Shown here in pieces: positions 1 through 64,000 of a stretch of 64,000 bases of DNA. How positions within the stretch are numbered: the first letter of the stretch is position 1; each line of letters opens with the position of its first letter. The stretch is from positions 372,001-436,000 of the forward strand of contig JAIXUN010000003.1 in NCBI GenBank assembly GCA_027483535.1. The letters run 5' to 3'. The position numbers and the translations under genes are program-made. This stretch comes from a bacterium. GTDB lineage: Bacteria; Armatimonadota; Fimbriimonadia; Fimbriimonadales; Fimbriimonadaceae. A model generated the notes under the pieces. The model did not search any database, was not told the DNA's origin, and saw only the letters and a program-made list of their open reading frames with translations.

Positions 1-951
1 GACGAGGTGGTTCCGTACGTGCAAGGCATTCGCGATTCTCTCCTTGCCGCGCTGGAAGCCAACATCCCCGCCGATAAGAAGGCTGCGATTGGGCTGAACA
101 TCTCGGAAGACGACTGCAAGGCAGACGGTTTGACGGTTGGCATGTACCGGTTGCTGGAAAAAGTGGTGGCGGGGACTCGGTTTGAGGGCTGCCTCGAGCC
201 CGCTCGGGGCGTACCCACCCGGTTGCGAGGCGAAAAAACCTCCACCGAAATCGCTCGGCTGAAGAAGGCGATCGATATCACCGATGAGATGTTCGCTTTC
301 GCGCAGAGCATCGCCAAGGTCGGCGTTTCCGAGCGGGCGGTTTATCGGGCGATTCAAGAGAAGATCGACGCGGCGGGTTACGGATACGGCTGGGATAGAG
401 CGGGGAACCCGATTGTGAACTCCGGTCCGAACTCGATGATCGGCCACGGCATCCCGTCGGATTCGATTCTGATTGAAGAGGGGCACATCTTCCACATTGA
501 TCTGGGCGTGATTGTGGATGGCTACAGTTCGGATATTCAGCGATGCTGGTTTGTGGGCGATTCCGTTCCGGAGGACGTTGTTAAGGGGCTCGCCGCAGTG
601 AGGGCTTCTTTGGAAGCGGCGAAAGCGGTTCTGAAGCCCGGAGTTCAGGGCTGGCAGGTGGACGATGCGGCGCGTTCGACCCTGGTGGCGCACGGGTATC
701 CGGAGTATCTGCACGCGGTGGGTCACCAGGTGGGCAGGGCGGCTCATGATGGCGGCGCGGTGCTGGGTCCCAAGTGGGATCGGTACGGCAATACGCCGAT
801 GATGCCGATTCGAGAGAACGAGGTTTACACGCTGGAGCTCGGAGTGACGTTGCCGGGTCGCGGGTATCTGGGTCTGGAGGAGATGGTGCTGGTCACGGCC
901 GCCGGCTGCGAATGGCTGAGCACCCCGCAGACGTCGATGCCTTTACTTTAG
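1..951 (+). CDS. M24 family metallopeptidase (Xaa-Pro aminopeptidase-like), 5' truncated by window edge
   Basis: The reading frame is open back to base 1, so the N-terminus lies outside the window and the GTG at base 7 is not a convincing start. The visible part is the pita-bread catalytic domain of M24 peptidases. The dinuclear metal ligands can be followed in order: the first Asp in HIDLGVIVDGYSSD, the second Asp a few residues later, the His in HAVGHQVG, a Glu in YTLELGV and the last Glu in GLEEMVLV. M24B enzymes remove an N-terminal residue preceding proline or act as general dipeptidases in the cytoplasm. Prolidase, creatinase-like and Xaa-Pro aminopeptidase activities cannot be told apart from the fragment. 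The gene ends about 50 bp before the ATPase gene, with no clear terminator between. Confidence 0.88.
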   Translation, partial: DEVVPYVQGIRDSLLAALEANIPADKKAAIGLNISEDDCKADGLTVGMYRLLEKVVAGTRFEGCLEPARGVPTRLRGEKTSTEIARLKKAIDITDEMFAFAQSIAKVGVSERAVYRAIQEKIDAAGYGYGWDRAGNPIVNSGPNSMIGHGIPSDSILIEEGHIFHIDLGVIVDGYSSDIQRCWFVGDSVPEDVVKGLAAVRASLEAAKAVLKPGVQGWQVDDAARSTLVAHGYPEYLHAVGHQVGRAAHDGGAVLGPKWDRYGNTPMMPIRENEVYTLELGVTLPGRGYLGLEEMVLVTAAGCEWLSTPQTSMPLL

Positions 952-1001
952 GCGGTTCTTCCTTCGGTCGAAGGGTGAGTTCGCCGTAGAATATAGGAGC
1001 A

Positions 1002-2318
1002 ATGCCCGATTCCTTGCCGAAGCCGGTTTATCTTGAGCGACTGAAGGTCGAGAACATCCGCTCGTTCGAGTTGGTGGAGGTGGAGTTCGCGGTGCCGGAG
1101 TCGGGCGGGCAGTGGATTGTGTTCCTGGGCGACAACGGGTCGGGGAAGTCGACGCTGCTGCAGTTGATTGGGCTTGAGGATTTTTGGCTTGCTCCTAATC
1201 CATTCAAGACCGACCTCCGGTGGACGAAAAAACTCGTGAGGTACGGAGCCGAGAGTGCGCATGTCCAACTCCGGCACAATTTTCAGACAGGGTGGTTGGA
1301 GACTTCTTTTGGCTATAAGTCCGGGCCTGACCAAGATCATTTTCAGCCTTCCTTAACTACGATACTTGACTATAACTACGACCCAGACGAGGTGCTACTG
1401 TTTGCGTCTGGTTTCGGAACCAACAGAGCAGGTAGGGAGTACGACGACGGACCGAAAGCTCGGTACGACCTCATCGCTTCTCTATACGATTCCACTTCCT
1501 TGCCCAGCCGGGGTCCTATTGATCCTGAAAAATGGCTGTTAGGAGAGCGACTCAAGACCTTCGAGTGGACCGAGCGTGGTGAGTTGTTTAACGCGATTAC
1601 AGGGGCACTCCAACAGCTACTTCCGCGCGTGGCAGAAGTCAATGTCTCGGGTGATGGCCTGAGCCTGACATTCGAACCGGATGCAGAAACGGACCAAATG
1701 ACCACTGTCCCCTTCGCCTCCATTAGCGAGGGATATCGAGCCACCATCATCTGGCTCATCGACCTCCTGGCGGGCTGGCTGCACACCCAAACCGAGGAAA
1801 ACATCAAACAGTGGGCGAGCGAGGGCAAACTGCTCGAGGCGATGACGGGCATTGTGCTCGTCGACGAGCTCGACCTGCACCTGCACCCGACCTGGCAGCG
1901 CGAAATCGTTCCCACCCTGCGACGGCTTTTCCCGAACCTTACTTTCATCGTCACCACTCACAGCCCGCTGATTGTGCAATCGGCGGAAGATTGCGAGGTG
2001 TTCGTCGTAGAGAGAACGTCCGCATCTGCCCCGTCCACCGTCCAACGAATCGAACTCGGCGCATCTACGGTTGATAGCCTGCTCACCAGCGAAGCCTTTG
2101 GCTTGGAATCTGAACTGGATACAAGGACCGAGCGAGCCATTTCTGAGACCGCGTCAAGCATCCTCAATGGGGAGCCCAATGAATCTCCACATGTATCGGC
2201 TCGGCTTTCACAGGCGTTTTCCACGCAACTCCGGGAGATTGACGATCTCGTTCAAGAGCCTATAGAAATTGCTCGAGAGCGCATTCAAGAGATTCTCCAG
2301 AAGAAGCGCGGAGGCTGA
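1002..2318 (+). CDS. ptuA: AAA/ABC-type ATPase of a Septu-like defence system (PtuA-like)
   Basis: This 438-residue protein is an OLD/RecF-type ATPase. Walker A GDNGSGKST sits at about residues 43-51, Walker B LVDELDLHLHP at about 285-295 followed by the H-loop VTTHSP near 318. An N-terminal beta segment LERLKVENIRSFE is typical of AAA_15/AAA_21 ATPases. Directly after its stop comes an HNH nuclease gene with a 4-bp gap; that gene order and pairing define Septu (PtuA senses or regulates, PtuB cuts). A possible RBS, AGGAG, lies only 2 nt before the ATG, which is unusually close, with a TAGAAT-like box just upstream, so transcripts may have a very short leader. Retron Ec78 uses the same pair, but no reverse transcriptase or ncRNA is seen here. 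The ATPase assignment is certain; the defence role is inferred from the pairing. Confidence 0.85.
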   Translation: MPDSLPKPVYLERLKVENIRSFELVEVEFAVPESGGQWIVFLGDNGSGKSTLLQLIGLEDFWLAPNPFKTDLRWTKKLVRYGAESAHVQLRHNFQTGWLETSFGYKSGPDQDHFQPSLTTILDYNYDPDEVLLFASGFGTNRAGREYDDGPKARYDLIASLYDSTSLPSRGPIDPEKWLLGERLKTFEWTERGELFNAITGALQQLLPRVAEVNVSGDGLSLTFEPDAETDQMTTVPFASISEGYRATIIWLIDLLAGWLHTQTEENIKQWASEGKLLEAMTGIVLVDELDLHLHPTWQREIVPTLRRLFPNLTFIVTTHSPLIVQSAEDCEVFVVERTSASAPSTVQRIELGASTVDSLLTSEAFGLESELDTRTERAISETASSILNGEPNESPHVSARLSQAFSTQLREIDDLVQEPIEIARERIQEILQKKRGG

Positions 2319-2322
2319 TCTC

Positions 2323-3123
2323 ATGATTCGACACCGGAGACCAGAGAAGCCCGCAGACTTTGAGTCAAGGGTTGCGGACGCCAAAGAAGCGATACGCAGA
2401 ATTGTTGAGGTCGAGGGCCGGAATCCAACTTCTAAGGAGTTTGACGATCACTGGAAGCATTTCAAGGACCATTTTGATAACGCCCAATCCGGAAAGTGCT
2501 TCTTTTGTGAGGGGTTGGTTACGGCTACTCAAGACGGCGACGTGGAGCACTTTTTTCCAAAGGCTGGGATAACAACGCTGGGACCATGGCACGATACTGG
2601 AAAGGGGTCAAAGACCAAGAAGTTATCCGAGCGTGGATATTGGTGGCTCGCTTACGAGTGGAGCAACTACTCTTTGGCTTGCCAAAAATGCAATCAACGC
2701 AATAAGGGAAATCACTTTCCAACCGATCCCGAGATTGGTGAAGAAGGGCCTTCGATCGACGATAACCGGGCTAGGTTACTGCTGAATGCATTCGATGATG
2801 CAGTCGAGGAGTCGCTATCGTTTAACCAGAGCGGCTTTGCGATTCCAATGGATGATCGAGGAAGGATGACAATCAGTGTTTGTGGATTGAATCGATCTGC
2901 ACTGGTTTCGAGTCGGTTCAAACAGCTTAGATTGGTGAAGGGCAAACTTGATCAGCTTATTCAGGCCCTCGCCGATAACAATGCTGCGAGGATAAAGGAA
3001 GTCGCTGGTGACCTTGAGATTATCGGTGCTGACGATTGGCCATTTGCGGGGCAAACTCGTGCACTTGTCTCCTCGCGACTTCAAATCTCTTGGGATGACC
3101 TTAAAGAATTGGCGGCCGATTAG
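2323..3123 (+). CDS. ptuB: HNH endonuclease of a Septu-like defence system (PtuB-like)
   Basis: I place the start at the ATG 4 bp after the ATPase stop, with GGAG about 9 nt upstream, giving 266 aa; the ORF track extends 18 codons too far upstream. The HNH/zinc-finger core is complete: CxxC at residues 59 and 62, VEHFFPK with the metal-activating His at 76, Asn at 115 in SNYSLAC, and a second CxxC at 120 and 123 followed by N124 and KGNHFP. This HF.P plus N..L.C..CN..KG pattern is that of the TIGR02646/PtuB nucleases. In Septu, PtuA and PtuB form a complex that degrades nucleic acid upon phage infection. The base composition looks more AT-rich than the flanking genes, which fits lateral acquisition. 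It ends 14 bp before the convergent 757-aa protein gene. Confidence 0.85.
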   Translation: MIRHRRPEKPADFESRVADAKEAIRRIVEVEGRNPTSKEFDDHWKHFKDHFDNAQSGKCFFCEGLVTATQDGDVEHFFPKAGITTLGPWHDTGKGSKTKKLSERGYWWLAYEWSNYSLACQKCNQRNKGNHFPTDPEIGEEGPSIDDNRARLLLNAFDDAVEESLSFNQSGFAIPMDDRGRMTISVCGLNRSALVSSRFKQLRLVKGKLDQLIQALADNNAARIKEVAGDLEIIGADDWPFAGQTRALVSSRLQISWDDLKELAAD

Positions 3124-3137
3124 ACATCCCGCCGACA

Positions 3138-5411
3138 CTAGAGCGGCGGGATGTCCTTCTTCGGGCTCTTGGTAGGACCGTACATCCCCGGTCGCATATC
3201 CTTCGATTGCTCCTGCATCTGCTTCCAAGATTCCTGATACTTCTTCTTGAACTCCGCAGGCAGGGTGTCGATCGTAAACGTGCCGAGGGCAGTAGGCTCG
3301 GCTTCCGTGAGGTTGCCTTGCATCTGTAGGTCGTTCTTGAAGTCGATCATGAACGAAACCGTTCGGAGTTCGTACACGCGAAGCCCGTTCGGATTGATCT
3401 GGTAATACTCGTTTTCTGCCGCCCAGGGGAACAGATCCGGTCGAGACTTGTAGAACATCCTTTGCGCAAGTTCCTCGGCGGTCACAAACTGGCCCTGATC
3501 GGTGCCGTAGCTTCGTTGCTGAGGGGCGGTTTTAAGGGTCTGTTCCGACTTAATCTCCATCTTAATGGTGGTGTTGTTTGGCACTCCACCCGCCATGCTA
3601 ACGGTCGGCTCTCGTAAAATGCCGTTCCAGAAAAGCATCGACTTCTCTTCGTCGTATTCCCCGCTTTGAGGGTTGTATTGAATCGACCATCGATCTCCGA
3701 AATACAACCTTTTGAAGATTTTCTCTTGAACCTCGCGCGGTAGCTGGTTCAGTCGAACGCCTTTTTCAGCCGCAAGCGCAGGGCGCATACTGCTCGGAAT
3801 CATGCCATAAAGCCTCAAGAAGAACCGATCGTTGTAAATGGGTTCATCGGTGGTGGTAAATCTTCTTAGAAGTTCATCGAGCGGGGAATAAGACTCTTCA
3901 TCTGGCAAAGTAAGGGCGTAGGCGGCCTCAAAGTCCAGCGTCTTACCCTTCTTTTGTTGGCTCAACAGAATCTGGGCTTCCATTTTTGCCCTATCACGAT
4001 ACTCTTTGCGCTCTTGGATGGGATTGGCTGGAGCCATTACCATCCAATCACCCTCGTCTACGGTGCGCATGGCAAGAAATCGGGTTGCAAAATCCTTCCC
4101 TTTGTTTTCTCGGAAGAAATTCAAAAGACCATACGAAAGATACATCGTGTTGTCTGGAAGCGAGCCAACCAGCGATACCTTTAACTGTTGCGCCTCGTAT
4201 TTCAGGTATTCCCAGGTGGAGTAAGCCAAAGGGTCTCGCTCGGTGAGCTTCATGGCTCTCTGAGCAAATCCGGGCTCGGGATCGGCAGGCTTCTTGGTTA
4301 CCGGGTCAGCCCTCCACAAAAGCCTTCGAAAGTTAATGCCGTCTTTAGAAAGGATCTTTTCATGGTCCTTGGCTTTCTCCCCCATTCCGTAAAGGGTCTC
4401 CAGCGTGGGTCCTTGCAACTGTTCTTCGGCAAAGTCGTAACTCCCCGCATAGCCTTCGGCAGCAAAACGACCTTTGACGTCGGCAACCATGTATTCAATG
4501 GTGTAGCTGTTGCCTCTATTGAATCGAACCGAAACTAAAACGTTATCAATGGGTTGATCAATGGACTTCACGTTGCTAGAAAGTCGGCCGTAAGTGCCCA
4601 TGTCCTCGCCGCCGGTGATGGGTTCGCCGGCCGTGGTTGCGGACCACACGTTCTGCTCTTCCGTGAAGCGTCTCAGCTCTGCGGTGAGATCGACCTTCAG
4701 CGGGAGTTGCATCGCGGTGGGTTTCAGCGCAAAGACTCTGCGCTCCCCTTCCGGAACGGCAAGAAACATCTCCTCCGTCATCTTAGAGAGCAGATGGTCG
4801 CTGAATCGCCTTTCCGGACCCTGGTTTTCCAGCTGTTCCACTCGCCGCCACATCGATCCGTCGTCGTCTTTGAAGCCGCCCTTCATGAGGTCTTTTAGCT
4901 GGTTGTAAAGCGATCGGGCCTCGGTATCGGTAAAGGGCTTTTGCGCCTCTTTGGCCTTCTTGCGCTTCTCGAGCATCTTTCGAATTCCGTTTCGGCGTTG
5001 CTCAAGCTCGATCGCGGCTTCAGATCGAACCTGCTGTGTGGATTGATCGAGATACCAAATGCCTTGTCGAAAGGTCCAAGTGGCGTTGTAGGCAACGGCA
5101 ATCTTGCTACGGAGGGCGTCTAACGTGGTGGCAGGAGTGTAAACGGCAAGGGTAGATGGCTCGAGGGTTTTCACCACCTTCACCGGGGCACCAAAGATCT
5201 TCGCCAGTTCCTTGCTTGCTTTGAGCAGCGGCATCGGCTGAATCTCAACGGCAACGGTCTCGCCCTGCAGGAACGCTCCGGGAACGATGTTGGTGTTAAA
5301 CAGTCCGCCACTTGCGCCTGGCGTTTTGCCCATCGCAGACGCCCCTGCGCCCATGCCTGCAATCATGGCTATCGCCACGATCATGAGGTGCCTGTTGTGG
5401 TAACTGTTCAT
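3138..5411 (-). CDS. Secreted protein with STN/secretin-like N-terminus (paralogue A of three)
   Basis: The 757-residue product starts at an ATG preceded by GGGAGAG. Residues 1-27 form a signal peptide (MIVAIAMIAGMGAGASA). Residues about 50-125 carry IQPMPLLKASKELAKIFGAPVKVVKTLEPSTLAVY followed by a short strand-helix-strand ending in WYLDQ, which resembles the secretin-and-TonB N-terminal (STN) fold of two-strand/helix repeats. The rest, about 600 residues, is not recognised; it contains the family motif PEGERRVFALKPTA and a Lys/Pro-rich tail KSPKKDIPPL. It is very close to the next gene upstream and appears to be its most recent duplicate. I infer export to the periplasm or surface; the function is unknown. 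Confidence 0.8.
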   Translation of the reverse strand: MNSYHNRHLMIVAIAMIAGMGAGASAMGKTPGASGGLFNTNIVPGAFLQGETVAVEIQPMPLLKASKELAKIFGAPVKVVKTLEPSTLAVYTPATTLDALRSKIAVAYNATWTFRQGIWYLDQSTQQVRSEAAIELEQRRNGIRKMLEKRKKAKEAQKPFTDTEARSLYNQLKDLMKGGFKDDDGSMWRRVEQLENQGPERRFSDHLLSKMTEEMFLAVPEGERRVFALKPTAMQLPLKVDLTAELRRFTEEQNVWSATTAGEPITGGEDMGTYGRLSSNVKSIDQPIDNVLVSVRFNRGNSYTIEYMVADVKGRFAAEGYAGSYDFAEEQLQGPTLETLYGMGEKAKDHEKILSKDGINFRRLLWRADPVTKKPADPEPGFAQRAMKLTERDPLAYSTWEYLKYEAQQLKVSLVGSLPDNTMYLSYGLLNFFRENKGKDFATRFLAMRTVDEGDWMVMAPANPIQERKEYRDRAKMEAQILLSQQKKGKTLDFEAAYALTLPDEESYSPLDELLRRFTTTDEPIYNDRFFLRLYGMIPSSMRPALAAEKGVRLNQLPREVQEKIFKRLYFGDRWSIQYNPQSGEYDEEKSMLFWNGILREPTVSMAGGVPNNTTIKMEIKSEQTLKTAPQQRSYGTDQGQFVTAEELAQRMFYKSRPDLFPWAAENEYYQINPNGLRVYELRTVSFMIDFKNDLQMQGNLTEAEPTALGTFTIDTLPAEFKKKYQESWKQMQEQSKDMRPGMYGPTKSPKKDIPPL

Positions 5412-5554
5412 GCTTCTCTCCCGATTTCTTAGAATAACTCCGGTCGTGTCATTCTAAGCCCCGTCAGTCTGGACGCTTCGACGATGGGTACGGGTTCGGC
5501 GGAAGATGCATTCCGTTCGAAAAGTTAACGTTTCGATCGCCCTTGAAGGTTGTT
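5411..5554 (-). repeat. Duplicated intergenic spacer with a remnant of the paralogue C 3' end
   Basis: The spacer before paralogue A is a copy of the spacer before paralogue B (about 7807-7921). Both run exactly 114 bases from a TAA to the ATG, and blocks such as TGGGTACGGGTT and GAAAAGTTAACGTTT match at a constant offset of 2396 bases. Just after the paralogue B stop codon, in the same frame, 5525-5554 still encodes NNLQGRSKR-stop, which matches the real end of paralogue C (INIQGAPKR-stop). The segment is therefore a scar of the tandem duplication that made A from B, and it probably carries the promoter for A. Confidence 0.8.
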
Positions 5555-7807
5555 TCAAGGTCCGGGTGGTATGTCTTTCTTTGGGCCGCTACCAGGATCA
5601 GGTTTTCTGTTCTTTGCTTGGTTTTGAATACGCGTGTAGGTTTCTTGATATTTCTTCTTAAACTCCGTGGGAAGCTTGTCAAGGGTGTAAGTTCCTGAAT
5701 CCATTGCCGTCGCTTCGGTTATGGACCCTCGCAGGATAAAGTCATTCTTGAAATCAATCAGAAAGACTACGACCCTCTTTCGATACAATCGCAGACGACT
5801 CGTATCCACCGTGTAGCGTTCGTCATCTGCGACCCAAGGGTACAGGTCCGGTCGAGATTTTTGGAACACCCGCTGAGCAAGATCCTCGGGCGAGACAAGT
5901 TCCCCTTGGTCCATTCCAAAAGCTCGCATTTTCGGAGATGTTTTAACGACTAAATCGTCCACTGTCGTGATCCTCATCGTCGCTGCAGGAGGTATTCCGT
6001 TGGGCATACTGACCGTCGACTCTTTCAAGACACCGTTCCAAAAAAGTGTCGTTTTGCCTTCGTTGAAATTCCCATCGCTCGGTTCGTATTGGATGGTGGG
6101 TCTGTTTCCGTAATAGACCCGCTTGAAAATATACTCCTGGACCTCCTTCGGAAGTTGATTCAGTCGCACTTCCTTTTCCGAAGCTGACGGGGTTTTCAAA
6201 CTGCTAGGAATCAGCCCGTAAACTCGCAGAAAGAAGCGATCGTTGTAGATCGGCTCATCATTGATTGCGAATCTACGAATAAACTCATCCAGTAGTGAAT
6301 AGCTATCTTCATTCGGGAGCGAAAGCGCATAGTCGGCCTCCGTTTCTAACGATTTGTTTTTGGAATTATTTCTGAGTGCGATTTGCCTTTCTAAGACTGA
6401 CCGGTCTCGATAGTTTCGACGATGTCGAACCGAGTTTGCAGGTGAAATAGTTACCCAGTCATCAGCACTCTGGACGTCCATTTCAAAATACTTCTTTGCA
6501 ATGCCCGAGGTTTTAGGATCCCGTGTAAAGGCAAGGAGGCCATATGAAATGAGTATGGATTGATCAGGAAGGGAAGCTACAAAAGAGACGTTCAAATCTT
6601 TAGCCTCCTGCTTTAGATAATCCCATGTGGAGTACGCCAAGGGGTCTTTCATTGAAAGCTTAGCTGCTCTCTCTCTGAACTCAGCATCGGTTTCAATGGG
6701 CGTTTTTGTTACTGGATCAATTCCCATCAGCAATCGGCGGAATTTTAGACCTTCTTTCGAAAGCTTCGTTTCGTGCTTCTTTGCGACCTCTCCCATTCCG
6801 TAGAGGGACTCAATATTATAAGTTTCGACTTCTTCTGAATTATATGTCCCACCATAGCCCTCGGATAGAAAAAGCCCCTTGGGATCTACTAGGTTGCATT
6901 CAACGGAAAAACCTGGACCCGGTGTCGCTTGGATGGAAATGAGGATGTTATCAACGGGCTGGTCAATGGGCTTTACGTTTGCAGATAAGCGTCCAAAGGC
7001 GCCGCCCCGTTCACCGGCTGTAATCATTTGTCCTCCGGTAGCCACGGACCAGGTGGATTGTTCTTCAATGAAGCGATTAACGTCTTCCCGCAAGTCAAGA
7101 TTTAGACGAAGCTGCACGGCGGTCGGTTTTAAAGCAAAGACGCGACGCTCTCCTTCCGGAACAGACAAGAACATTTCATCGGTGAGCTTAGAAAGCAGAC
7201 GTTCCATGAGACGCTTTTCTGGGCCCCTGCTTTCGAACTGCTCCAAGCGCTGGTACGTGGCCATATCATCGCGTTTGATGCCATTTTTGGTGAGGTCTTT
7301 TAGCTGGTTGTAAAGAGCCCGGGCTTCGGTATCGGTGAAAGGCTTCTGAGCAGCTGTTGCTTTTCGGGCTTTCTCTAGCATGGACCGAACCGCCGTCTTC
7401 CTCCTCTCTAACTCAATGGCTGCCTCGGTTCGCATCTGCTCGGTCGTTTGATCGAGATACCAAACTCCCTCTCGCAAGGTCCATGTGGCGTTGTAAGTGG
7501 CGGCGATCTTGGATCGAAGTTCCTCTGGAGTGGTGCTTGGGGCGTAAACGGCAAGCGTAGAGGGCTCCAGGGTCTTTACCACCTTGACGGGAGCACCGAA
7601 AATCTTCGCAAGTTCCTTCGCCGCCTTGGGTAGCGGCATGGGCTCAATCTCCACCGAAATGGGTTCACCCTGCATGAAAACACCGGGGACGATGCTGGTT
7701 CGCAGGATTCCACGTGCGGGTGCGGCAGATGCAGGGTTGGTTACTGCAGACCACGCGATTATTCCAAACGCGGTCATCAAAAGACGCTCATTAAATGCCC
7801 TCTTCAT
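5555..7807 (-). CDS. Secreted protein with STN/secretin-like N-terminus (paralogue B of three)
   Basis: The ORF track begins 75 codons too early. The start MKRAFNERLLMTAFGIIAWSA at 7807 has GGAG 7 nt upstream and gives a clean signal peptide ending near ASA, for a 750-aa product. It closely matches paralogue A along its whole length: the STN-like block (IEPMPLPKAAKELAKIFGAPVKVVKTLEPSTLAVY), the motif VPEGERRVFALKPTAVQLRLNLDL, and a Lys/Pro-rich tail ending KKDIPPGP. No enzymatic motif is visible. The arrangement C-B-A on the minus strand, with each gene preceded by its own conserved 114-base spacer, suggests separate but similarly regulated transcripts. Its role is unknown; STN-like domains usually mediate protein-protein contacts at outer-membrane pores, which is only a hint. 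Confidence 0.8.
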   Translation of the reverse strand: MKRAFNERLLMTAFGIIAWSAVTNPASAAPARGILRTSIVPGVFMQGEPISVEIEPMPLPKAAKELAKIFGAPVKVVKTLEPSTLAVYAPSTTPEELRSKIAATYNATWTLREGVWYLDQTTEQMRTEAAIELERRKTAVRSMLEKARKATAAQKPFTDTEARALYNQLKDLTKNGIKRDDMATYQRLEQFESRGPEKRLMERLLSKLTDEMFLSVPEGERRVFALKPTAVQLRLNLDLREDVNRFIEEQSTWSVATGGQMITAGERGGAFGRLSANVKPIDQPVDNILISIQATPGPGFSVECNLVDPKGLFLSEGYGGTYNSEEVETYNIESLYGMGEVAKKHETKLSKEGLKFRRLLMGIDPVTKTPIETDAEFRERAAKLSMKDPLAYSTWDYLKQEAKDLNVSFVASLPDQSILISYGLLAFTRDPKTSGIAKKYFEMDVQSADDWVTISPANSVRHRRNYRDRSVLERQIALRNNSKNKSLETEADYALSLPNEDSYSLLDEFIRRFAINDEPIYNDRFFLRVYGLIPSSLKTPSASEKEVRLNQLPKEVQEYIFKRVYYGNRPTIQYEPSDGNFNEGKTTLFWNGVLKESTVSMPNGIPPAATMRITTVDDLVVKTSPKMRAFGMDQGELVSPEDLAQRVFQKSRPDLYPWVADDERYTVDTSRLRLYRKRVVVFLIDFKNDFILRGSITEATAMDSGTYTLDKLPTEFKKKYQETYTRIQNQAKNRKPDPGSGPKKDIPPGP

Positions 7808-7920
7808 GCTTCTGCTCCGATCTCTCAGCATAACACTTTTGTCGCTATACTGTTGCCAGTGCATCTGTACGGTCTGGTGGTGGGTACGGGTTGAGAGGAA
7901 GATGCGTTTCGTACGAAAAG

Positions 7921-10209
7921 TTAACGTTTTGGCGCCCCCTGAATATTGATAAGCTCCTGCTTGTAGGCGTCCTGAAACTCTTTTGGAAGCAGGTTTAAGG
8001 GAACCGGTTTGGAGCCTACGGGTTCGTGCCACTCCACCTGACCGGTGGCCGAGAACCCCGGGGCGAGATGGATCGTGATCTCGAGGTGGACCTGCTTATA
8101 GAGGTAGAGCCGATCTAAGGAAAACCCGACGGGGATGTTTTTGATCTTCATGCCCTTCGGGTTCGATTTCGCGTAAACAACCTCCGCCAATTGTTGGGGA
8201 CCCATCACCCAGCGACGTTTGGGCGAGTTTTGGACCTCAGCCACAAGTCGGAAGCGGTGTTTCGAGGAAGCAGAGAACTTGACATCGTCCGGCAGTCCAT
8301 TAGGGAAATAGAGCGTCGGTTCGGCCGTGGCGCCGTACGCGGAGAATCCTCCACCCTCCGACCCGATTCGAACGAGAAAGTTCGAAAGAATGTCTTCCGG
8401 GATTGCCGACCTGAAGAGCACTTCTTCGAGTAAGGCTCTGGTCTTTTGTGGAACCCGGAGCTCCTGCACATCGATATCGGTCGGATCCGCAGCCGGAATC
8501 GATGGCAACATGGGCGCAATCGCTTTATAGAATCGTGACCAGAATGCTGAGTTTCTGAACGCGGGTTGCCATCTCTCCCCAAAAGGTGGTCGGCGTCCCG
8601 GCTCGGCATAGGCAGGCCAATATTTCGGTTCTACTCCATCCGTTGGAAGGTCTTCTAACTGTGCTCTCTGAACCAGAGAGTCTAGAGAGTTGTTCCAGTT
8701 GATCAGGGCATTGGCTTCGGCATAGTCGCCCAGCATCTCGACCAGGTTTCGATACTTACCCGTGGACTTTACGTTTAGATGCCCCTCCAGGCTTCGACGG
8801 TCTCGGTAAATCTTGCGAACCCAGTGGGGGTCCGACAGTCTCACAATGTTCCGATGTTGCGCCCCGTTGCTCCGGTTAGGGACTCTCTCGGCGGACTGAA
8901 ACACCGTAAACATTCGCAAAAAACCGTAGTTCAAATCAACGCCCTCATCCGAAAGTTCACCGACGAAGGACGCACCTCGATCCTGCGCTTCCATCTTGAG
9001 TAGCTCCCATGCTCCAAAGGTCAACGGATCCCGTTCCGTAGTCCGCTTGACTAGTTGAAGAAGGTTCAGGTCAGGCTCTTTAGTAGCGTAAGCGTCAAAC
9101 GATCTGCCTTCTAAATCGCTGGGCCAGGGTAAGAGCTTCCGGAAATCGCGCGCATCTAGGGAGATCAGTTGCTCCTTTTGGCGGGTGAAATCCCAGAAGC
9201 GACCATCGAATTCGTCTGAATCCAATAATGGATCCATGTTGTAAGAGTAGTTTTCAACCGCGATGGCAACTTCGCCTAGCCGATCCAGAACGGCTACGCA
9301 GATTTTGTAGAAAGCCAGATTTGGGCGAGAGATCGCTACAATCAGGTTCTCCGGTTTAGTAACCAAACCAAGTCGCTGCACCAGGCCCTCTGCCATTTCT
9401 TTTGGTGGCGCCTCCTTAAGTCTCTCGCTCATCAATTGTTGCTCGGTCCAGTAGTCCGCAATAATTCCTGAAGGGTCGAAACTGAGATGGGTTTGAAGGG
9501 CTCGACCGTTATTGGTTGTTCGCAACGGCTTCCAAGCGAAAACGCGACGCTCACCTATCGGAAGTCGGATGAATTCTTCCGCCGTAAATTGTGCGATTAG
9601 ACGATTCAAAAGTCGACCCGACGGGAGCTCCCGCTTGATCCACCAAAAATCTTCGTCCTCAAAGAACTGCGTCCGCAACATCTTGCCGTCAGTGGGTTGC
9701 TCGAAGAACTTATCCCACCGTTCGGTTATCAAACGGACATGATCGTCGGAAAAGGATTCGTACCGACGAACCGTAACCTTTGCGGAAGATAAGAACCGAC
9801 GAACAATTGGGCGGTGCAGCCGTTCGATTGCTTCAGCTTCTTGCAGAATCTGGGTTTCGGTTTGCTCTAGAAACCATTCTCCGTTCCAGTAGGTCCATGT
9901 TGCGTTAAAGGCCTCGGCAATCTTTGCCCTCAGCTCTTCGGGCGTGGTGGAGGGAGCGTAGGCAACGAAGGTGGTGCGCTGCAATCGCTTGTCAATACGG
10001 ACCGGGGCGCCAAAAAGTCTGGAAAGCTCATGCGCTGCCCTGGGAAACGGCATTGGCTCGATCTCGAGCGCGAATCGCTCTTCTTGAACGCCTGTTGCCC
10101 TTTTTGAGCCCGTACCATGCGCCGAACCAACCGTAGCGATGAGGATGGCGCAAAGAAGCCCGCCGGCAACCCGTGCGGTGAAAACAGAGCCGATCTTCGG
10201 GTTGTTCAT
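7921..10209 (-). CDS. Secreted protein with STN/secretin-like N-terminus (paralogue C of three, divergent)
   Basis: The 762-aa product starts MNNPKIGSVFTARVAGGLLCAILIATVGSAHG, a signal peptide of about 31 residues. It keeps the family N-terminal block (IEPMPFPRAAHELSRLFGAPVRIDKRLQRTTFVAYAPSTTPEELRAKIAEAFNATWTYW) and the motif LPIGERRVFAWKPL, but is much less similar to A and B than they are to each other. It lacks their Lys/Pro-rich C-terminal tail, ending instead in INIQGAPKR. It is the likely older member from which the B/A arrangement grew. The function is unknown; no catalytic residues are evident. Confidence 0.78.
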   Translation of the reverse strand: MNNPKIGSVFTARVAGGLLCAILIATVGSAHGTGSKRATGVQEERFALEIEPMPFPRAAHELSRLFGAPVRIDKRLQRTTFVAYAPSTTPEELRAKIAEAFNATWTYWNGEWFLEQTETQILQEAEAIERLHRPIVRRFLSSAKVTVRRYESFSDDHVRLITERWDKFFEQPTDGKMLRTQFFEDEDFWWIKRELPSGRLLNRLIAQFTAEEFIRLPIGERRVFAWKPLRTTNNGRALQTHLSFDPSGIIADYWTEQQLMSERLKEAPPKEMAEGLVQRLGLVTKPENLIVAISRPNLAFYKICVAVLDRLGEVAIAVENYSYNMDPLLDSDEFDGRFWDFTRQKEQLISLDARDFRKLLPWPSDLEGRSFDAYATKEPDLNLLQLVKRTTERDPLTFGAWELLKMEAQDRGASFVGELSDEGVDLNYGFLRMFTVFQSAERVPNRSNGAQHRNIVRLSDPHWVRKIYRDRRSLEGHLNVKSTGKYRNLVEMLGDYAEANALINWNNSLDSLVQRAQLEDLPTDGVEPKYWPAYAEPGRRPPFGERWQPAFRNSAFWSRFYKAIAPMLPSIPAADPTDIDVQELRVPQKTRALLEEVLFRSAIPEDILSNFLVRIGSEGGGFSAYGATAEPTLYFPNGLPDDVKFSASSKHRFRLVAEVQNSPKRRWVMGPQQLAEVVYAKSNPKGMKIKNIPVGFSLDRLYLYKQVHLEITIHLAPGFSATGQVEWHEPVGSKPVPLNLLPKEFQDAYKQELINIQGAPKR

Positions 10210-10318
10210 TAGCGCTCTTCGGGGTTCGAATCATCCCTTCTCCAGAGACGATCCTTAAAGTCCCAAGATCATGACGAGGCAAACCTCAGTACGGTTCGTT
10301 CAATTCAAATCCCTTAAC

Positions 10319-10357
10319 GAAAAACCCCTGCCCGACCACTCAGATCGAACAGGGGTT
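10319..10357 (-). terminator. Rho-independent terminator of alaS
   Basis: Read on the minus strand, AACCCCTG pairs with CAGGGGTT around a loop of about 19 bases and is followed by TTTTT. It lies just after the alaS stop codon. Confidence 0.75.
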
Positions 10358-10375
10358 GAGGCGGATTTATCGCTG

Positions 10376-13102
<2,727 letters not shown>

Positions 13103-13194
13103 AACCGCCTATTTTGGCATCTTTAGGCCCTTCAGAACCGCTCCGAGCGGGTTCTAACGCTCCAAACCCGGTCTGATCTCGTAGAACCACCTCG

Positions 13195-14757
13195 ATGGCG
13201 CGTGCGGAAGAGATTCTCTTGTTGGGAGACCAACTGTTTGCCTCTTACGAGGGTCCGGGTCGGCACGCGCTGCTGCCGGGAATGCCGAAAGACATTCCGG
13301 TGGTGATGGCGGAAGAGGTGGGACTCGCCACGCGCATCAAGCACCACAAGCAGAAGGTGGTCCTCTTCTTCTCGGCGATGCGACACTACCGAGACGCCTT
13401 ACGAGCCGAGGGCAGGGAAGTGACCTACCAAGAGTGGTCTTCCGACTCCCGACCCCTCCTGGAAACCGTAACGGCCGCCAAGGTTTACGTCTATCAAATC
13501 GCGGACCGGTTCTTTGAACATGCGGTGGTCGACTGGGCATCGGCAACGGGTCGAGAATTGGTTTGGGTGCCCAACCCGATGTTCCTCACGTCTGCCGAGC
13601 AGTGGTCGAACTATCTGCAGCAGCCGATCTTATGGCCACACGACCCAAAGAGCACCGCGACCAAACCGGGTCGAAAGCGACTGCTCATGGGCGACTTCTA
13701 CAAAGCTCAGCGGCAGAACCTAAAGATTCTGCTGGAAGAAGACGGCAGTCCGGTGGGCGGCAAGTGGAGCTTCGACGCCGACAACCGACTGGCGCTGCCC
13801 AAAAACGTCCTCCCGCCCCCAGTGAAGTTCCCCTCACCCGATGGCATCACCAATGAGGTGATCGATTTGGTGGAAAAGGAGTTTGCCGATCACCCCGGAA
13901 GCGCAAAAGAGTTTGCCTACGCCGTGACTCATGCCGAAGTGGAAGACCTGCTCCAGGAGTTCCTGCACGAACGGCTGGATAGGTTCGGCGAGTACGAAGA
14001 CGCGATTCCGCACCGAGAGCGAACCCTATTCCACTCCATCCTCACGCCCTACCTCAACAGCGGACTCCTCACCCCCGCACGAGTGGTGGAAGCCACCCTG
14101 CAGCACGCAAAGCACAACAGCATTCCGCTGAACTCATTGGAAGGCTTTTTGAGGCAAGTCATCGGTTGGCGAGAGTTCATCTTTTGGATGGATCGCACGT
14201 ATTTGGCTCGCGGAGTCTTTGAGGGCGGCCAGACTCCCAACCACTTTGGTCACACCCGAAAAATGGGTCCGCAGTGGTACCGGGGCGATACGGGTCTGCC
14301 TCCGTTAGACACCGTGATCTTACGAACCGTTCGACATGCCTGGTGTCACCATATCGAGCGGCTCATGGTGGTGGGCTCCGCGATGCTCATGGCGGAACTG
14401 CACCCAGACGAGGCGTATCGGTGGTTCATGGAGATGTTCATCGATAGTGCCGATTGGGTGATGTCGCCCAACGTGTATGGCATGAGCCAGTTTGCGGATG
14501 GCGGCATGTTTGCCACCAAGCCGTACCTTTCGGGGTCGGCGTACATCCTCAAAATGTCGGACTACGGGAAGGGACCCTGGTGCGATGTTTGGGACGGCCT
14601 CTATTGGCGATTCATTGCCAACCACCGCGAGACATTCGCCAGGAATCCGCGCATGGCGGTGATGCTCGGCACAGTGGACAAGATGGATCCCGCGCGGAAA
14701 GAGCGCATCTTCACCGCCGCCGAGCGATGGATGGACATAGTAACGACAGCGGATTAG
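13195..14757 (+). CDS. Cryptochrome/photolyase family protein (PhrB/FeS-BCP-type) lacking the usual Fe-S cysteines
   Basis: The 520-aa product opens ILLLGDQLFASYEG, the Rossmann N-terminus of the prokaryotic (6-4) photolyase/PhrB group, and contains the FAD-domain signatures GWREFIFWMD, HHIERLMVVGSAMLMAELHPDEAYRWF and SPNVYGMSQFADGGMFATKPY. Such enzymes repair UV photoproducts or sense light with FAD. In the FeS-BCP group the segment after MSDY carries CxxC and ACPFN cysteines that hold a 4Fe-4S cluster; here residues about 454-475 read MSDYGKGPWCDVWDGLYWRF and those cysteines are absent, although the flavin site looks intact. It overlaps the convergent lipoprotein gene by 4 bp. The family is certain; repair versus photoreceptor role is open. 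Confidence 0.9.
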   Translation: MARAEEILLLGDQLFASYEGPGRHALLPGMPKDIPVVMAEEVGLATRIKHHKQKVVLFFSAMRHYRDALRAEGREVTYQEWSSDSRPLLETVTAAKVYVYQIADRFFEHAVVDWASATGRELVWVPNPMFLTSAEQWSNYLQQPILWPHDPKSTATKPGRKRLLMGDFYKAQRQNLKILLEEDGSPVGGKWSFDADNRLALPKNVLPPPVKFPSPDGITNEVIDLVEKEFADHPGSAKEFAYAVTHAEVEDLLQEFLHERLDRFGEYEDAIPHRERTLFHSILTPYLNSGLLTPARVVEATLQHAKHNSIPLNSLEGFLRQVIGWREFIFWMDRTYLARGVFEGGQTPNHFGHTRKMGPQWYRGDTGLPPLDTVILRTVRHAWCHHIERLMVVGSAMLMAELHPDEAYRWFMEMFIDSADWVMSPNVYGMSQFADGGMFATKPYLSGSAYILKMSDYGKGPWCDVWDGLYWRFIANHRETFARNPRMAVMLGTVDKMDPARKERIFTAAERWMDIVTTAD

Positions 14758-15269
14758 CGATAGGCCTTCTCGAATCGGTGGACGCCTTGTAAGTTGCCCA
14801 CCGAGGTTTCCAGCCCCTCGTACTTCTTGTTTTCGCCCTTTAGGTCAAGCACAATCGGCTTTTCGTAGGCGGCTTTCAGCTTGTCGACCGGAATCCAGGG
14901 CTTGTTCGGGTCTCGAAAGTCTTCGCCGCCACCATCGTCGATCTCGATGCTGCCGGGCCTAAGCGTGAGCCGGCCTTTGGTGTCGTCGTAGCTCCACTTG
15001 CCCTTGATCTCCACGCCTTGCTGTTTGCCGTCTAGCTTCAGCCAGTACTCGTTTTTGTTGGCGAGCACCTTCAGGTAGCCGGTGAGCGACCGGTCTTGGA
15101 GTCCCTTGAGCGAGAGGTTGTTCTTCCCATCGACTCCGCTCACTTCGAACCCGCCGTTCCACATGCCCAAGAATCGAATCTTTTTGGAGTCTCCACAACC
15201 GGAAAGCAGGATGGCGCTCGCCACGAGCGAGGAAAGAATTGCCGCCGATTGGAAGGTGGATTTGCGCAT
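14754..15269 (-). CDS. Small putative lipoprotein
   Basis: I take the ATG start MRKSTFQSAAILSSLVASAILLSGCGDSKK, which gives a lipoprotein signal peptide with lipobox LSGC and Cys at about residue 25; a TTG 24 bases upstream would add eight residues. The mature part, about 146 residues, is rich in beta-prone segments (WNGGFEVSGVDGKNNLSLKGLQDRSLTGYLKV, WSYDDTKGRLTLRPGSIEI) and resembles a small beta-barrel or lipocalin-like sheet, but I recognise no family. It should be anchored in a membrane after Cys acylation. It converges on the photolyase gene with a 4-bp overlap. Confidence 0.75.
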   Translation of the reverse strand: MRKSTFQSAAILSSLVASAILLSGCGDSKKIRFLGMWNGGFEVSGVDGKNNLSLKGLQDRSLTGYLKVLANKNEYWLKLDGKQQGVEIKGKWSYDDTKGRLTLRPGSIEIDDGGGEDFRDPNKPWIPVDKLKAAYEKPIVLDLKGENKKYEGLETSVGNLQGVHRFEKAYR

Positions 15270-15342
15270 TACCGATACGTTCAACGTACCCAACCGCCGG
15301 TTTGATCCTTTTTTGATCCTTCAGTTGTTGCGATTGGCTCTT

Positions 15343-15675
15343 TCAAAGTTCCAACTGCGGATCCGGGAAGGTTCGGTAGAGGGCGGATTTGAAGTTTCGA
15401 GTTCGTCGGAAGACCTCGGCGTGAAGGTCTTCAATGGGGCCGGATCGGTGGGCGACCACGTTGAACGCCTCGTCTAGCTGGGTGAGGTCTTTGACTTCAA
15501 TCCGGATCTGAAACTCGCCAAGACCTTCGGGACCGAATCCGAACTTTCGGCGCTCGAAGGTGAAGCCGCCGATGTGTCCGCCGTCTTTGAGAGCGCCCAG
15601 GTAGTCGTGAACGGCTTTGGTGAAAGCTCGGTCTTGGCCGGGCTCGGTGTCGCACCAGATGGCGTAGATGTTCAC
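15343..15675 (-). CDS. Small conserved protein resembling DUF6614
   Basis: The likely start is the GTG giving VNIYAIWCDTEPGQDRAF; the longer ORF in the track adds 37 unconserved-looking residues that overlap repeat DNA. The 110-aa product has the pattern of a small ferredoxin-like alpha/beta protein: NIYAIWCD..PG, FTKAVHDYLGALKDGGHIGGFTFERRKFGFGPEGLGEFQIRIEVKDLTQLDEAF and a final helix. That matches my memory of the DUF6614 family (N-terminal NIYHIWCDLKPG, then RRKLGLGPPGLGEF), whose function is unknown. No signal peptide is present, so it is cytoplasmic. The family name is from recall and needs a profile search. Confidence 0.6.
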   Translation of the reverse strand: MNIYAIWCDTEPGQDRAFTKAVHDYLGALKDGGHIGGFTFERRKFGFGPEGLGEFQIRIEVKDLTQLDEAFNVVAHRSGPIEDLHAEVFRRTRNFKSALYRTFPDPQLEL

Positions 15676-15785
15676 GGCTTGGAGGTTACCGGAATGGGAG
15701 CGGTGGGAGATTTCCGGCAGAGCGCCCCGTTCTTTTTGCTCGAGCCGCCCATTGCACGCGGCAATCACTCCCCTCCAGATGAGCA

Positions 15786-16270
15786 AGGCCGTCCCGACTT
15801 ATCGGAAACGGGGTGGTACAAGGTGAGATCTCGCGGGTGGTTGAAATCCCGTCATTAAGATGTCTGGAGGGACCTCTGGACCTTCTGCTTAGCCAACCCG
15901 CAATAATTCCCCTCCCGGGAGGGGTGCCCCGGCAGGGGCGGGGTGGTCTCCGGGAGGATCTCTCGTCCAAGTACCGGTCCCTTCGGGAAGAGTTTTTGCA
16001 AATCGAAACCGGGCTGGGTGGTTCCGGTTGCCAAACGGTATTCGAGTCACCTTGTTCAATCAGTTTTTTCGCCCTTCGAAAGGAGTTGCGCCGTGTTCGC
16101 AATTTTCGACCACCCCGTCGCTTCGCGCCACCCCTCCCGGGAGGGGAATTTGGCATCCTTCCTTTCGACCAAGTTCAATAAAATAAGAGCGAAGATCCAA
16201 TGATTGAAGGTGCCACCGGACCCATATTCCGCTCCTTGGGAGGGGTGCCCGCAGGGCGGGTTGGTTCAGA
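15786..16270 (+). repeat. REP-like palindromic repeats upstream of the DUF559 gene
   Basis: This 480-bp gap has no convincing gene. It holds copies of a GC-rich palindrome, CCCCTCCCGGGAGGGG, with a flank GGGGTGGTCTCCGG: one at about 15903-15958, an inverted one at 16108-16151 and a degenerate one at 16225-16270 that runs into the start codon of the DUF559 gene. A stretch near 15820-15845 (GTGAGATCTCGCGGGTGGTTGAA) resembles the DUF559 start region (GTGAGATCACGCGGGAAGTTTGAA), as if it were an old copy of its 5' end. The same repeats recur in the 57.5-58.6 kb gap. Confidence 0.75.
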
Positions 16271-16669
16271 GTGAGATCACGCGGGAAGTTTGAAGCACTG
16301 CCTTATAACCCCGAGTTGCGCCATCGTGCCAAGGAACTTCGACGAGCCGGGATGCTTCACGAAGCCGTCGTCTGGAACCAACTTAAGCACGGAAGACTCA
16401 ATGGTTTGGACTTTGACCGACAGAAGATTATTGGCAACTACATCGTGGATTTCTTTTGTGCCGAGCGCGGGTTCGTTTTGGAAGTGGACGGTGCCTCTCA
16501 CGAAGACCGATATGAGTACGATGCGGAGCGAGACGCTTTTCTGACTGGACTCGGCTTGACGGTTGTCCGAATCTCCGTGAACTCGGTTTTGAACCACATA
16601 GAGGACGTCGTGGAATACTTGAAAAATCACCCATTGCTAACGGAAGAAACTCCCGAGGACCAAGCTTGA
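16271..16669 (+). CDS. DUF559 domain protein (Vsr/restriction endonuclease-like fold)
   Basis: The 132-aa product starts at a GTG inside the repeat element and reads KFEALPYNPELRHRAKELRRAGMLHEAVVWNQLKHGRLNGLDFDRQKIIGNYIVDFFCAERGFVLEVDG, the full DUF559 signature. The family is related to very-short-patch-repair endonucleases; the conserved Glu in the first helix, VDFF and the EVDG strand correspond to the PD-(D/E)XK-type catalytic core. These genes are found widely in bacteria, often beside short palindromic repeats, and their role is unproven. It overlaps the next gene by 4 bp (TTGA). The composition of the upstream DNA and the repeats suggest a mobile or repeat-associated unit. Confidence 0.85.
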   Translation: MRSRGKFEALPYNPELRHRAKELRRAGMLHEAVVWNQLKHGRLNGLDFDRQKIIGNYIVDFFCAERGFVLEVDGASHEDRYEYDAERDAFLTGLGLTVVRISVNSVLNHIEDVVEYLKNHPLLTEETPEDQA

Positions 16670-17817
16670 ACCAACCCCTCCGAGTCGCCATCGCTGGGCT
16701 GGGCGGATTCGCTCACACCCACCATGAAGCCCTCCGCGCCCTAGAAGCGACCGGCGTCGCGCGACTCGTCGCCACCTGCGACCCCACGCTCACCACCCTC
16801 CCGCACACCATCGAAGAAGAGCTCATCGCCCGAGAAGCCCGGTTCTTCCCGACCCTCGAAGAACTCCTCTCAAGAACGCCCGACCTCGATTGGGTCTGCC
16901 TCCCGACCCCCATCCCGTTCCACGCCGATCAGCACCGGCAAGTCGTGGAAACAGGAGCGGCGTGCTATCTGGAAAAGCCACCGACCCTATGGCTTCCTGA
17001 ACTCCACCAAATGCTGGAAGTCGAAAAACAAGCCTCGAAAGCCACCAACGTTGGGTTCAACTTTGTCGGCGATCCGTTCCGCCGAGAGTTCAAGCAACGC
17101 GTCATCAACGGCGAATTCGGACCACTGAAATCGGTAAGACTCTTCGCCCATTGGCCCCGAACTCCCGCCTACTACTTGCGCAACAACTGGGCGGGCAAAA
17201 GATTCCTGGACGGCAAGCCCGTTATGGATTCACCCATCGGCAATGCGTGTGCGCACTTCGTGCAAAACCTGCTGTGGATGGCGGGGCAAGATTGCATCGA
17301 CCACGTAGCGAACATCGTTGATTGCGAAGCCGAGACGTTCCGCGCCTACGAGATCGAAAGCTACGACACCGTCTTTCTCAAAGCGACGCTGCAAGACCAA
17401 ATCCAGTTAAAGCTCGCCGTCAGTCACACCCTAAGAGAGGATTCAGCAGGGGAGGCCCAATCCGACCTTGAACTGTACGAATTCGAACGAGCGACGATCG
17501 AATTTCCCACCTGGCGGTCCGCAAAGATCGTTTGGAAAGACGGCTCGAAGTCAGAGGAACTGGTGGAATCCGGCTGGCGAGACTACCGAGACGTGGTGCG
17601 AGAGAACTTCCTCTCTTACGCTAGGTACCTCCGCGGAGAGACGGAGCGACCCATCACCACTCTGCAAGACTCAGAACCCTTTGTAAAGCTCTGCCACGAT
17701 TCTCAGCACTCGCCCAAAGGAATTCAAGACTTCTCTTTTGAGAGGGTCAAGACCGGGGCGAGCGGAGGGAGATCAGTACTAGGGTTAGAGAGCCAAATGC
17801 GCAACTTCTGCCTGTGA
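16666..17817 (+). CDS. Gfo/Idh/MocA family oxidoreductase
   Basis: The start is a TTG that overlaps the DUF559 stop (TTGA) and gives MNQPLRVAIAGLGGFAHTHHEALRALE, a Rossmann NAD(P)-binding N-terminus with GLGGFAHTH in place of GxGxxG. The second signature, YLEKPPTLWLPELHQML with the EKP lysine near residue 105, is the conserved Lys of the family. The C-terminal half is the usual beta-sheet substrate domain (VGFNFVGDPFRREFKQRVINGEFGPLKSVRLF). Such enzymes oxidise or reduce sugar or inositol hydroxyls. The substrate cannot be inferred from its neighbours. The last 30 residues (GASGGRSVLGLESQMRNFCL) look unconserved. Confidence 0.85.
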   Translation: MNQPLRVAIAGLGGFAHTHHEALRALEATGVARLVATCDPTLTTLPHTIEEELIAREARFFPTLEELLSRTPDLDWVCLPTPIPFHADQHRQVVETGAACYLEKPPTLWLPELHQMLEVEKQASKATNVGFNFVGDPFRREFKQRVINGEFGPLKSVRLFAHWPRTPAYYLRNNWAGKRFLDGKPVMDSPIGNACAHFVQNLLWMAGQDCIDHVANIVDCEAETFRAYEIESYDTVFLKATLQDQIQLKLAVSHTLREDSAGEAQSDLELYEFERATIEFPTWRSAKIVWKDGSKSEELVESGWRDYRDVVRENFLSYARYLRGETERPITTLQDSEPFVKLCHDSQHSPKGIQDFSFERVKTGASGGRSVLGLESQMRNFCL

Positions 17818-17981
17818 ATCTGCCCGACATCGAGAGCAGGGCACTCTAGAATTTTGCCGAGCAAAATTGCGAGCCTTTGAGCTGAAACTTTCATTTCTTG
17901 AGCCAATCTTTTAAACTGCGTTCATGCTTGCGCAATCTTTTTGCGCTAGCGCCTCCTGTTTTCGCAGAGGAGAACTACTTT

Positions 17982-18686
17982 ATGAAGCATCTACTTTTAC
18001 TGGGAGGGCTATCGCTCGCCGCTCTGTCAAACGCTCAGGTTTACAGTCAAATGAACCTGGTCAATGCAGGTCATAACCAAGGGGTTAGCAGCATGCTCGA
18101 ATCAGGCGAGATTGTCCTCGGTTTCAGCGCTACGACGGCTACCAACTCCATCGTTGCAGACGACTTCACCCTGTCAACCGCAACGGATTTGACCATGATC
18201 CGGTTCCTTGCCTATCAAACAGGGGCAACGACAGAATCCCTGACGGGTGTTAACTTCGCTATCTCAAACAGCGCGACAGCCGCCCTGAACGTTGGATCCG
18301 TCGTGTCGACGGGTTGGTATGACTTTTCGTTTCAACGCGCTTACCGAACCATCGAAGGCGACACAGCGACCACCACGCGAAGAATTCAATACATTGACGT
18401 CGCGCTGAACCAATCCCTGTCGGCAGGAACCTACGTTCTCTCCTATCAGATCATGGGGAGTACTGCTACTGTCTTCGTGCCCCCGATTCCGAATAGTCAG
18501 GCAGTTAACGGTAAGAATGCCTTTCAATCGGAGAGCGGACGTCCGTGGGAGCAGGCTCTGAGTGGATCAAATGGGGTCGACTTGCCATTCGAGATCTACG
18601 GTCAGCCCGTCCCCGAACCGGCGACTATTCTAGCTCTTGGTATTCCTGCCCTAGTTGCATTGAAGAGACGAAAGCGATCGGTCTAG
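17982..18686 (+). CDS. PEP-CTERM sorting-domain protein
   Basis: The ATG with GAGGAGA nearby yields MKHLLLLGGLSLAALSNAQ, a signal peptide, so I start 28 codons inside the track ORF. The mature part of about 210 residues is Ser/Thr/Asn-rich with beta-type segments and no enzymatic motif. The C-terminus PVPEPATILALGIPALVALKRRKRSV has the three parts of a PEP-CTERM signal: VPEP, a hydrophobic helix and a basic tail. Such proteins are processed by an exosortase and often end in the extracellular matrix or surface; no exosortase is in the window. It shares no obvious sequence with the two PEP-CTERM proteins at 25-27 kb outside the sorting signal. Confidence 0.85.
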   Translation: MKHLLLLGGLSLAALSNAQVYSQMNLVNAGHNQGVSSMLESGEIVLGFSATTATNSIVADDFTLSTATDLTMIRFLAYQTGATTESLTGVNFAISNSATAALNVGSVVSTGWYDFSFQRAYRTIEGDTATTTRRIQYIDVALNQSLSAGTYVLSYQIMGSTATVFVPPIPNSQAVNGKNAFQSESGRPWEQALSGSNGVDLPFEIYGQPVPEPATILALGIPALVALKRRKRSV

Positions 18687-19116
18687 TTTCGCCTTAAGGA
18701 GAACCGGTTTCTAAGGGCTCAATCTTTCGAACACGGGGTGTCGATGGATTGGGCTCTTTTCGTGCGTCGGGATAGAGGGTCTCAGGCTCAAACGGCGGTC
18801 GATCACACGTGGCAGTGGAACTGTGAACAACCTTCCCTGCCCAACAATTTCATGACGCCCCGGGCAGATGTTCCTCGCCGATACTCTAGACGGCAACTCT
18901 GAGGAGAAGCCACTCGATCTAGCTCCGAAACGCGGGGTTTCAAGGGCAAAGGCGCCCCAGATCGGGAACCCAAAGCGAATGACGACCGACCGCTGGAGGT
19001 CGGCCTGAACAACGAGGCTCGGTTCGCAGAAAAGGTCCAAATCGCCAAGCATCACCGGCGAAAAGGGAGCCCCCATCCTCAGAACTCCGACAAGGAACCG
19101 CCAAGGAGATTCGCTA
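18687..19116. other. 430-bp gap before pckG without a recognised gene
   Basis: Only an antisense ORF (18711-19169, minus) spans it, overlapping the start of pckG and showing no recognisable motif. AAGGAG, the pckG ribosome binding site, lies at the end. I see no structured RNA, terminator or repeat that I can support. Confidence 0.4.
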
Positions 19117-21108
<1,992 letters not shown>

Positions 21109-21144
21109 GCGAACCCCAAAAGGGATTTTCGCAAAGCCTTTTCG

Positions 21145-21176
21145 GCAAAGCCCTCTCCGCAAGGAGAGGGCTTTGC
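21145..21176. terminator. Bidirectional terminator between pckG and lipB
   Basis: A perfect 14-bp stem, GCAAAGCCCTCTCC / GGAGAGGGCTTTGC, closes on a GCAA tetraloop. It sits between two convergent genes and touches the lipB stop codon. A U-rich tract is weak on both sides, but the position and the perfect stem support the call. Confidence 0.7.
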
Positions 21177-21811
21177 TAGTTGTTGCCGAACGCCCGCCGC
21201 AAAGACTCGATCAGAACGGGCGACACTTCGGAAGCGGGCACGTCTCGCCCCAACTCTTGACTCATCGATGTCACGCCATGACCCTGGATGCCACACGGGA
21301 CGATGAGCCCGAACGGCGAGAGATCGTTGTTGCAGTTGAGCGCGATCCCGTGAAAAGAAACCCAGCGGCGAACCTTGATGCCCATCGCGCAGATCTTGTT
21401 CTCCCCAACCCAAACGCCCGAATTCACCGCCAACCGTTGACCCCCGACACCGAACACGCCGATGGTCTCGATGACGATCTCTTCCAGCAGTCTTAGCCAG
21501 ACATGAAGGTCTTTGCCGAGCGGTTCAAGATCGAACACCGGATATGCCACCAACTGACCGGGGCCGTGAAAGGTGACGTCGCCGCCGCGATCGGTCTTTT
21601 CCACCTCAATGCCTTTTTCGGCGTACGCTTCTCGTGAGAGGAGCAAGTTCTCTTCGTGAAATGCTGCGCCAAGAGTGAGGACCGGGGGATGTTGAACCAA
21701 AAAAAGCGTGCTCGGCGAGGTCCCCTCGCGCACGGCAGAGACCCGCTCCACTTGCACGGCATAGGCGTCTTGGTAACTCAGTAGGCCTAGGTCAACAACT
21801 TCAAAGGTCAA
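21176..21811 (-). CDS. lipB: Octanoyl-[acyl-carrier-protein]:protein octanoyltransferase (lipoate biosynthesis)
   Basis: I take the TTG start [17 protein letters not shown], which overlaps the stop of the upstream cyclase-like gene (TTGA) and gives about 211 aa, the normal LipB length; the track ORF adds 27 residues that duplicate the end of that gene in another frame. The family landmarks are present: [20 protein letters not shown], the catalytic Lys in [24 protein letters not shown] and the catalytic Cys in [14 protein letters not shown]. LipB moves octanoate from ACP to lipoyl domains, after which LipA inserts sulfur; lipA is not in the window. Co-transcription with the cyclase-like gene is likely. 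Confidence 0.95.
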
Positions 21812-23640
21812 GCCGGGCTCGCCTCCAGCGGAGCAACCCTCACGAAATCGGGCTCCTCGGGAGCTTCGTTCGGAATGCTGTAAAGCTTCCAACCGTCCAC
21901 GGTCTGCTCAGTGCGCTCGGCGCCGGGGTCTTGGTGGAGAGCGATGAACGCTTCGGTGGCAACAATTCCACCGACGGGCGCACCTTTTTCCGAGTGAGCC
22001 GCCACGTCGATCACGTCGGCGTACTCCACATCGTGGACATCCGCGACTACGTCTCCCGCGTGTAAGCCGATGCGAACGGCAAACTGACCCGTTAAGCGGT
22101 TGTGAGTCTGGTTGAACCAGGCAATCTCACGCTGCATTCGTCGCGCCGCGGTCACTCCGTCGGACGCTCGCTGGAAGGTGAGGATCGCGTTATCCCCGGC
22201 GGTGGAAAGGATTCGTCCCGAGTGGTCTCTTGCGACCTGCCGAACCCACTGGTGGAACTGGGCGAAGCAGTGCTCAACGGTAAGTGGGTCCTCGCCCGCC
22301 TTCAAATCTCGGCTCTTGACGATGTCGACGACCATGACGGCGATGGTGGTGCCGCCTTCTGCTAATCGTCTTTGGACGACCACCATTTCTGCCAAGAGGG
22401 TAGCGGTGTCGCCCATTTCTCGCTTGCGCACATTTTCAGCGGCGAAGTAGAAGGTCGACCCCAAATGGGTGAACCCGGCAAGAAGCAGCATGACAACGCC
22501 GCTGCCGATAACGGTCCCGATGTGATCCCAAACATACTTGGGCCCAAATTCACCGAAGGGAATAAGAAGCGGGACGGTGCTTGCCAACAAAAACAAGGCG
22601 ACAACCTTGATCACGTCTCGCATGCGAATCTCGGCAAATGCTAGCAGACACACCCAAACAAAGCTGAGGAGACCAATCAGTCCGGCAAGCGTGCCGCCAA
22701 TCACCTGCATGGGCCCGTCGGCTCCGGTGCCATCGGTTCTCAACCCAAAGGCCAAACTGATCGCCACTCCGACAAACCCGTAGCCGATTCCGGTGATCCA
22801 ACTGAGCCGGATGGAATTGCTCCGGAGACGCTCTAGGAACCGAGAAGACTCGACAATCACGGTTTCGCCCGATTCCAATCGTTTGCGCAGGCTGAAGTAG
22901 TAGGCCAACAGCTCCTTACGATTCAGCTTTGTTGCGCGACTCTGTTCTTCCCGGTCGGTGATGAAGATTGCCACGCACACCGTGATGATCGAACACGCAG
23001 AGTAGATCGCTCCCAGCAGAAGAGCGACAAAGATACAAAGGAAGACCCCTAAGCCCACGTCCACCAAGGACATTCCTTTCCCGGCTCGACTGACGATCCA
23101 CCACAAGAAACCTGTGATCGCAACCGTCGCGGAGAAGATGGCGGTCCCTAACAGAGCCAGACGAGACTTGGCCCTTTGAAAAAGAAAGGCGAACTGGTAG
23201 ACGACCATCACCACCGCACCAACCACGCTGGTGATCCCAAGCGGCAGTCGAGCGGGGTGATCTTCTGGAAAGCCCCATCGACGGATGTGCTGAATCAGGA
23301 AGAACCAGATCCCTCCGGCAATGGACGTGACGGTGAGAAAGACGATCGGGTTTTGGGCCAGTCGCTTGAACGCTTCTTGGATGGGAATCAGCCTTCGGCG
23401 AATACGATTCCAATCGAATTCGCGAGTCCGGCGCTGTCGAAGGCCCTCTCCTCGCAAGGCTTTAAAGAGGATCGCTTCTGCCACGGGCTTAGGAACATTG
23501 AACCGTTCGCAAAGATCGTTCGCTCCTACTGTTTTTAGGTCGGCCTGGTTGAGATAAGCAACAACCGCTTCCCAATCTATGGCAACGCCTTCCTCGGGTT
23601 TAGGGAGTATTGCTTCGTTAACAGACATTGCCAGAATCAT
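21808..23640 (-). CDS. Multi-spanning membrane protein with a C-terminal class III nucleotide cyclase-like domain
   Basis: The 610-aa product has three parts. Residues about 15-70 are helical and could be a small winged-helix module (VVAYLNQADLKTVGANDLCERFNVPKPVAEAILFKAL). From about 90 to 410 there are roughly eight or more hydrophobic helices (NPIVFLTVTSIAGGIWFFLI, LLGAIYSACSIITVCVAIFI, VVALFLLASTVPLLIPFG). From about 435 to 585 comes a cyclase homology domain with VMVVDIVKSRDL (metal Asp) and STAGDNAILTF (second Asp), then AVRIGLHAGDVV. The normal Asn and Arg of the transition-state motif (VNxAAR) read IDVAAH, so activity is doubtful. An alternative start is the ATG four codons in. The partner signal and product are unknown. 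Confidence 0.85.
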   Translation of the reverse strand: MILAMSVNEAILPKPEEGVAIDWEAVVAYLNQADLKTVGANDLCERFNVPKPVAEAILFKALRGEGLRQRRTREFDWNRIRRRLIPIQEAFKRLAQNPIVFLTVTSIAGGIWFFLIQHIRRWGFPEDHPARLPLGITSVVGAVVMVVYQFAFLFQRAKSRLALLGTAIFSATVAITGFLWWIVSRAGKGMSLVDVGLGVFLCIFVALLLGAIYSACSIITVCVAIFITDREEQSRATKLNRKELLAYYFSLRKRLESGETVIVESSRFLERLRSNSIRLSWITGIGYGFVGVAISLAFGLRTDGTGADGPMQVIGGTLAGLIGLLSFVWVCLLAFAEIRMRDVIKVVALFLLASTVPLLIPFGEFGPKYVWDHIGTVIGSGVVMLLLAGFTHLGSTFYFAAENVRKREMGDTATLLAEMVVVQRRLAEGGTTIAVMVVDIVKSRDLKAGEDPLTVEHCFAQFHQWVRQVARDHSGRILSTAGDNAILTFQRASDGVTAARRMQREIAWFNQTHNRLTGQFAVRIGLHAGDVVADVHDVEYADVIDVAAHSEKGAPVGGIVATEAFIALHQDPGAERTEQTVDGWKLYSIPNEAPEEPDFVRVAPLEASPA

Positions 23641-23701
23641 TGTATGACGCCGAAGGGTGGAAAGGTTTCATGGAAATCTTCTGCGTAGGCAATAATGAAC
23701 C

Positions 23702-24019
23702 TGGAGTTGGCCGGGTGGCGGCTGTCGGGGAAACCTGGCGGAGGAAAGTCCGGACTTCATAGGGCACGGCGCCCGTCGCAAGACGGGGCGGGGCGACCCG
23801 ACGGAAAGTGCAACAGAAACAAACCGCCTTGAGCAATCAGGGTAAGGGTGAAACAGTGAGGTAAGAGCTCACTACGGTTCGTCGTAAGGCGGCCGTGGGC
23901 AAACCCCGCCGGAAGCAAGGCCAAATAGGAAGGGGTAGACCCTGCTCGGCGACCCTTCGGGTTGGCCGCGAAGATAAATCGTCACACAAATACAGAATCC
24001 GGCTTACAGGCCGACTCCA
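23702..24019 (+). ncRNA. rnpB: RNase P RNA, bacterial class A
   Basis: The universally conserved 5' block GGCGGAGGAAAGTCCGGACT is at about 23737-23756, and the 3' block ACAGAATCCGGCTTACAG at about 23993-24008. The ends pair as helix P1 (GGAGTTGGCC with GGCCGACTCC), which sets the boundaries. The internal GGTAAGGGTGAAACAGTGAGGTAAGAGCTCAC segment is the P10-P11/P12 region with its conserved GGTAAG and GAGAGC-like bases. The RNA is the catalytic part of RNase P, which trims tRNA 5' ends; the protein subunit rnpA is not in this window. It is convergent with the amidohydrolase gene. Confidence 0.95.
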
Positions 24020-24033
24020 CTCTCCCGCTTCAG

Positions 24034-25164
24034 CTACACCCAGTCCACAACGTCTGGCGTTGCTGATTCGATGAGGTCTTCCACATGAAGCATCGCGGGT
24101 ACGTGTATGCGGATCAAGGGTGTTTTAGACCCTTCGAAGATATCCCACGCTTTCGGGGATGGATCGCCGAAAGATCGAGACCCCATGGTTGTTGCCATTC
24201 GCCAAACCTCTTCGGGAGTGACGGGCTCGCCCCTTTCGTACGATGTGTGCAAGGCGCTGCGCATCTCTTCGAACATATCGATGGGACCGGAACTGGCGGC
24301 GCTATCCATTCCAATGCCAACCGTCATCCCCGCATCCAGGAATCGCCGAACGGGAGCAGGTGGGCACCCCAGATTCTTGTTGGAGCGTGGACAATGGGCA
24401 ATGGAGACCCCGGATTCAACCAAAAGGTCCAGATCGCCGGGCTCCAGTGCGCACACGTGAACGCATTGGGTCCCAGTTCGGAGGATGCCCAGGTCTTGGA
24501 GCGAAGCCACTACCGACTTTCCGGTTTGTGGCACTTCCAGCCCAAATCTTTGACGAAACTCAGCCATCACACCCTCGCCCCGAAGAGTGAGATCGTTCTC
24601 GTGAGCCGTTTCAGCAACGTGAATGCTGATGGGTTCTTCTGAAGCACCGAGTTTTTGCAAAGAATCCCGGTCGACGGTTTGAAAGGCGTGGGGGCTGAGC
24701 GAGACGGGGAGACCGAATTCTCTATTCTTTGCCGCCTTTTCTTGAACAGATCGCCACTTTTCGGCCGGGTTCTCAGCTTCGAAGAAAGTGATGAGCTCTT
24801 GGAAAAGATGCCCGCCGAGCCCCTCCTGCTTCATGGCCTCTGCCGAGCCTAGTCGATCCGTATGCTCGCCGATCTTGGCGACGCCCGTTTTTCGGTTCTC
24901 TTTTGCCGCCAGGCGAATCCCCGCCACGACGTCCGATTCGGCTTCCGCCATCTTCAGTTGGGTGAGCTGATTGATCCACGGGAAGTAGTCGCCGAGGGGA
25001 ATCTTGCCCATCATCGCCCGGTATTCCAAATGACTGTGTGCGTTTACGAAGGCGACGCTGAGAACGTAATCGCCGGGTGGGCGGGTGTGAGGGCGCAACT
25101 CGACAATTTCGCCACCAACGCGAATGGCCTCGAGTCCGCGAACCAACTCGCCGTTGATCACCAT
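24034..25164 (-). CDS. Amidohydrolase-superfamily protein (aminohydrolase/chlorohydrolase type)
   Basis: This protein of about 376 aa has the metal ligands of the cytosine/guanine deaminase branch: NAHSHLEYR (HxH) early, ISIHVAETAHE in the middle, and GMDSAASSGPIDMFEEMR with the final Asp. The CPRSNKNLGCP segment (HCPRSN) is also typical. It is metal-dependent, cytoplasmic and probably deaminates an aminated ring; aminodeoxyfutalosine deaminase (menaquinone route) is one candidate in this branch. The start is uncertain: the track ORF reaches 25272 but that would run through the terminator hairpin of the upstream gene, so the ATG at 25164 or the GTG at 25230 is preferred. Substrate not determined. 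Confidence 0.8.
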   Translation of the reverse strand: MVINGELVRGLEAIRVGGEIVELRPHTRPPGDYVLSVAFVNAHSHLEYRAMMGKIPLGDYFPWINQLTQLKMAEAESDVVAGIRLAAKENRKTGVAKIGEHTDRLGSAEAMKQEGLGGHLFQELITFFEAENPAEKWRSVQEKAAKNREFGLPVSLSPHAFQTVDRDSLQKLGASEEPISIHVAETAHENDLTLRGEGVMAEFRQRFGLEVPQTGKSVVASLQDLGILRTGTQCVHVCALEPGDLDLLVESGVSIAHCPRSNKNLGCPPAPVRRFLDAGMTVGIGMDSAASSGPIDMFEEMRSALHTSYERGEPVTPEEVWRMATTMGSRSFGDPSPKAWDIFEGSKTPLIRIHVPAMLHVEDLIESATPDVVDWV

Positions 25165-25257
25165 TGCGTAGGGTCTCAGGATTTGGATTCCTGATCCGAG
25201 ATCATCGCCGACGGGTGCGTGTATTCCCACAAGGGAAACGATACCGCCGAAAGCAGA

Positions 25258-25285
25258 AAGCCCCCTCGCCAATGCGAGAGGGCTT
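25258..25285 (-). terminator. Terminator-like hairpin after a PEP-CTERM gene
   Basis: AAGCCCCCTCGC and GCGAGAGGGCTT form a 12-base stem with one mismatch, 24 bp beyond the PEP-CTERM stop on the minus strand, with a TTTC tail. It belongs to the same hairpin type (GAGAGGGC) as those at 21145 and 26221. Confidence 0.6.
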
Positions 25286-25308
25286 CCCAGGAATCTTGAA
25301 ACTAGTTC

Positions 25309-25983
25309 TTACGCCTTTCGTCGTCGTCGAACCACGGCGGCGAGGCCGAGTCCAAGAGCGACCATCGAAGCGGGCTCGGGGACGACTCCGGTGGCCTCGA
25401 CTCGATAGGCTGCATCGCGATTTACGGTTCTGAATCCGTTGGGAAGATTAAATCCCCCGCCTGGGTTCGCCTGAAGACAGATGCCATCTCCGAACGAGCC
25501 GTAGATGATGCCGATCTGTCCGTGCGGAGCGATATTGAGTACCGGAATAACCGCGACACGATAAGCCGTGCTAGGGCTTAACAGTTTTGAGATCGGCATC
25601 TTCACCAAACTCGCGCCGCCTGCAATTGGAGTGAGGGTGACTTGCGAGGGGGTTAGGCTAAACGAGGCGACATCACCCGTTAGGTTTGAGATTGCCGCGC
25701 TTGCGCCGGAGTAAATTTCGACGCGCCATGCCGAAACCGGCGACAGATCCGGATTGCCACTGTTGCGCATAACTCCTGCAGTGACGGAGGTGAGTTGATA
25801 TGCAGTTGCGGTCGTGGAGAATGTTTCGACAGCCGACATATCGTACTGGTTGTATGCTGCCTCAAAGTCTTGCGACGAGATGGGCGCAGCGAAGACTCCG
25901 CCAGTGATGTAGTCGGCGAGAATGTCGGCTTGCGCGCCTGCAGTGAGGCATGCTCCTAAGAGCAAAAGAAATTTTCCTTTCAT
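25309..25983 (-). CDS. PEP-CTERM sorting-domain protein (paralogue 1 of a tandem pair)
   Basis: The 224-aa product begins with signal peptide MKGKFLLLLGACLTAGAQA and ends GVVPEPASMVALGLGLAAVVRRRRKA, a textbook PEP-CTERM signal (VPEP, hydrophobic helix, RRRRK). The middle is a beta-rich domain: ISSQDFEAAYNQYDMSAVETFSTTATAYQLTSVTAGVM, WRVEIYSGASAAISNLTGDVASFSLTPSQVTL and GQIGIIYGSFGD. It is about the same length as and clearly related to the next gene upstream, which suggests a tandem duplication. It is likely exported and anchored or released by an exosortase/PEP-CTERM system. No enzymatic residues are visible. Confidence 0.88.
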   Translation of the reverse strand: MKGKFLLLLGACLTAGAQADILADYITGGVFAAPISSQDFEAAYNQYDMSAVETFSTTATAYQLTSVTAGVMRNSGNPDLSPVSAWRVEIYSGASAAISNLTGDVASFSLTPSQVTLTPIAGGASLVKMPISKLLSPSTAYRVAVIPVLNIAPHGQIGIIYGSFGDGICLQANPGGGFNLPNGFRTVNRDAAYRVEATGVVPEPASMVALGLGLAAVVRRRRKA

Positions 25984-26220
25984 TAAGTAACCCTGGCTGG
26001 GCTGCGATCAGCCCTTGCACAGCCGATTGCCCGGAAAAGTGTGCCACGAGGTGCCTTCGAATACTCCTTCCAGCACGGTTGCCGGCTAAATCCTGGTATC
26101 CGGCCGCCTGAAAGAGTTTCGCTAAGATGCTACTGGCGGTCCGCTTACCAGTAGGGTCCTTGCCTCCGGCTAAAGTGCATCCGGCTCGGATTTGCATACC
26201 GACCAGGGGGGCGTTACATC

Positions 26221-26252
26221 AAATGCCCTCTCCGATTCGCGAGAGGGCATTT
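26221..26252 (-). terminator. Rho-independent-like terminator of the second PEP-CTERM gene
   Basis: A perfect 12-bp stem AAATGCCCTCTC / GAGAGGGCATTT closes on an 8-base loop. It begins about 25 bp downstream of the 26277 stop on the minus strand and its 3' arm ends ATTT. The rest of the 293-bp gap (25984-26276) shows no gene. Confidence 0.7.
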
Positions 26253-26276
26253 GACGAGGAGCCTGCGGAAGGTTTT

Positions 26277-26957
26277 TTAGACCTTTCGTCGTCGTCGAAC
26301 TACGACGGCAAGGCCGAGTCCAAGAGCGACCATCGAAGCGGGCTCGGGGACGACTCCGGCGGCTTCCACTCTGTATGCGAGGTCAGCGCTCAATCTCCGC
26401 TGGTTTCCCACAAGGTTGAAAGTACCTCCTGGATTAGCTTGCCACGACTCAGAGTCGCTTCCCGTACCTACGAGAATCCCGATTTGACCGTTGCCGGCGA
26501 AGTTCATCACCGGAATGACCCCAATAAAGTAGTCGGTGCTTGGTGCCAAGACTTCTGAGAGGGTGAATTCGGCAAGCTTGTCTCCACCGGACAGATTCCA
26601 CAACGTTACTTGTGCAGGCGTGAAGGAGAGCGACTTCACATCTCCGGTCAGATTGCTCACGGCCGCGGCCACGCTCGAATAAATTTCTATACGCCACCCC
26701 GTAATCCCCGAATAGTCAGTTGGATTTGAGGTGTTGAACCTGTCAATTGCGGCTGCAACAGCAGTGATTTCATAGGCTGAGGCAGTCGTCGAGAATTTCT
26801 CAATGGCAACGATGTCTGCTCCGGGGATGGACGCCTCAAAGTCTTGGCTTGCCGCGGACGCTGTCGACAATCCGCCGGAGATGTTGTCAAGAAGGATGTC
26901 GGCCTGCGCACCCGTAACGATGAATGCTCCAAGGAGCAAAGAAATTTTTCCTTTCAT
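26277..26957 (-). CDS. PEP-CTERM sorting-domain protein (paralogue 2 of a tandem pair)
   Basis: The 226-aa product parallels its neighbour block for block: MKGKISLLLGAFIVTGAQADIL signal peptide, SQDFEASIPGADIVAIEKFSTTASAYEITAVAAAI, WRIEIYSSVAAAVSNLTGDVKSLSFTPAQVTLW, GQIGILVGTGSD and the ending GVVPEPASMVALGLGLAVVVRRRRKV. The last 25 residues are almost identical to those of paralogue 1, while the centre has drifted, as expected for recent duplication with selection on the sorting tail. It should be exported and processed by exosortase. The ligand or matrix role is unknown. Confidence 0.88.
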   Translation of the reverse strand: MKGKISLLLGAFIVTGAQADILLDNISGGLSTASAASQDFEASIPGADIVAIEKFSTTASAYEITAVAAAIDRFNTSNPTDYSGITGWRIEIYSSVAAAVSNLTGDVKSLSFTPAQVTLWNLSGGDKLAEFTLSEVLAPSTDYFIGVIPVMNFAGNGQIGILVGTGSDSESWQANPGGTFNLVGNQRRLSADLAYRVEAAGVVPEPASMVALGLGLAVVVRRRRKV

Positions 26958-27115
26958 GAGAAACCCAAAAACAACCTCTAAGGAGATTGCTGGGATTCAG
27001 TTAATGCCGTTTATGTTCCGATGTATCAGATTTGCAAGAACATACGGTGAAACTACTAGTGCAGATCTAGTTCAAATACGTGTACTAAATCGGTCCGAAA
27101 GGACTCGTGGCCCAT

Positions 27116-27790
27116 TTACAGGGGCGTCGCCCAAGCCGCGTCGATGCCGTCTCGCGTGAGAGACTTCACGTGGAAGTCGCCGAACAAGGTGGTGTATCGA
27201 TAGTTTCGGAGCAGGCGGAACGCTTCCTGGAAGTTGTTCTGGTCATCGGGTCGAATCGCCCGTTCGCTGCTATGCCAATGACCTGCGCCATCGAACAACA
27301 CGTTCACGTTTGCCGGCAATTGGAACCCGGTCTGTGAGAAAGCTCGAAAGGCGATTTCGGTTCGGAAGAAGTAAGAGTTGCCGTAGTAGGCGAACATGGA
27401 CGGCTGCGCCGGGAACGGGTCGAACAGGTGATTGTCCAGCACGAACGCCCCGGAATCTGCGGGACACCGAAACACCTCTCGATTCTTCAGATAAGGTTGA
27501 AGAACATCTTGAAGCAGGGGCATGCTGGCGATGCGCGCCCTAAATTCGGGCTGGGCGTCCCAGATATTGGGGCTGAACTTGTCGCTCGCATCGAGCGCGT
27601 GAGGGAAGACGTCGTCGTTATCGCCCATGTAGAGCGAGATCGAAGTGCCGATCTGCTTGAGATTGCTCACGCAGTTGCTCTGCTTAGCCGCAGCCTTCGC
27701 ACGGGCGAAAACCGGAAAGAGGAGCGCGGCCAAGATCGCGATGATGGCAATCACCACGAGCAATTCAATCAACGTAAACCCTCTTTTCAT
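27116..27790 (-). CDS. Type II secretion/type IV pilin-like pseudopilin (prepilin-type N-terminus)
   Basis: The start [48 protein letters not shown] at 27790 is the classic prepilin signal: short basic leader, cleavage before FTLIE, hydrophobic alpha-helix. The track ORF adds 30 residues that cannot precede such a signal. The 224-aa protein has a globular C-terminus with [38 protein letters not shown] (CP-D pocket as in DUF1559-type pseudopilins) and ends [19 protein letters not shown], the H-(X)n-DG ending common in Planctomycetes/Armatimonadota. It is probably processed by a prepilin peptidase and displayed on the cell surface. No pilus machinery is adjacent. Confidence 0.92.
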
Positions 27791-27986
27791 CTTAAAAACA
27801 GCGAGTCGAAGTTGATCGCTCCCCCTTAACTTAACGTGAGAGCATCGAAGTTGGTTCACAGAATGTGCGCACCGCATCAATTACCGGCACGTAAAAGCAG
27901 ACTGAGACGTTCAAACGTAGAAAAAAGTTGCACGAAACAGGGATAATTCTAGGTTGCGCCCGTACCGAACGGGTAGGAGTTTCCCT

Positions 27987-29804
27987 TTGGCCAAGCCGGT
28001 AGAGATCAAGCCCGAAGAACAGTTCGCCCGATCTTACGTTGATCGATTAATTTTAACGAAGTTGTCTGAGATGGAGGCTGCCGTTAAGCTCGGCGAGCTC
28101 GCTGACAAACTCGCCCAACAGAACGTGGGTCTCGCGATGGTTCGATCGCTGATGGCCTCCAACCCAAACATTTTTGCTTATCACGAGCGACGCTGGATTC
28201 CGGCATCTCGTTTGACGGGCCAAGGTCGCCCGTTTGCGGAAGTGATGCGACTCATCCTGGACGCCTTTGGCGCCCCGGTTTCGCTCGACACCCTGATCGA
28301 CGAAATCGTCCGGGTACGAGACGAGGATCGCGATCTCGTGGAATCGCAAGCGCGACGCTTCATCGATCGTGACGTCCGCTTTATCCTGATCGAAGACCAG
28401 CATGTGGGTCTCATCGACTGGGGCTTCTTGGCGAAAGATCAAAAGCTCTCCCGAGCCTTGGCGATCAACCGAGTGACCCAAGAAGAGTTCGACGAGGCTG
28501 CGGCCAAGCTGGCGAATGTTGATTTCCGAAGCACCACCTGGGCTGCCGACGCGCTCAAGACGGGTGCGCCGATGCGACTCAAGGCGATCGGAGCCGTTGC
28601 TTATTCCAAGCTGAACTCCGACGACCCCCGATCCATCCTTCTTTACGACGCCAAGGCCGTCTATTCGGCGCTCTTCACCGTGCCGGGCTTCGTATTCGCT
28701 CCTGACGGAAAGTTCTATCCGGCGGAAGAAGCGACCAAGTGGATCAATCTGGCCTCTAAACTTGCCGACAAACTCACGCCTTCGGTGGAACTCGACGATG
28801 CTCAGCCAATCGACGTCAAGCAAGAAGACGTCGCACGAATGGTCGAGAAGATTCTAAGCGCCGACAAATCAACCACGGCGATCAAGCTTCTTGAAGAGTT
28901 CTACGAGATCACGCCGGGCACGAAGACGTTTGTTGACGACCTCGCCAACATGATGACGGCCCTTCAAGGCAGCGAGAAAGTTGCGTGGGTCGGCGGCGAT
29001 CGCTTCCGAAAGGCGGGCGACATGCCGGATTACATTTACGAGGTTCCGGAGCCGTTCCAATTCGTTGAATCGGGCGTAAAGAACGAAGAAAACGAGGACG
29101 TAGACGTCGAACTGATCGACGACGGTCTTTCCAGCCAGCTTCGAAAGCTCCTGCAGCACCCGCTTGCTTTGGACGTTCTTGACGAGGAAGTTCAACCTGC
29201 CCTCAAGAGCCAACCGGAGACCATTCGGTGCGTGCTGAAGTCCATCCACCGCGAACTCGGTACCTTCCCGCTGGCGCAAATTCCTACGGGCTGGGTCGAT
29301 CCTGCTCCCACCATCCAAGAGGCCATCTTCGTGGATCCCAACGGGCGAGAGCTTCAGGTCTGGATCAACAACGAGGCTCGCCTGATGTACAACCTAATCG
29401 ACTGGTGGTACGAGCAGCCTATCGAGAGCGGCGCGGTCTTTACGCTTACCAAGACGGCTAAGCCGAACGTGTTCGAATTCGCCTATTTGGATCAGCCGGA
29501 TCCCGTGGTTTACATCTCTGCCCAGCGAATGGAAGAGCTGCGAAACCTCGGTGCCGCTGCAGAGGGCAAGAGCACGCTTCAACTGCTCATCGAAGTCATG
29601 GCCCACTGGCCAAAGGGTGCGGACTACCTTGCGATCCTCGCGGAGATCAACGTTGTTCGACGAACCTCGCGAAGACTCCTTGCTTCGCTTCTGTCCAGCT
29701 ACCCGTGCTTCTACCAGCGATCTGGTTCGCCGGTTTGGCACTTCGATGGCAAGAAGGTCGATCAAGGCTTCGACAAGGCGAAGAAGCGCTTCGTCAAGAA
29801 GTAA
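27987..29804 (+). CDS. Uncharacterised 605-aa cytoplasmic protein with a winged-helix-like N-terminus
   Basis: I take the TTG giving MAKPVEIKPEEQFARSYVDRL, because GTAGGAG lies 7-8 nt upstream; the track start at 27954 has no such site. The first ~170 residues are helical with repeated pattern (EMEAAVKLGELADKLAQQNVGLAMVRSLMASNPNIFAYHERRWIPASRL, then RPFAEVMRLILDAFGAPVSLDTLIDEIVRV) and look like two winged-helix units of the HARE-HTH type. The rest has no motif I recognise and no membrane segments. It is followed by a strong terminator and is divergent from the pseudopilin gene. Function unknown; nucleic-acid binding is only a guess from the fold hint. Confidence 0.75.
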   Translation: MAKPVEIKPEEQFARSYVDRLILTKLSEMEAAVKLGELADKLAQQNVGLAMVRSLMASNPNIFAYHERRWIPASRLTGQGRPFAEVMRLILDAFGAPVSLDTLIDEIVRVRDEDRDLVESQARRFIDRDVRFILIEDQHVGLIDWGFLAKDQKLSRALAINRVTQEEFDEAAAKLANVDFRSTTWAADALKTGAPMRLKAIGAVAYSKLNSDDPRSILLYDAKAVYSALFTVPGFVFAPDGKFYPAEEATKWINLASKLADKLTPSVELDDAQPIDVKQEDVARMVEKILSADKSTTAIKLLEEFYEITPGTKTFVDDLANMMTALQGSEKVAWVGGDRFRKAGDMPDYIYEVPEPFQFVESGVKNEENEDVDVELIDDGLSSQLRKLLQHPLALDVLDEEVQPALKSQPETIRCVLKSIHRELGTFPLAQIPTGWVDPAPTIQEAIFVDPNGRELQVWINNEARLMYNLIDWWYEQPIESGAVFTLTKTAKPNVFEFAYLDQPDPVVYISAQRMEELRNLGAAAEGKSTLQLLIEVMAHWPKGADYLAILAEINVVRRTSRRLLASLLSSYPCFYQRSGSPVWHFDGKKVDQGFDKAKKRFVKK

Positions 29805-29825
29805 GAGCCGCCGCTTGTTCAGCAG

Positions 29826-29858
29826 AACGGTCCGGGAGAATTCCCGGGCCGTTTTTTT
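29826..29858 (+). terminator. Rho-independent terminator
   Basis: ACGGTCCGGGA / TTCCCGGGCCGT forms an 11-bp GC-rich stem followed by seven T residues, ending the transcript of the 605-aa protein gene. Confidence 0.9.
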
Positions 29859-29957
29859 GTGCCCAATTCTCGAACCTTGCCTCGATCCGAACCCCCGATT
29901 TAGACAGCTTGTGTATAGTCGGGTGCTAGCCTCCACTACCCTGCTAAAATAGAGGGG

Positions 29958-31598
29958 ATGTCGATTTCGGCGCTGATGAGTGCGGACCTGGTGATTGTGG
30001 AGCCGGGTACGACAACACCTCTTGGCGTTGAAATCACGAACCGAGGGACGGAGACCGATCAGGTCGAGATTCGAATTGAGGGGCTCGATCCAGAATGGAC
30101 CGCCGTTCCGGTTCCGGTTCTGAACCTGGACCCCAACGAAACCGGGCACGCTAAAGTGTTCTTCAAGCCTTCCCGCGCGAGCGAGAGCCTGGCGGGGAAC
30201 TACCCCTTCGTCATTCGCTTCCGAAGCTTGGTCACAGGCGAAGAACGCACGGGCCAGGGCGTGTTGCAGGTCCAGCCGTACCAAAACCTCTCCCTAGAAG
30301 TTTCGCCGCGCAAAGGGTTTATCTCTGCCGCCAAGCGGATGAACACCTTCAGCGTAACGGTGGTGAACCTGGGGAACACCGAACACACCGTTCATCTCAA
30401 TGCGGGCGACCCCGAAAACGAATGCACCTACGAATGGTCGGCAGAAAAGGTGCAAGTGGGTCCGGGCCAACAGCGAGAGGTAGAAGTGACGGTCACACCC
30501 AATCGGCGATCTTCGTTTGGCCAATCTCGACTGGTGGGATTCTCCGCCACCGGACGATCGGTAGAGGTTCCTAGCGCCTCTTGCGGCGGACAAGCTCAGC
30601 TTGAGATCCGACCTCTTCTGAGCCCGGGCTCGCTGGTTGCCGCAATCGCGCTGTTCATTCTGTTGCTGGTGCTGTGGATCACGGCTCCCAAGCCTGCCCG
30701 AATGGTCAAACTCATGGCGATCGGAGGCACGAAGGTGTACGTCGGCTCCCCGGTTACGATCACCTGGGCGGCTGAGAACGCGCTCAACGTGGAAGTGAAA
30801 GCGGGGTCGGACAACATTGGTGAGGAGCTAGAGACCGAGGGGTCGACCGTGATCACTCCCAAACTCGCGGGCACACTGGTGGTAACCGCATTTGCCATCC
30901 GCAAAGATGGGTCGAAGGGAGAAGCGAGGGAGTTGATCCTCACCGTGGAAACGCCGCCCATCGTTCCCGATCCATCGATCTCGAAGCTGGAAGTTGATCC
31001 CAAAGAGGTGCCGCTGGGATCGCAGTTCACGCTCACTTACGCTTTTGGGCCCGAGGTCGTAAAGGCAACGCTCAGTCCCTTCCAAACCGAGTTGGATCTC
31101 AATACCGACAAGTATCTTGTCCCCGCACCGACCAAAGTTGGCCTCAACGAATACGAGATCATTGCGACCAACAAGGCGGGCAAGATCGTGCGAAAGAAGT
31201 TCTCCGTGCAAGTCTTCGAGCCGATTCTTGCAAAGATCATCGCGTTCTCCGTGGAGCCAGAGACGGTGACCGAGGAGGGAAGTTCGGTGACGGTGAAATG
31301 GCAAGCAACCTCGGCGGCACGTGTGGAACTGAGCTACACCGGAGGAAAGACTCAAGAACTGGCTGCAGAAGGCATGGTCGTTGTCCCAATTACGGGCAAG
31401 ACCAACTTCACCATCAAGGTGTTTGACCAGAACGGCAAGACCGTTACGCAAAGCAAAACCGTCGAGTACAAGCCGGTTGCGCCCACCATGGATTCGGGCA
31501 CCGATGCTACGACCGCCGGAACAACGGGTGACGGCGAGGATCGCCTCCGAGGACCCGGCGACGCGGGTCGGCCGGGATCACCAAACCGCGCTCGCTAG
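29958..31598 (+). CDS. Single-span membrane protein with Ig-like domains on both sides of the membrane
   Basis: The 546-aa product has no signal peptide. Residues about 10-215 look like two beta-sandwich domains of the CARDB/NPCBM-type (VEITNRGTETDQVEIRIEGLDPEWTAVPVPVLNLDPNET; TFSVTVVNLGNTEHTVHLNAGD). A single transmembrane helix follows at about 217-237 (SLVAAIALFILLLVLWITA). Then come three more Ig-like repeats (TITWAAENALNVEVKAG, FTLTYAFGPEVVKATL, VTVKWQATSAARVELSY) and a Thr/Gly/Asp tail. The pattern suggests a structural or adhesion protein, but which half is outside is unclear. I do not recognise a family. The next small gene starts 5 bp after its stop. Confidence 0.7.
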   Translation: MSISALMSADLVIVEPGTTTPLGVEITNRGTETDQVEIRIEGLDPEWTAVPVPVLNLDPNETGHAKVFFKPSRASESLAGNYPFVIRFRSLVTGEERTGQGVLQVQPYQNLSLEVSPRKGFISAAKRMNTFSVTVVNLGNTEHTVHLNAGDPENECTYEWSAEKVQVGPGQQREVEVTVTPNRRSSFGQSRLVGFSATGRSVEVPSASCGGQAQLEIRPLLSPGSLVAAIALFILLLVLWITAPKPARMVKLMAIGGTKVYVGSPVTITWAAENALNVEVKAGSDNIGEELETEGSTVITPKLAGTLVVTAFAIRKDGSKGEARELILTVETPPIVPDPSISKLEVDPKEVPLGSQFTLTYAFGPEVVKATLSPFQTELDLNTDKYLVPAPTKVGLNEYEIIATNKAGKIVRKKFSVQVFEPILAKIIAFSVEPETVTEEGSSVTVKWQATSAARVELSYTGGKTQELAAEGMVVVPITGKTNFTIKVFDQNGKTVTQSKTVEYKPVAPTMDSGTDATTAGTTGDGEDRLRGPGDAGRPGSPNRAR

Positions 31599-31603
31599 GA
31601 AGT

Positions 31604-31852
31604 TTGCCTGTGGAAGGTCGCCTCACCGTTCAAGTTCTGGAATCGTCCCGGGGTCCAAACGGCCCTATGGGAGAGGTTCTCCTACTGGAACCGAATGGCG
31701 ACTCCTACCCGTTCTTCGTGAAGATCGTGGGCGAGGAGACGGAGATCACGGGCGATCCAACGGTTCTCGATTACCTTGAGGATCGGTACTCCTCACCGGC
31801 GGTCTGCTTTACTTGTCGAAACGCTATCTTGCAGAAAGAGATTGAAGACTAG
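31604..31852 (+). CDS. Small uncharacterised protein (82 aa)
   Basis: The TTG at 31604 (or the GTG two codons on) is close to the preceding stop, so the two genes may be co-transcribed. The sequence is MPVEGRLTVQVLESSRGPNGPMGEVLLLEPNGDSYPFFVKIVGEETEITGDPTVLDYLEDRYSSP plus a CxxC ending (CFTCRNAIL). It looks like a small beta-rich cytoplasmic domain; the CxxC could bind a metal, but that is only a possibility. It overlaps nothing, lies just before purH and has no recognisable homologue by eye. Confidence 0.55.
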   Translation: MPVEGRLTVQVLESSRGPNGPMGEVLLLEPNGDSYPFFVKIVGEETEITGDPTVLDYLEDRYSSPAVCFTCRNAILQKEIED

Positions 31853-31880
31853 GAGTGTTAAGGGCGGGTACACCCTAGAG

Positions 31881-33434
31881 GTGAGTTCCAGCCAATCGAA
31901 ACCCCGAGCCCTTCTTTCTGTAACCGACAAAACCGGTGTCGTTGACTTCGGCAAAGAGTTGATCCGGTTAGGCTTTGAACTCATCTCCACGGGAGGCACC
32001 GCAACCGCCCTGCGCGACGCCGGGCTACCCGTTCTGGACGTTTCCGAGGTCACCGGTTTCCCGGAGATGCTTGATGGTCGTCTGAAGACCCTTCACCCTC
32101 TGGTTCACGGCGGAATTCTCGGACGCACGGAAGACCCGGCTCACGTCGCCCAAATGGCCGAGGCAGGCATCGCCCCCATCACGGTGGTGGCGGTGAACCT
32201 GTACCGGTTCGAGCAGAAGATTTCCGGACCCCACACCTTGGAAGAAGCCATCGAGTCCATCGACATCGGTGGGCCCACCATGGTGCGAGCCGCCGCCAAG
32301 AACAACGAGACTGTCGCGATCGTGGTCGACCCAAACGACTACAGCCGAGTGATCGACGCGTTGGAGAACAACACCATCGCTGCGCTCAGGCTCCCGCTCG
32401 CCGCCAAAGCGTATCGACACACCGCCTATTACGATTCCGTAATCTCCCGCTACCTCACTGAGAAGGCGGGTGAGGACTTGCTCGCAGCAGAGACCTTCTC
32501 GCTAGGGTTGCGACGCATTCAAGGATTCCGATACGGCGAAAACCCTCACCAACCGGGATCGCTCTACGTCGATCCCCTTGCTGGGCAAGGACTCCCGCAG
32601 GGCAAACTCCTCTGGGGCAAGGAACTCAGCTATAACAACGTCAACGACTCGGATGGGGCGTGGGAGTTGGTCGGCGATATGCCCGCGGGTGGTTGCGCGA
32701 TCATCAAGCACGGCAACCCCTGTGGAGCGGCTGTTTCGAGCGATCTCGGCGAGGCTTATCGGCAGGCACGGGCCTCTGACCCCATTTCCGCGTTCGGTGG
32801 AATCGCCGCCTTCAACGAGCCTGTAGACGTCGCTGCCGCGACCGCCATGACCGAAAAGGGCAACTATCTGGAGGTGGTCATCGCCCCGGCTTTCTCAGAA
32901 GAAGCGCTGGCCATTTTCCGAGATCGGTCCGGCTGGGGCCAAGACGTTCGCCTGATCGAAGCCGCATTGCCCAGCGACAGCCGAATCCCATTGGTGAAGG
33001 GTCTACGCGGCGGGGCGATCATCCAAATGTCGGACGAAGAGCCGGAATCGCAGTGGAAGGTGGTGACCGAAACCGCCCCTTCGGAGGATCTCATGGAGGC
33101 GCTGCGGCTTCAGTGGAAGATCGTGAAGCACGTGAAGTCGAACGCGATCGTGGTCGGAACCTCCACCCGGTTGCTCGGAGTAGGCGCGGGTCAAATGAAC
33201 CGGGTCCAATCGGTACGACTTGCGGTTGAGCAAGCCGGAGACGCGGTGAAGGGCGCGGTGCTGGCTAGCGACGCCTTCTTCCCGTTCCCAGACTCCATCG
33301 ATACCGCTCACCAAGCGGGAATCGCGGCGATCGTTCAGCCCGGAGGAAGTAAGAAAGACGCGGACGTAATCGCTCGTGCCAACGAACTTGGAATCGCGAT
33401 GGTCTTCACCGGCTACCGCCACTTCCGACACTAA
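31881..33434 (+). CDS. purH: Bifunctional AICAR formyltransferase/IMP cyclohydrolase
   Basis: PurH normally begins RALxSVTDKTGIVDF; here the GTG giving VSSSQSKPRALLSVTDKTGVVDFGKEL is the sensible start, so the track ORF is 35 codons too long and reads into the preceding gene. The 517-aa product keeps the cyclohydrolase domain (ISTGGTATALRDAGLPVLDVSEVTGFPEMLDGRLKTLHP) and the AICAR transformylase domain with the catalytic KHGNPCGAAV and the terminal AIVQPGGSKKDADVIARANELGIAMVFTGYRHFRH. It catalyses the last two steps of IMP synthesis in the cytoplasm. Confidence 0.97.
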   Translation: MSSSQSKPRALLSVTDKTGVVDFGKELIRLGFELISTGGTATALRDAGLPVLDVSEVTGFPEMLDGRLKTLHPLVHGGILGRTEDPAHVAQMAEAGIAPITVVAVNLYRFEQKISGPHTLEEAIESIDIGGPTMVRAAAKNNETVAIVVDPNDYSRVIDALENNTIAALRLPLAAKAYRHTAYYDSVISRYLTEKAGEDLLAAETFSLGLRRIQGFRYGENPHQPGSLYVDPLAGQGLPQGKLLWGKELSYNNVNDSDGAWELVGDMPAGGCAIIKHGNPCGAAVSSDLGEAYRQARASDPISAFGGIAAFNEPVDVAAATAMTEKGNYLEVVIAPAFSEEALAIFRDRSGWGQDVRLIEAALPSDSRIPLVKGLRGGAIIQMSDEEPESQWKVVTETAPSEDLMEALRLQWKIVKHVKSNAIVVGTSTRLLGVGAGQMNRVQSVRLAVEQAGDAVKGAVLASDAFFPFPDSIDTAHQAGIAAIVQPGGSKKDADVIARANELGIAMVFTGYRHFRH

Positions 33435-33443
33435 AAACAGGGT

Positions 33444-33479
33444 CCAGCTTGGCTTCGGGGTTCGCTGAAACCAAGCTGG
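33444..33479. terminator. Hairpin between purH and the polysaccharide locus
   Basis: A perfect CCAGCTTGG / CCAAGCTGG stem with an 18-base loop lies 9 bp after the purH stop and before the WbpD-like gene. The following T-run is short (TAATCTTT), so termination is plausible but not strong. Confidence 0.5.
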
Positions 33480-33492
33480 TAATCTTTACCGC

Positions 33493-34086
33493 ATGAGTTC
33501 GGATTCCGCGTTCTTTGCCCACGAAACCGCCATTGTCGATGCCGGGGCAAAGATTGGCGAGGGCACCAAAATTTGGCACTGGTCACACGTCTCGGCAAGC
33601 GCTGAAATCGGCGCCAAATGCGTCTTCGGTCAAAACGTATTCGTTGCCAACGGCGTCAAGATCGGAAACTTCTGCAAGGTCCAAAACAACGTCTCTCTTT
33701 ACGAAGGCGTGGAACTGGAAGATTACGTTTTCTGCGGACCAAGCATGGTTTTCACCAACGTGCTCACCCCTCGTTGCGAATATCCCCGCAACACCAGTTC
33801 CGACTACCATAAAACCCTCATCAAACGAGGGGCAAGCATTGGAGCAAACGCCACCATCGTTTGCGGGATCACGCTTCACGAGTGCGCATTCGTTGCGGCG
33901 GGTGCGGTGGTCACGAAGGATGTCCCTTCCTACGCGATGGTTGCAGGTGTACCCGCCAGAATCATCGGCTGGATGAGCGCCTACGGGGATCGGCTGGACT
34001 TCGACGGAGTCGGATCAGAAGTAGAAGATTCGGTTGGGGGCAAGTACAAGCTCGTCGCCGAAGACCGCGTTGAGCGTCTCGCCTAA
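33493..34086 (+). CDS. wbpD: WbpD/WlbB-like N-acetyltransferase (UDP-2-acetamido-3-amino-2,3-dideoxy-glucuronate acetyltransferase)
   Basis: The 197-aa protein is a left-handed beta-helix made of hexapeptide repeats ([87 protein letters not shown]). The [10 protein letters not shown] and [12 protein letters not shown] stretches match the WbpD/WlbB branch, which acetylates the 3-amino group of UDP-GlcNAc3NA. WbpA-like, WbpB-like and WbpE-like genes are in the same locus, so the pathway fits UDP-GlcNAc(3NAc)A. It starts the plus-strand pair with the glycosyltransferase at 34112, 26 bp apart. Confidence 0.88.
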
Positions 34087-34111
34087 AAAGTCGGATTAGA
34101 AGACCTTCCTT

Positions 34112-35263
34112 ATGCACATTCTGCACATCATGCCCAACGCGGCGACTCCCACCGAGACGCGGCTTTACAAGGAGATTAGAAGTAGCATCCGGGCAGGTGT
34201 CGCAACCAAGTGCACGATTCTGGCTCTCGATTTTGATGGGAGTTTGCCCGCTCGCGAAACCACCAAGGACGGCGTAGAGATCGTTCGGGTGAAGCGACCC
34301 ATGGAGAAGATGCCCCGTGGCGGAATCTTTGCGATGCTCCGGCTCCTCGGGACGTTTCAGGTGCAAGGCAAGGCGGCAGCGGCGCTCAAGCCCGACATCA
34401 TCCACGCCCACAGCTTGTTCGGCTTTGCTTCGGGCGTCATTGCCAAACGGTTGACCAAAGCTCCCCTGCTCTACGACTGTCACGAGTTGGAAACGGAGAC
34501 CCTTGCCTCCAAGGGTCGAATAAAGCAGTTCAAGAAGTGGTTGGAGCGATCGCGGATCGCCAAGGCGGACGAGATTTTTGTGGTCTCGCCTTCTATCGCC
34601 GAGTGGTATCGCGAGGCCTATGGCCGAATGCCCAAGCTAGTAAGGGCCTATCCCGATCGTACTTGGCAGACGGTTCAAGACCAATCCGACCGATTCCGAG
34701 AGCAGTTCAACATCCCAAAGGACCACCTCGTCTTCTTGTATCAAGGAGCTTTGTTCAATGGCCGAATGATCCCCGAGATGCTGGAAGCATTTCGGCACGT
34801 GAAACCGGATCGCCATCTCGTGCTAATGGGTTATGGTGAACTGGAAGACTTGGTGAAGGAAGCTGCCAAGAACGCTCCAAACATCCATTTTAAAGAAGCC
34901 GTACCGAGCAACGAAGTGCTCTCTTGGACTCAATCTGCCGACGTGGGCGTCACCGGCGTGGAAGACAAGTGCCTTAGCTATCGCTACTGTTTGCCGAACA
35001 AACTTTGCGAATATGCGGCCACGGGCTTGGCGATTCTTACCACCGATCTAGTGGAGATGCGTCGCTTTGTTGAAGAGCGCAAGTGCGGATGGGTCATGCC
35101 GAACGATCCACCTGCCATTGCCTCCATCGTGAACGGTCTCACCCAGGCAGAAGTCGACGAAAAGAAGCGCTCCTCCCTGGAACGGGCGCACGAAATCGAC
35201 TGGAAAGTCGAAGAACCGGTGCTGTTGGACGCCTACCGAGCACTTGGAACTAAGCGGACCTAA
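34112..35263 (+). CDS. GT-B (family 4-like) glycosyltransferase
   Basis: The 383-aa protein has a GT-B layout: an N-terminal Rossmann half beginning MHILHIMPNAATPTETRLYKEI, and a C-terminal half with FLYQGALFNGRMIPEMLEAF and the nucleotide-binding LPNKLCEYAATGLAILTTDLVEMRRF in place of the usual E-x7-E. Residues about 127-133 (YDCHELETET) are shared with the GT at 37546, so the two are paralogues. It likely transfers a sugar from a UDP donor to a lipid-linked acceptor on the inner face. It overlaps the convergent WbpB-like gene by 4 bp. Confidence 0.85.
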   Translation: MHILHIMPNAATPTETRLYKEIRSSIRAGVATKCTILALDFDGSLPARETTKDGVEIVRVKRPMEKMPRGGIFAMLRLLGTFQVQGKAAAALKPDIIHAHSLFGFASGVIAKRLTKAPLLYDCHELETETLASKGRIKQFKKWLERSRIAKADEIFVVSPSIAEWYREAYGRMPKLVRAYPDRTWQTVQDQSDRFREQFNIPKDHLVFLYQGALFNGRMIPEMLEAFRHVKPDRHLVLMGYGELEDLVKEAAKNAPNIHFKEAVPSNEVLSWTQSADVGVTGVEDKCLSYRYCLPNKLCEYAATGLAILTTDLVEMRRFVEERKCGWVMPNDPPAIASIVNGLTQAEVDEKKRSSLERAHEIDWKVEEPVLLDAYRALGTKRT

Positions 35264-36183
35264 ACGCCGCAGTTGGCAAGCACTCGAATCACTTCAACGC
35301 CGCTTTGACCATCGCTGATCGGTTGGGTGCCGTTCGCGATGCTGTCGCAGAAGTGCTGGAGTTCCAACGTGAGAGGTTGTCCGGATGCTTCAAAGATGAC
35401 TTCTTCGCCCTCGTCAACATTGTTGAGGGCCGAATCGATCTGCTTCTTCACGTGAACCACTTGTTTGGTGGACTCATTGAAGACGATCATCCCGGTCTCG
35501 CCAATAAGGGTCATCTGGCGCTGCAGATGGGGCCAAAGCCAAGAACTATGGATGGTGGCCTTAACGCCGCCTTCAAAGCTGAGGTGCAGGTAGGTATCGT
35601 CCTCGACGCCGGGAGTAATCACCGACTGTCCGAAGAACTGCGAATCTGTTGGATTACTGCCGATGAGGTACATCGCCACCGCGACATCATGAACCCCAAG
35701 GCTCCAAAGCGCGTTTTCCTTGTCGCGGGCCTTGCCAAGATTGAGTCGCTCTTGGTGGAGACCCACGAGCTTGCCGATGAGCCCCTCTTCAAGCTTCTCT
35801 TTGATGAACCGAATGGCGGGTTGGTAGATCAGTAGGTGTCCCACCATGAGCGGAACGCCGTTGGCTTTGGCCAAAGCCACGAGTGCTTCACCCTCAGCAA
35901 CATCCAGCGTCAGTGGCTTTTCAACGAAACAGGGGATCCCCGCTTCTAGGACTTGCTGTGCCACCGGAAAGTGGACATGGGCGGGGGTAGCGATGACAAT
36001 CCCATCGGGTCGAGTATTGATCAACTCCTGAGGATCGGTGAAACCCGGCACGCCGTACGTCTCGGAAGCTTTTGCGACCGCCTCTGCGTTGAGATCGGCC
36101 ACGCCCGAAAGCAAACCCATTTCACTTAGGGTTCGAACGTGGTTCTGCCCGAACCGACCAACACCAACAACGGCGATTTTCAT
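35260..36183 (-). CDS. wbpB: WbpB/WlbA-like UDP-N-acetylglucosaminuronate 3-dehydrogenase (Gfo/Idh/MocA)
   Basis: The 307-aa protein has a Rossmann N-terminus MKIAVVGVGRFGQNHVRTL and the catalytic-lysine motif CFVEKPLTLDVAEGEALV. Length and sequence of the C-terminal domain (VGHLLIYQPAIRFIKEKL, GVHDVAVAMYLIG, HSSWLWPHLQRQMTLIG) fit WbpB/WlbA, which oxidises C3 of UDP-GlcNAcA with a regenerating NAD cycle before transamination. It overlaps the WbpA-like gene by 4 bp, so the two are co-transcribed and act consecutively. Confidence 0.85.
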   Translation of the reverse strand: MKIAVVGVGRFGQNHVRTLSEMGLLSGVADLNAEAVAKASETYGVPGFTDPQELINTRPDGIVIATPAHVHFPVAQQVLEAGIPCFVEKPLTLDVAEGEALVALAKANGVPLMVGHLLIYQPAIRFIKEKLEEGLIGKLVGLHQERLNLGKARDKENALWSLGVHDVAVAMYLIGSNPTDSQFFGQSVITPGVEDDTYLHLSFEGGVKATIHSSWLWPHLQRQMTLIGETGMIVFNESTKQVVHVKKQIDSALNNVDEGEEVIFEASGQPLTLELQHFCDSIANGTQPISDGQSGVEVIRVLANCGV

Positions 36184-37499
36184 AGGAGGGTGACTTTGTT
36201 TCGAAGCTCGTCGGGAAGGTTACGAGTTGCGTTGCGAGTATCCAGAACCGCCGGGACCTTGGCCACGACGTTAGCGTAATCCACCGTCGAGTGATCGGTT
36301 AGGATGATCGCGAAGTCGTAATTGGCAAGGGTCTCTTCGGTAAGGGCAACACCTTTCTTCGCAAAGCCGTGGTCGTTGAACTCGTCGACGAACGGATCGT
36401 GGTAGTCCAAAACGGCTCCGTTCTCTTCCAACAGCTTCATGCAGGTGATGGAAGGACTCTCTCGCCAGTCGTCGATGTCCTTCTTGTACGACGCACCAAG
36501 GGCTAAGATTCGGGTTCCGCGAAGCGACTTGCCGTGATCGTTCAGCACGCGCATCGTCTTCTCGATCACAAACTCCGGCATCCGGCGATTGATCTCTCCT
36601 GCAAGAGCAATGAATCGGGTGCAGAAGTTGTACTCGCGTGCCTTCCATTCCAGATAGTGCGGATCCAGGGGAATGCAGTGGCCCCCCACGCCGGGTCCCG
36701 GCATAAACCGCATGATGCCGAACGGCTTGGTGTTGGCAGCCTCTAGAACTTCCCAAACATCCAGGTTCATTCGGTCGCACAGTAGCAACAGTTCGTTGAC
36801 CAGGGCGATGTTGACGGCTCGGAAGGTGTTCTCAAAAACCTTCACCATCTCGGCTGCCTTGGCACTGCTGACGGGGACGACGCTCAGAAGGGTGGCGCTA
36901 TAGAATGCGACTCCGATCTCAAGACTATTCGGGCCGTATCCACCCACCACCTTGTTCGTGTTTTTGGTGGTGTATCTCTTGTTGCCTGGGTCGACCCGCT
37001 CCGGAGAGTGAGTCAGGAAGAAATCCTCGTCTACTTTAAGCCCACTCTTCTCAAGGATAGGGAGCATCACCTCTTCGGTGGTCCCAGGGAAGGTCGTGGA
37101 CTCCAAAGAAACCAGTTGGCCCTTGCGCAAGTGCGGAGCGATGGCGTGAGTGACGGCAACGATGTACTGAAGGTCCGGCGCTAAGTTCTTGTCCAGAGGG
37201 GTAGGAACCGCGATCACGATGGCATCGCACTTGCCGATTTCCTCGAACCCTGTTACCGCCTGGATCAGACCCTTTCCAACGACTTCGGTGAGTTCCTCAT
37301 CGATCACGTCGCTGATGTAGTTTTCGCCGCGATTCACCATCGCGCACCGTTGTTCGCTGCGATCAATGCCGATGACCTTAAAGCCTGCTTTCGCCTTCTC
37401 CACGGCAAAAGGCAGACCAACGTAGCCAAGCCCCACCACTGCAACCACGGCCTCGCGAGACTTGATCTTTTCTATGAGTTCTTCTTTAATAGCCATCAA
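36180..37499 (-). CDS. wbpA: WbpA/WecC-like UDP-N-acetylglucosamine 6-dehydrogenase
   Basis: The 439-aa protein is a UDP-sugar 6-dehydrogenase: Rossmann motif VAVVGLGYVGLPFAVEKAKAGFKVIGID near residue 20, the central domain with KAAEMVKVFENTFRAVNIALVNELLLLCDRM, and catalytic Cys275 in GPGVGGHCIPLDPHYLEWKA. It oxidises the C6 hydroxyl of UDP-GlcNAc to a carboxylate using two NAD+. WbpA and WecC (ManNAc) cannot be told apart with certainty by eye; the adjacent WbpB-like gene favours WbpA. It starts 47 bp after the glycosyltransferase gene. Confidence 0.9.
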   Translation of the reverse strand: MMAIKEELIEKIKSREAVVAVVGLGYVGLPFAVEKAKAGFKVIGIDRSEQRCAMVNRGENYISDVIDEELTEVVGKGLIQAVTGFEEIGKCDAIVIAVPTPLDKNLAPDLQYIVAVTHAIAPHLRKGQLVSLESTTFPGTTEEVMLPILEKSGLKVDEDFFLTHSPERVDPGNKRYTTKNTNKVVGGYGPNSLEIGVAFYSATLLSVVPVSSAKAAEMVKVFENTFRAVNIALVNELLLLCDRMNLDVWEVLEAANTKPFGIMRFMPGPGVGGHCIPLDPHYLEWKAREYNFCTRFIALAGEINRRMPEFVIEKTMRVLNDHGKSLRGTRILALGASYKKDIDDWRESPSITCMKLLEENGAVLDYHDPFVDEFNDHGFAKKGVALTEETLANYDFAIILTDHSTVDYANVVAKVPAVLDTRNATRNLPDELRNKVTLL

Positions 37500-37545
37500 A
37501 CATCGTCCTAGCCAAAATACGAGGCAAAGTATACAATCCCCCGGT

Positions 37546-38712
37546 TCAAGAACTTGAGCGAATCAGGTTCGCATACGCCTGAATCAGGGTGTCGCTCTCT
37601 TTCTTCCAGTTGAACTCAGCGGTGGCAATGGGAACACTTCTTTTTTTCTCTTGGACTTCTTCCAGAGAAAGCGTGCTGAGTCTTTCACTCAAAGCGTGCG
37701 GACCGTCGCCAAGAACCCACCCGCATCCCAGTTTTTGAACCAAACTTGCAATCTCTGGGAGATTAGGAACAATCACTGGAGCACCCGCAAAGAGTGGTTG
37801 GAAGAACTTGTTGGGCAGGGCGAACCTATGACTCAACCCACCGCCTCCAACGCCAACAATCCCAACGTCGATCCCTTCCAGCCGGCTAACCACTTCATTG
37901 GGTGCCACCGCCGGGAGAAAATGGATATGGGCGTGCTTTTCCGCCGCACTCCGGATTGCTGTCTCCATGGAACCCATCCCGAGGAACAGCACATGCTTTC
38001 CCTTGGGCGAAGATTCGAAGAAGCTGAGAATGTCCGGAATCTGCCGACCTGCCTCTAGCAACCCGACATAGGCAAAGAGAAGTTCGGACGGAGGAACTCC
38101 AAGGAGTTCCTTTACCGTTGGAGAGAACCTGCCAAGAAGGCTCTGATCCGCATCGGGGACGGCGCGGACAACCGCCGGTCGGGGAATCGAATACGCCTGC
38201 TGATACCAGTCCGCAATCCCATCTGCAACGACGACCGCTCCGTCCACCTTTGAGATGTACTTCTGCTCAAGAAACTTGTAGAGGGCCTTTTTGTTTCTTC
38301 CAAGTCCCTCGGTTTCGGTTTCAAGCTCGTGGATGTCGTAAATGAGCTTGGCTCCGGTTCGCCTCTTCACCTCTGCGCCCGTGGCTAAGTAAGCCAGGGT
38401 TCGAATCGCGACCACCGAGGGGTTGAGATCGACGCACTTTTGGACGAGCCGCTTGGAGTGAGCCCGGGTCCAGAGAGCCTTTTGTAGAAATCCGGCTTGG
38501 CGATCGACGGAGCGATGAAAGTGCTGAACCAGAAATCCACCGGAATGCCGAACGGGTTCAGGATCCTCGTGAGTTTCTGAGGCGCCTAGAAAGATGACTT
38601 CGTCGAAGAGTTGTGACTGATGTAAAGCGGTGCAGGTTCGAATAATCCGCGATGCCTGTTCGATGTCGCTCGGATAAAGCTGAACACAGGTGCGCTTCGT
38701 CAACTCAGCCAT
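37546..38712 (-). CDS. GT-B glycosyltransferase (paralogue of the 34112 gene)
   Basis: The start MAELTKRTCVQLYPSDIEQASRI is preferred over the track ORF, because GGGGA is 6-9 nt upstream. The 388-aa protein shares YDIHELETET and the C-terminal SHRFALPNKFFQPLFAGAPVIVPNLPEIASLVQKLGCGW with the GT at 34112. The GMGSME segment is the Gly-rich donor loop. It probably adds one residue of the repeat unit on the cytoplasmic face. The acceptor and donor are unknown. Confidence 0.83.
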   Translation of the reverse strand: MAELTKRTCVQLYPSDIEQASRIIRTCTALHQSQLFDEVIFLGASETHEDPEPVRHSGGFLVQHFHRSVDRQAGFLQKALWTRAHSKRLVQKCVDLNPSVVAIRTLAYLATGAEVKRRTGAKLIYDIHELETETEGLGRNKKALYKFLEQKYISKVDGAVVVADGIADWYQQAYSIPRPAVVRAVPDADQSLLGRFSPTVKELLGVPPSELLFAYVGLLEAGRQIPDILSFFESSPKGKHVLFLGMGSMETAIRSAAEKHAHIHFLPAVAPNEVVSRLEGIDVGIVGVGGGGLSHRFALPNKFFQPLFAGAPVIVPNLPEIASLVQKLGCGWVLGDGPHALSERLSTLSLEEVQEKKRSVPIATAEFNWKKESDTLIQAYANLIRSSS

Positions 38713-38757
38713 CGTAATCCCCGCAGGTGGTGAAAGCAATCACGCGGCCAAGATTTC

Positions 38758-39924
38758 CTACTTCTTCTTTCCTTTCATAGCCAGTCGGAGCGACTTGTAG
38801 GCATTGAGCAATCGATATTGGGCGATTGGATACTCCTCGTGGGTCTTCAGTGGCAGCACCATCAGAGCTTCAAACTCATCGCGTGAGATCTGCAGTTTAC
38901 GGGCCATGTAATCCTTGTCGGCATCGATCTCTTCCAGCGGAAGACTGCCCGTTTGAAATTCATTGAGAGCCGCGTCGCGGGTCATCTCGCCGCTGACCAC
39001 CAGGCTGGAAAGGTGCGCGAGCCGCTTGTCGAATCCCCATCGCACTGGAAGGTAATACGATTGAAAGAACTTGGTGAATCGCGATTCGTAGTGCTTTCCG
39101 CCGTAGTATCGCCAATCGAACTCTTTCGTGAGAGTTTCCATGGCCTTCGATTTGTTGTAAGCGATGTAGTTCAGAGGTCGGGCGACCTTCATCCCGAGAA
39201 GCATCTGGTTCACAACCACGTGCTCCATGTAACCCATGGTAGGGAAGTGTTTCAAGGGTTTTGTGCCGAACTGCTTGTGAATGGCGCGCAGGTGGGTGAT
39301 GTCTAGGTTATCGTGCCCCCAACTGTTCGGGAGGATGCTCTCCGTAGCAAGGTTGCTGCCGGAAAGAGACCACTTCACCTTGTGCTTGCGAGCGTAGCCG
39401 TAGAACACGGCGGCGATGGCGTGATCCTGCGGGATGTCTTGGTTGGGTACGCCCGATTTGAAGAATGCGTGCTGCAAATCGCGCATCTCTTCCCAATCGA
39501 CAACGTGCGTGATGAAATCGAATCCGCACTTGCTGACGATGTTTTCGATGTTCTTGACTGCAAGTTCCGAGTTCCATCCGGTGTCGCAGTGAATCACGAG
39601 CGTCCGCAAGCCTGCTTCTCTCGCAAGATACGCGACGTAGCTACTATCGACCCCACCGGAGAGGCCCATGATGATGTCGTAATCGCGACCTTTGCCATCG
39701 GCTCGAATCTGCTCGAGCATCTTGTCGTACTTGGCCTTATCGCCCTCTGGGTTCCACGTCTTTTTGAACTCGTCTACCTTTTGGCAGTGCGAACAGACGC
39801 CTTGGAGGTCAAAGCTGATCCAAGGGTCGGTGGTGTCCATGATGCAGCGCGTACATCGCTGATACCCATTTTCTCCCTCGCTTCTTATGTGGGGATACCT
39901 CCGCCCGGACGATAAATTACTCAT
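38758..39924 (-). CDS. wbpG: WbpG-like N-acetyl sugar amidotransferase (PP-loop), copy 1
   Basis: The start MSNLSSGRRYPH gives 388 aa; seven codons more are in the track ORF. A zinc-binding region CTRC at 24-27 and CSHC at 44-47 precedes the PP-loop ATP-pyrophosphatase motif SGGVDSS at 89-95. The HCDTGWNSELAV block and SGSNLATESILPNSWGHDNLD are typical of the TIGR03573 (WbpG/PseA-like) family. Together with HisH- and HisF-like partners WbpG makes an acetamidino group from an N-acetyl group, using ATP and ammonia. Its role here depends on HisH/HisF-like genes two and three genes upstream. Confidence 0.9.
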   Translation of the reverse strand: MSNLSSGRRYPHIRSEGENGYQRCTRCIMDTTDPWISFDLQGVCSHCQKVDEFKKTWNPEGDKAKYDKMLEQIRADGKGRDYDIIMGLSGGVDSSYVAYLAREAGLRTLVIHCDTGWNSELAVKNIENIVSKCGFDFITHVVDWEEMRDLQHAFFKSGVPNQDIPQDHAIAAVFYGYARKHKVKWSLSGSNLATESILPNSWGHDNLDITHLRAIHKQFGTKPLKHFPTMGYMEHVVVNQMLLGMKVARPLNYIAYNKSKAMETLTKEFDWRYYGGKHYESRFTKFFQSYYLPVRWGFDKRLAHLSSLVVSGEMTRDAALNEFQTGSLPLEEIDADKDYMARKLQISRDEFEALMVLPLKTHEEYPIAQYRLLNAYKSLRLAMKGKKK

Positions 39925-40066
39925 AATGCAGAAGGCGCAAACCAACGCCGAACACCGGCGAGAATACCAGAGCGAACGGTGTTGAACCTACCGCCCGCGA
40001 TTCGTCGAAAGTGGCTCTCCTCCTCTTGGGTTCCGGCAGCGTTCTATAGGGAAACTCCACCTGGAC

Positions 40067-41218
40067 CTAATAACCCCTCAGTAGCCGCTTGGCAACCGAC
40101 TTCAGTTGCGGCGCGCCTTCAAAGAACCAAGCATTTGTTGGGTAGTCCGTGTGGGGGCGTGGAGGAGTCGACATGATGTTTTCGAACTCAGCAGCACTGA
40201 GGCGTAACTTGCGAAGAACGTAGTCCTTGTCACCTTCCAAATCCCCATCGGCGTAAGGATCGCGCTCAAGTTCTGCCAGAGCTTCCTCACGGGAGATGTC
40301 CCCTGCAACCACAAGCGTCGACAAGTGCACCAGTCGCTTATCCACGCCAAACTTTTTGGGCATGATGTACCCCTGATAGAACCTCGTCCAGATGGACTCG
40401 AAGTGCTTTCCTCCGTAGGGGCGCCATCCCAATTCATCCATCAGAACACGCTGCGCCTCTATCTTGTTGTAGTCGATATAGTTCAGGACGGAAAAGTATC
40501 GGATTCCGAACAAAAATCGATTCGCAAGGAAATCAGTTAGCGAGATGGTTGGGTATGTCTTAAGTGTTCCTGTTCCAAACTGCTTGTGAACTGCTTTCAG
40601 ATGTTTCAGATCCAGGTTGTACCAACCCCACGACTTTGGGTAGATGCCCTCTCCACGAATATTGCCACCCGTGATGATGTACTTCACGTGGTTCTTTCGT
40701 GCGACATTGGCCAGTAACGCATTAATCGCATGGTCTGTTGCGATTTCAATGTTCGGGACGGATGCTCTAATAAATGAAAGTTGTAGGTCTCGAAACTCAT
40801 CCCAGTCGACCACGTGCGTCTGGAAGTCGATTTTGAGCCGATCGAGAATCCGATGAATGTTGTCGACGGCAAGCTCGCTGTTCCAACCGTTGTCTAGGTG
40901 AACCGCGAGAGGGCGTAAACCTAATCGGACGACCTCCCGGGCCACGAAAGAGCTATCTACTCCCCCACTGAGTCCGATGATGCAATCGTAAGGCTTTCCT
41001 TTGCCCGCGTCCTGGATCAAACATAGCATTCGGTCCAGTGGTTCTGAAGACCCACCATGAAAAGTTTCATTCTCCAAACGAGTAACGAACTCTTTACAAT
41101 ATTGGCAGATCCCATCTTTATCAAAATGAATGAACGGATCTGATGTGTCCATTACACAACGGACACATCGACGATGTGGAGAGCCGCTTTTTGTGTGAAC
41201 TACCCTGTTCTCTTGCAA
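40067..41218 (-). CDS. wbpG: WbpG-like N-acetyl sugar amidotransferase (PP-loop), copy 2
   Basis: The 383-aa protein repeats the design of copy 1: CVRC at 18-21 and CQYC at 38-41, SGGVDSS at 84-90, HLDNGWNSELAV, TGGNIRGEGIYPKSWGWYNLD and a C-terminal YGGKHFESIWTRFYQGYIMPKKFGVDKRLVHLS. Sequence similarity to copy 1 is strong but not near-identical, so the duplication is old or one copy was acquired separately. Copy 2 lies next to HisF/HisH, across a 260-bp AT-rich gap. Two copies suggest two amidinated sugars or positions. Confidence 0.9.
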   Translation of the reverse strand: MQENRVVHTKSGSPHRRCVRCVMDTSDPFIHFDKDGICQYCKEFVTRLENETFHGGSSEPLDRMLCLIQDAGKGKPYDCIIGLSGGVDSSFVAREVVRLGLRPLAVHLDNGWNSELAVDNIHRILDRLKIDFQTHVVDWDEFRDLQLSFIRASVPNIEIATDHAINALLANVARKNHVKYIITGGNIRGEGIYPKSWGWYNLDLKHLKAVHKQFGTGTLKTYPTISLTDFLANRFLFGIRYFSVLNYIDYNKIEAQRVLMDELGWRPYGGKHFESIWTRFYQGYIMPKKFGVDKRLVHLSTLVVAGDISREEALAELERDPYADGDLEGDKDYVLRKLRLSAAEFENIMSTPPRPHTDYPTNAWFFEGAPQLKSVAKRLLRGY

Positions 41219-41478
41219 TGGTCGCCTTCGGCGAGAGTAACCTTTCCAGCAGGGCCACGTTCGGTTTTTTAACTAAAACTCTTCCTATTTCTAACGCCTA
41301 AAGAATGCTAGAAATGGGTGTACCTGCTCTCGCCAGCACGGAGTATGACAGTCGGTTACTTTTAAAAACTTGAAATACACCGATCATTATCAATTTTTAA
41401 CAATTGTAAAAATTAAACAAATTTAAAGTGGACATCCTGTCCCAGCTTTGTTTGGCGAAAGGGGTTCTGATCGGGTCG
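41219..41478. promoter_or_regulatory. AT-rich spacer upstream of the WbpG copy 2 gene
   Basis: Bases about 41340-41430 are strikingly AT-rich for this window (runs of AAAAAT, TTTTAA and CAATTTTTAACAATTGTAAAAATT). The spacer lies after the HisF-like gene and before WbpG copy 2 on the minus strand. It could carry a promoter for the four genes downstream, or be a junction of acquired DNA. No hairpin terminator or RNA motif is certain, and I do not define a -10/-35. Confidence 0.35.
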
Positions 41479-42258
41479 TCACGCAAATGCTTTCTTCAAT
41501 TCGGCTCGCCCTGGATAGGTGATGAGCACGGCGCGGTGTTTGCCGAAGAAGACGAAGAAACTTCCAGCCGCCACTGCCGAAGCACCCGCCTTTGTCGCTT
41601 CGACGAAGTGGTCAACAGCCCCAGCGCCGCCGAGAGCAACAACCGGAACGCTGACGGCTTCAGAGGCGATTTTGATCAGTTCGAGGTCATATCCCTTCAT
41701 CTGTCCGTCGCGATCGATGGAATTGATGACGATTTCACCCACCCCGGCGTCTTCCATCCGCTTCAGATGATCGACAAGACCCACGGGTTGTGCCACGCTG
41801 CCGGAAGATGAAAAGAGCCGGTAGCCGCGAAGTAACTGCTTTCGGACGTCAACCGAAGCGAGAATGCTTTGGCTGCCGAAAATGCGGGCGGCTTCGGTCA
41901 CCAGAGTTGGATTAGAGTAGCACACCGAGTTGAGGCACACCTTTTCGACGCCGCCTTTAAACAGAGTCTCAATTTCCTCAATCGTGGTGATTCCGCCACC
42001 GTAGCCAAGAGGCATGAAAGCTTCGGATGCGATTTCTCTGATGAAGGTGTTCCGGGGGCCGCGCTTTTCGAGACTGGCCTCGATATCCAGAATCATGATC
42101 TCGTCGACTTCTTTCTCGTTGAAGATTCTCACCGCATTAACGGCGTCTCCAATGTACTTGCCCTCTTTGAAGCCGACCGTCTTCGTCAATCCGTGTCCCT
42201 TCACAAGCAGCACGGGGATGACGCGGGGAAGTCTCTTTGCTCTAGTCCCCAAAGACAT
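41479..42258 (-). CDS. hisF2: HisF-like (WbuZ/HisF2) subunit for acetamidino-sugar formation
   Basis: The 259-aa TIM barrel resembles HisF: MPLGYGGGITTIEEIETLFKGGVEKV, SVDVRK (Asp of the second half-barrel), INSIDRDGQMKGYDLELI and PVVALGGAGAVDHF. But the canonical HisF start LDVKDG is LLVKGH here, so the catalytic Asp of the first half-barrel is replaced. That is the pattern of HisF2/WbuZ proteins that serve as an ammonia conduit for WbpG, not for histidine synthesis. The gene overlaps the HisH-like gene by 17 bp; the two should form a glutaminase/channel complex. Confidence 0.88.
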   Translation of the reverse strand: MSLGTRAKRLPRVIPVLLVKGHGLTKTVGFKEGKYIGDAVNAVRIFNEKEVDEIMILDIEASLEKRGPRNTFIREIASEAFMPLGYGGGITTIEEIETLFKGGVEKVCLNSVCYSNPTLVTEAARIFGSQSILASVDVRKQLLRGYRLFSSSGSVAQPVGLVDHLKRMEDAGVGEIVINSIDRDGQMKGYDLELIKIASEAVSVPVVALGGAGAVDHFVEATKAGASAVAAGSFFVFFGKHRAVLITYPGRAELKKAFA

Positions 42259-42862
42259 TTTGCAGGTACCTCATCCCCATTTTGTGGCTTTTCTCCGGGT
42301 GGAATTGAGCTCCCATCACGTTGCCTTGCTCCATCGAGCAGACAAAGTCCATGCCGTACCAACTCTTGCCCGCCACGACGCTCGGATCGGTTGGGGCGGC
42401 GTAGTAGGCGTGGACGAAATAAAATCGACACTCATCTTCCCAGTCTCGAAACATTTTGGTGTTGGGCTGAACTTCCACATCGGTCCAACCCATGTGAGGA
42501 ATCTTGAGATTGACGCCATGGTCCTCAAGGTCGGACGGGAATTTATGAGCCCAACCCTTAATCCAACCCAAACCCGGCTCGACACCTTCGTCACTTCCCT
42601 CTAGAAGGAGCTGCATCCCGAGGCAAATGCCAAGGAGGGAAGCGCCTTGATCAAAGACGGCACGATTCATCGCGTCCTCCAGCCCTCGGCTTCGGAGCTC
42701 CGTCATGCCCCGGTCGAAATGCCCGACTCCCGGGAGCAGCAACTTATCACATTCGAGAATTTCTTCAGGGGTGCTCACCAAGCGACAAGGGAGCCCAACC
42801 TTTTTGAACATGTTGAGGATCGACCCAATGTTGCCGAGACCGTATTCAATCACTCCAATCAT
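42242..42862 (-). CDS. hisH2: HisH-like (HisH2) glutamine amidotransferase
   Basis: The 206-aa protein is a class I glutaminase: catalytic Cys80 in LLGICLGMQLL and the His188/Glu190 pair in AQFHPEKSHK. HisH proteins hydrolyse glutamine and feed ammonia through the partner barrel. The context (overlap with HisF2, WbpG copies downstream, no other his genes) indicates the polysaccharide role. It starts inside the stop of the chain-length gene (ATGA), so it is co-transcribed with it. Confidence 0.92.
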   Translation of the reverse strand: MIGVIEYGLGNIGSILNMFKKVGLPCRLVSTPEEILECDKLLLPGVGHFDRGMTELRSRGLEDAMNRAVFDQGASLLGICLGMQLLLEGSDEGVEPGLGWIKGWAHKFPSDLEDHGVNLKIPHMGWTDVEVQPNTKMFRDWEDECRFYFVHAYYAAPTDPSVVAGKSWYGMDFVCSMEQGNVMGAQFHPEKSHKMGMRYLQNVFGD

Positions 42863-44154
42863 CGTTGATCACCCACTCCCTGCTGAGCAGCGTTTAGTGG
42901 TTTGGAATTCTTGTTGAAAAAGAGAACGCCGAGAGACGCGAGCACGAGCGTCACCAGCCCGTAAATCCCTGCAGTCCGCGTTGGCCGATAGTTTGATGGA
43001 AGAACGTCGAGGGACGGCTCGTCGAGCACACTCCAGCGGGAGGGATCGGAAAGCGCCTCGGCCTTCGCTGTTTCGTATTGAGAGCGAATCTGTCTCCCGA
43101 CTTCGGTGAGAGTCGCCACTTCGTCCGACAGTCGGCTGAGTTCGGCCGCCTCGGTAGGGGCGGTGTCGGCCAGCGGTCTAAGATAATCCACCTGCCACTG
43201 AAGCAACAACACAGCGGCTTCTAACTCGCCCACTTCCGGGTCAACGCCAGAGTTGACGCTCGAAATGTACTTTTTCACCTCTTTCTGGAGGGTTTGAGTG
43301 AGGATCTTGATCTCTTGCTGGAGTTGTACGATCTCCGGCGCATCTGGTCCAAGGCTTGCGCTCTTGAGGTCTAGTTCGTGCTGTTTCCCGGTGAGTTGGA
43401 GTCGCCACTCCGCGATCTGTGGGACGCCGACTTGAAAGTCCATCGTCGCCTCAGCGCTCATCTTGGCGCGTCGGCGAGCCTCCACGAGTCGCGATTTTGC
43501 GAGGCCGAGTTCGAACTCTTTTTGTCGGAGCTGTCTTTTCACCATTTGAGCGGCAAGCAGAAAGTTCATTCCCTCGCGAGTCTGCTCTCCGGCGACCATG
43601 CTTTTCATTCCCTTTTGAAAAACGATCAGCCGTTCTTGGGCTCTCTTTTGCTCGACCCGATTGTCTTTGATGGCCTGCATCAGCGAGTTCATCTTCTGCT
43701 TCCGGCTGGAGAGAACCAACCGATCGTCGAGCTCGCTGAGCGCTTGGATGGATGCACTAATGACTTCCAGAGCTTTCGAATTGGGCTGATAGCTCATGGT
43801 GAGGATTAGCTGGTTTGCAGGCACATCGGTCTGAATCACAAGCCAGTCCCGAAGGTCTTTTCGCGAAATCCCCGTTCGCTTGACAATCAAATCCTCGGCA
43901 GATCGGCTCTTTAGGACGCCCGAGACGAGTTCAACTGGGTTTGGACCGGCCGCGGCGAAGGCGACAAGAGGGTTCGTCGGTCGTTGATCGATGTTAAAGA
44001 CTAATGCCGCCCGGGCTTCGAATGACTTCGGTCCGAAATACACCGACACAAACCCGAAAATCGCCCCAATCAGCGAGAGCCCGATGATCAAAAACTTCCT
44101 TTTCTTCAACAGCTCGAAAGCGTCATTCCGAAGGGTGCTTTCAGGCGTCGACAT
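42859..44154 (-). CDS. Wzz-like polysaccharide chain-length/co-polymerase protein
   Basis: The 431-aa protein has a first transmembrane helix at about 20-41 (FLIIGLSLIGAIFGFVSVYFG), a long coiled-coil-rich periplasmic part (about 60-390; EQTREGMNFLLAAQMVKRQLRQKEFELGLAKSRLVEARRR), and a second helix at about 395-415 (AGIYGLVTLVLASLGVLFF). A Pro-rich stretch VLDEPSLDVLPSNYRPTRTA precedes TM2, as in Wzz/PCP proteins. There is no cytoplasmic BY-kinase domain, so it is a PCP-1-like or short form. It sets the chain length with the neighbouring Wzy-like polymerase, which overlaps its start by 14 bp. Confidence 0.85.
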   Translation of the reverse strand: MSTPESTLRNDAFELLKKRKFLIIGLSLIGAIFGFVSVYFGPKSFEARAALVFNIDQRPTNPLVAFAAAGPNPVELVSGVLKSRSAEDLIVKRTGISRKDLRDWLVIQTDVPANQLILTMSYQPNSKALEVISASIQALSELDDRLVLSSRKQKMNSLMQAIKDNRVEQKRAQERLIVFQKGMKSMVAGEQTREGMNFLLAAQMVKRQLRQKEFELGLAKSRLVEARRRAKMSAEATMDFQVGVPQIAEWRLQLTGKQHELDLKSASLGPDAPEIVQLQQEIKILTQTLQKEVKKYISSVNSGVDPEVGELEAAVLLLQWQVDYLRPLADTAPTEAAELSRLSDEVATLTEVGRQIRSQYETAKAEALSDPSRWSVLDEPSLDVLPSNYRPTRTAGIYGLVTLVLASLGVLFFNKNSKPLNAAQQGVGDQR

Positions 44155-45484
44155 AAGGCTCCGAATAAGGCAAAAGCGCGGGTTGGGAACCCGGTAGATT
44201 CACGGACTCTTCCTGCGCTTTGAGAGCATATCCCCAAATTGAGACAAGGGGCAATATCAGGCTATCGTAGTAAGTGTTTCCGCTCACGAGAAGGAAAATC
44301 GTAACCACAAGGGCAAACGCAGCCGTGAAGGGTGAGGATTTCCAGGGTCGCACCGAAAGCCAAGCAGATCGGAACACCAAAACCGTCATCAGGAGACCGG
44401 AAAGGACACCTCCATACAACCACGCCGAAACGATCGGGTTATGCGGCCAGCCCTCCACCCCCGCTTCGGGCGAGATCTTGCGTGTGTAGTCGAAACCTTC
44501 CCCGACCCAAAAAGTCTTAGCCGGACCATTCCATAGAATATCGATTCCTTTTGAGCCGACTTCCCCGCGAGAGTTTGCCAGCGTCTCTTGAAACGCGAAG
44601 AGGCTGTTTAACCGAATAGACACGTTTCGCAAAACGGGGTTTCCAAGTTTGTTTGGGTCCAGCCCCGCGCTCGAAACCAAACCGAGAATCGCAATGAAAA
44701 CCGCGATGAACACGGAACCCAAGACGGCATAGTCCCAACCTGTTCGCTCCGACTGAGATTTGCGTGCCACGTCGACTACCTTCCAAATGAGCCAGCCGGT
44801 GAGGCAGAGTCCGAACACCAGGATGAAGCGTCGCGAACCTGAGAGCAGAGGAAGGGGAACAATGACGAACCCAACGAGGCGCGTAAAGGTATCGAACGGT
44901 TTGGGGACCCGTTGCGAGAGATAAATCCAAGCTAGACCCCCCAAAAAGACGATCATCGCAAAGATGTTGTAGTCAGGGACGGTACTGATCCCGGGGGCAA
45001 TAATGCGACCATCCGGGCTTTTGCTGAGTGCAAGCGAGCCACTCAGTTCTGCCTGAACTTTCAGCAATCCCATGACCACAGCCGGAATGGCGACAATCGC
45101 GAAAATCGCCGCCGATGCATCGATGAGATCTTTCAAGCGTCCGATCGCAAGTAAGTGCGAGGCGGCAGCCATCATCAGCAATACAATCGGCGCGAACAAG
45201 AAGGCGGTTTCGCCCGTGGTCACCTTGTAGCTGGAAATGGAACCGGCGTAGGCGATGAAAAAGAAGGCTCCCAGATGCAGGAGAAACCCTTCTTTCATCG
45301 AGACAAACAAAACCTTATTCCGGGCTTGCACGCTTATCCAAAGTGCGCCGCCTAGGAGCCCCGCCGCCAGGAGTGTCGGCACCGGGAACAGGGGAACCCC
45401 GGTAAGTGGTCCGGCGGAACGGGCCACGATCAAAGCGAAGGCGAGGATAACCAGGTTTGCCGGCCAATCAGTCTGTTGCCTCAT
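44141..45484 (-). CDS. O-antigen polymerase/ligase family membrane protein (Wzy-like)
   Basis: The 447-aa protein has about ten hydrophobic segments (LVILAFALIVARSAG, GFLLHLGAFFFIAYAG, AAIFAIVAIPAVVMGLLKV, FVIVPLPLLSGSRRFILVFGLCLTGWLIW, AVLGSVFIAVFIAILGLV, AFALVVTIFLLVSGNTYYDSLILPLVSIWGYAL). A large periplasmic loop leads to GWPHNPIVSAWLYGGVLSGLLM, the H-N-x-Y/F...G-x-x-G region shared by Wzy and WaaL. The neighbouring flippase and Wzz support Wzy. Sequence drift makes ligase an alternative. Confidence 0.78.
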   Translation of the reverse strand: MRQQTDWPANLVILAFALIVARSAGPLTGVPLFPVPTLLAAGLLGGALWISVQARNKVLFVSMKEGFLLHLGAFFFIAYAGSISSYKVTTGETAFLFAPIVLLMMAAASHLLAIGRLKDLIDASAAIFAIVAIPAVVMGLLKVQAELSGSLALSKSPDGRIIAPGISTVPDYNIFAMIVFLGGLAWIYLSQRVPKPFDTFTRLVGFVIVPLPLLSGSRRFILVFGLCLTGWLIWKVVDVARKSQSERTGWDYAVLGSVFIAVFIAILGLVSSAGLDPNKLGNPVLRNVSIRLNSLFAFQETLANSRGEVGSKGIDILWNGPAKTFWVGEGFDYTRKISPEAGVEGWPHNPIVSAWLYGGVLSGLLMTVLVFRSAWLSVRPWKSSPFTAAFALVVTIFLLVSGNTYYDSLILPLVSIWGYALKAQEESVNLPGSQPALLPYSEPYVDA

Positions 45485-46784
45485 TCGCCTCCTGATGAAC
45501 GTTGGACGTCTCCAATCGTGCGACTCTCCAACCGATTTGGACCAAGAGGACGTACATGAGACTGTAGGCGATCGCCCACCCCATCAAGGCACCTTGGAAT
45601 CCGGCGACCTTAGCGCCTGCCCAGAGTCCCAAGAACGTTAGGCCGAGCGTGATCACGCCCCAAAACAGGTCGATGGTGGTCTTTCTTGTGAAGTAAAACA
45701 CCTGGCTCACCGGGGATCCCACAAACGCGAAAAGAGCATAAATGGAAACGATCGGTCCTAATCGGCCTGCCTCTGCCCATTTCGGTCCAAACAGCAACGG
45801 AACCAGGAACGGCATTGCCACAGCAAGCATTCCGTAGACCACGATCCCCTGGGTGGCAAGTTTGCGTACCACCTCCTTCAACACCGGACGGCAATCGCCA
45901 CCTTCCCGAAAAGCTCGTGACCCTTCGCTCATCAACCGAGCCGATTCCGGCTTGCCGAGGACACTCATCGGAATGCGAACCAGTTGGATGGCTCGCGCAT
46001 AGTGCCCTACGGCGGCCTCCCCGAATTGGGGAGTAAGAACAACGATCGGGAGTTCGCGACGCAGACCGTCTAACCAAGCCGAGGGGAGGCCATCACGCGG
46101 ATACTGTCGATACTCTTTCAAGAGGGCCCATCCCTCGCCGGGAGTGAGAGGAGAGAGTATTCCGGTGCGGAAATCCTTGTTCAGAGTGAGCAGGACCAAT
46201 AGTTGAGCCAAGCATCCCCCGAGTTCAGATATGACAAGTGGGTTGAAGAAACCTCGTTGGGGAATCAGGATGAACTTGAGGGCGACGCTGGCGAGGGTCT
46301 GAGCCGCAAGCGAGTAGGCATACTGACGATATTCACCCCTCCGGACCCAACTTTGAACCCCTGCCAAATTGATGGCGGTGATCAGCAGATACAACGGGAC
46401 CAGATACAGGTAGTTCCCGATCTCCTTCCCAAGCATCCCAACGACCTGGACACGAAAAACGAGAAAGATCAGACCCTGAATAATGGAAACGCAAACCGCC
46501 AATGAGACGCACAGGCGTAGGAGCGCAGAGGCTTCCTCATCGCTTTTTGGAACAAGGATGGCGGTTTCTAGCCGGAACATGGCGGCAGGAAGAATCAGCG
46601 AGGCCAGGCTGACCCACACCGACAAAACGCCAAACATCTCCGGCGGATAGATCCGGGAGAGGATCATTTGCGACACAAAGTTGATCGCAAGACCCACCGC
46701 CGCCACAAGGGAAAGGATCTCCGGTCCCTCGGAACGAAACATCGAGGTCGCCTTACGAACGAGGTTCTTAAGGCGACTGATCAT
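45468..46784 (-). CDS. Polysaccharide flippase (Wzx/MATE-like)
   Basis: The 438-aa protein has 12 or so membrane helices. N-terminal SLVAAVGLAINFVSQMILSRIYPPEMFGVLSVWVSLASLI, a basic SDEEASALLRL loop and repeated segments FVGSPVSQVFYF, TLGLTFLGLWAG, LMGWAIAYSLMYVLLV fit the oligosaccharide flippase family. It would move undecaprenyl-linked repeat units across the inner membrane. It overlaps the Wzy-like gene by 17 bp and starts 46 bp after the aminotransferase stop. Confidence 0.85.
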   Translation of the reverse strand: MISRLKNLVRKATSMFRSEGPEILSLVAAVGLAINFVSQMILSRIYPPEMFGVLSVWVSLASLILPAAMFRLETAILVPKSDEEASALLRLCVSLAVCVSIIQGLIFLVFRVQVVGMLGKEIGNYLYLVPLYLLITAINLAGVQSWVRRGEYRQYAYSLAAQTLASVALKFILIPQRGFFNPLVISELGGCLAQLLVLLTLNKDFRTGILSPLTPGEGWALLKEYRQYPRDGLPSAWLDGLRRELPIVVLTPQFGEAAVGHYARAIQLVRIPMSVLGKPESARLMSEGSRAFREGGDCRPVLKEVVRKLATQGIVVYGMLAVAMPFLVPLLFGPKWAEAGRLGPIVSIYALFAFVGSPVSQVFYFTRKTTIDLFWGVITLGLTFLGLWAGAKVAGFQGALMGWAIAYSLMYVLLVQIGWRVARLETSNVHQEANEATD

Positions 46785-46830
46785 AGGCTAAGAGGTCGAT
46801 TTCCGAGCTGGATGCCTTCGACGCAAAAAA

Positions 46831-47991
46831 CTAGGCGAGAACCTCTCGCAATGCTTCGACCACACGCAGTTGCGTGCTTTGATCCATCTGAGGCCAAATC
46901 GGCAAGCTCATGACCTGCTTGCTCAGCACTTCGTTGACTTCGTAGGTCGGGTACTGGCCCGCGTAGACCGGCAATCGATCTTGGGGAATGGGGTAGTAAA
47001 CCATGCACTGCACTCCCCGCTCTTGCATCCTGGCAACAACTTCGTCTCGATCCTTGCCGGTCACTCGAACGGTGTACTGGTGGAAGACGTGTCCAGGTGT
47101 GACGTCGGGCGTGACCACTCCGGGAACATCGGCCAAGAGCTCTTTGTAAGCCGTTGCAATGGCTCGGCGAGCCTCGTTGTATCCGGCTACAAGCGGCAAC
47201 TTCAGTCGGAGAATTGCTGCCTGAACGCTGTCCAAGCGAGAGTTGTAGCCGAGGATCTCGTTGTGGTACTTCTTGATCGAACCGTGTGCTCTTAGCTTTC
47301 GACACATCTCCGCGATGGCGTCGTCGTCGGTGGTAATCAGACCGCCGTCACCGTAGCAACCCAAGTTCTTCGTTGGGAAGAAGCTGTATGCACCCACAAG
47401 GCCAACGGTGCCTGTCATCTTGCCGATATGGCCTGAAGTCGAACACTGGGCAAGGGTGCAGCCGCTGCAACCATCGTATCGAGCTCCGAAGCTTTGTGCG
47501 CAGTCCTCAATCACCTTGAGGTTGTGCTTCTGAGCGATCGCCATGATCTTGTTCATGGCGCATGGTCGTCCGAAAAGGTGGACGGGCATGATCGCCTTCG
47601 TCTTGTCGGTGATTGCCGCTTCAATCTTGTCTGGGTCGATGTTCATCGAATCCAGTTCGACGTCTACGAACACCGGCCTTGCGCCCACATTGCTGATGGA
47701 CTCGGCGCTGGCAAAGAACGAGAAAGGAGAGGTGATGACTTCATCGCCCTCGCCGATTCCGGCTGCTCGGAGCCCGATCACCAGAGCGTCGGTTCCGGAG
47801 TTCACGCCGATCGCGTGTTTAGTGCCAAGCCAAGCTGCCACCTCCGACTCGAAGTTCTTTACTTCTGGGCCAATGATGAATTGACCGCTAAAAATCACTT
47901 CCTTCAACTTCTCGTTTAACGTGGGCCAAAGTGCTTCCACTTCGGGCGTGAGGTCGAGGATCGGAATGTTCGAAGAGAGATTTGCGCTCAC
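46831..47991 (-). CDS. wbpE: DegT/DnrJ/EryC1 aminotransferase (WbpE-like) with a Cys-rich insert
   Basis: The 386-aa PLP enzyme has NSGTDALVIGLRAAGIGEGDEVITSPFSFFASA near residue 64, IEDCAQSFGA at 161-170 and the PLP-lysine Lys208 in YSFFPTKNLGCYGDGG. These match the WbpE/DegT family, which puts an amino group on the 3-keto sugar made by WbpB. Residues about 171-200 (YDGCSGCTLAQCSTSGHIGKMTG) are longer than I expect and contain Cys 175, 178 and 183. It heads the long minus-strand run, with a strong start facing the sugar-transferase operon 73 bp away. Confidence 0.9.
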   Translation of the reverse strand: MSANLSSNIPILDLTPEVEALWPTLNEKLKEVIFSGQFIIGPEVKNFESEVAAWLGTKHAIGVNSGTDALVIGLRAAGIGEGDEVITSPFSFFASAESISNVGARPVFVDVELDSMNIDPDKIEAAITDKTKAIMPVHLFGRPCAMNKIMAIAQKHNLKVIEDCAQSFGARYDGCSGCTLAQCSTSGHIGKMTGTVGLVGAYSFFPTKNLGCYGDGGLITTDDDAIAEMCRKLRAHGSIKKYHNEILGYNSRLDSVQAAILRLKLPLVAGYNEARRAIATAYKELLADVPGVVTPDVTPGHVFHQYTVRVTGKDRDEVVARMQERGVQCMVYYPIPQDRLPVYAGQYPTYEVNEVLSKQVMSLPIWPQMDQSTQLRVVEALREVLA

Positions 47992-48064
47992 TGGTACTGC
48001 ACCTCAAAAAAACGATGATTATCGCTAGGTATGCATCATACTTGATCCCGAAGGAGGGTTCCCA
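47992..48064. promoter_or_regulatory. Divergent promoter region of the polysaccharide operons
   Basis: Only 73 bp separate the two divergent starts. A GAAGGAGGG ribosome-binding site lies about 6 nt before the 48065 ATG. TATGCATCATACT is the only -10-like AT patch on the plus strand; I cannot define a -35. A shared, possibly overlapping promoter pair must be in this gap or within the first codons. Confidence 0.45.
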
Positions 48065-48694
48065 ATGTATCGAGAGTGGGGAAAGCGGGTTCTAGACTTT
48101 GTTGCAGCGGGTCTCGCGATCGTCTTCTTTTTCCCCCTGATGTTGGCAGTGTCGGCACTCTCTTACATCTATCTCGGACCCCCAGCCATCTTTCGGCAAA
48201 AGCGCCCTGGTCTCCACGGAAAAGTGTTTGAACTGGTCAAGTTTCGCACCATGCGAAACGACAAAGACGAACAGGGTCGGTTGTTACCGGACGAGGTGCG
48301 TTTGACCAAGTACGGGCGGATTCTGCGGTCCCTGAGCCTGGATGAACTCCCTCAATTGCTAAACGTGCTGAAAGGCGAAATGAGCCTGGTGGGTCCGAGA
48401 CCGTTGCTGGTGCAGTATCTCGACCGCTACACCCCCGAACAAGCTCGGCGACACGAGGTGAGGCCCGGAATCACGGGCTGGGCGCAGGTGAACGGTCGGA
48501 ACTCAGTCTCCTGGGAAGAGCGGTTTGCGCTTGATGTTTGGTACGTCGAAAATGTCTCGCTCATGCTAGATTTGCGAATCATCTTCATGACGCTGGCAAA
48601 GGTGTTTAAGCGATCGGGTGTGAGCGCCGAAGGCCATGTGACCATGCCCGAATTCATGGGTTCGGAAACCAAACTGCTCGAGGAACCGCGATGA
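48065..48694 (+). CDS. PglC/WcaJ-type initiating sugar-1-phosphate transferase (monotopic)
   Basis: The 209-aa protein has one hydrophobic re-entrant helix (residues about 7-35, VLDFVAAGLAIVFFFPLMLAVSAL), then the catalytic region: FRQKRPGLHGKVFELVKFRTM and the Asp93-Glu94 dyad in LSLDELPQLLNVLKGEMSLVGPRPLL, and RPGITGWAQVNGRN. The short length with no N-terminal extra helices fits the PglC subclass, which transfers diNAcBac-1-P (or similar) to undecaprenyl phosphate. It has a strong RBS and is the first gene of the plus-strand trio. Confidence 0.92.
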   Translation: MYREWGKRVLDFVAAGLAIVFFFPLMLAVSALSYIYLGPPAIFRQKRPGLHGKVFELVKFRTMRNDKDEQGRLLPDEVRLTKYGRILRSLSLDELPQLLNVLKGEMSLVGPRPLLVQYLDRYTPEQARRHEVRPGITGWAQVNGRNSVSWEERFALDVWYVENVSLMLDLRIIFMTLAKVFKRSGVSAEGHVTMPEFMGSETKLLEEPR

Positions 48695-49302
48695 CGATCT
48701 TAGGCGCGGGCGGGCACGCGAAAGTGGTCATCGCCGCTTTGCGGGCTCTCGGAATTCAGGACGTAAAGGTCCTAGACGACAACCCCGATACCTGGGGGCA
48801 GACGATTCTGGGCGTGCCCATTGCGGGCGGATTCGACCTGCTAAAACCGGGCGACAAAGCGCACATCGCCCTTGGCTCGAACGCGATAAGACAATCTCTT
48901 CACGATCGATTGGAGGGTGTGGAATGGCAAACCATCGTCCATCCCACCGCTTGGGTGTGCCCGACCGCCGTTCTTGGCCAAGGTTCTTTTGTGGCCGCCG
49001 GATCGATCGTTCAGGTCGAAGTTCAGATTGGGAAGCACGTGATTGTGAACACGGGCGCAACGATCGATCATGAGTCGATCATCGGTGATTTCGCACAGAT
49101 CGCGCCTGGCGCCCACTTGGGTGGTCGGGTTCGAATGCATGCCCGATCGTTTGTTGGGATCGGCGCCTCGGTTCACCAAGGAGCGATTCTGGAAGCCGGA
49201 TCCACCCTTGGCGGGGGTGCCTTTCTGAAAGGAACCCTGCCGGAAGGCGAAACTTGGGTGGGCGTCCCCGCAAGACGACTGGTACCCTCCACAAAAGGAT
49301 GA
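48691..49302 (+). CDS. PglD/NeuD-like sugar O/N-acetyltransferase
   Basis: The 203-aa protein starts TILGAGGHAKVVIAALRALG, the Rossmann-like nucleotide-binding half of PglD/NeuD, then has left-handed beta-helix repeats (TAVLGQGSFVAAGSIVQVEVQIGKHVIVNTGATIDHESIIGDFAQIAPGAHLGGRVRM) with the catalytic His in TIDHES. PglD acetylates the 4-amino group of the bacillosamine precursor. Starts within the previous stop (ATGA) and ends in the start of the next, so the trio is translationally coupled. Confidence 0.87.
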   Translation: MTILGAGGHAKVVIAALRALGIQDVKVLDDNPDTWGQTILGVPIAGGFDLLKPGDKAHIALGSNAIRQSLHDRLEGVEWQTIVHPTAWVCPTAVLGQGSFVAAGSIVQVEVQIGKHVIVNTGATIDHESIIGDFAQIAPGAHLGGRVRMHARSFVGIGASVHQGAILEAGSTLGGGAFLKGTLPEGETWVGVPARRLVPSTKG

Positions 49303-50477
49303 GCACTCCCGTGGAACTTGCCCCATGGCCCGTTTTTGATGAAGAGCAGATCGCAGCGGCAACGGCCGTGCTTCGGTCTGGAAAAGTCAATTACTGGACC
49401 GGTGGCGAAGGGAGGGCATTTGAGAAAGAGTTTGCAGAATGGTGCGGTGCAAAGCACGGCATTGCGGTGAGCAATGGAACCGTCAGCCTTGAGCTCATTC
49501 TCAGAGGACTGCGCCTCAAACCGGGCGATGAGGTCATTACGACGCCTCGAACCTTCGTCGCTTCCTCGAGTGCTTTTGTTTTGCATGGCGTAAAGCCCGT
49601 GTTTGCCGACATAGATCGGGAGAGCGGAAACATCACCCCGGCGACGGTTGAGTCGCTCATCGGTCCCAACACCAGGGCGATCGTGCCCGTCCACCTAGGC
49701 GGATGGCCATGCGAAATGGATCAGTTCCGGGCGTTAGCCGACCACCATCGACTGGCGATCATTGAGGACTGCGCTCAGGCTCACGGAGCAAAGATCGGCG
49801 AGAAGCATGTGGGTTCTTGGAGCGAAGCGGCTAGCTGGAGCTTCTGCCAAGACAAGATCATGACCACGGGCGGCGAAGGTGGGCTGGTGACCACGGACGA
49901 CGAGGATCTGTACAAGCGGATGTGGAGTTTGAAGGATCACGGCAAAGGGTACGACGCCGTCCACCACCGCAAACACCCGATCGGATTCCGGTGGCTACAC
50001 GAACTTTGGGGGACCAACTGGCGACTCACCGAAGTTCAATCCGCTCTCGGCCGCATCCAGCTGAAGAAGATGGCCGATTGGCACGCTCAGCGCGCCACAA
50101 ACGCTAACTTGTTCATCGATCGACTCAAGGGGGTCCCCGGACTCCGGGTTCCGGTGCCGGGTGAGGGCATCACCCATGCTTGGTATCGACTGTATGCCTA
50201 TGTTCAACCAGAGGCGTTGAAAGAGGGTTGGAGTCGAGACCGAGTCCAAGCGGCGTGCGCCGAGCAGGGATTGTCGCTCAGCATCGGTTCGTGCAGCGAA
50301 ATCTATTTGGAGAAGTGCTTCCAAACCTGCGAGATGGCGCCGAAAGAAAGACTCCCTGTCGCCAAAGAACTCGGTGAGACGTCGCTGGCGCTGCTGGTTC
50401 ACCCCGGGATCACGGGAGAGCAAATCCACCGAATCGCGGATGTTTTGGAAGCGGTCATGGTTCAAGCCGTCCGCTGA
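49299..50477 (+). CDS. DegT/DnrJ/EryC1 aminotransferase (PglE-like by context)
   Basis: I choose MSTPVELAPWPVFDEEQIAAATAVLRSGKVNYWTGGEG, overlapping the PglD-like stop (ATGA), instead of the longer track ORF. The 392-aa PLP enzyme has VSNGTVSLELILRGLRLKPGDEVI and the lysine Lys186 in WSFCQDKIMTTGGEGG. Context with PglC- and PglD-like genes suggests it aminates the 4-keto sugar of the bacillosamine pathway. The 4,6-dehydratase (PglF/WbpM) that would supply its substrate is missing here. It converges with the last glycosyltransferase gene 11 bp away. Confidence 0.85.
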   Translation: MSTPVELAPWPVFDEEQIAAATAVLRSGKVNYWTGGEGRAFEKEFAEWCGAKHGIAVSNGTVSLELILRGLRLKPGDEVITTPRTFVASSSAFVLHGVKPVFADIDRESGNITPATVESLIGPNTRAIVPVHLGGWPCEMDQFRALADHHRLAIIEDCAQAHGAKIGEKHVGSWSEAASWSFCQDKIMTTGGEGGLVTTDDEDLYKRMWSLKDHGKGYDAVHHRKHPIGFRWLHELWGTNWRLTEVQSALGRIQLKKMADWHAQRATNANLFIDRLKGVPGLRVPVPGEGITHAWYRLYAYVQPEALKEGWSRDRVQAACAEQGLSLSIGSCSEIYLEKCFQTCEMAPKERLPVAKELGETSLALLVHPGITGEQIHRIADVLEAVMVQAVR

Positions 50478-50488
50478 ACCGCGGCCTG

Positions 50489-51712
50489 CTATCGCCGTTT
50501 CGATTCGGCTACGCGTAAGAGGTTCGCCGAAATGCTTTCGGCGGTGCAGTTCTCCTCCACATAAGCCTTCCCGGCTGATCCCATTGCCTTTCGTTCCGCT
50601 GCCGAGATTCCCGCGAACCGCGCGATCGCCTCGACGAATGGACCGAACTCTCCCGTTGGAGACGAGATTCCGCCCCCAGAGAGACTGACCACACTGCCGC
50701 CTTCAGGTGCGGTGATGACACAAGGGACTCCGTAGTGCAGATACTCGGTGACCTTGTTGGGGCTCACTCCAAATCGATAGATCGGCTTGTTGTGAAACCA
50801 CTGAAGACCTCCGTCGGCATGCCGCAACACATTGCCCAGGCAGGCTCGGGGCACGCTGCCGAGCATTTGAATATTAGGGCCGAGCGTACTCGCCAGTTCG
50901 CGAAGACTCGCTTCTAAAGCTCCCGATCCGAGCACAGCGAGACCGACTTTGCCGCCCACCGCCGCAACTGCCTTCATCGTTTGGTCCACCCCGTTGGAAG
51001 GCACAAAGCCGCCCGCAAAGACGAAGAGCAGGTCCACCTGATCGCGCAACCGTTTCAGACCCTCTTCAATCTCGATGGGTAAGTCTTGGGACCACTCGAG
51101 CGGGGGAGCGATCTGAGGCGAGAACAAGAAACGATCCTCGGTGAGACCCCGCGTGGAAAGGTGATCCAGTGCGCGGGGAAGCGTGCTGACCACCAAATCC
51201 ATCTCCCGACAGGCATGATCCTCCTCGCGCTGGATGATGGGTACGAACGGGTTGATCGGCCACGTTCGAGAAAACTCCTTGATCGTCATCGGCCAGAGGT
51301 CACGGGTTTCGCGAACTGAAACCGCGCCGACCGATCGCGCCGCTTCGGTGACGGCGTGGTTTTCTAACTGGTAAACGGTGCCCGCAAGAATGAGATCGGG
51401 CTTGAACTCCATTGTGTGGCGCTTGATCGCCTCCGCACCCGACCTCCAAATGCTGAACAAAGCCCGAGTGCGTTGCAGTGTCGACCGGTAGGGCCGCACG
51501 GGTAGCAGGCGGTAATCCACTCCATTCACCTGCTCGGACCGCTCGTCAGAGGTTGGCTCTGGCGGCGACTGCATCAGGTGGCTGAATGACGCTGCGAGGA
51601 ACCGTACTTCGATGCCTTGCTTCGCCCAATGCTCGGCAAGGATGTGCGATCGGTAGATTCCGCCGTGCGATGGGGATCCTACTGCGTAATTGACCAATAG
51701 GATTCTCTTCAT
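50489..51712 (-). CDS. GT4-like glycosyltransferase
   Basis: The 407-aa protein shows a GT-B pattern: MKRILLVNYAVGSPSHGGIYRSHILAEHWAKQG, a long N-terminal half ending near VVSTLPRALDHLSTRGL, then LLFVFAGGFVPSNGVDQTMKAVAAVGGKVGLAVLGSGALEASLREL and SPNKVTEYLHYGVPCVITAPEGGSV, where the GT4 E-x7-E sits (E-Y-L-H-Y-G). It could add the next sugar after the PglC product or act as WbuB-like. It is not part of either long operon by strand, being alone on the minus strand. Confidence 0.85.
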   Translation of the reverse strand: MKRILLVNYAVGSPSHGGIYRSHILAEHWAKQGIEVRFLAASFSHLMQSPPEPTSDERSEQVNGVDYRLLPVRPYRSTLQRTRALFSIWRSGAEAIKRHTMEFKPDLILAGTVYQLENHAVTEAARSVGAVSVRETRDLWPMTIKEFSRTWPINPFVPIIQREEDHACREMDLVVSTLPRALDHLSTRGLTEDRFLFSPQIAPPLEWSQDLPIEIEEGLKRLRDQVDLLFVFAGGFVPSNGVDQTMKAVAAVGGKVGLAVLGSGALEASLRELASTLGPNIQMLGSVPRACLGNVLRHADGGLQWFHNKPIYRFGVSPNKVTEYLHYGVPCVITAPEGGSVVSLSGGGISSPTGEFGPFVEAIARFAGISAAERKAMGSAGKAYVEENCTAESISANLLRVAESKRR

Positions 51713-51844
51713 CGTGTGGTTGAACGTCCTCCCGAAATTATGAACATTCTCGAACGGGTGGGTTTATCAACCGAAACCCAATCTTTGTGGCAAATGTACG
51801 CTGCCGCACAACGAGACGAGGCACGCGCGGTGTAGGAATGATGC

Positions 51845-52702
51845 ATGAGCCAGCGCAGCATCGCCTTCTACGCCGACCCCATTGAAGCCAACGAAGCTCC
51901 GGGTGTCACTATCAAGCGTTCGATTGGGAGCGAGCGGCTGGTTTTACTTGACCCGCTGCTTCTGCTCGATCACCTCTTTGTGGAGCCCGACCCAGCCGGA
52001 GGAGTGATTGGTTTTCCAAGACACCCTCACCGAGGCATCGAGACGCTCACGGTTGTACTGAAGGGTCGCGTGAACCACCGAGACTCGTTGGGCAACAACG
52101 AATGGGTCGGTCCGGGGGCAACCCAGTGGATGACCGCCGGAAACGGCATTTGGCACGCCGAGATGCTGGAAAAGAGTGCGGAAGGGACCGAGGCGGTGCA
52201 GTTTTGGTTCAACGTTCCCGAATCAGCCAAGCGCAAACCCGCCGGCTATCGAGCCGCCTACGCGGAAGATGTTCCGCAATGGAAAGACGGCTCGGGTAAC
52301 GGTGTACACCTCCTTGCGGGAGTTCACGAAGGCAGTCTGGGGCCGTTGGATGGTTTGGAAACGAGCCCCTACTTGGTCCGAGTGGAATCGCCCGCGGGTG
52401 CCAGTTGGACTTGGCAAGGGCAAGTAGCCGATACGGCGATTGTCTATCTTCTATCCGGTTCGATCTCCATTGCGGACCGTTCGGAATCAAAGCCTGGGCT
52501 CTACACCTTATCGAAGGGTTCTGAACTAACCGTTATTGCCGGAGCGGAAGGCGCGGAGTATCTCTTCATCGCCGCCGCGCCGCTTCAGGAGCCCGTGATG
52601 CAGTACCGATCGTTCGTGATGAACACCGTTGAAGACATCGGCGAAACGCTGGGCATGATCGCCGACGGAAGCTTTGCCGACGGTGGCGGCACGCCTTTCT
52701 AA
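51845..52702 (+). CDS. Pirin family cupin protein
   Basis: The 285-aa protein contains PRHPHRGIETLTVVLKGRVNHRDSLGNNEWVGPGATQWMTAGNGIWHAE, the pirin N-terminal cupin with its metal-binding His residues (HPHRG and the later His in IWHAE). The C-terminal pirin_C domain follows (YLLSGSISIADRS). Bacterial pirins can act as quercetin dioxygenases or redox-sensitive regulators. No genomic partner points to a substrate. An ATG at 51845 near a weak AGGAATG site is the start. Confidence 0.9.
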   Translation: MSQRSIAFYADPIEANEAPGVTIKRSIGSERLVLLDPLLLLDHLFVEPDPAGGVIGFPRHPHRGIETLTVVLKGRVNHRDSLGNNEWVGPGATQWMTAGNGIWHAEMLEKSAEGTEAVQFWFNVPESAKRKPAGYRAAYAEDVPQWKDGSGNGVHLLAGVHEGSLGPLDGLETSPYLVRVESPAGASWTWQGQVADTAIVYLLSGSISIADRSESKPGLYTLSKGSELTVIAGAEGAEYLFIAAAPLQEPVMQYRSFVMNTVEDIGETLGMIADGSFADGGGTPF

Positions 52703-52727
52703 CTCAGCGGTTTAACCGCTGCCTCTC

Positions 52728-54203
52728 CTAGCGCGGAGGTGACAGCGGTGGAGACGCGGTGCGAGAATTCGCTAGGGGGTCGGCAGGCGATAGCGGAATA
52801 CGCAGGTTCCCATTTGAGCGTGGTTTTGCCGGACGCATGCGAACGGGTCGATCGGTGCGAGCAGCAATGTCGTCGTACATGGGGCTAGTTGTCTCGCCGC
52901 CGGTTTCGACGCTCCGTCCGTTTTCGTCCTTCTTGTTGGGTCCCACGGAGTAGACCCTTACCACGTCGTCCTTGACGTACAATTTCAGCGGTTGCCCCGA
53001 GAACGGATCGATCTCTTTGAAGCCGGCTTCGGCAAGATCCGACGGGTAACGCCCTTTGAGCTTCCTGAATCTCAACACTTCGATCAGGCCTCGCATTGTG
53101 CTTTCTGAGGTTTGAGACCGCAGCATGGAGGCGAACGCCGGACCGAACACTGGAAAAGTTAACCGATGAAATGCAGAGCTAAGACCCTTCTCCTCCTTTA
53201 GCTTTTCGATCCGATCATCCAACAAAGCGACGAGGGCACCTGGATCATCAGTCGATTTCGAATTTTCCAGAACCTCGTTCCAAAGATTGAGGTGCCGAGC
53301 CAAGAATGCGCGATCCATAAGGGCAGTCGGCAATCCTTCCTTACGAAGTTCTGACGCATCTGGTCGATTCAGCTGAGTTCCATCGGGATCGGATTCGTCG
53401 CCTGCGAAGAACTTTTCCAGTTGCTTGAATCCGCCATATTTGTCCATGTTGCGGAGGATAGCGACTCCAAAGAACATCTCAGCGCGAAGGTTGTTTTTCA
53501 GCGCTGGCAAGGGTCGAGGGACCATCACTTTGGAGAGGCTCGCGAGAACCTCTTTCTTTGCACGATTCTTTCCGACCAGGCTCTCGACCGTTCTTATTGC
53601 GCTGGTACGACAAAGATCCGCCACGAGGGCGGAGATGATCGTGGGTTCTTGTCCAATCAGCTGTGCAATGGCGAATGCCGAGTTGAGATTCTCTTCGCCA
53701 TCCGTCCACCGTCCACGCCGATAATCCAGTTCAGCTTGTGCGCACATCGCACGGACAATTCCCTTCAAGGGCTCGTACTCTGGGAACTGCTCGTCGATGG
53801 TGGCGTCCCATTCCCGTTCAAACATGAGTTTCGGTTTCTTGGCGGCTTCGCGCGCTAATCGCAGCGATACCTGCCAAGGCAAAAGAATCGCTTCCGCACC
53901 CTTAAAGTCGCCTCGCGCAATGGCGTCTTGAGCGTCCCGACTCTCGGTTGACAACTGGTCGACTAGCGGCTCAGCGAGGATCTGTTTCAGATCGCTCGCC
54001 GCGTTTTCAGATCGGCTGGGAGGGTCGATGACGAGCTCGGAGGAAGTGAGCGGAAATTCCAGGTCCCGGGCCCGTTTCACTTCTTTATCCAACGTGTTCG
54101 CAGCTTGGACGACCTCGATGTAAGGGGCGCCAAAAATGTATCCGCCCAGGCAGACCGCTAACCCTGCCGTGCCCCCGATCAGCCACTTTCTACTTTTGCC
54201 CAT
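52728..54203 (-). CDS. Membrane-anchored protein of a tandem family with a GspG-like C-terminus (1 of 3)
   Basis: The start MGKSRKWLIGGTAGLAVCLGGYIFGAPYIEVV matches that of its neighbour (MGKGKKWLIGCLG), so I drop seven codons of the track ORF. One transmembrane helix at about 8-25 anchors a 490-residue protein. About 360 residues follow with helical, tetratricopeptide-like regularity (AIARGDFKGAEAILLPWQVSLRLAREAAKK). The tail GRYPSDLAEAGFKEIDPFSGQPLKLYVKDDVVRVYSVGPNKKDENG resembles the C-terminal pseudopilin GspG region (DP-G-P...YSxGPDGxD). Function unknown. Confidence 0.78.
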   Translation of the reverse strand: MGKSRKWLIGGTAGLAVCLGGYIFGAPYIEVVQAANTLDKEVKRARDLEFPLTSSELVIDPPSRSENAASDLKQILAEPLVDQLSTESRDAQDAIARGDFKGAEAILLPWQVSLRLAREAAKKPKLMFEREWDATIDEQFPEYEPLKGIVRAMCAQAELDYRRGRWTDGEENLNSAFAIAQLIGQEPTIISALVADLCRTSAIRTVESLVGKNRAKKEVLASLSKVMVPRPLPALKNNLRAEMFFGVAILRNMDKYGGFKQLEKFFAGDESDPDGTQLNRPDASELRKEGLPTALMDRAFLARHLNLWNEVLENSKSTDDPGALVALLDDRIEKLKEEKGLSSAFHRLTFPVFGPAFASMLRSQTSESTMRGLIEVLRFRKLKGRYPSDLAEAGFKEIDPFSGQPLKLYVKDDVVRVYSVGPNKKDENGRSVETGGETTSPMYDDIAARTDRPVRMRPAKPRSNGNLRIPLSPADPLANSRTASPPLSPPR

Positions 54204-54322
54204 TCTGAGATCCGATCCCACCACCGAACTGATACCGCTCGTTAAGAAGGCACCGTTATTTCCTACTACTCTACAACGGTTTGGATCAACGGGAATCTAG
54301 GAATGTGAAGCGTGACCCTCTT

Positions 54323-55720
54323 CTAGGCTCCCGGAATCTTTGTGTTCTTGACGGGTCGATCTGTTCGCACCGCAATGTCATCGAGCTGATCTGGCTTGGA
54401 GTTCGATCCACGCGATTCCGTGCCGAGTCCTTCTTCGTCTTTGCCGTTTGGTCCCACCGAGTAAACGCGAACTAGATCGCCGTTGCGATAGAACTTGTAA
54501 GGCGCCTTTGAGAAGGGGTCCATTTCGTTGAAGCCTGCTTCGGCAAGATCGTTGGGGTAGCGACCCGTACTTGCCTTGAACTTTAACACTTTGAGAAATC
54601 CTCGCGTTGCGCCTTCAGTGGCTTGACACTTGACGACGGCGTTCCCTGCCTGAGAAAAGACGGGAAACATTATTCGTAGGAGGAGGAAGCTGAGAGCCTT
54701 TTTCTGCTCGATTTCGGCGACCTTCTTATCAAGCCAGCCTGAGATTTCGCGAGGTTCTGGGGTCTTTTGCAACTGCTCTAGCGCGTCGTTCCAAATGGCT
54801 AAGTGACGGGTAAGGAACGCCTTTTCAAGCACCCCTTTCGGAACTCCGTCGCGGCGCAGGGTTTTTGGATCCGGCGCCGGGGGTATGTCGGACTCTTCAA
54901 CGCCACCCATATTTGCCATCGACCGCATGAATTGGGTCACCCCTCCGTATTTGTCTAGATTGCGGATGGTGGATGTGCCCATGAACATCTCGCCCTTGAG
55001 CGAGTTCTTGAAATCTGGAGCAGGGCGGTTACCCACTGCTGATTCCAGCGCTGAGAGAGCGGCAAGATTTGTCCGCTGTCGAACGGCGATCGACTCGGCG
55101 GCTCGCGACGCAATCGCTCGGTTGGCGATCTCCACCAAGACGCCAATGAGAATGGGCTCTTGGCCGATGAATTGACCCACTTTGTAACCGGCAGACAGGT
55201 TGGCAACACCCGCAGACTGATTTCCTTTTTGGAAGTCGAGTTCCGCTTGGGCGGCAAGTGCCTTCACCAACCCCTTCGATTCGGCATATTCCGGGAAGAG
55301 TAGGTGAACGCCCGTGTCCCAATCGCGATCAAGGGAAAACTTTGTCTTTGAGGAAGCCTTTCGAGCCGTTGCGAGCACGGATTGGTAGGGCTTCAAGAGG
55401 GTCTCGGCTTCAGCGAAGTTGTTCTTGCCAATGGCTTCGAGGGCCTTTGCACCCGCGGTGCTCAATTTTGAGTTCTTTTCACCGGTCTGGAGGATCGGCT
55501 TGAGTTCAACAGCGGCATTGTCTTTGTCGGCTGGCTTCGGCGGGACAAGCTCGGTGGAGGTCATGGGGTTTCCGAGAGCCTTGGCTCGTGCGATCTCCTT
55601 ATCAAGGTCCCGGGAAGCACCGAGAAAATCTACGTAGGGCGAGACCGCAGCGTAGGTCCCGATCCCGCAAACCCCGAGGGTGCCCAAGCACCCGATCAAC
55701 CACTTCTTGCCCTTCCCCAT
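54323..55720 (-). CDS. Membrane-anchored protein of a tandem family with a GspG-like C-terminus (2 of 3)
   Basis: This 465-aa paralogue has the same plan: N-terminal helix GKGKKWLIGCLGTLGVCGIGTYAAV, a central region with PMTSTELVPPKPADKDNAAVELKPIL, EAETLLKPYQSVLATARKASSKTKFSLDRDWDTGVHLLFPEYAESKGLVKALAAQAELDF (aligned with FEREWDATIDEQFPEYEPLKGIVRAMCAQAELDY of gene 1), then GRYPNDLAEAGFNEMDPFSKAPYKFYRNGDLVRVYSVGPNGKDEEG. Genes 1 and 2 are closer to each other than to gene 3. The role is unknown; exported, since it has a membrane anchor. Confidence 0.78.
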   Translation of the reverse strand: MGKGKKWLIGCLGTLGVCGIGTYAAVSPYVDFLGASRDLDKEIARAKALGNPMTSTELVPPKPADKDNAAVELKPILQTGEKNSKLSTAGAKALEAIGKNNFAEAETLLKPYQSVLATARKASSKTKFSLDRDWDTGVHLLFPEYAESKGLVKALAAQAELDFQKGNQSAGVANLSAGYKVGQFIGQEPILIGVLVEIANRAIASRAAESIAVRQRTNLAALSALESAVGNRPAPDFKNSLKGEMFMGTSTIRNLDKYGGVTQFMRSMANMGGVEESDIPPAPDPKTLRRDGVPKGVLEKAFLTRHLAIWNDALEQLQKTPEPREISGWLDKKVAEIEQKKALSFLLLRIMFPVFSQAGNAVVKCQATEGATRGFLKVLKFKASTGRYPNDLAEAGFNEMDPFSKAPYKFYRNGDLVRVYSVGPNGKDEEGLGTESRGSNSKPDQLDDIAVRTDRPVKNTKIPGA

Positions 55721-55797
55721 TCGTACAACCCCGATTCTTGAGCCCCGTGATCTTGAAACCCAGGTTTCTCTCGGATCAGACGATTGCAGTTATTCTA

Positions 55798-57342
55798 TTA
55801 GTTCGCCAGAGGTGCAGGAGAGTTGGAATTGCCTTCTTGCCCCGCGAAGTAACTTCGCACTTTTTGGATGGCGTCAGCGTAAAGGGAGACTCGCACGATC
55901 ACATCGTCGTGGTTACCCGTTCTCGACCGATGGTCGACTCCGTCGAACCCGGGCGAATAAACAACCACCTCGTTGCCGTTGATCGCAGACAGGAACGGTT
56001 TGCCCGTGATCGCGTCCGTCGGAAGAGCTAAAGGCTCGTTGGAGTTCCGCCAGGGTTCCAGAAGCTTCATCACCATCACCTTCGTGGCCCCCGCGCGAGA
56101 CATGGATCGCAAAATATGGGCGCTGGCATCGGAGAAGGACACGGACGGGGTCGCGGGCAGATAGCTGATCCGATCGGGCTGACTCTGCGACTGGAGTTCG
56201 CTCACCCACATGGTGAATTCGCGAATCCGCTCGGCGGAAAGTTCTTTCTCTTCCGGCTTGAAGAACCCTAGAAGCTTTCCGTAGGTCTCGTAATAGCGAG
56301 CGTAAACGCCCCTTCCGAGGGTGTCATCCGCTTCCGGATCTTCATCTAGACACAACGGAACTCGTTTGCGATTCTTTTCCGCTGCGGCCATTGCCTTCAG
56401 CTTTCGATCGATCAACTTTTCCCGGAAAGTGGATGGCTTTTCTTCGACCTCGCCATCGTTCGGAACCGTCTCGAGGCTCGCCCATTCCATTGCTCCGTCG
56501 AGAGAATCCAGCCAGTACATGCGCGCGGTGGCGGCGAATCCGTGCGTCGAGGCGGTCATCAGCATGAATCGTTGGTTGAGCGCTTCGCCCTGAACGATTC
56601 TCTTCAAATCCGGGTGCTCTTCAACGTCGGTCAGAGCTTTGAAAAGGACCTTTAGCGCGGACTCATCGTCGGAAAATGCGGACGCCATCAGCGCGATGTT
56701 TTGAAGGGTTCGAGTCTTGATCGAAATCGACGCCAGCGCGGGGTTGATTCCCGGTTGTTCGGCTAGGAACATTGCTAGTCGATGCGATTGCGAGAACAGG
56801 TCCGACGCTTTCTCGTGTTGCGAATCCTTTAAGGCGATGAACGCCTTTCGTTCGAGTGCGGCTGCTGCGGCTTTCACTCCGCGATGGAACTCGAAATCTC
56901 GGGAAAAGCCGTTCCATGCCTTGTTCGTCCAGAAGCCCTTTTTACCGGCGGCTTCACTCGCCATTGCGATCAGTTTGTCGTAGGCTCCGATGCTGCCCTC
57001 GACCTCGGCGAATCGGTGCGCCGCCATGGCTCGCTGGATTTTGAGGTCGACTTCGGATCCAAGCGGTTGCCGGATATCGGCCATTGCCAGCAGGATCGGT
57101 TCGGCGTTTTCCGATCTCGGTTTTTGCACCGGCCAGATGTCTTCTTTTGTGATCGGGATCCCTACGGCAAGGGCGGATTGCTTGGCTTTATCGAACCCCT
57201 TAGCGGCGTCGCTGAAGTCGATCTGTTCGGGTGTGAAGGAGTTCGCGGCTACCAACGCGACCACAGCAAGGCCGACTCCCCCGGCAACAATTTTTCCGAG
57301 CCTGGTCTTGAGTGGGTTTGATCGGGGAACAAGGGTCGACAT
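55798..57342 (-). CDS. Membrane-anchored protein of a tandem family (3 of 3, divergent)
   Basis: The 514-aa protein begins MSTLVPRSNPLKTRLGKIVAGGVGLAVVALVAANSF (one transmembrane helix) and matches the family by position: GIPITKEDIWPVQKPRSENAEPILLAMADI, KGFWTNKAWNGFSRDFEFHRGVKAAAAALERKAFIAL and a degenerate tail ITGKPFLSAINGNEVVVYSPGFDGVDHRSRTGNHDDVIV in place of the YSVGPNGKD region. It is the furthest from the common ancestor. It is transcribed first of the three, followed by gene 2 and gene 1. Confidence 0.75.
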   Translation of the reverse strand: MSTLVPRSNPLKTRLGKIVAGGVGLAVVALVAANSFTPEQIDFSDAAKGFDKAKQSALAVGIPITKEDIWPVQKPRSENAEPILLAMADIRQPLGSEVDLKIQRAMAAHRFAEVEGSIGAYDKLIAMASEAAGKKGFWTNKAWNGFSRDFEFHRGVKAAAAALERKAFIALKDSQHEKASDLFSQSHRLAMFLAEQPGINPALASISIKTRTLQNIALMASAFSDDESALKVLFKALTDVEEHPDLKRIVQGEALNQRFMLMTASTHGFAATARMYWLDSLDGAMEWASLETVPNDGEVEEKPSTFREKLIDRKLKAMAAAEKNRKRVPLCLDEDPEADDTLGRGVYARYYETYGKLLGFFKPEEKELSAERIREFTMWVSELQSQSQPDRISYLPATPSVSFSDASAHILRSMSRAGATKVMVMKLLEPWRNSNEPLALPTDAITGKPFLSAINGNEVVVYSPGFDGVDHRSRTGNHDDVIVRVSLYADAIQKVRSYFAGQEGNSNSPAPLAN

Positions 57343-57668
57343 CAGTGGCTTCCCGTTGCGTTTGGTGCAACTCCCTTACACCTTACGAGGTTTGGTCTCG
57401 GGGTGGCACGTGGAATATGTCTTTGTCGTGAAACGCGTGGTCGGTATTCGTGATTCGTTTATGGGTGGTTTGTTGTCTCGGGTTTGAGGGCTCCAAAATT
57501 CCTCTCTTGGGCCTGTCTAGATTTATCGGGGCGCGGTGGTTAGGCTTGCGTTTTTGAACCCTCATCCGTCCCGGGGAGAGTGTGGTCCCGAGAATCGGGA
57601 CCGGGTGAGGGGTCCCGAATTCCCCTCCCTGGAGAGGAATTTGATCTTGGTCCCAGATACCATCTCCC

Positions 57669-57721
57669 AAAAGCGGCGGAGCCGCGACCATCATCGCAGC
57701 CCAGGGTTTCAACCCTGGGAA
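57669..57721 (+). repeat. Repeat R3, copy 1
   Basis: AAGCGGCGGAGCCGCGACCA, then TCATCGCAGCCCAGGGTTTC, ending AACCCTGGG. The second copy at 58378-58427 differs at a few bases. Downstream flanks (GGCGGAGCC.TGGCAA) also align, so a unit of about 130 bases is duplicated. Confidence 0.72.
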
Positions 57722-57852
57722 TGGGATGCAATGGTAATTCCAGAACGGCGGAGCCGTGGCAAGACAGTTTTTCCTCTTGTCGACGAGGTGCCCGGAGTAT
57801 CTGGTCGGTCCTCCGGACCTTCTCGGAGAGGAGTTGAAACATCTTCTGTCGG

Positions 57853-57903
57853 ACCCTCGCCCCTCTGGGGGAGAGGGTGGCCGAAGGCCGGGTGAGGGGT
57901 CCC
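57853..57903 (+). repeat. Repeat R2, copy 1
   Basis: A 50-base unit beginning CCCTCGCCCCTCTGGGGGAG and ending GGTGAGGGGTCC, repeated almost exactly at 58325-58373. A divergent inverted copy is at 58165-58219. Each unit has long self-complementary arms, as expected of a REP element. Confidence 0.75.
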
Positions 57904-58035
57904 ATATTCCCCTCTATGGAGGGGTGGCGCGAAGCGCCGGGGTGGTCTCCGGGATTGTGATCTTCGTTACGAGTGAGCCCGGATCAGATACGTGAACAAT
58001 TCGCTTGAAAAACGCGGGATGGCCTTCGATTCTGC

Positions 58036-58112
58036 CGACCACCCCGCCCCTGCCGGGGCACCCCTCCCGGGAGGGGAATTTGATCTCGGTCCCAGATACC
58101 ATCGCCCAATAG
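58036..58112 (+). repeat. Repeat R1, well-preserved copy
   Basis: GACCACCCCGCCCCTGCCGG, then the palindrome CCCCTCCCGGGAGGGG, then AATTTGATCTCGGTCCCAGA. Matched at 58546-58613 (nearly identical tail), at 57622-57668 (degenerate) and, without the tail, near 15909, 16108, 57905 and 58258. Confidence 0.75.
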
Positions 58113-58324
58113 CGGCTCCGCCGCTTTTCGTTTTGGCTCCCGATTCATCGGCGTCCTAGAGTTTCCGGACCCCTCACCCGCCCCTGCCGGGGCACCCTCT
58201 CCCCCGGAGGGGCGAGGGTTCTCATGGTCTACTTCTCCGTCACGTCACCCCGTCCTTTAAGGCCACCCCTCCCGGGAGGGGAATTGGGTGAGGACCTTTC
58301 GTCGCAAGTTGTCTGTATACGAAG

Positions 58325-58373
58325 CCCTCGCCCCTCTGGGGGAGAGGGTGGCCGAAGGCCGGGTGAGGGGTCC
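58325..58373 (+). repeat. Repeat R2, copy 2
   Basis: Nearly identical to 57855-57903. It is followed at once by an R3 copy (58378-58427). Confidence 0.75.
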
Positions 58374-58545
58374 GAGAAAGCGGCGGAGCCGCGACAATCA
58401 TCGCAGCTCAGGGTTTTAACCCTGGGTTTAGGAATCCGTCAAAAGCCGGAAGGGCGGAGCCCTGGCAATACGGATTTCCCTCTTGTAGAAAAGGTGTCCG
58501 GAGGACCGACCTGATACTCCCTCGTGGATGGTTATTCTTCCCGGA

Positions 58546-58613
58546 GACCACCCCGCTCCGATGGGGCACCCCTCCCGGGAGGGGAATTTGATCTCGGTCC
58601 CAGATACCATCTA
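58546..58613 (+). repeat. Repeat R1, second well-preserved copy
   Basis: GACCACCCCGCTCCGATGGGGCA, the palindrome CCCCTCCCGGGAGGGG and AATTTGATCTCGGTCCCAGA. About 60 bases match the copy at 58036, apart from the variable stem-loop. Confidence 0.75.
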
Positions 58614-58672
58614 CCTCGCCTCCCGACTACCAGGTAACTACCCGCCCCAACACTCACCCACCCGCAACGATC

Positions 58673-58709
58673 TATAATCTTTGTGAATTCGTATTCTTTG
58701 ATCGAATTC
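58673..58709 (+). promoter_or_regulatory. glgP: Putative glgP -10 box with an adjacent inverted repeat
   Basis: TATAAT (58673-58678) is 49 bp before the glgP ATG, with no good -35. Just after it, GAATTCG (58685-58691) and CGAATTC (58703-58709) form a perfect 7-bp inverted repeat with an 11-base centre. It covers the expected transcription start, so it could be an operator or a short hairpin in the leader. The remaining leader is very AT-rich. Confidence 0.45.
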
Positions 58710-58726
58710 TTTATTTTTGGTGAAAA

Positions 58727-60889
58727 ATGACCCTTCGAACCGCTGATATCGCCCCGATCGCCCTCCCCAAGGCGTTTTCTGGCTTAGACCGATTGGCGCG
58801 CAACCTGTACTGGGCGTGGCACCCAGAAGCCCAATCCGTCTTTCAACAAATAGACCCCGTGCTTTGGTCGCAAGGCGTCGGTCCGGTGCGGTTGCTGCAA
58901 GAAACCAAGAACCTCAACGAAGCCGCCAAAGATCGAAAAATCACGGCCGCGATTCGAAAAGCGGTGCGCAGATTCGACGCCTACATGGAAGAAACCGACA
59001 CCTGGTTCAACAACCAAGGCGGCGACAAGGACCGAACCATCGCCTACTTGTGCGCCGAATTCGGCCTGCACGAATCGTTCGCGCTCTACAGCGGCGGACT
59101 CGGAATCCTTGCCGGCGACCACGCCAAAGAGGCCAGCGACATGGGTCTGCCCTTCGTGGGAATCGGCCTCTTCTACCGCCGAGGCTTCTTTAAGCAGATG
59201 ATCGACCGCGACGGTCGGCAAGAGCATTTTTACGGCACATTCGCGCCGGAATCTTCCCCTGCGCTGGCCGTCATCGACCCCAAAACGAAGTCGCAACTGA
59301 AGGTCTCGGTGGAGCTTCCGGGGCGAATGGTTCACGCCGCGGTTTGGGCGATTCCGGTAGGCCGAATCAACATTTTGATGCTAGATACCGATCTCCCGGA
59401 GAACGCTGTCGAGGATCGACCGATCACTTCGCAGCTCTACACCTCCGGTCGAGACATGCGGCTGCACCAAGAGATCGTGCTGGGCGTGGGCGGCGCCAGA
59501 GCCCTTGCCGCGCTGGGAATCACGCCTTCCACGTGGCACATGAACGAAGGCCATTCCGCCTTCTTGCTTCTGGAAAGACTCCGCGACCTCACCGCCGCGG
59601 GTGCCTCGCTAAAAGATGCCCAGGCGAAGGTGAAGGCAGAGAGCATTCTCACCATTCACACCCCCGTACCCGCCGGCAACGAGCGGTTCCACGTAGACCA
59701 CGCTACCAAGGTTCTCGCGGGACTCCTGGAAGGATCCAAGCTCAAGATCGACGAGATTCTGGCACTGGGTCGAGACTCCGAAGACGATAAGGAGCAGTTC
59801 GACCTCACCGGATTTGCGCTGCGACACAGTCGAATGGCGAACGGCGTGAGCCTTTTGCACGGAGAAACCGCCGACGGAACCTGGCGCAAAGTCCACGGTC
59901 GAGAGATCATCGGGGTCACCAACGGCGTGCACATGCCCACCTGGCTGGGTGCAGAAATGAAGACCCTATTCACCAAGAAGGGGGCTTCGTTCGATCCGGT
60001 CACGGTTTTGGAAGTGGAGCCTCGGGAAGACGCCACCGCCAAGGCGCATCGTGCAGAGTGGAACAAGATCGATAAGGTCACCGATGGCGATCTTTGGCAA
60101 GCCCACATGAGGCAAAAGCGCGCTCTGGTGGAGTTCGCTCGGCGGCGATTGTTCTTGCAACACGCTCGGCACGGAGAGGGTCCAGATGAACTGCGCGAGT
60201 GGTTGAACAGTCTGGACGAGAACGCGCTGATCATTGGTTTCGCGCGCCGATTCGCCACCTACAAGCGGGCATCGCTGCTGTTCTCCAACGAGCGTCGACT
60301 CCTGAAGCTGCTCAACGACCCCAAGCGACCCGTGCGCATCGTCTTCGCGGGCAAGGCTCACCCGGCGGATCGCGACGGTCAGGCGTTGATCCAAAAGGTG
60401 TACGAGCAGACCCAGCGACCCGAGTTCAAGGGCAAGGTGTTCTTGCTCGAGGAGTACGACATGGAAGTGGGTCGCATGCTGGTGGGCGGCGTGGACGTGT
60501 GGCTCAACAACCCTCGACGACCCCTGGAGGCATCCGGCACCAGCGGAATGAAGGCGGCGGCGAACGGCGTTCCCAACGTGTCTATCTTGGACGGCTGGTG
60601 GGACGAAGGGTTCGACGATCGTCAGGGTCGGGCGAACGGCTTCGCGATCGGGGGTCGAGAGAGTTCCGCCGACGATAAGGAGCAGGATCGAGCCGACGCT
60701 CAGGCGCTGTATCGGATTTTGGAGAAGGAAGTGCTGCCGAAGTTCTTCCGCCGCGATCGTCGGGGCGTGCCTCGTCAGTGGGTGAAGATCATGCGGCGGT
60801 CCATTGCCAGCAGCGTGTACGCGTTCTCCACGTTCCGGATGTTGGAAGACTACATGGCGGAGATGATCGGTCTGAAGAAGACGCCGTAG
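58727..60889 (+). CDS. glgP: Alpha-glucan (glycogen/maltodextrin) phosphorylase, GT35
   Basis: The 720-aa protein is a short-type alpha-glucan phosphorylase with an N-terminal DUF3417-like stretch (LDRLARNLYWAWHPEAQSVFQQIDP). Core motifs follow: YLCAEFGLHESFALYSGGLGILAGDHAKEASDMGLPFVGIGLFYRRGFFKQ, HMNEGHSAFLLLERL and the PLP-lysine Lys609 in EASGTSGMKAAANGVPNVSILDGWWDEGF. It removes glucose-1-phosphate from the non-reducing ends of alpha-1,4-glucans in the cytoplasm. No glg genes are adjacent; upstream is only the repeat mosaic. Confidence 0.95.
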   Translation: MTLRTADIAPIALPKAFSGLDRLARNLYWAWHPEAQSVFQQIDPVLWSQGVGPVRLLQETKNLNEAAKDRKITAAIRKAVRRFDAYMEETDTWFNNQGGDKDRTIAYLCAEFGLHESFALYSGGLGILAGDHAKEASDMGLPFVGIGLFYRRGFFKQMIDRDGRQEHFYGTFAPESSPALAVIDPKTKSQLKVSVELPGRMVHAAVWAIPVGRINILMLDTDLPENAVEDRPITSQLYTSGRDMRLHQEIVLGVGGARALAALGITPSTWHMNEGHSAFLLLERLRDLTAAGASLKDAQAKVKAESILTIHTPVPAGNERFHVDHATKVLAGLLEGSKLKIDEILALGRDSEDDKEQFDLTGFALRHSRMANGVSLLHGETADGTWRKVHGREIIGVTNGVHMPTWLGAEMKTLFTKKGASFDPVTVLEVEPREDATAKAHRAEWNKIDKVTDGDLWQAHMRQKRALVEFARRRLFLQHARHGEGPDELREWLNSLDENALIIGFARRFATYKRASLLFSNERRLLKLLNDPKRPVRIVFAGKAHPADRDGQALIQKVYEQTQRPEFKGKVFLLEEYDMEVGRMLVGGVDVWLNNPRRPLEASGTSGMKAAANGVPNVSILDGWWDEGFDDRQGRANGFAIGGRESSADDKEQDRADAQALYRILEKEVLPKFFRRDRRGVPRQWVKIMRRSIASSVYAFSTFRMLEDYMAEMIGLKKTP

Positions 60890-60904
60890 GGTCGGCTTGG
60901 TTGT

Positions 60905-60937
60905 CGCCCCGCGATTCCGGTTCGGAGTCGTGGGGCG
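60905..60937 (+). terminator. Terminator-like hairpin after glgP
   Basis: CGCCCC and GGGGCG, extended by GCGA/TCGT pairing, form a stem just downstream of the glgP stop, followed by TTGTCATTTGT, a weak U-tract. Confidence 0.45.
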
Positions 60938-61058
60938 TTGTCATTTGTACCGATCTTGCAGGAACCTTCTTTTGCTTTGGTACAGGGTGATGTACGATGT
61001 CGGTGGGCGAGTGATAGGGTCGGCTTTCGGTGCGGCTTGAGGGCTTGAGAGTAAAGAG

Positions 61059-61451
61059 ATGGCTGCCGATCCCATAGTTGTTCAAACCGCCTGTGCGCTT
61101 TTAGTCTTGTTTCAGGTGGTGACTGCCGATCTGCACCTCCGAAACAAAGTCGCCAAGAACGTGTTCCCACTGCTTGGGGTGGTGCTGATGATGCAGTTCA
61201 TTGGCAAGTACGCGACACCGCTGGTCTACGGAGCGTTTTTCGTTTATCAAGTCTGCTGGTTCGGATACGTGATCCGCTACATGGTCCGAATATGGCGTGC
61301 TCGTACGGCTGAGGACGCTCAGGCAAAGATCGAACACATCGGATTCTTGTCTTTCTTAGTGTCGATGGTTACGGGAAGAGACGTCGCTACGCAACCTGTC
61401 GCAGTTTCCAGTACGGCGAGTGACCAGAAACCTAGCAGTCAAGGGGATTGA
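61059..61451 (+). CDS. Small membrane protein of unknown function
   Basis: The 130-aa protein is mostly hydrophobic: VVQTACALLVLFQVVTADLHL, NVFPLLGVVLMMQFIGKYATPLVYGAFFVYQVCWFGYVIRYMVRIW, and FLSFLVSMVTG near 105. Four helices or fewer are likely, with a basic loop (RIWRARTAEDAQAKIEHIG). No family is recognised. It has AGAG before its ATG and its stop almost touches the next membrane-protein gene, so the two are probably a pair. Confidence 0.65.
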   Translation: MAADPIVVQTACALLVLFQVVTADLHLRNKVAKNVFPLLGVVLMMQFIGKYATPLVYGAFFVYQVCWFGYVIRYMVRIWRARTAEDAQAKIEHIGFLSFLVSMVTGRDVATQPVAVSSTASDQKPSSQGD

Positions 61452-61452
61452 C

Positions 61453-61980
61453 TTGAGAACGGACGATAGTCCAAGCCTAGAGTCCGATAGGAACGGATCA
61501 TTTAGCAAGCGCATAAACGAGTCGTATTGGCGTGGAAGATCGCCAAAAGAAGCTAACGCGATCCTATTCCGAAACCTGAACGGTTTGGACGTGGCGCTGT
61601 TGCTAAGTATTCCCCTGCTCGTCCTAATGGGTGGAGCTTGGAGTGCAGTCACTTCGTGGTCTCTTATCCCGGGACTGACCTTGATTCTGGTTGTCACGGT
61701 CGTCGCCCTATCATTTCTCTTCAATCCACGGTACATGGATAGCCTCTTTCTGACCTTGGTCGGAACGGTCCTGCTCCTCTACGTGGGCTTCTCATTCTCA
61801 CCTTCGACTGGAGGGACGATGCTGTTTGGCGTCTGCGCGCTTCAGCCAATCAGCATCTTTGCTCGCAATCGGAGGATCAAGCTAGAGATGCTAGATGCAA
61901 AGGCGCGTGGAGTTGGCCCAGCGGTAAAAGAGACAGATAGGGCCGTCGCTCAATCACTCGATCAAAACCGAAGCGAGTAG
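61453..61980 (+). CDS. Small membrane protein of unknown function, second of a pair
   Basis: A TTG one base after the preceding stop, with AAGGGG about 7 nt upstream, seems a better start than the GTG 11 codons earlier. The product of about 175 aa has hydrophilic residues 1-45 followed by LDVALLLSIPLLVLMGGAWSAVTSW, LIPGLTLILVVTVVALSFLF, SLFLTLVGTVLLLYVGFSF and GTMLFGVCALQPISIFA, four membrane helices, and a charged tail. No known family is apparent. It probably forms a two-gene unit with the gene at 61059. Confidence 0.6.
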   Translation: MRTDDSPSLESDRNGSFSKRINESYWRGRSPKEANAILFRNLNGLDVALLLSIPLLVLMGGAWSAVTSWSLIPGLTLILVVTVVALSFLFNPRYMDSLFLTLVGTVLLLYVGFSFSPSTGGTMLFGVCALQPISIFARNRRIKLEMLDAKARGVGPAVKETDRAVAQSLDQNRSE

Positions 61981-62055
61981 CGGAGTCCACCCCAGCACCG
62001 CCGACCCCGTCCGACGTAAAATCAGACCACCTCGCAACGGAGCGAAGAGAAGACC

Positions 62056-64000
62056 TTGAGCAACATCGATCCCACGGTACCGTCAAGAGAAGAGTTCCTC
62101 TTCTTCTCCCTCCCGGAAAAGCTGCTTTTCTACGGAATCACCGCCGCAACCCTGTTCTACATGGGCAAGCAGGTGTACGACCGCGTGAAGCTGTGGCAAA
62201 CGGGTCGACCGTTGGAATCTCAACCCGCCGCCTTCACCCAAGGGGCTAGCGCCGAGAGCAACCCGTTCACCCTGCGACAAGGGTGGAAGTACTGGCTCCC
62301 CACGCCCGAACTGGGCAAGCGATGGATCGGCAACTTGCTCACCTACGTGCTTGGGCAAAAGAAGGTGCGAGCCTCGCGAAAGAAGTCGGGCGCGCCGATG
62401 CACCTCGCCATCTTTTACGGGTTCCTCGCCATGGTCGTAGCGACCACGCTGCTCGCCATCAACACCTATTCTCCGTTCAAGTTTCACCAGGGGAACTACT
62501 ACTTACTGTACGAAGGCATCTTCGACACGCTGGGCATTCCGCTAGCGGTTGGGTTGGCGTGGGCGATGGGTCGGCGAATCAAGGTCGCCAAAGAAGCCCC
62601 CGAACTGACTGCGAAGTTCGCAACGGAAGCGGGCGACGCCGCGGGCGGACAAACCACCGACAACCGTCGCTATCCCATCTCTCACAACTCCACCGACGTG
62701 ATGGTGCTCGCCCTCTTGCTGGTGATCACGCTGAACGGCTATCTGCTGGAAGCGGCGAGAATCGCCGCGAACCCCAAGCCGTGGGATCAGTGGTCTTGGG
62801 TGGGCCACGGCATCTCGAGTGCGCTCTTCAAAACGGGTTCGACCGCAGAGGCGGCGGGGATCGGGGCGGTTGCCTACAAAGCGTTCTGGTGGTTCCACAT
62901 TGTTCTGGTGCTCGGGTTCTTTGCCGTCCTACCCAAACTGCGGATCAAGCACGTATTGCTCGCCATTTTCAGCACCGCGGGCACTCCCGACAGGCCGATG
63001 GGCGCGCTGCGCACCATTCCTATGGAAGAGGTGGAGCAGACCGAGCAGGTCGGCGCCAAGCTCGCCAAAGATTTCTCGCGCTGGCACCTCATGTCGCTGG
63101 ATGCGTGCATGGAATGTGGCAGGTGCACCGAAGTTTGCCCGGCGTACGGTGTAGGAAAACTGCTCAACCCTAAACAGATCGTGCAAGACGCTCGGGGCGC
63201 GCTTCAAACGGGTGAAGAACTCGCTCCGAAGATGAGCGAGGAAGCGCTTTGGCAGTGCACCACCTGTAACGCCTGTGTGGAAGCGTGTCCGGTGAACATT
63301 CGGCACGTGGATCTCATTGTCGACGTTCGTCGCAACCTGGTTTCCGAGGGTGCACTCTCAGGATCGGCGGCGAACATGCTCCGACAAACCGCCTCCACCG
63401 ATAACGCCTGGGGCGTGCGGGGCAATCGAGAAGATTGGATGAAGGGGATGGAGATTCCGCTCTGCCGAGACGGCGTGGAGTTCGAGTACCTCTTCTGGGT
63501 GGGCTGCGCGGGAGCCACCGACCCCGGTGCGGTGAAGACCACCAAGGCAACGGCGGAACTGTTCCAAAAGGCGGGCATCAAGTTTGCGTGCCTCGGCAAC
63601 GAGGAAGCCTGCACGGGCGATCCGGCTCGGCGAGTGGGCGAAGAGTTCGTCTTCCAAGAGAAGGCGATGCAGAATCAGTCGGTTTTCGAACGCTACGGCG
63701 TGAAGAAAGTGGTCACCGCTTGCCCGCACTGCTTCAACTCTTTGAAGCACGAATACGGCGATTTCGGCGCGAAGCTAGAGGTTTTCCACCACACCCAACT
63801 GCTGCAATCGCTGGTCTCGAAAGGAGCCCTTCTTGCCGCTAAACCCGAGCGGGGATCGGTGGCGTACCACGATCCGTGCTACCTCGGGCGAGTGAACGAC
63901 GAAGTCGAAGCGCCGCGAGCGCTCGCCGAAGGGATGGTGAACCCGGAGAGCCACGGTCGAAAAACGCTGTGCTGCGGAGCGGGTGGCGGAAGGATGTGGA
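62056..64000 (+). CDS. Membrane-bound (Fe-S)-binding oxidoreductase with CCG domains, 3' truncated by window edge
   Basis: The ORF track has only a shadow here because this frame runs off the end. From a TTG with AGAGAAG upstream the frame reads LSNIDPTVPSREEFLFFSLPEKLLFYG. Helices near 25-40, 118-135, 150-165, 215-235 and 278-300 resemble a NarI/HdrE-like cytochrome part. Two 4Fe-4S motifs follow, CMECGRCTEVCP (first Cys at 351) and CTTCNACVEACPVN, then a CCG domain (GCAGATDPG, VVTACPHCFNSLKHEYG) and the start of a second one (YHDPCYLGR, KTLCCGAGGGRMW). It resembles HdrD/GlpC-like and EtfAB:menaquinone oxidoreductases; the electron donor is not visible in the window. Confidence 0.88.
   Translation, partial: MSNIDPTVPSREEFLFFSLPEKLLFYGITAATLFYMGKQVYDRVKLWQTGRPLESQPAAFTQGASAESNPFTLRQGWKYWLPTPELGKRWIGNLLTYVLGQKKVRASRKKSGAPMHLAIFYGFLAMVVATTLLAINTYSPFKFHQGNYYLLYEGIFDTLGIPLAVGLAWAMGRRIKVAKEAPELTAKFATEAGDAAGGQTTDNRRYPISHNSTDVMVLALLLVITLNGYLLEAARIAANPKPWDQWSWVGHGISSALFKTGSTAEAAGIGAVAYKAFWWFHIVLVLGFFAVLPKLRIKHVLLAIFSTAGTPDRPMGALRTIPMEEVEQTEQVGAKLAKDFSRWHLMSLDACMECGRCTEVCPAYGVGKLLNPKQIVQDARGALQTGEELAPKMSEEALWQCTTCNACVEACPVNIRHVDLIVDVRRNLVSEGALSGSAANMLRQTASTDNAWGVRGNREDWMKGMEIPLCRDGVEFEYLFWVGCAGATDPGAVKTTKATAELFQKAGIKFACLGNEEACTGDPARRVGEEFVFQEKAMQNQSVFERYGVKKVVTACPHCFNSLKHEYGDFGAKLEVFHHTQLLQSLVSKGALLAAKPERGSVAYHDPCYLGRVNDEVEAPRALAEGMVNPESHGRKTLCCGAGGGRMW

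Follow-up and report, generated by a model that had tools for sequence, protein, structure and literature searches.

A DUF559 nuclease gene between inverted two-hairpin repeats: probable partner of the R1 palindrome in Armatimonadota and other phyla

The short palindromic repeat R1 of a Fimbriimonadaceae genome (Armatimonadota; 3.77 Mb) probably delimits a very small mobile element that carries only a DUF559 nuclease gene, with the nuclease acting on the R1 ends and serving gene-less R1 pairs in trans. The best reading is that DUF559 is the autonomous partner of R1, a relation like that of REP and RAYT but working with an unrelated, homing-endonuclease-like enzyme. Co-mobility of R1 and DUF559 is well supported; that the nuclease itself binds and cleaves R1 ends, and that the DUF559 element is autonomous, we infer. 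The evidence comprises the architecture of the elements, which is kept across phyla, the match between nuclease clade and repeat type, sharp-edged dispersed copies, polymorphic sites, and one element that retains the 3' end of the gene. A preliminary description of the 64,000-nucleotide stretch analysed here (the window) had likened the pair to REP/RAYT with a different enzyme family. This likeness holds, as R1 brackets one DUF559 clade across phyla far above background and the repeat type follows the clade.

The window gene (16271-16669, + strand; GTG start, 132 aa) encodes, as previously proposed, a DUF559 nuclease-like protein, which passes the PF04480 cut-off (E 2e-30, 105 bits against 20.6) and contains the conserved acidic/His core. 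It falls in the R1-associated 'DFDRQ' clade and is 63-64% identical to the R1-bracketed DUF559 proteins at C4:41.9 kb of the host genome and in two other Armatimonadota, G145 and G141, and 49% identical to that of a third, G095. The third upstream palindrome noted earlier lies at 16226-16265 (ATTCCGCTCCTTGGGAGGGGTGCCCGCAGGGCGGGTTGGT) and ends 5 bp ahead of the start codon. It is a decayed R1 half-site on the + strand, pointing into the gene, with hairpin 1, hairpin 2 and the tag GGGTTGGT, and it occupies the same position as the intact halves at locus L002 and in G145, G141 and G095. A putative vestige of the downstream half-site lies at 16624-16638 (- strand), with AATCACCCA for AACCACCCC, and codes for the conserved HP.L end of the protein; alignment of the C-terminal NHPxL motif of G145, G095 and G141 suggests that it is the trace of a 3' half. 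With its 5' half decayed and its 3' half only a trace, the window copy looks like a decayed version that is immobile by itself.

The faint second DUF559 5' end reported upstream of the gene proved to be real. A decayed R1 half-site (15770-15817) followed by a 37-bp remnant of the gene start spans 15770-15845 (+ strand). The remnant (15809-15845), which lies just inside the half-site in the same geometry as at the DUF559 gene, matches the gene start in ~29 of 38 columns, the top score anywhere in the window, and none of 5000 shuffles scored as well. Besides the window gene, the host genome contains one full DUF559 gene (C4:41910-42215) and one weak match.

R1 had been described as a single palindrome, a view that has to be revised. 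The 16-bp palindrome forms just the outer of two hairpins in a half-site of ~48 bp, and the halves face each other in pairs. Each terminal inverted repeat half consists of AATTCCCCTCCnnnGGAGGGGTG, a second hairpin of free sequence and then GGGGTGGT, the tag of the commonest class; in full, the layout is ATTCCCCTC nnn GAGGGGTG, the second hairpin, and GGGGTGGT. The second hairpin is almost free in sequence and nearly always self-complementary, with 35 different versions in the part of the host genome examined, a set chosen without any pairing requirement. The folding energy of R1 hairpins is by itself not exceptional (z -0.2 to -1.8). Within the window, CCCCTCCCGGGAGGGG matches exactly at 15909, 16131, 58061, 58266 and 58569. 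With up to 3 mismatches there are seven sites where 0.64 are expected, a number reached by none of 100 shuffles, which places the palindrome noted earlier far above chance, and the GGGGTGGTCTCCGG flank of the unit is indeed found again at 57.6-58.6 kb. Genome-wide, 143 half-sites match the pattern GGAGGGGTGN{5,18}GGGGTGGT, and the reversed control pattern has no match.

The majority of R1 copies are found elsewhere than at DUF559, a distribution that non-autonomous copies should show. Two gene-less elements are found in the window. The first, 244 bp long and MITE-like (15906-16149), has inverted half-sites at 15906-15953 and ~16106-16149; the second, of 174 bp (57906-58079), is 85.8% identical to a copy at C4:126165, the alignment ending at ATTCCCC. 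A single half-site lies at 58538-58587 (- strand), another with the altered tag GGGGTGAC at 58241-58285 (- strand), and a degenerate hairpin 1, CCCCTCCCTGGAGAGG, at 57620-57640. Across ~450 kb of the host genome (386 kb of contigs C4 and C3, plus the window), 32 of 50 adjacent half-site pairs are convergent, mostly 140-180 bp apart, and form gene-less elements of ~160 bp. These dispersed elements occupy unrelated sites and are up to 86-87% identical, with similarity breaking off at the ATTCCCC ends. Target-site duplications were sought at 31 R1 pairs of the host genome and stayed at chance level for lengths of 1-10 bp. The remnant at 15809-15845 is the sole one of its kind, and no recognisable DUF559 fragment was found in the gene-less elements of the host genome. 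The two ends of a gene-less element are often unlike, one with GGGGTGGTCGGCA and the other with GGGGTGGTCTCCGG, suggesting distinct left and right ends. Half-site density is high in C3, C4 and the first 126 kb of C1; the other 2.46 Mb of C1 has nearly none among the matches listed. C4:66360-66910 is a 551-bp R1-ended element in which no DUF559 gene is recognisable.

The complete form of the element is seen at the other DUF559 gene of the host, which is exactly bracketed by two inverted R1 halves (C4:41803-42326). The same exact bracketing occurs in four Armatimonadota genomes (the host, G145, G095 and G141). In these elements the start codon directly adjoins the 5' half, and the last residues of the protein (NHPxL...) are encoded in the 3' half, so that the gene and its R1 ends are fitted to each other. 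The elements are ~430-530 bp long, and their sole reading frame is DUF559, with no DDE transposase present. All three R1 halves in the 3.2-Mb genome of G145 adjoin a DUF559 gene. Gene-less R1 elements share their ends with the DUF559 elements, and one derivative, in G095, keeps the 3' end of the gene. It lies directly behind a DUF559 element, and over its inner 55 bp it agrees with the 3' end of a DUF559 gene at 42 of 55 positions (score 29, where 2000 shuffles reach at most 16), as would be expected if it arose by internal deletion. For annotators this carries a warning: in many DUF559 proteins the 'PPSPLRGEG'-like low-complexity ends arise where the frame reads through into the terminal repeats of the element itself.

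The association extends well beyond Armatimonadota. Five R1-bracketed proteins used as queries retrieved 553 relatives, and the best 80 were analysed; these loci were picked by protein similarity and are related by descent, yet stand in non-orthologous places. Judged by their record titles, the best 80 cover at least 10 phyla, including Armatimonadota, Desulfobacterota, Alpha-, Beta- and Gammaproteobacteria, Cyanobacteria, Bacteroidota, Bacillota, Calditrichota, Spirochaetota, Cloacimonadota, Fibrobacterota and Chloroflexota. Inverted repeats in the 200-bp flanks exceed the 99th percentile of shifted controls from the same locus at 60 of the 80 loci (median score 43 vs 17), most of them being the R1 motif. 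About 20 of these 80 clade members have no clearly scoring flanking repeats.

Repeat type and nuclease clade were compared across 116 distinct DUF559 genes, counting repeats within 250 bp. R1 accompanies 56 of 66 DFDRQ genes, none of 36 genes of the FRRQ clade, and 14 of 949 background windows, and is thus not equally common around unrelated genes. A second palindrome, R2 (..GGAGAGGG..GGGTGAGG), shows the opposite distribution, with 0/66 DFDRQ genes against 15/36 FRRQ genes. Fisher tests of clade against repeat type give p = 9e-19 for R1 and 2e-8 for R2, values that overstate the independence of loci that are kin by descent. On the protein tree the R1/R2 label switches once, compared with a mean of 14.8 when labels are shuffled. 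The repeat type therefore switches together with the nuclease clade, and FRRQ is the sister clade of DFDRQ that never occurs with R1. The hairpin bases CCCCT[xy] and tag bases GGGGT[tt] are coupled in 43 of 43 loci (CC-GG, CT-GT, TC-AG, TT-AT). This was rejected as proof of coevolution, as the tree gives ~5 changes with one independent pair on well-supported branches, and is suggestive only. Likewise, the DUF559 copies within G085, G097 and G084 are just ~65-71% alike and were set aside as proof of recent jumps. Certain hairpin-2 sequences (GCGCGAAGCGC, CCCCGGCAGGGGC, CCGAGAATCGGG and GGCCGAAGGCC) are common to the R1 and R2 families in the window (57840-58400) and at many C4 loci, as if loops had been swapped between repeat families.

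It had been foreseen that related genomes with the repeats and no DUF559 gene would speak against a partnership, and such genomes partly exist. Three (G079, G144 and G027) carry R1 without an R1-clade DUF559, none being found even at E<=1, and two more (G139 and G140) carry R1 with DUF559 of other clades only. As REP/RAYT systems also have orphan repeats (PMC3733652), these five genomes weaken the partner idea and do not overturn it. Orphans are expected of derivatives that outlive their source.

The same orphans fit an alternative in which DUF559 is a passenger, captured in a palindromic element that is moved by another enzyme (RAYT/Y1 or some other transposase) and kept for an unrelated job. 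The multicopy persistence of R1 in genomes that lack the matching nuclease favours this, as does the ability of DUF559 relatives to act outside such elements, exemplified by the Caulobacter protein VsrA, which triggers a DNA-damage response in living cells of a methylase mutant (PMC12907096). We nevertheless regard it as unlikely. A Y1/RAYT gene (PF01797) is missing from the host (G000), G141, G144 and G079, and none of the six Y1 loci in G095 and G145 has R1. Nor would a passenger readily explain why repeat type and nuclease clade pair one to one across phyla. With no Y1/RAYT gene in the host and no R1 at the Y1 loci of two other R1 genomes, DUF559 is the likely enzyme acting on the R1 ends. 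Other repeat families in the window, AAGCGGCGGAGCCGCGAC and CCCAGGGTTTNAACCCTGGG (57680-57760 and 58380-58460), resemble RAYT-type REPs; despite them, no Y1 transposase gene was detected in the host genome at E<=0.001.

The predicted structure of the DUF559 protein (pLDDT 87) matches, in order, the solved DUF559 protein 3hrl, the EDxHD homing endonuclease I-Bth0305I (3r3p, E 5e-4) and Vsr. Residues E31, D60, E71, D73 and H77 are invariant in 35 sequences and, by analogy, may form an active site of the Vsr/EDxHD type.

Insertions into host genes provide a view of the sites that these elements occupy. The hsdR genes of Muricauda and Weeksella carry an in-frame R1-DUF559 element at an identical point, just ahead of the Walker A motif; the solved EcoR124I HsdR aligns on either side of the insertion, with only a short stretch between. 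For the R2 type, an element also lies in frame in ybeY, in a loop of the protein (DVLSF|GDIVIS) that varies within one genus. In G171 this loop holds 723 bp with DUF559 and R2-like ends, in G165 147 bp with palindromes only, and in G161 and G170 66-75 bp without a DUF559 gene or R2-like palindromes. Full, gene-less and empty versions of the site thus exist within a single genus. In G145 an element is found where terC ends, the terC frame now running to a stop within the ATGA that also provides the DUF559 start. The element is absent from this site in 11 relatives, at ~55-67% protein identity, and for R1 elements the comparisons yielded no empty site with exact edges at the strain level. Two further guides to empty sites were rejected. 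The GFO/IDH neighbour of the window locus has a single distant orthologue (46%), and at E. coli ycjD other strains carry a different operon after sapF, leaving the edges unreadable. YcjD itself belongs to DUF559; 3366 of 5426 E. coli genomes have it, and an R2-like repeat follows the gene (sapF-ycjD-fabI, L275/L280), which makes the locus a convenient laboratory model of the R2 type.

DUF559 also provides the nuclease domain of inteins that interrupt DNA methyltransferases immediately ahead of CGSGTT (G045, G063, G178, G056, G166 and G283), and these inteins bear palindrome-derived tracts as well (L079-L082, L086, L091). DUF559 elements recur in the restriction-modification genes hsdM, hsdR and the end of hsdS in several phyla (L077, L085, L089, L187, L192, L202, L210), which may reflect target preference or hitch-hiking in defence islands.

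In a second alternative, DUF559 is a selfish gene of the homing type: it cuts a chromosomal target in or next to host genes, and repair of the cut copies it in. The palindromes would then not be cleavage sites but hitch-hiking structures that shield ends, stop transcription or keep the reading frame open. The fold match to I-Bth0305I, the place of DUF559 as the nuclease of methylase inteins and the insertion at one hsdR site in two genera all point in this direction. Homing alone leaves unexplained the many gene-less R1 pairs at unrelated sites and the conservation of the end sequence across phyla, and we consider it improbable. That R1 is an ordinary intergenic REP or terminator palindrome accumulating near DUF559 in flexible intergenic regions or defence islands would suit the many copies away from DUF559, the clustering of R1 with other repeat families in the host and the elements in restriction-modification loci, but is very improbable, being already contradicted by the counts near DFDRQ genes and background windows and further by the inverted bracketing fitted to gene ends in unrelated genomes, the position of every G145 R1 at a DUF559 gene, and the in-frame insertions.

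If DUF559 is indeed the partner of R1, a nuclease with the Vsr/EDxHD homing-endonuclease fold would most likely recognise the two-hairpin end, made up of CCCCTCC..GGAGGGGTG and the GGGGTGGT tag, when the DNA is single-stranded or forms a cruciform, and would nick or cut it there. The break would then be used to copy the element to new places through strand transfer or break repair, leaving no target-site duplication. The simplest guess is a nick at the hairpin end followed by template-dependent repair. The ~160-bp gene-less pairs would be non-autonomous derivatives served in trans, like MITEs or REPINs. A hydrolytic nuclease fold is not known to have strand-transfer activity of its own, which counts against this explanation.

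DUF559 is a common family of unknown function, found in 136 of 291 Armatimonadota genomes, and no source is known for many of the palindromes dispersed in bacterial genomes. Its position between paired inverted repeats in at least 10 phyla suggests that it is the engine of widespread tiny mobile elements whose gene-less copies are the 'junk' palindromes. If the nuclease moves the palindromes, one enzyme family accounts for both, giving an answer to the spread of small palindromes that does not involve RAYTs and possibly a new chemistry of DNA mobility. The chances seem evenly balanced for the broader proposal that DUF559 nucleases mobilise cosmopolitan tiny hairpin-ended elements, each clade with its own palindrome family, and that a large part of the orphan GC-rich palindromes of bacterial genomes are their non-autonomous copies. 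Clade-dedicated families would then include R1, R2 and perhaps the transposase-less CGTC REPs. If true, this would be a DNA mobility system built on a Vsr-fold nuclease, unlike those of DDE, HUH, tyrosine or serine enzymes. No report joining DUF559/PF04480 with palindromic repeats was found in the literature covered, a search largely outside subscription papers and preprints.

Several known systems share features with the R1-DUF559 element. EDxHD and Vsr-fold homing endonucleases (I-Bth0305I) and the Vsr repair endonuclease resemble it in predicted fold and conserved acidic/His core, and DUF559 is the nuclease of inteins in Armatimonadota. Unlike homing endonucleases, the R1-DUF559 gene lies in no intron or intein, is bracketed by hairpin repeats and has dispersed gene-less derivatives. 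Rickettsia palindromic elements (RPE) also lie in frame in protein genes, and both they and the CGTC REPs lack a known dedicated transposase (PMC3733652, PMC10969869); RPEs differ in that they code for no enzyme and belong to other sequence families. With MITEs, R1 shares short inverted-repeat elements that carry no gene and occur in multiple dispersed, sharp-edged copies, but R1 pairs lack target-site duplications and their ends are conserved across phyla. For a Thiomargarita MITE, a parent of the PD-(D/E)XK_2 type (YhgA) was once suggested (PMC4853749). This proposal likewise invokes a PD-(D/E)XK-type parent, of family PF12784 there and PF04480 here. Close parallels exist with REP/RAYT systems (REPtrons, TIRtrons, REPINs and BIMEs). 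They too are built of short GC-rich palindromes with a conserved tag that form inverted doublets and occur in many copies without a gene, and their single-gene partner stands between repeats of the type scattered over the genome. In contrast to these, the partner of R1 is a DUF559 Vsr-fold nuclease rather than a Y1 HUH transposase, with PF01797 absent from the host, and its ends are longer two-hairpin units tagged with GGGGTGGT instead of GTAG. Differing in both enzyme family and tag, R1-DUF559 is not a member of the REPtrons.
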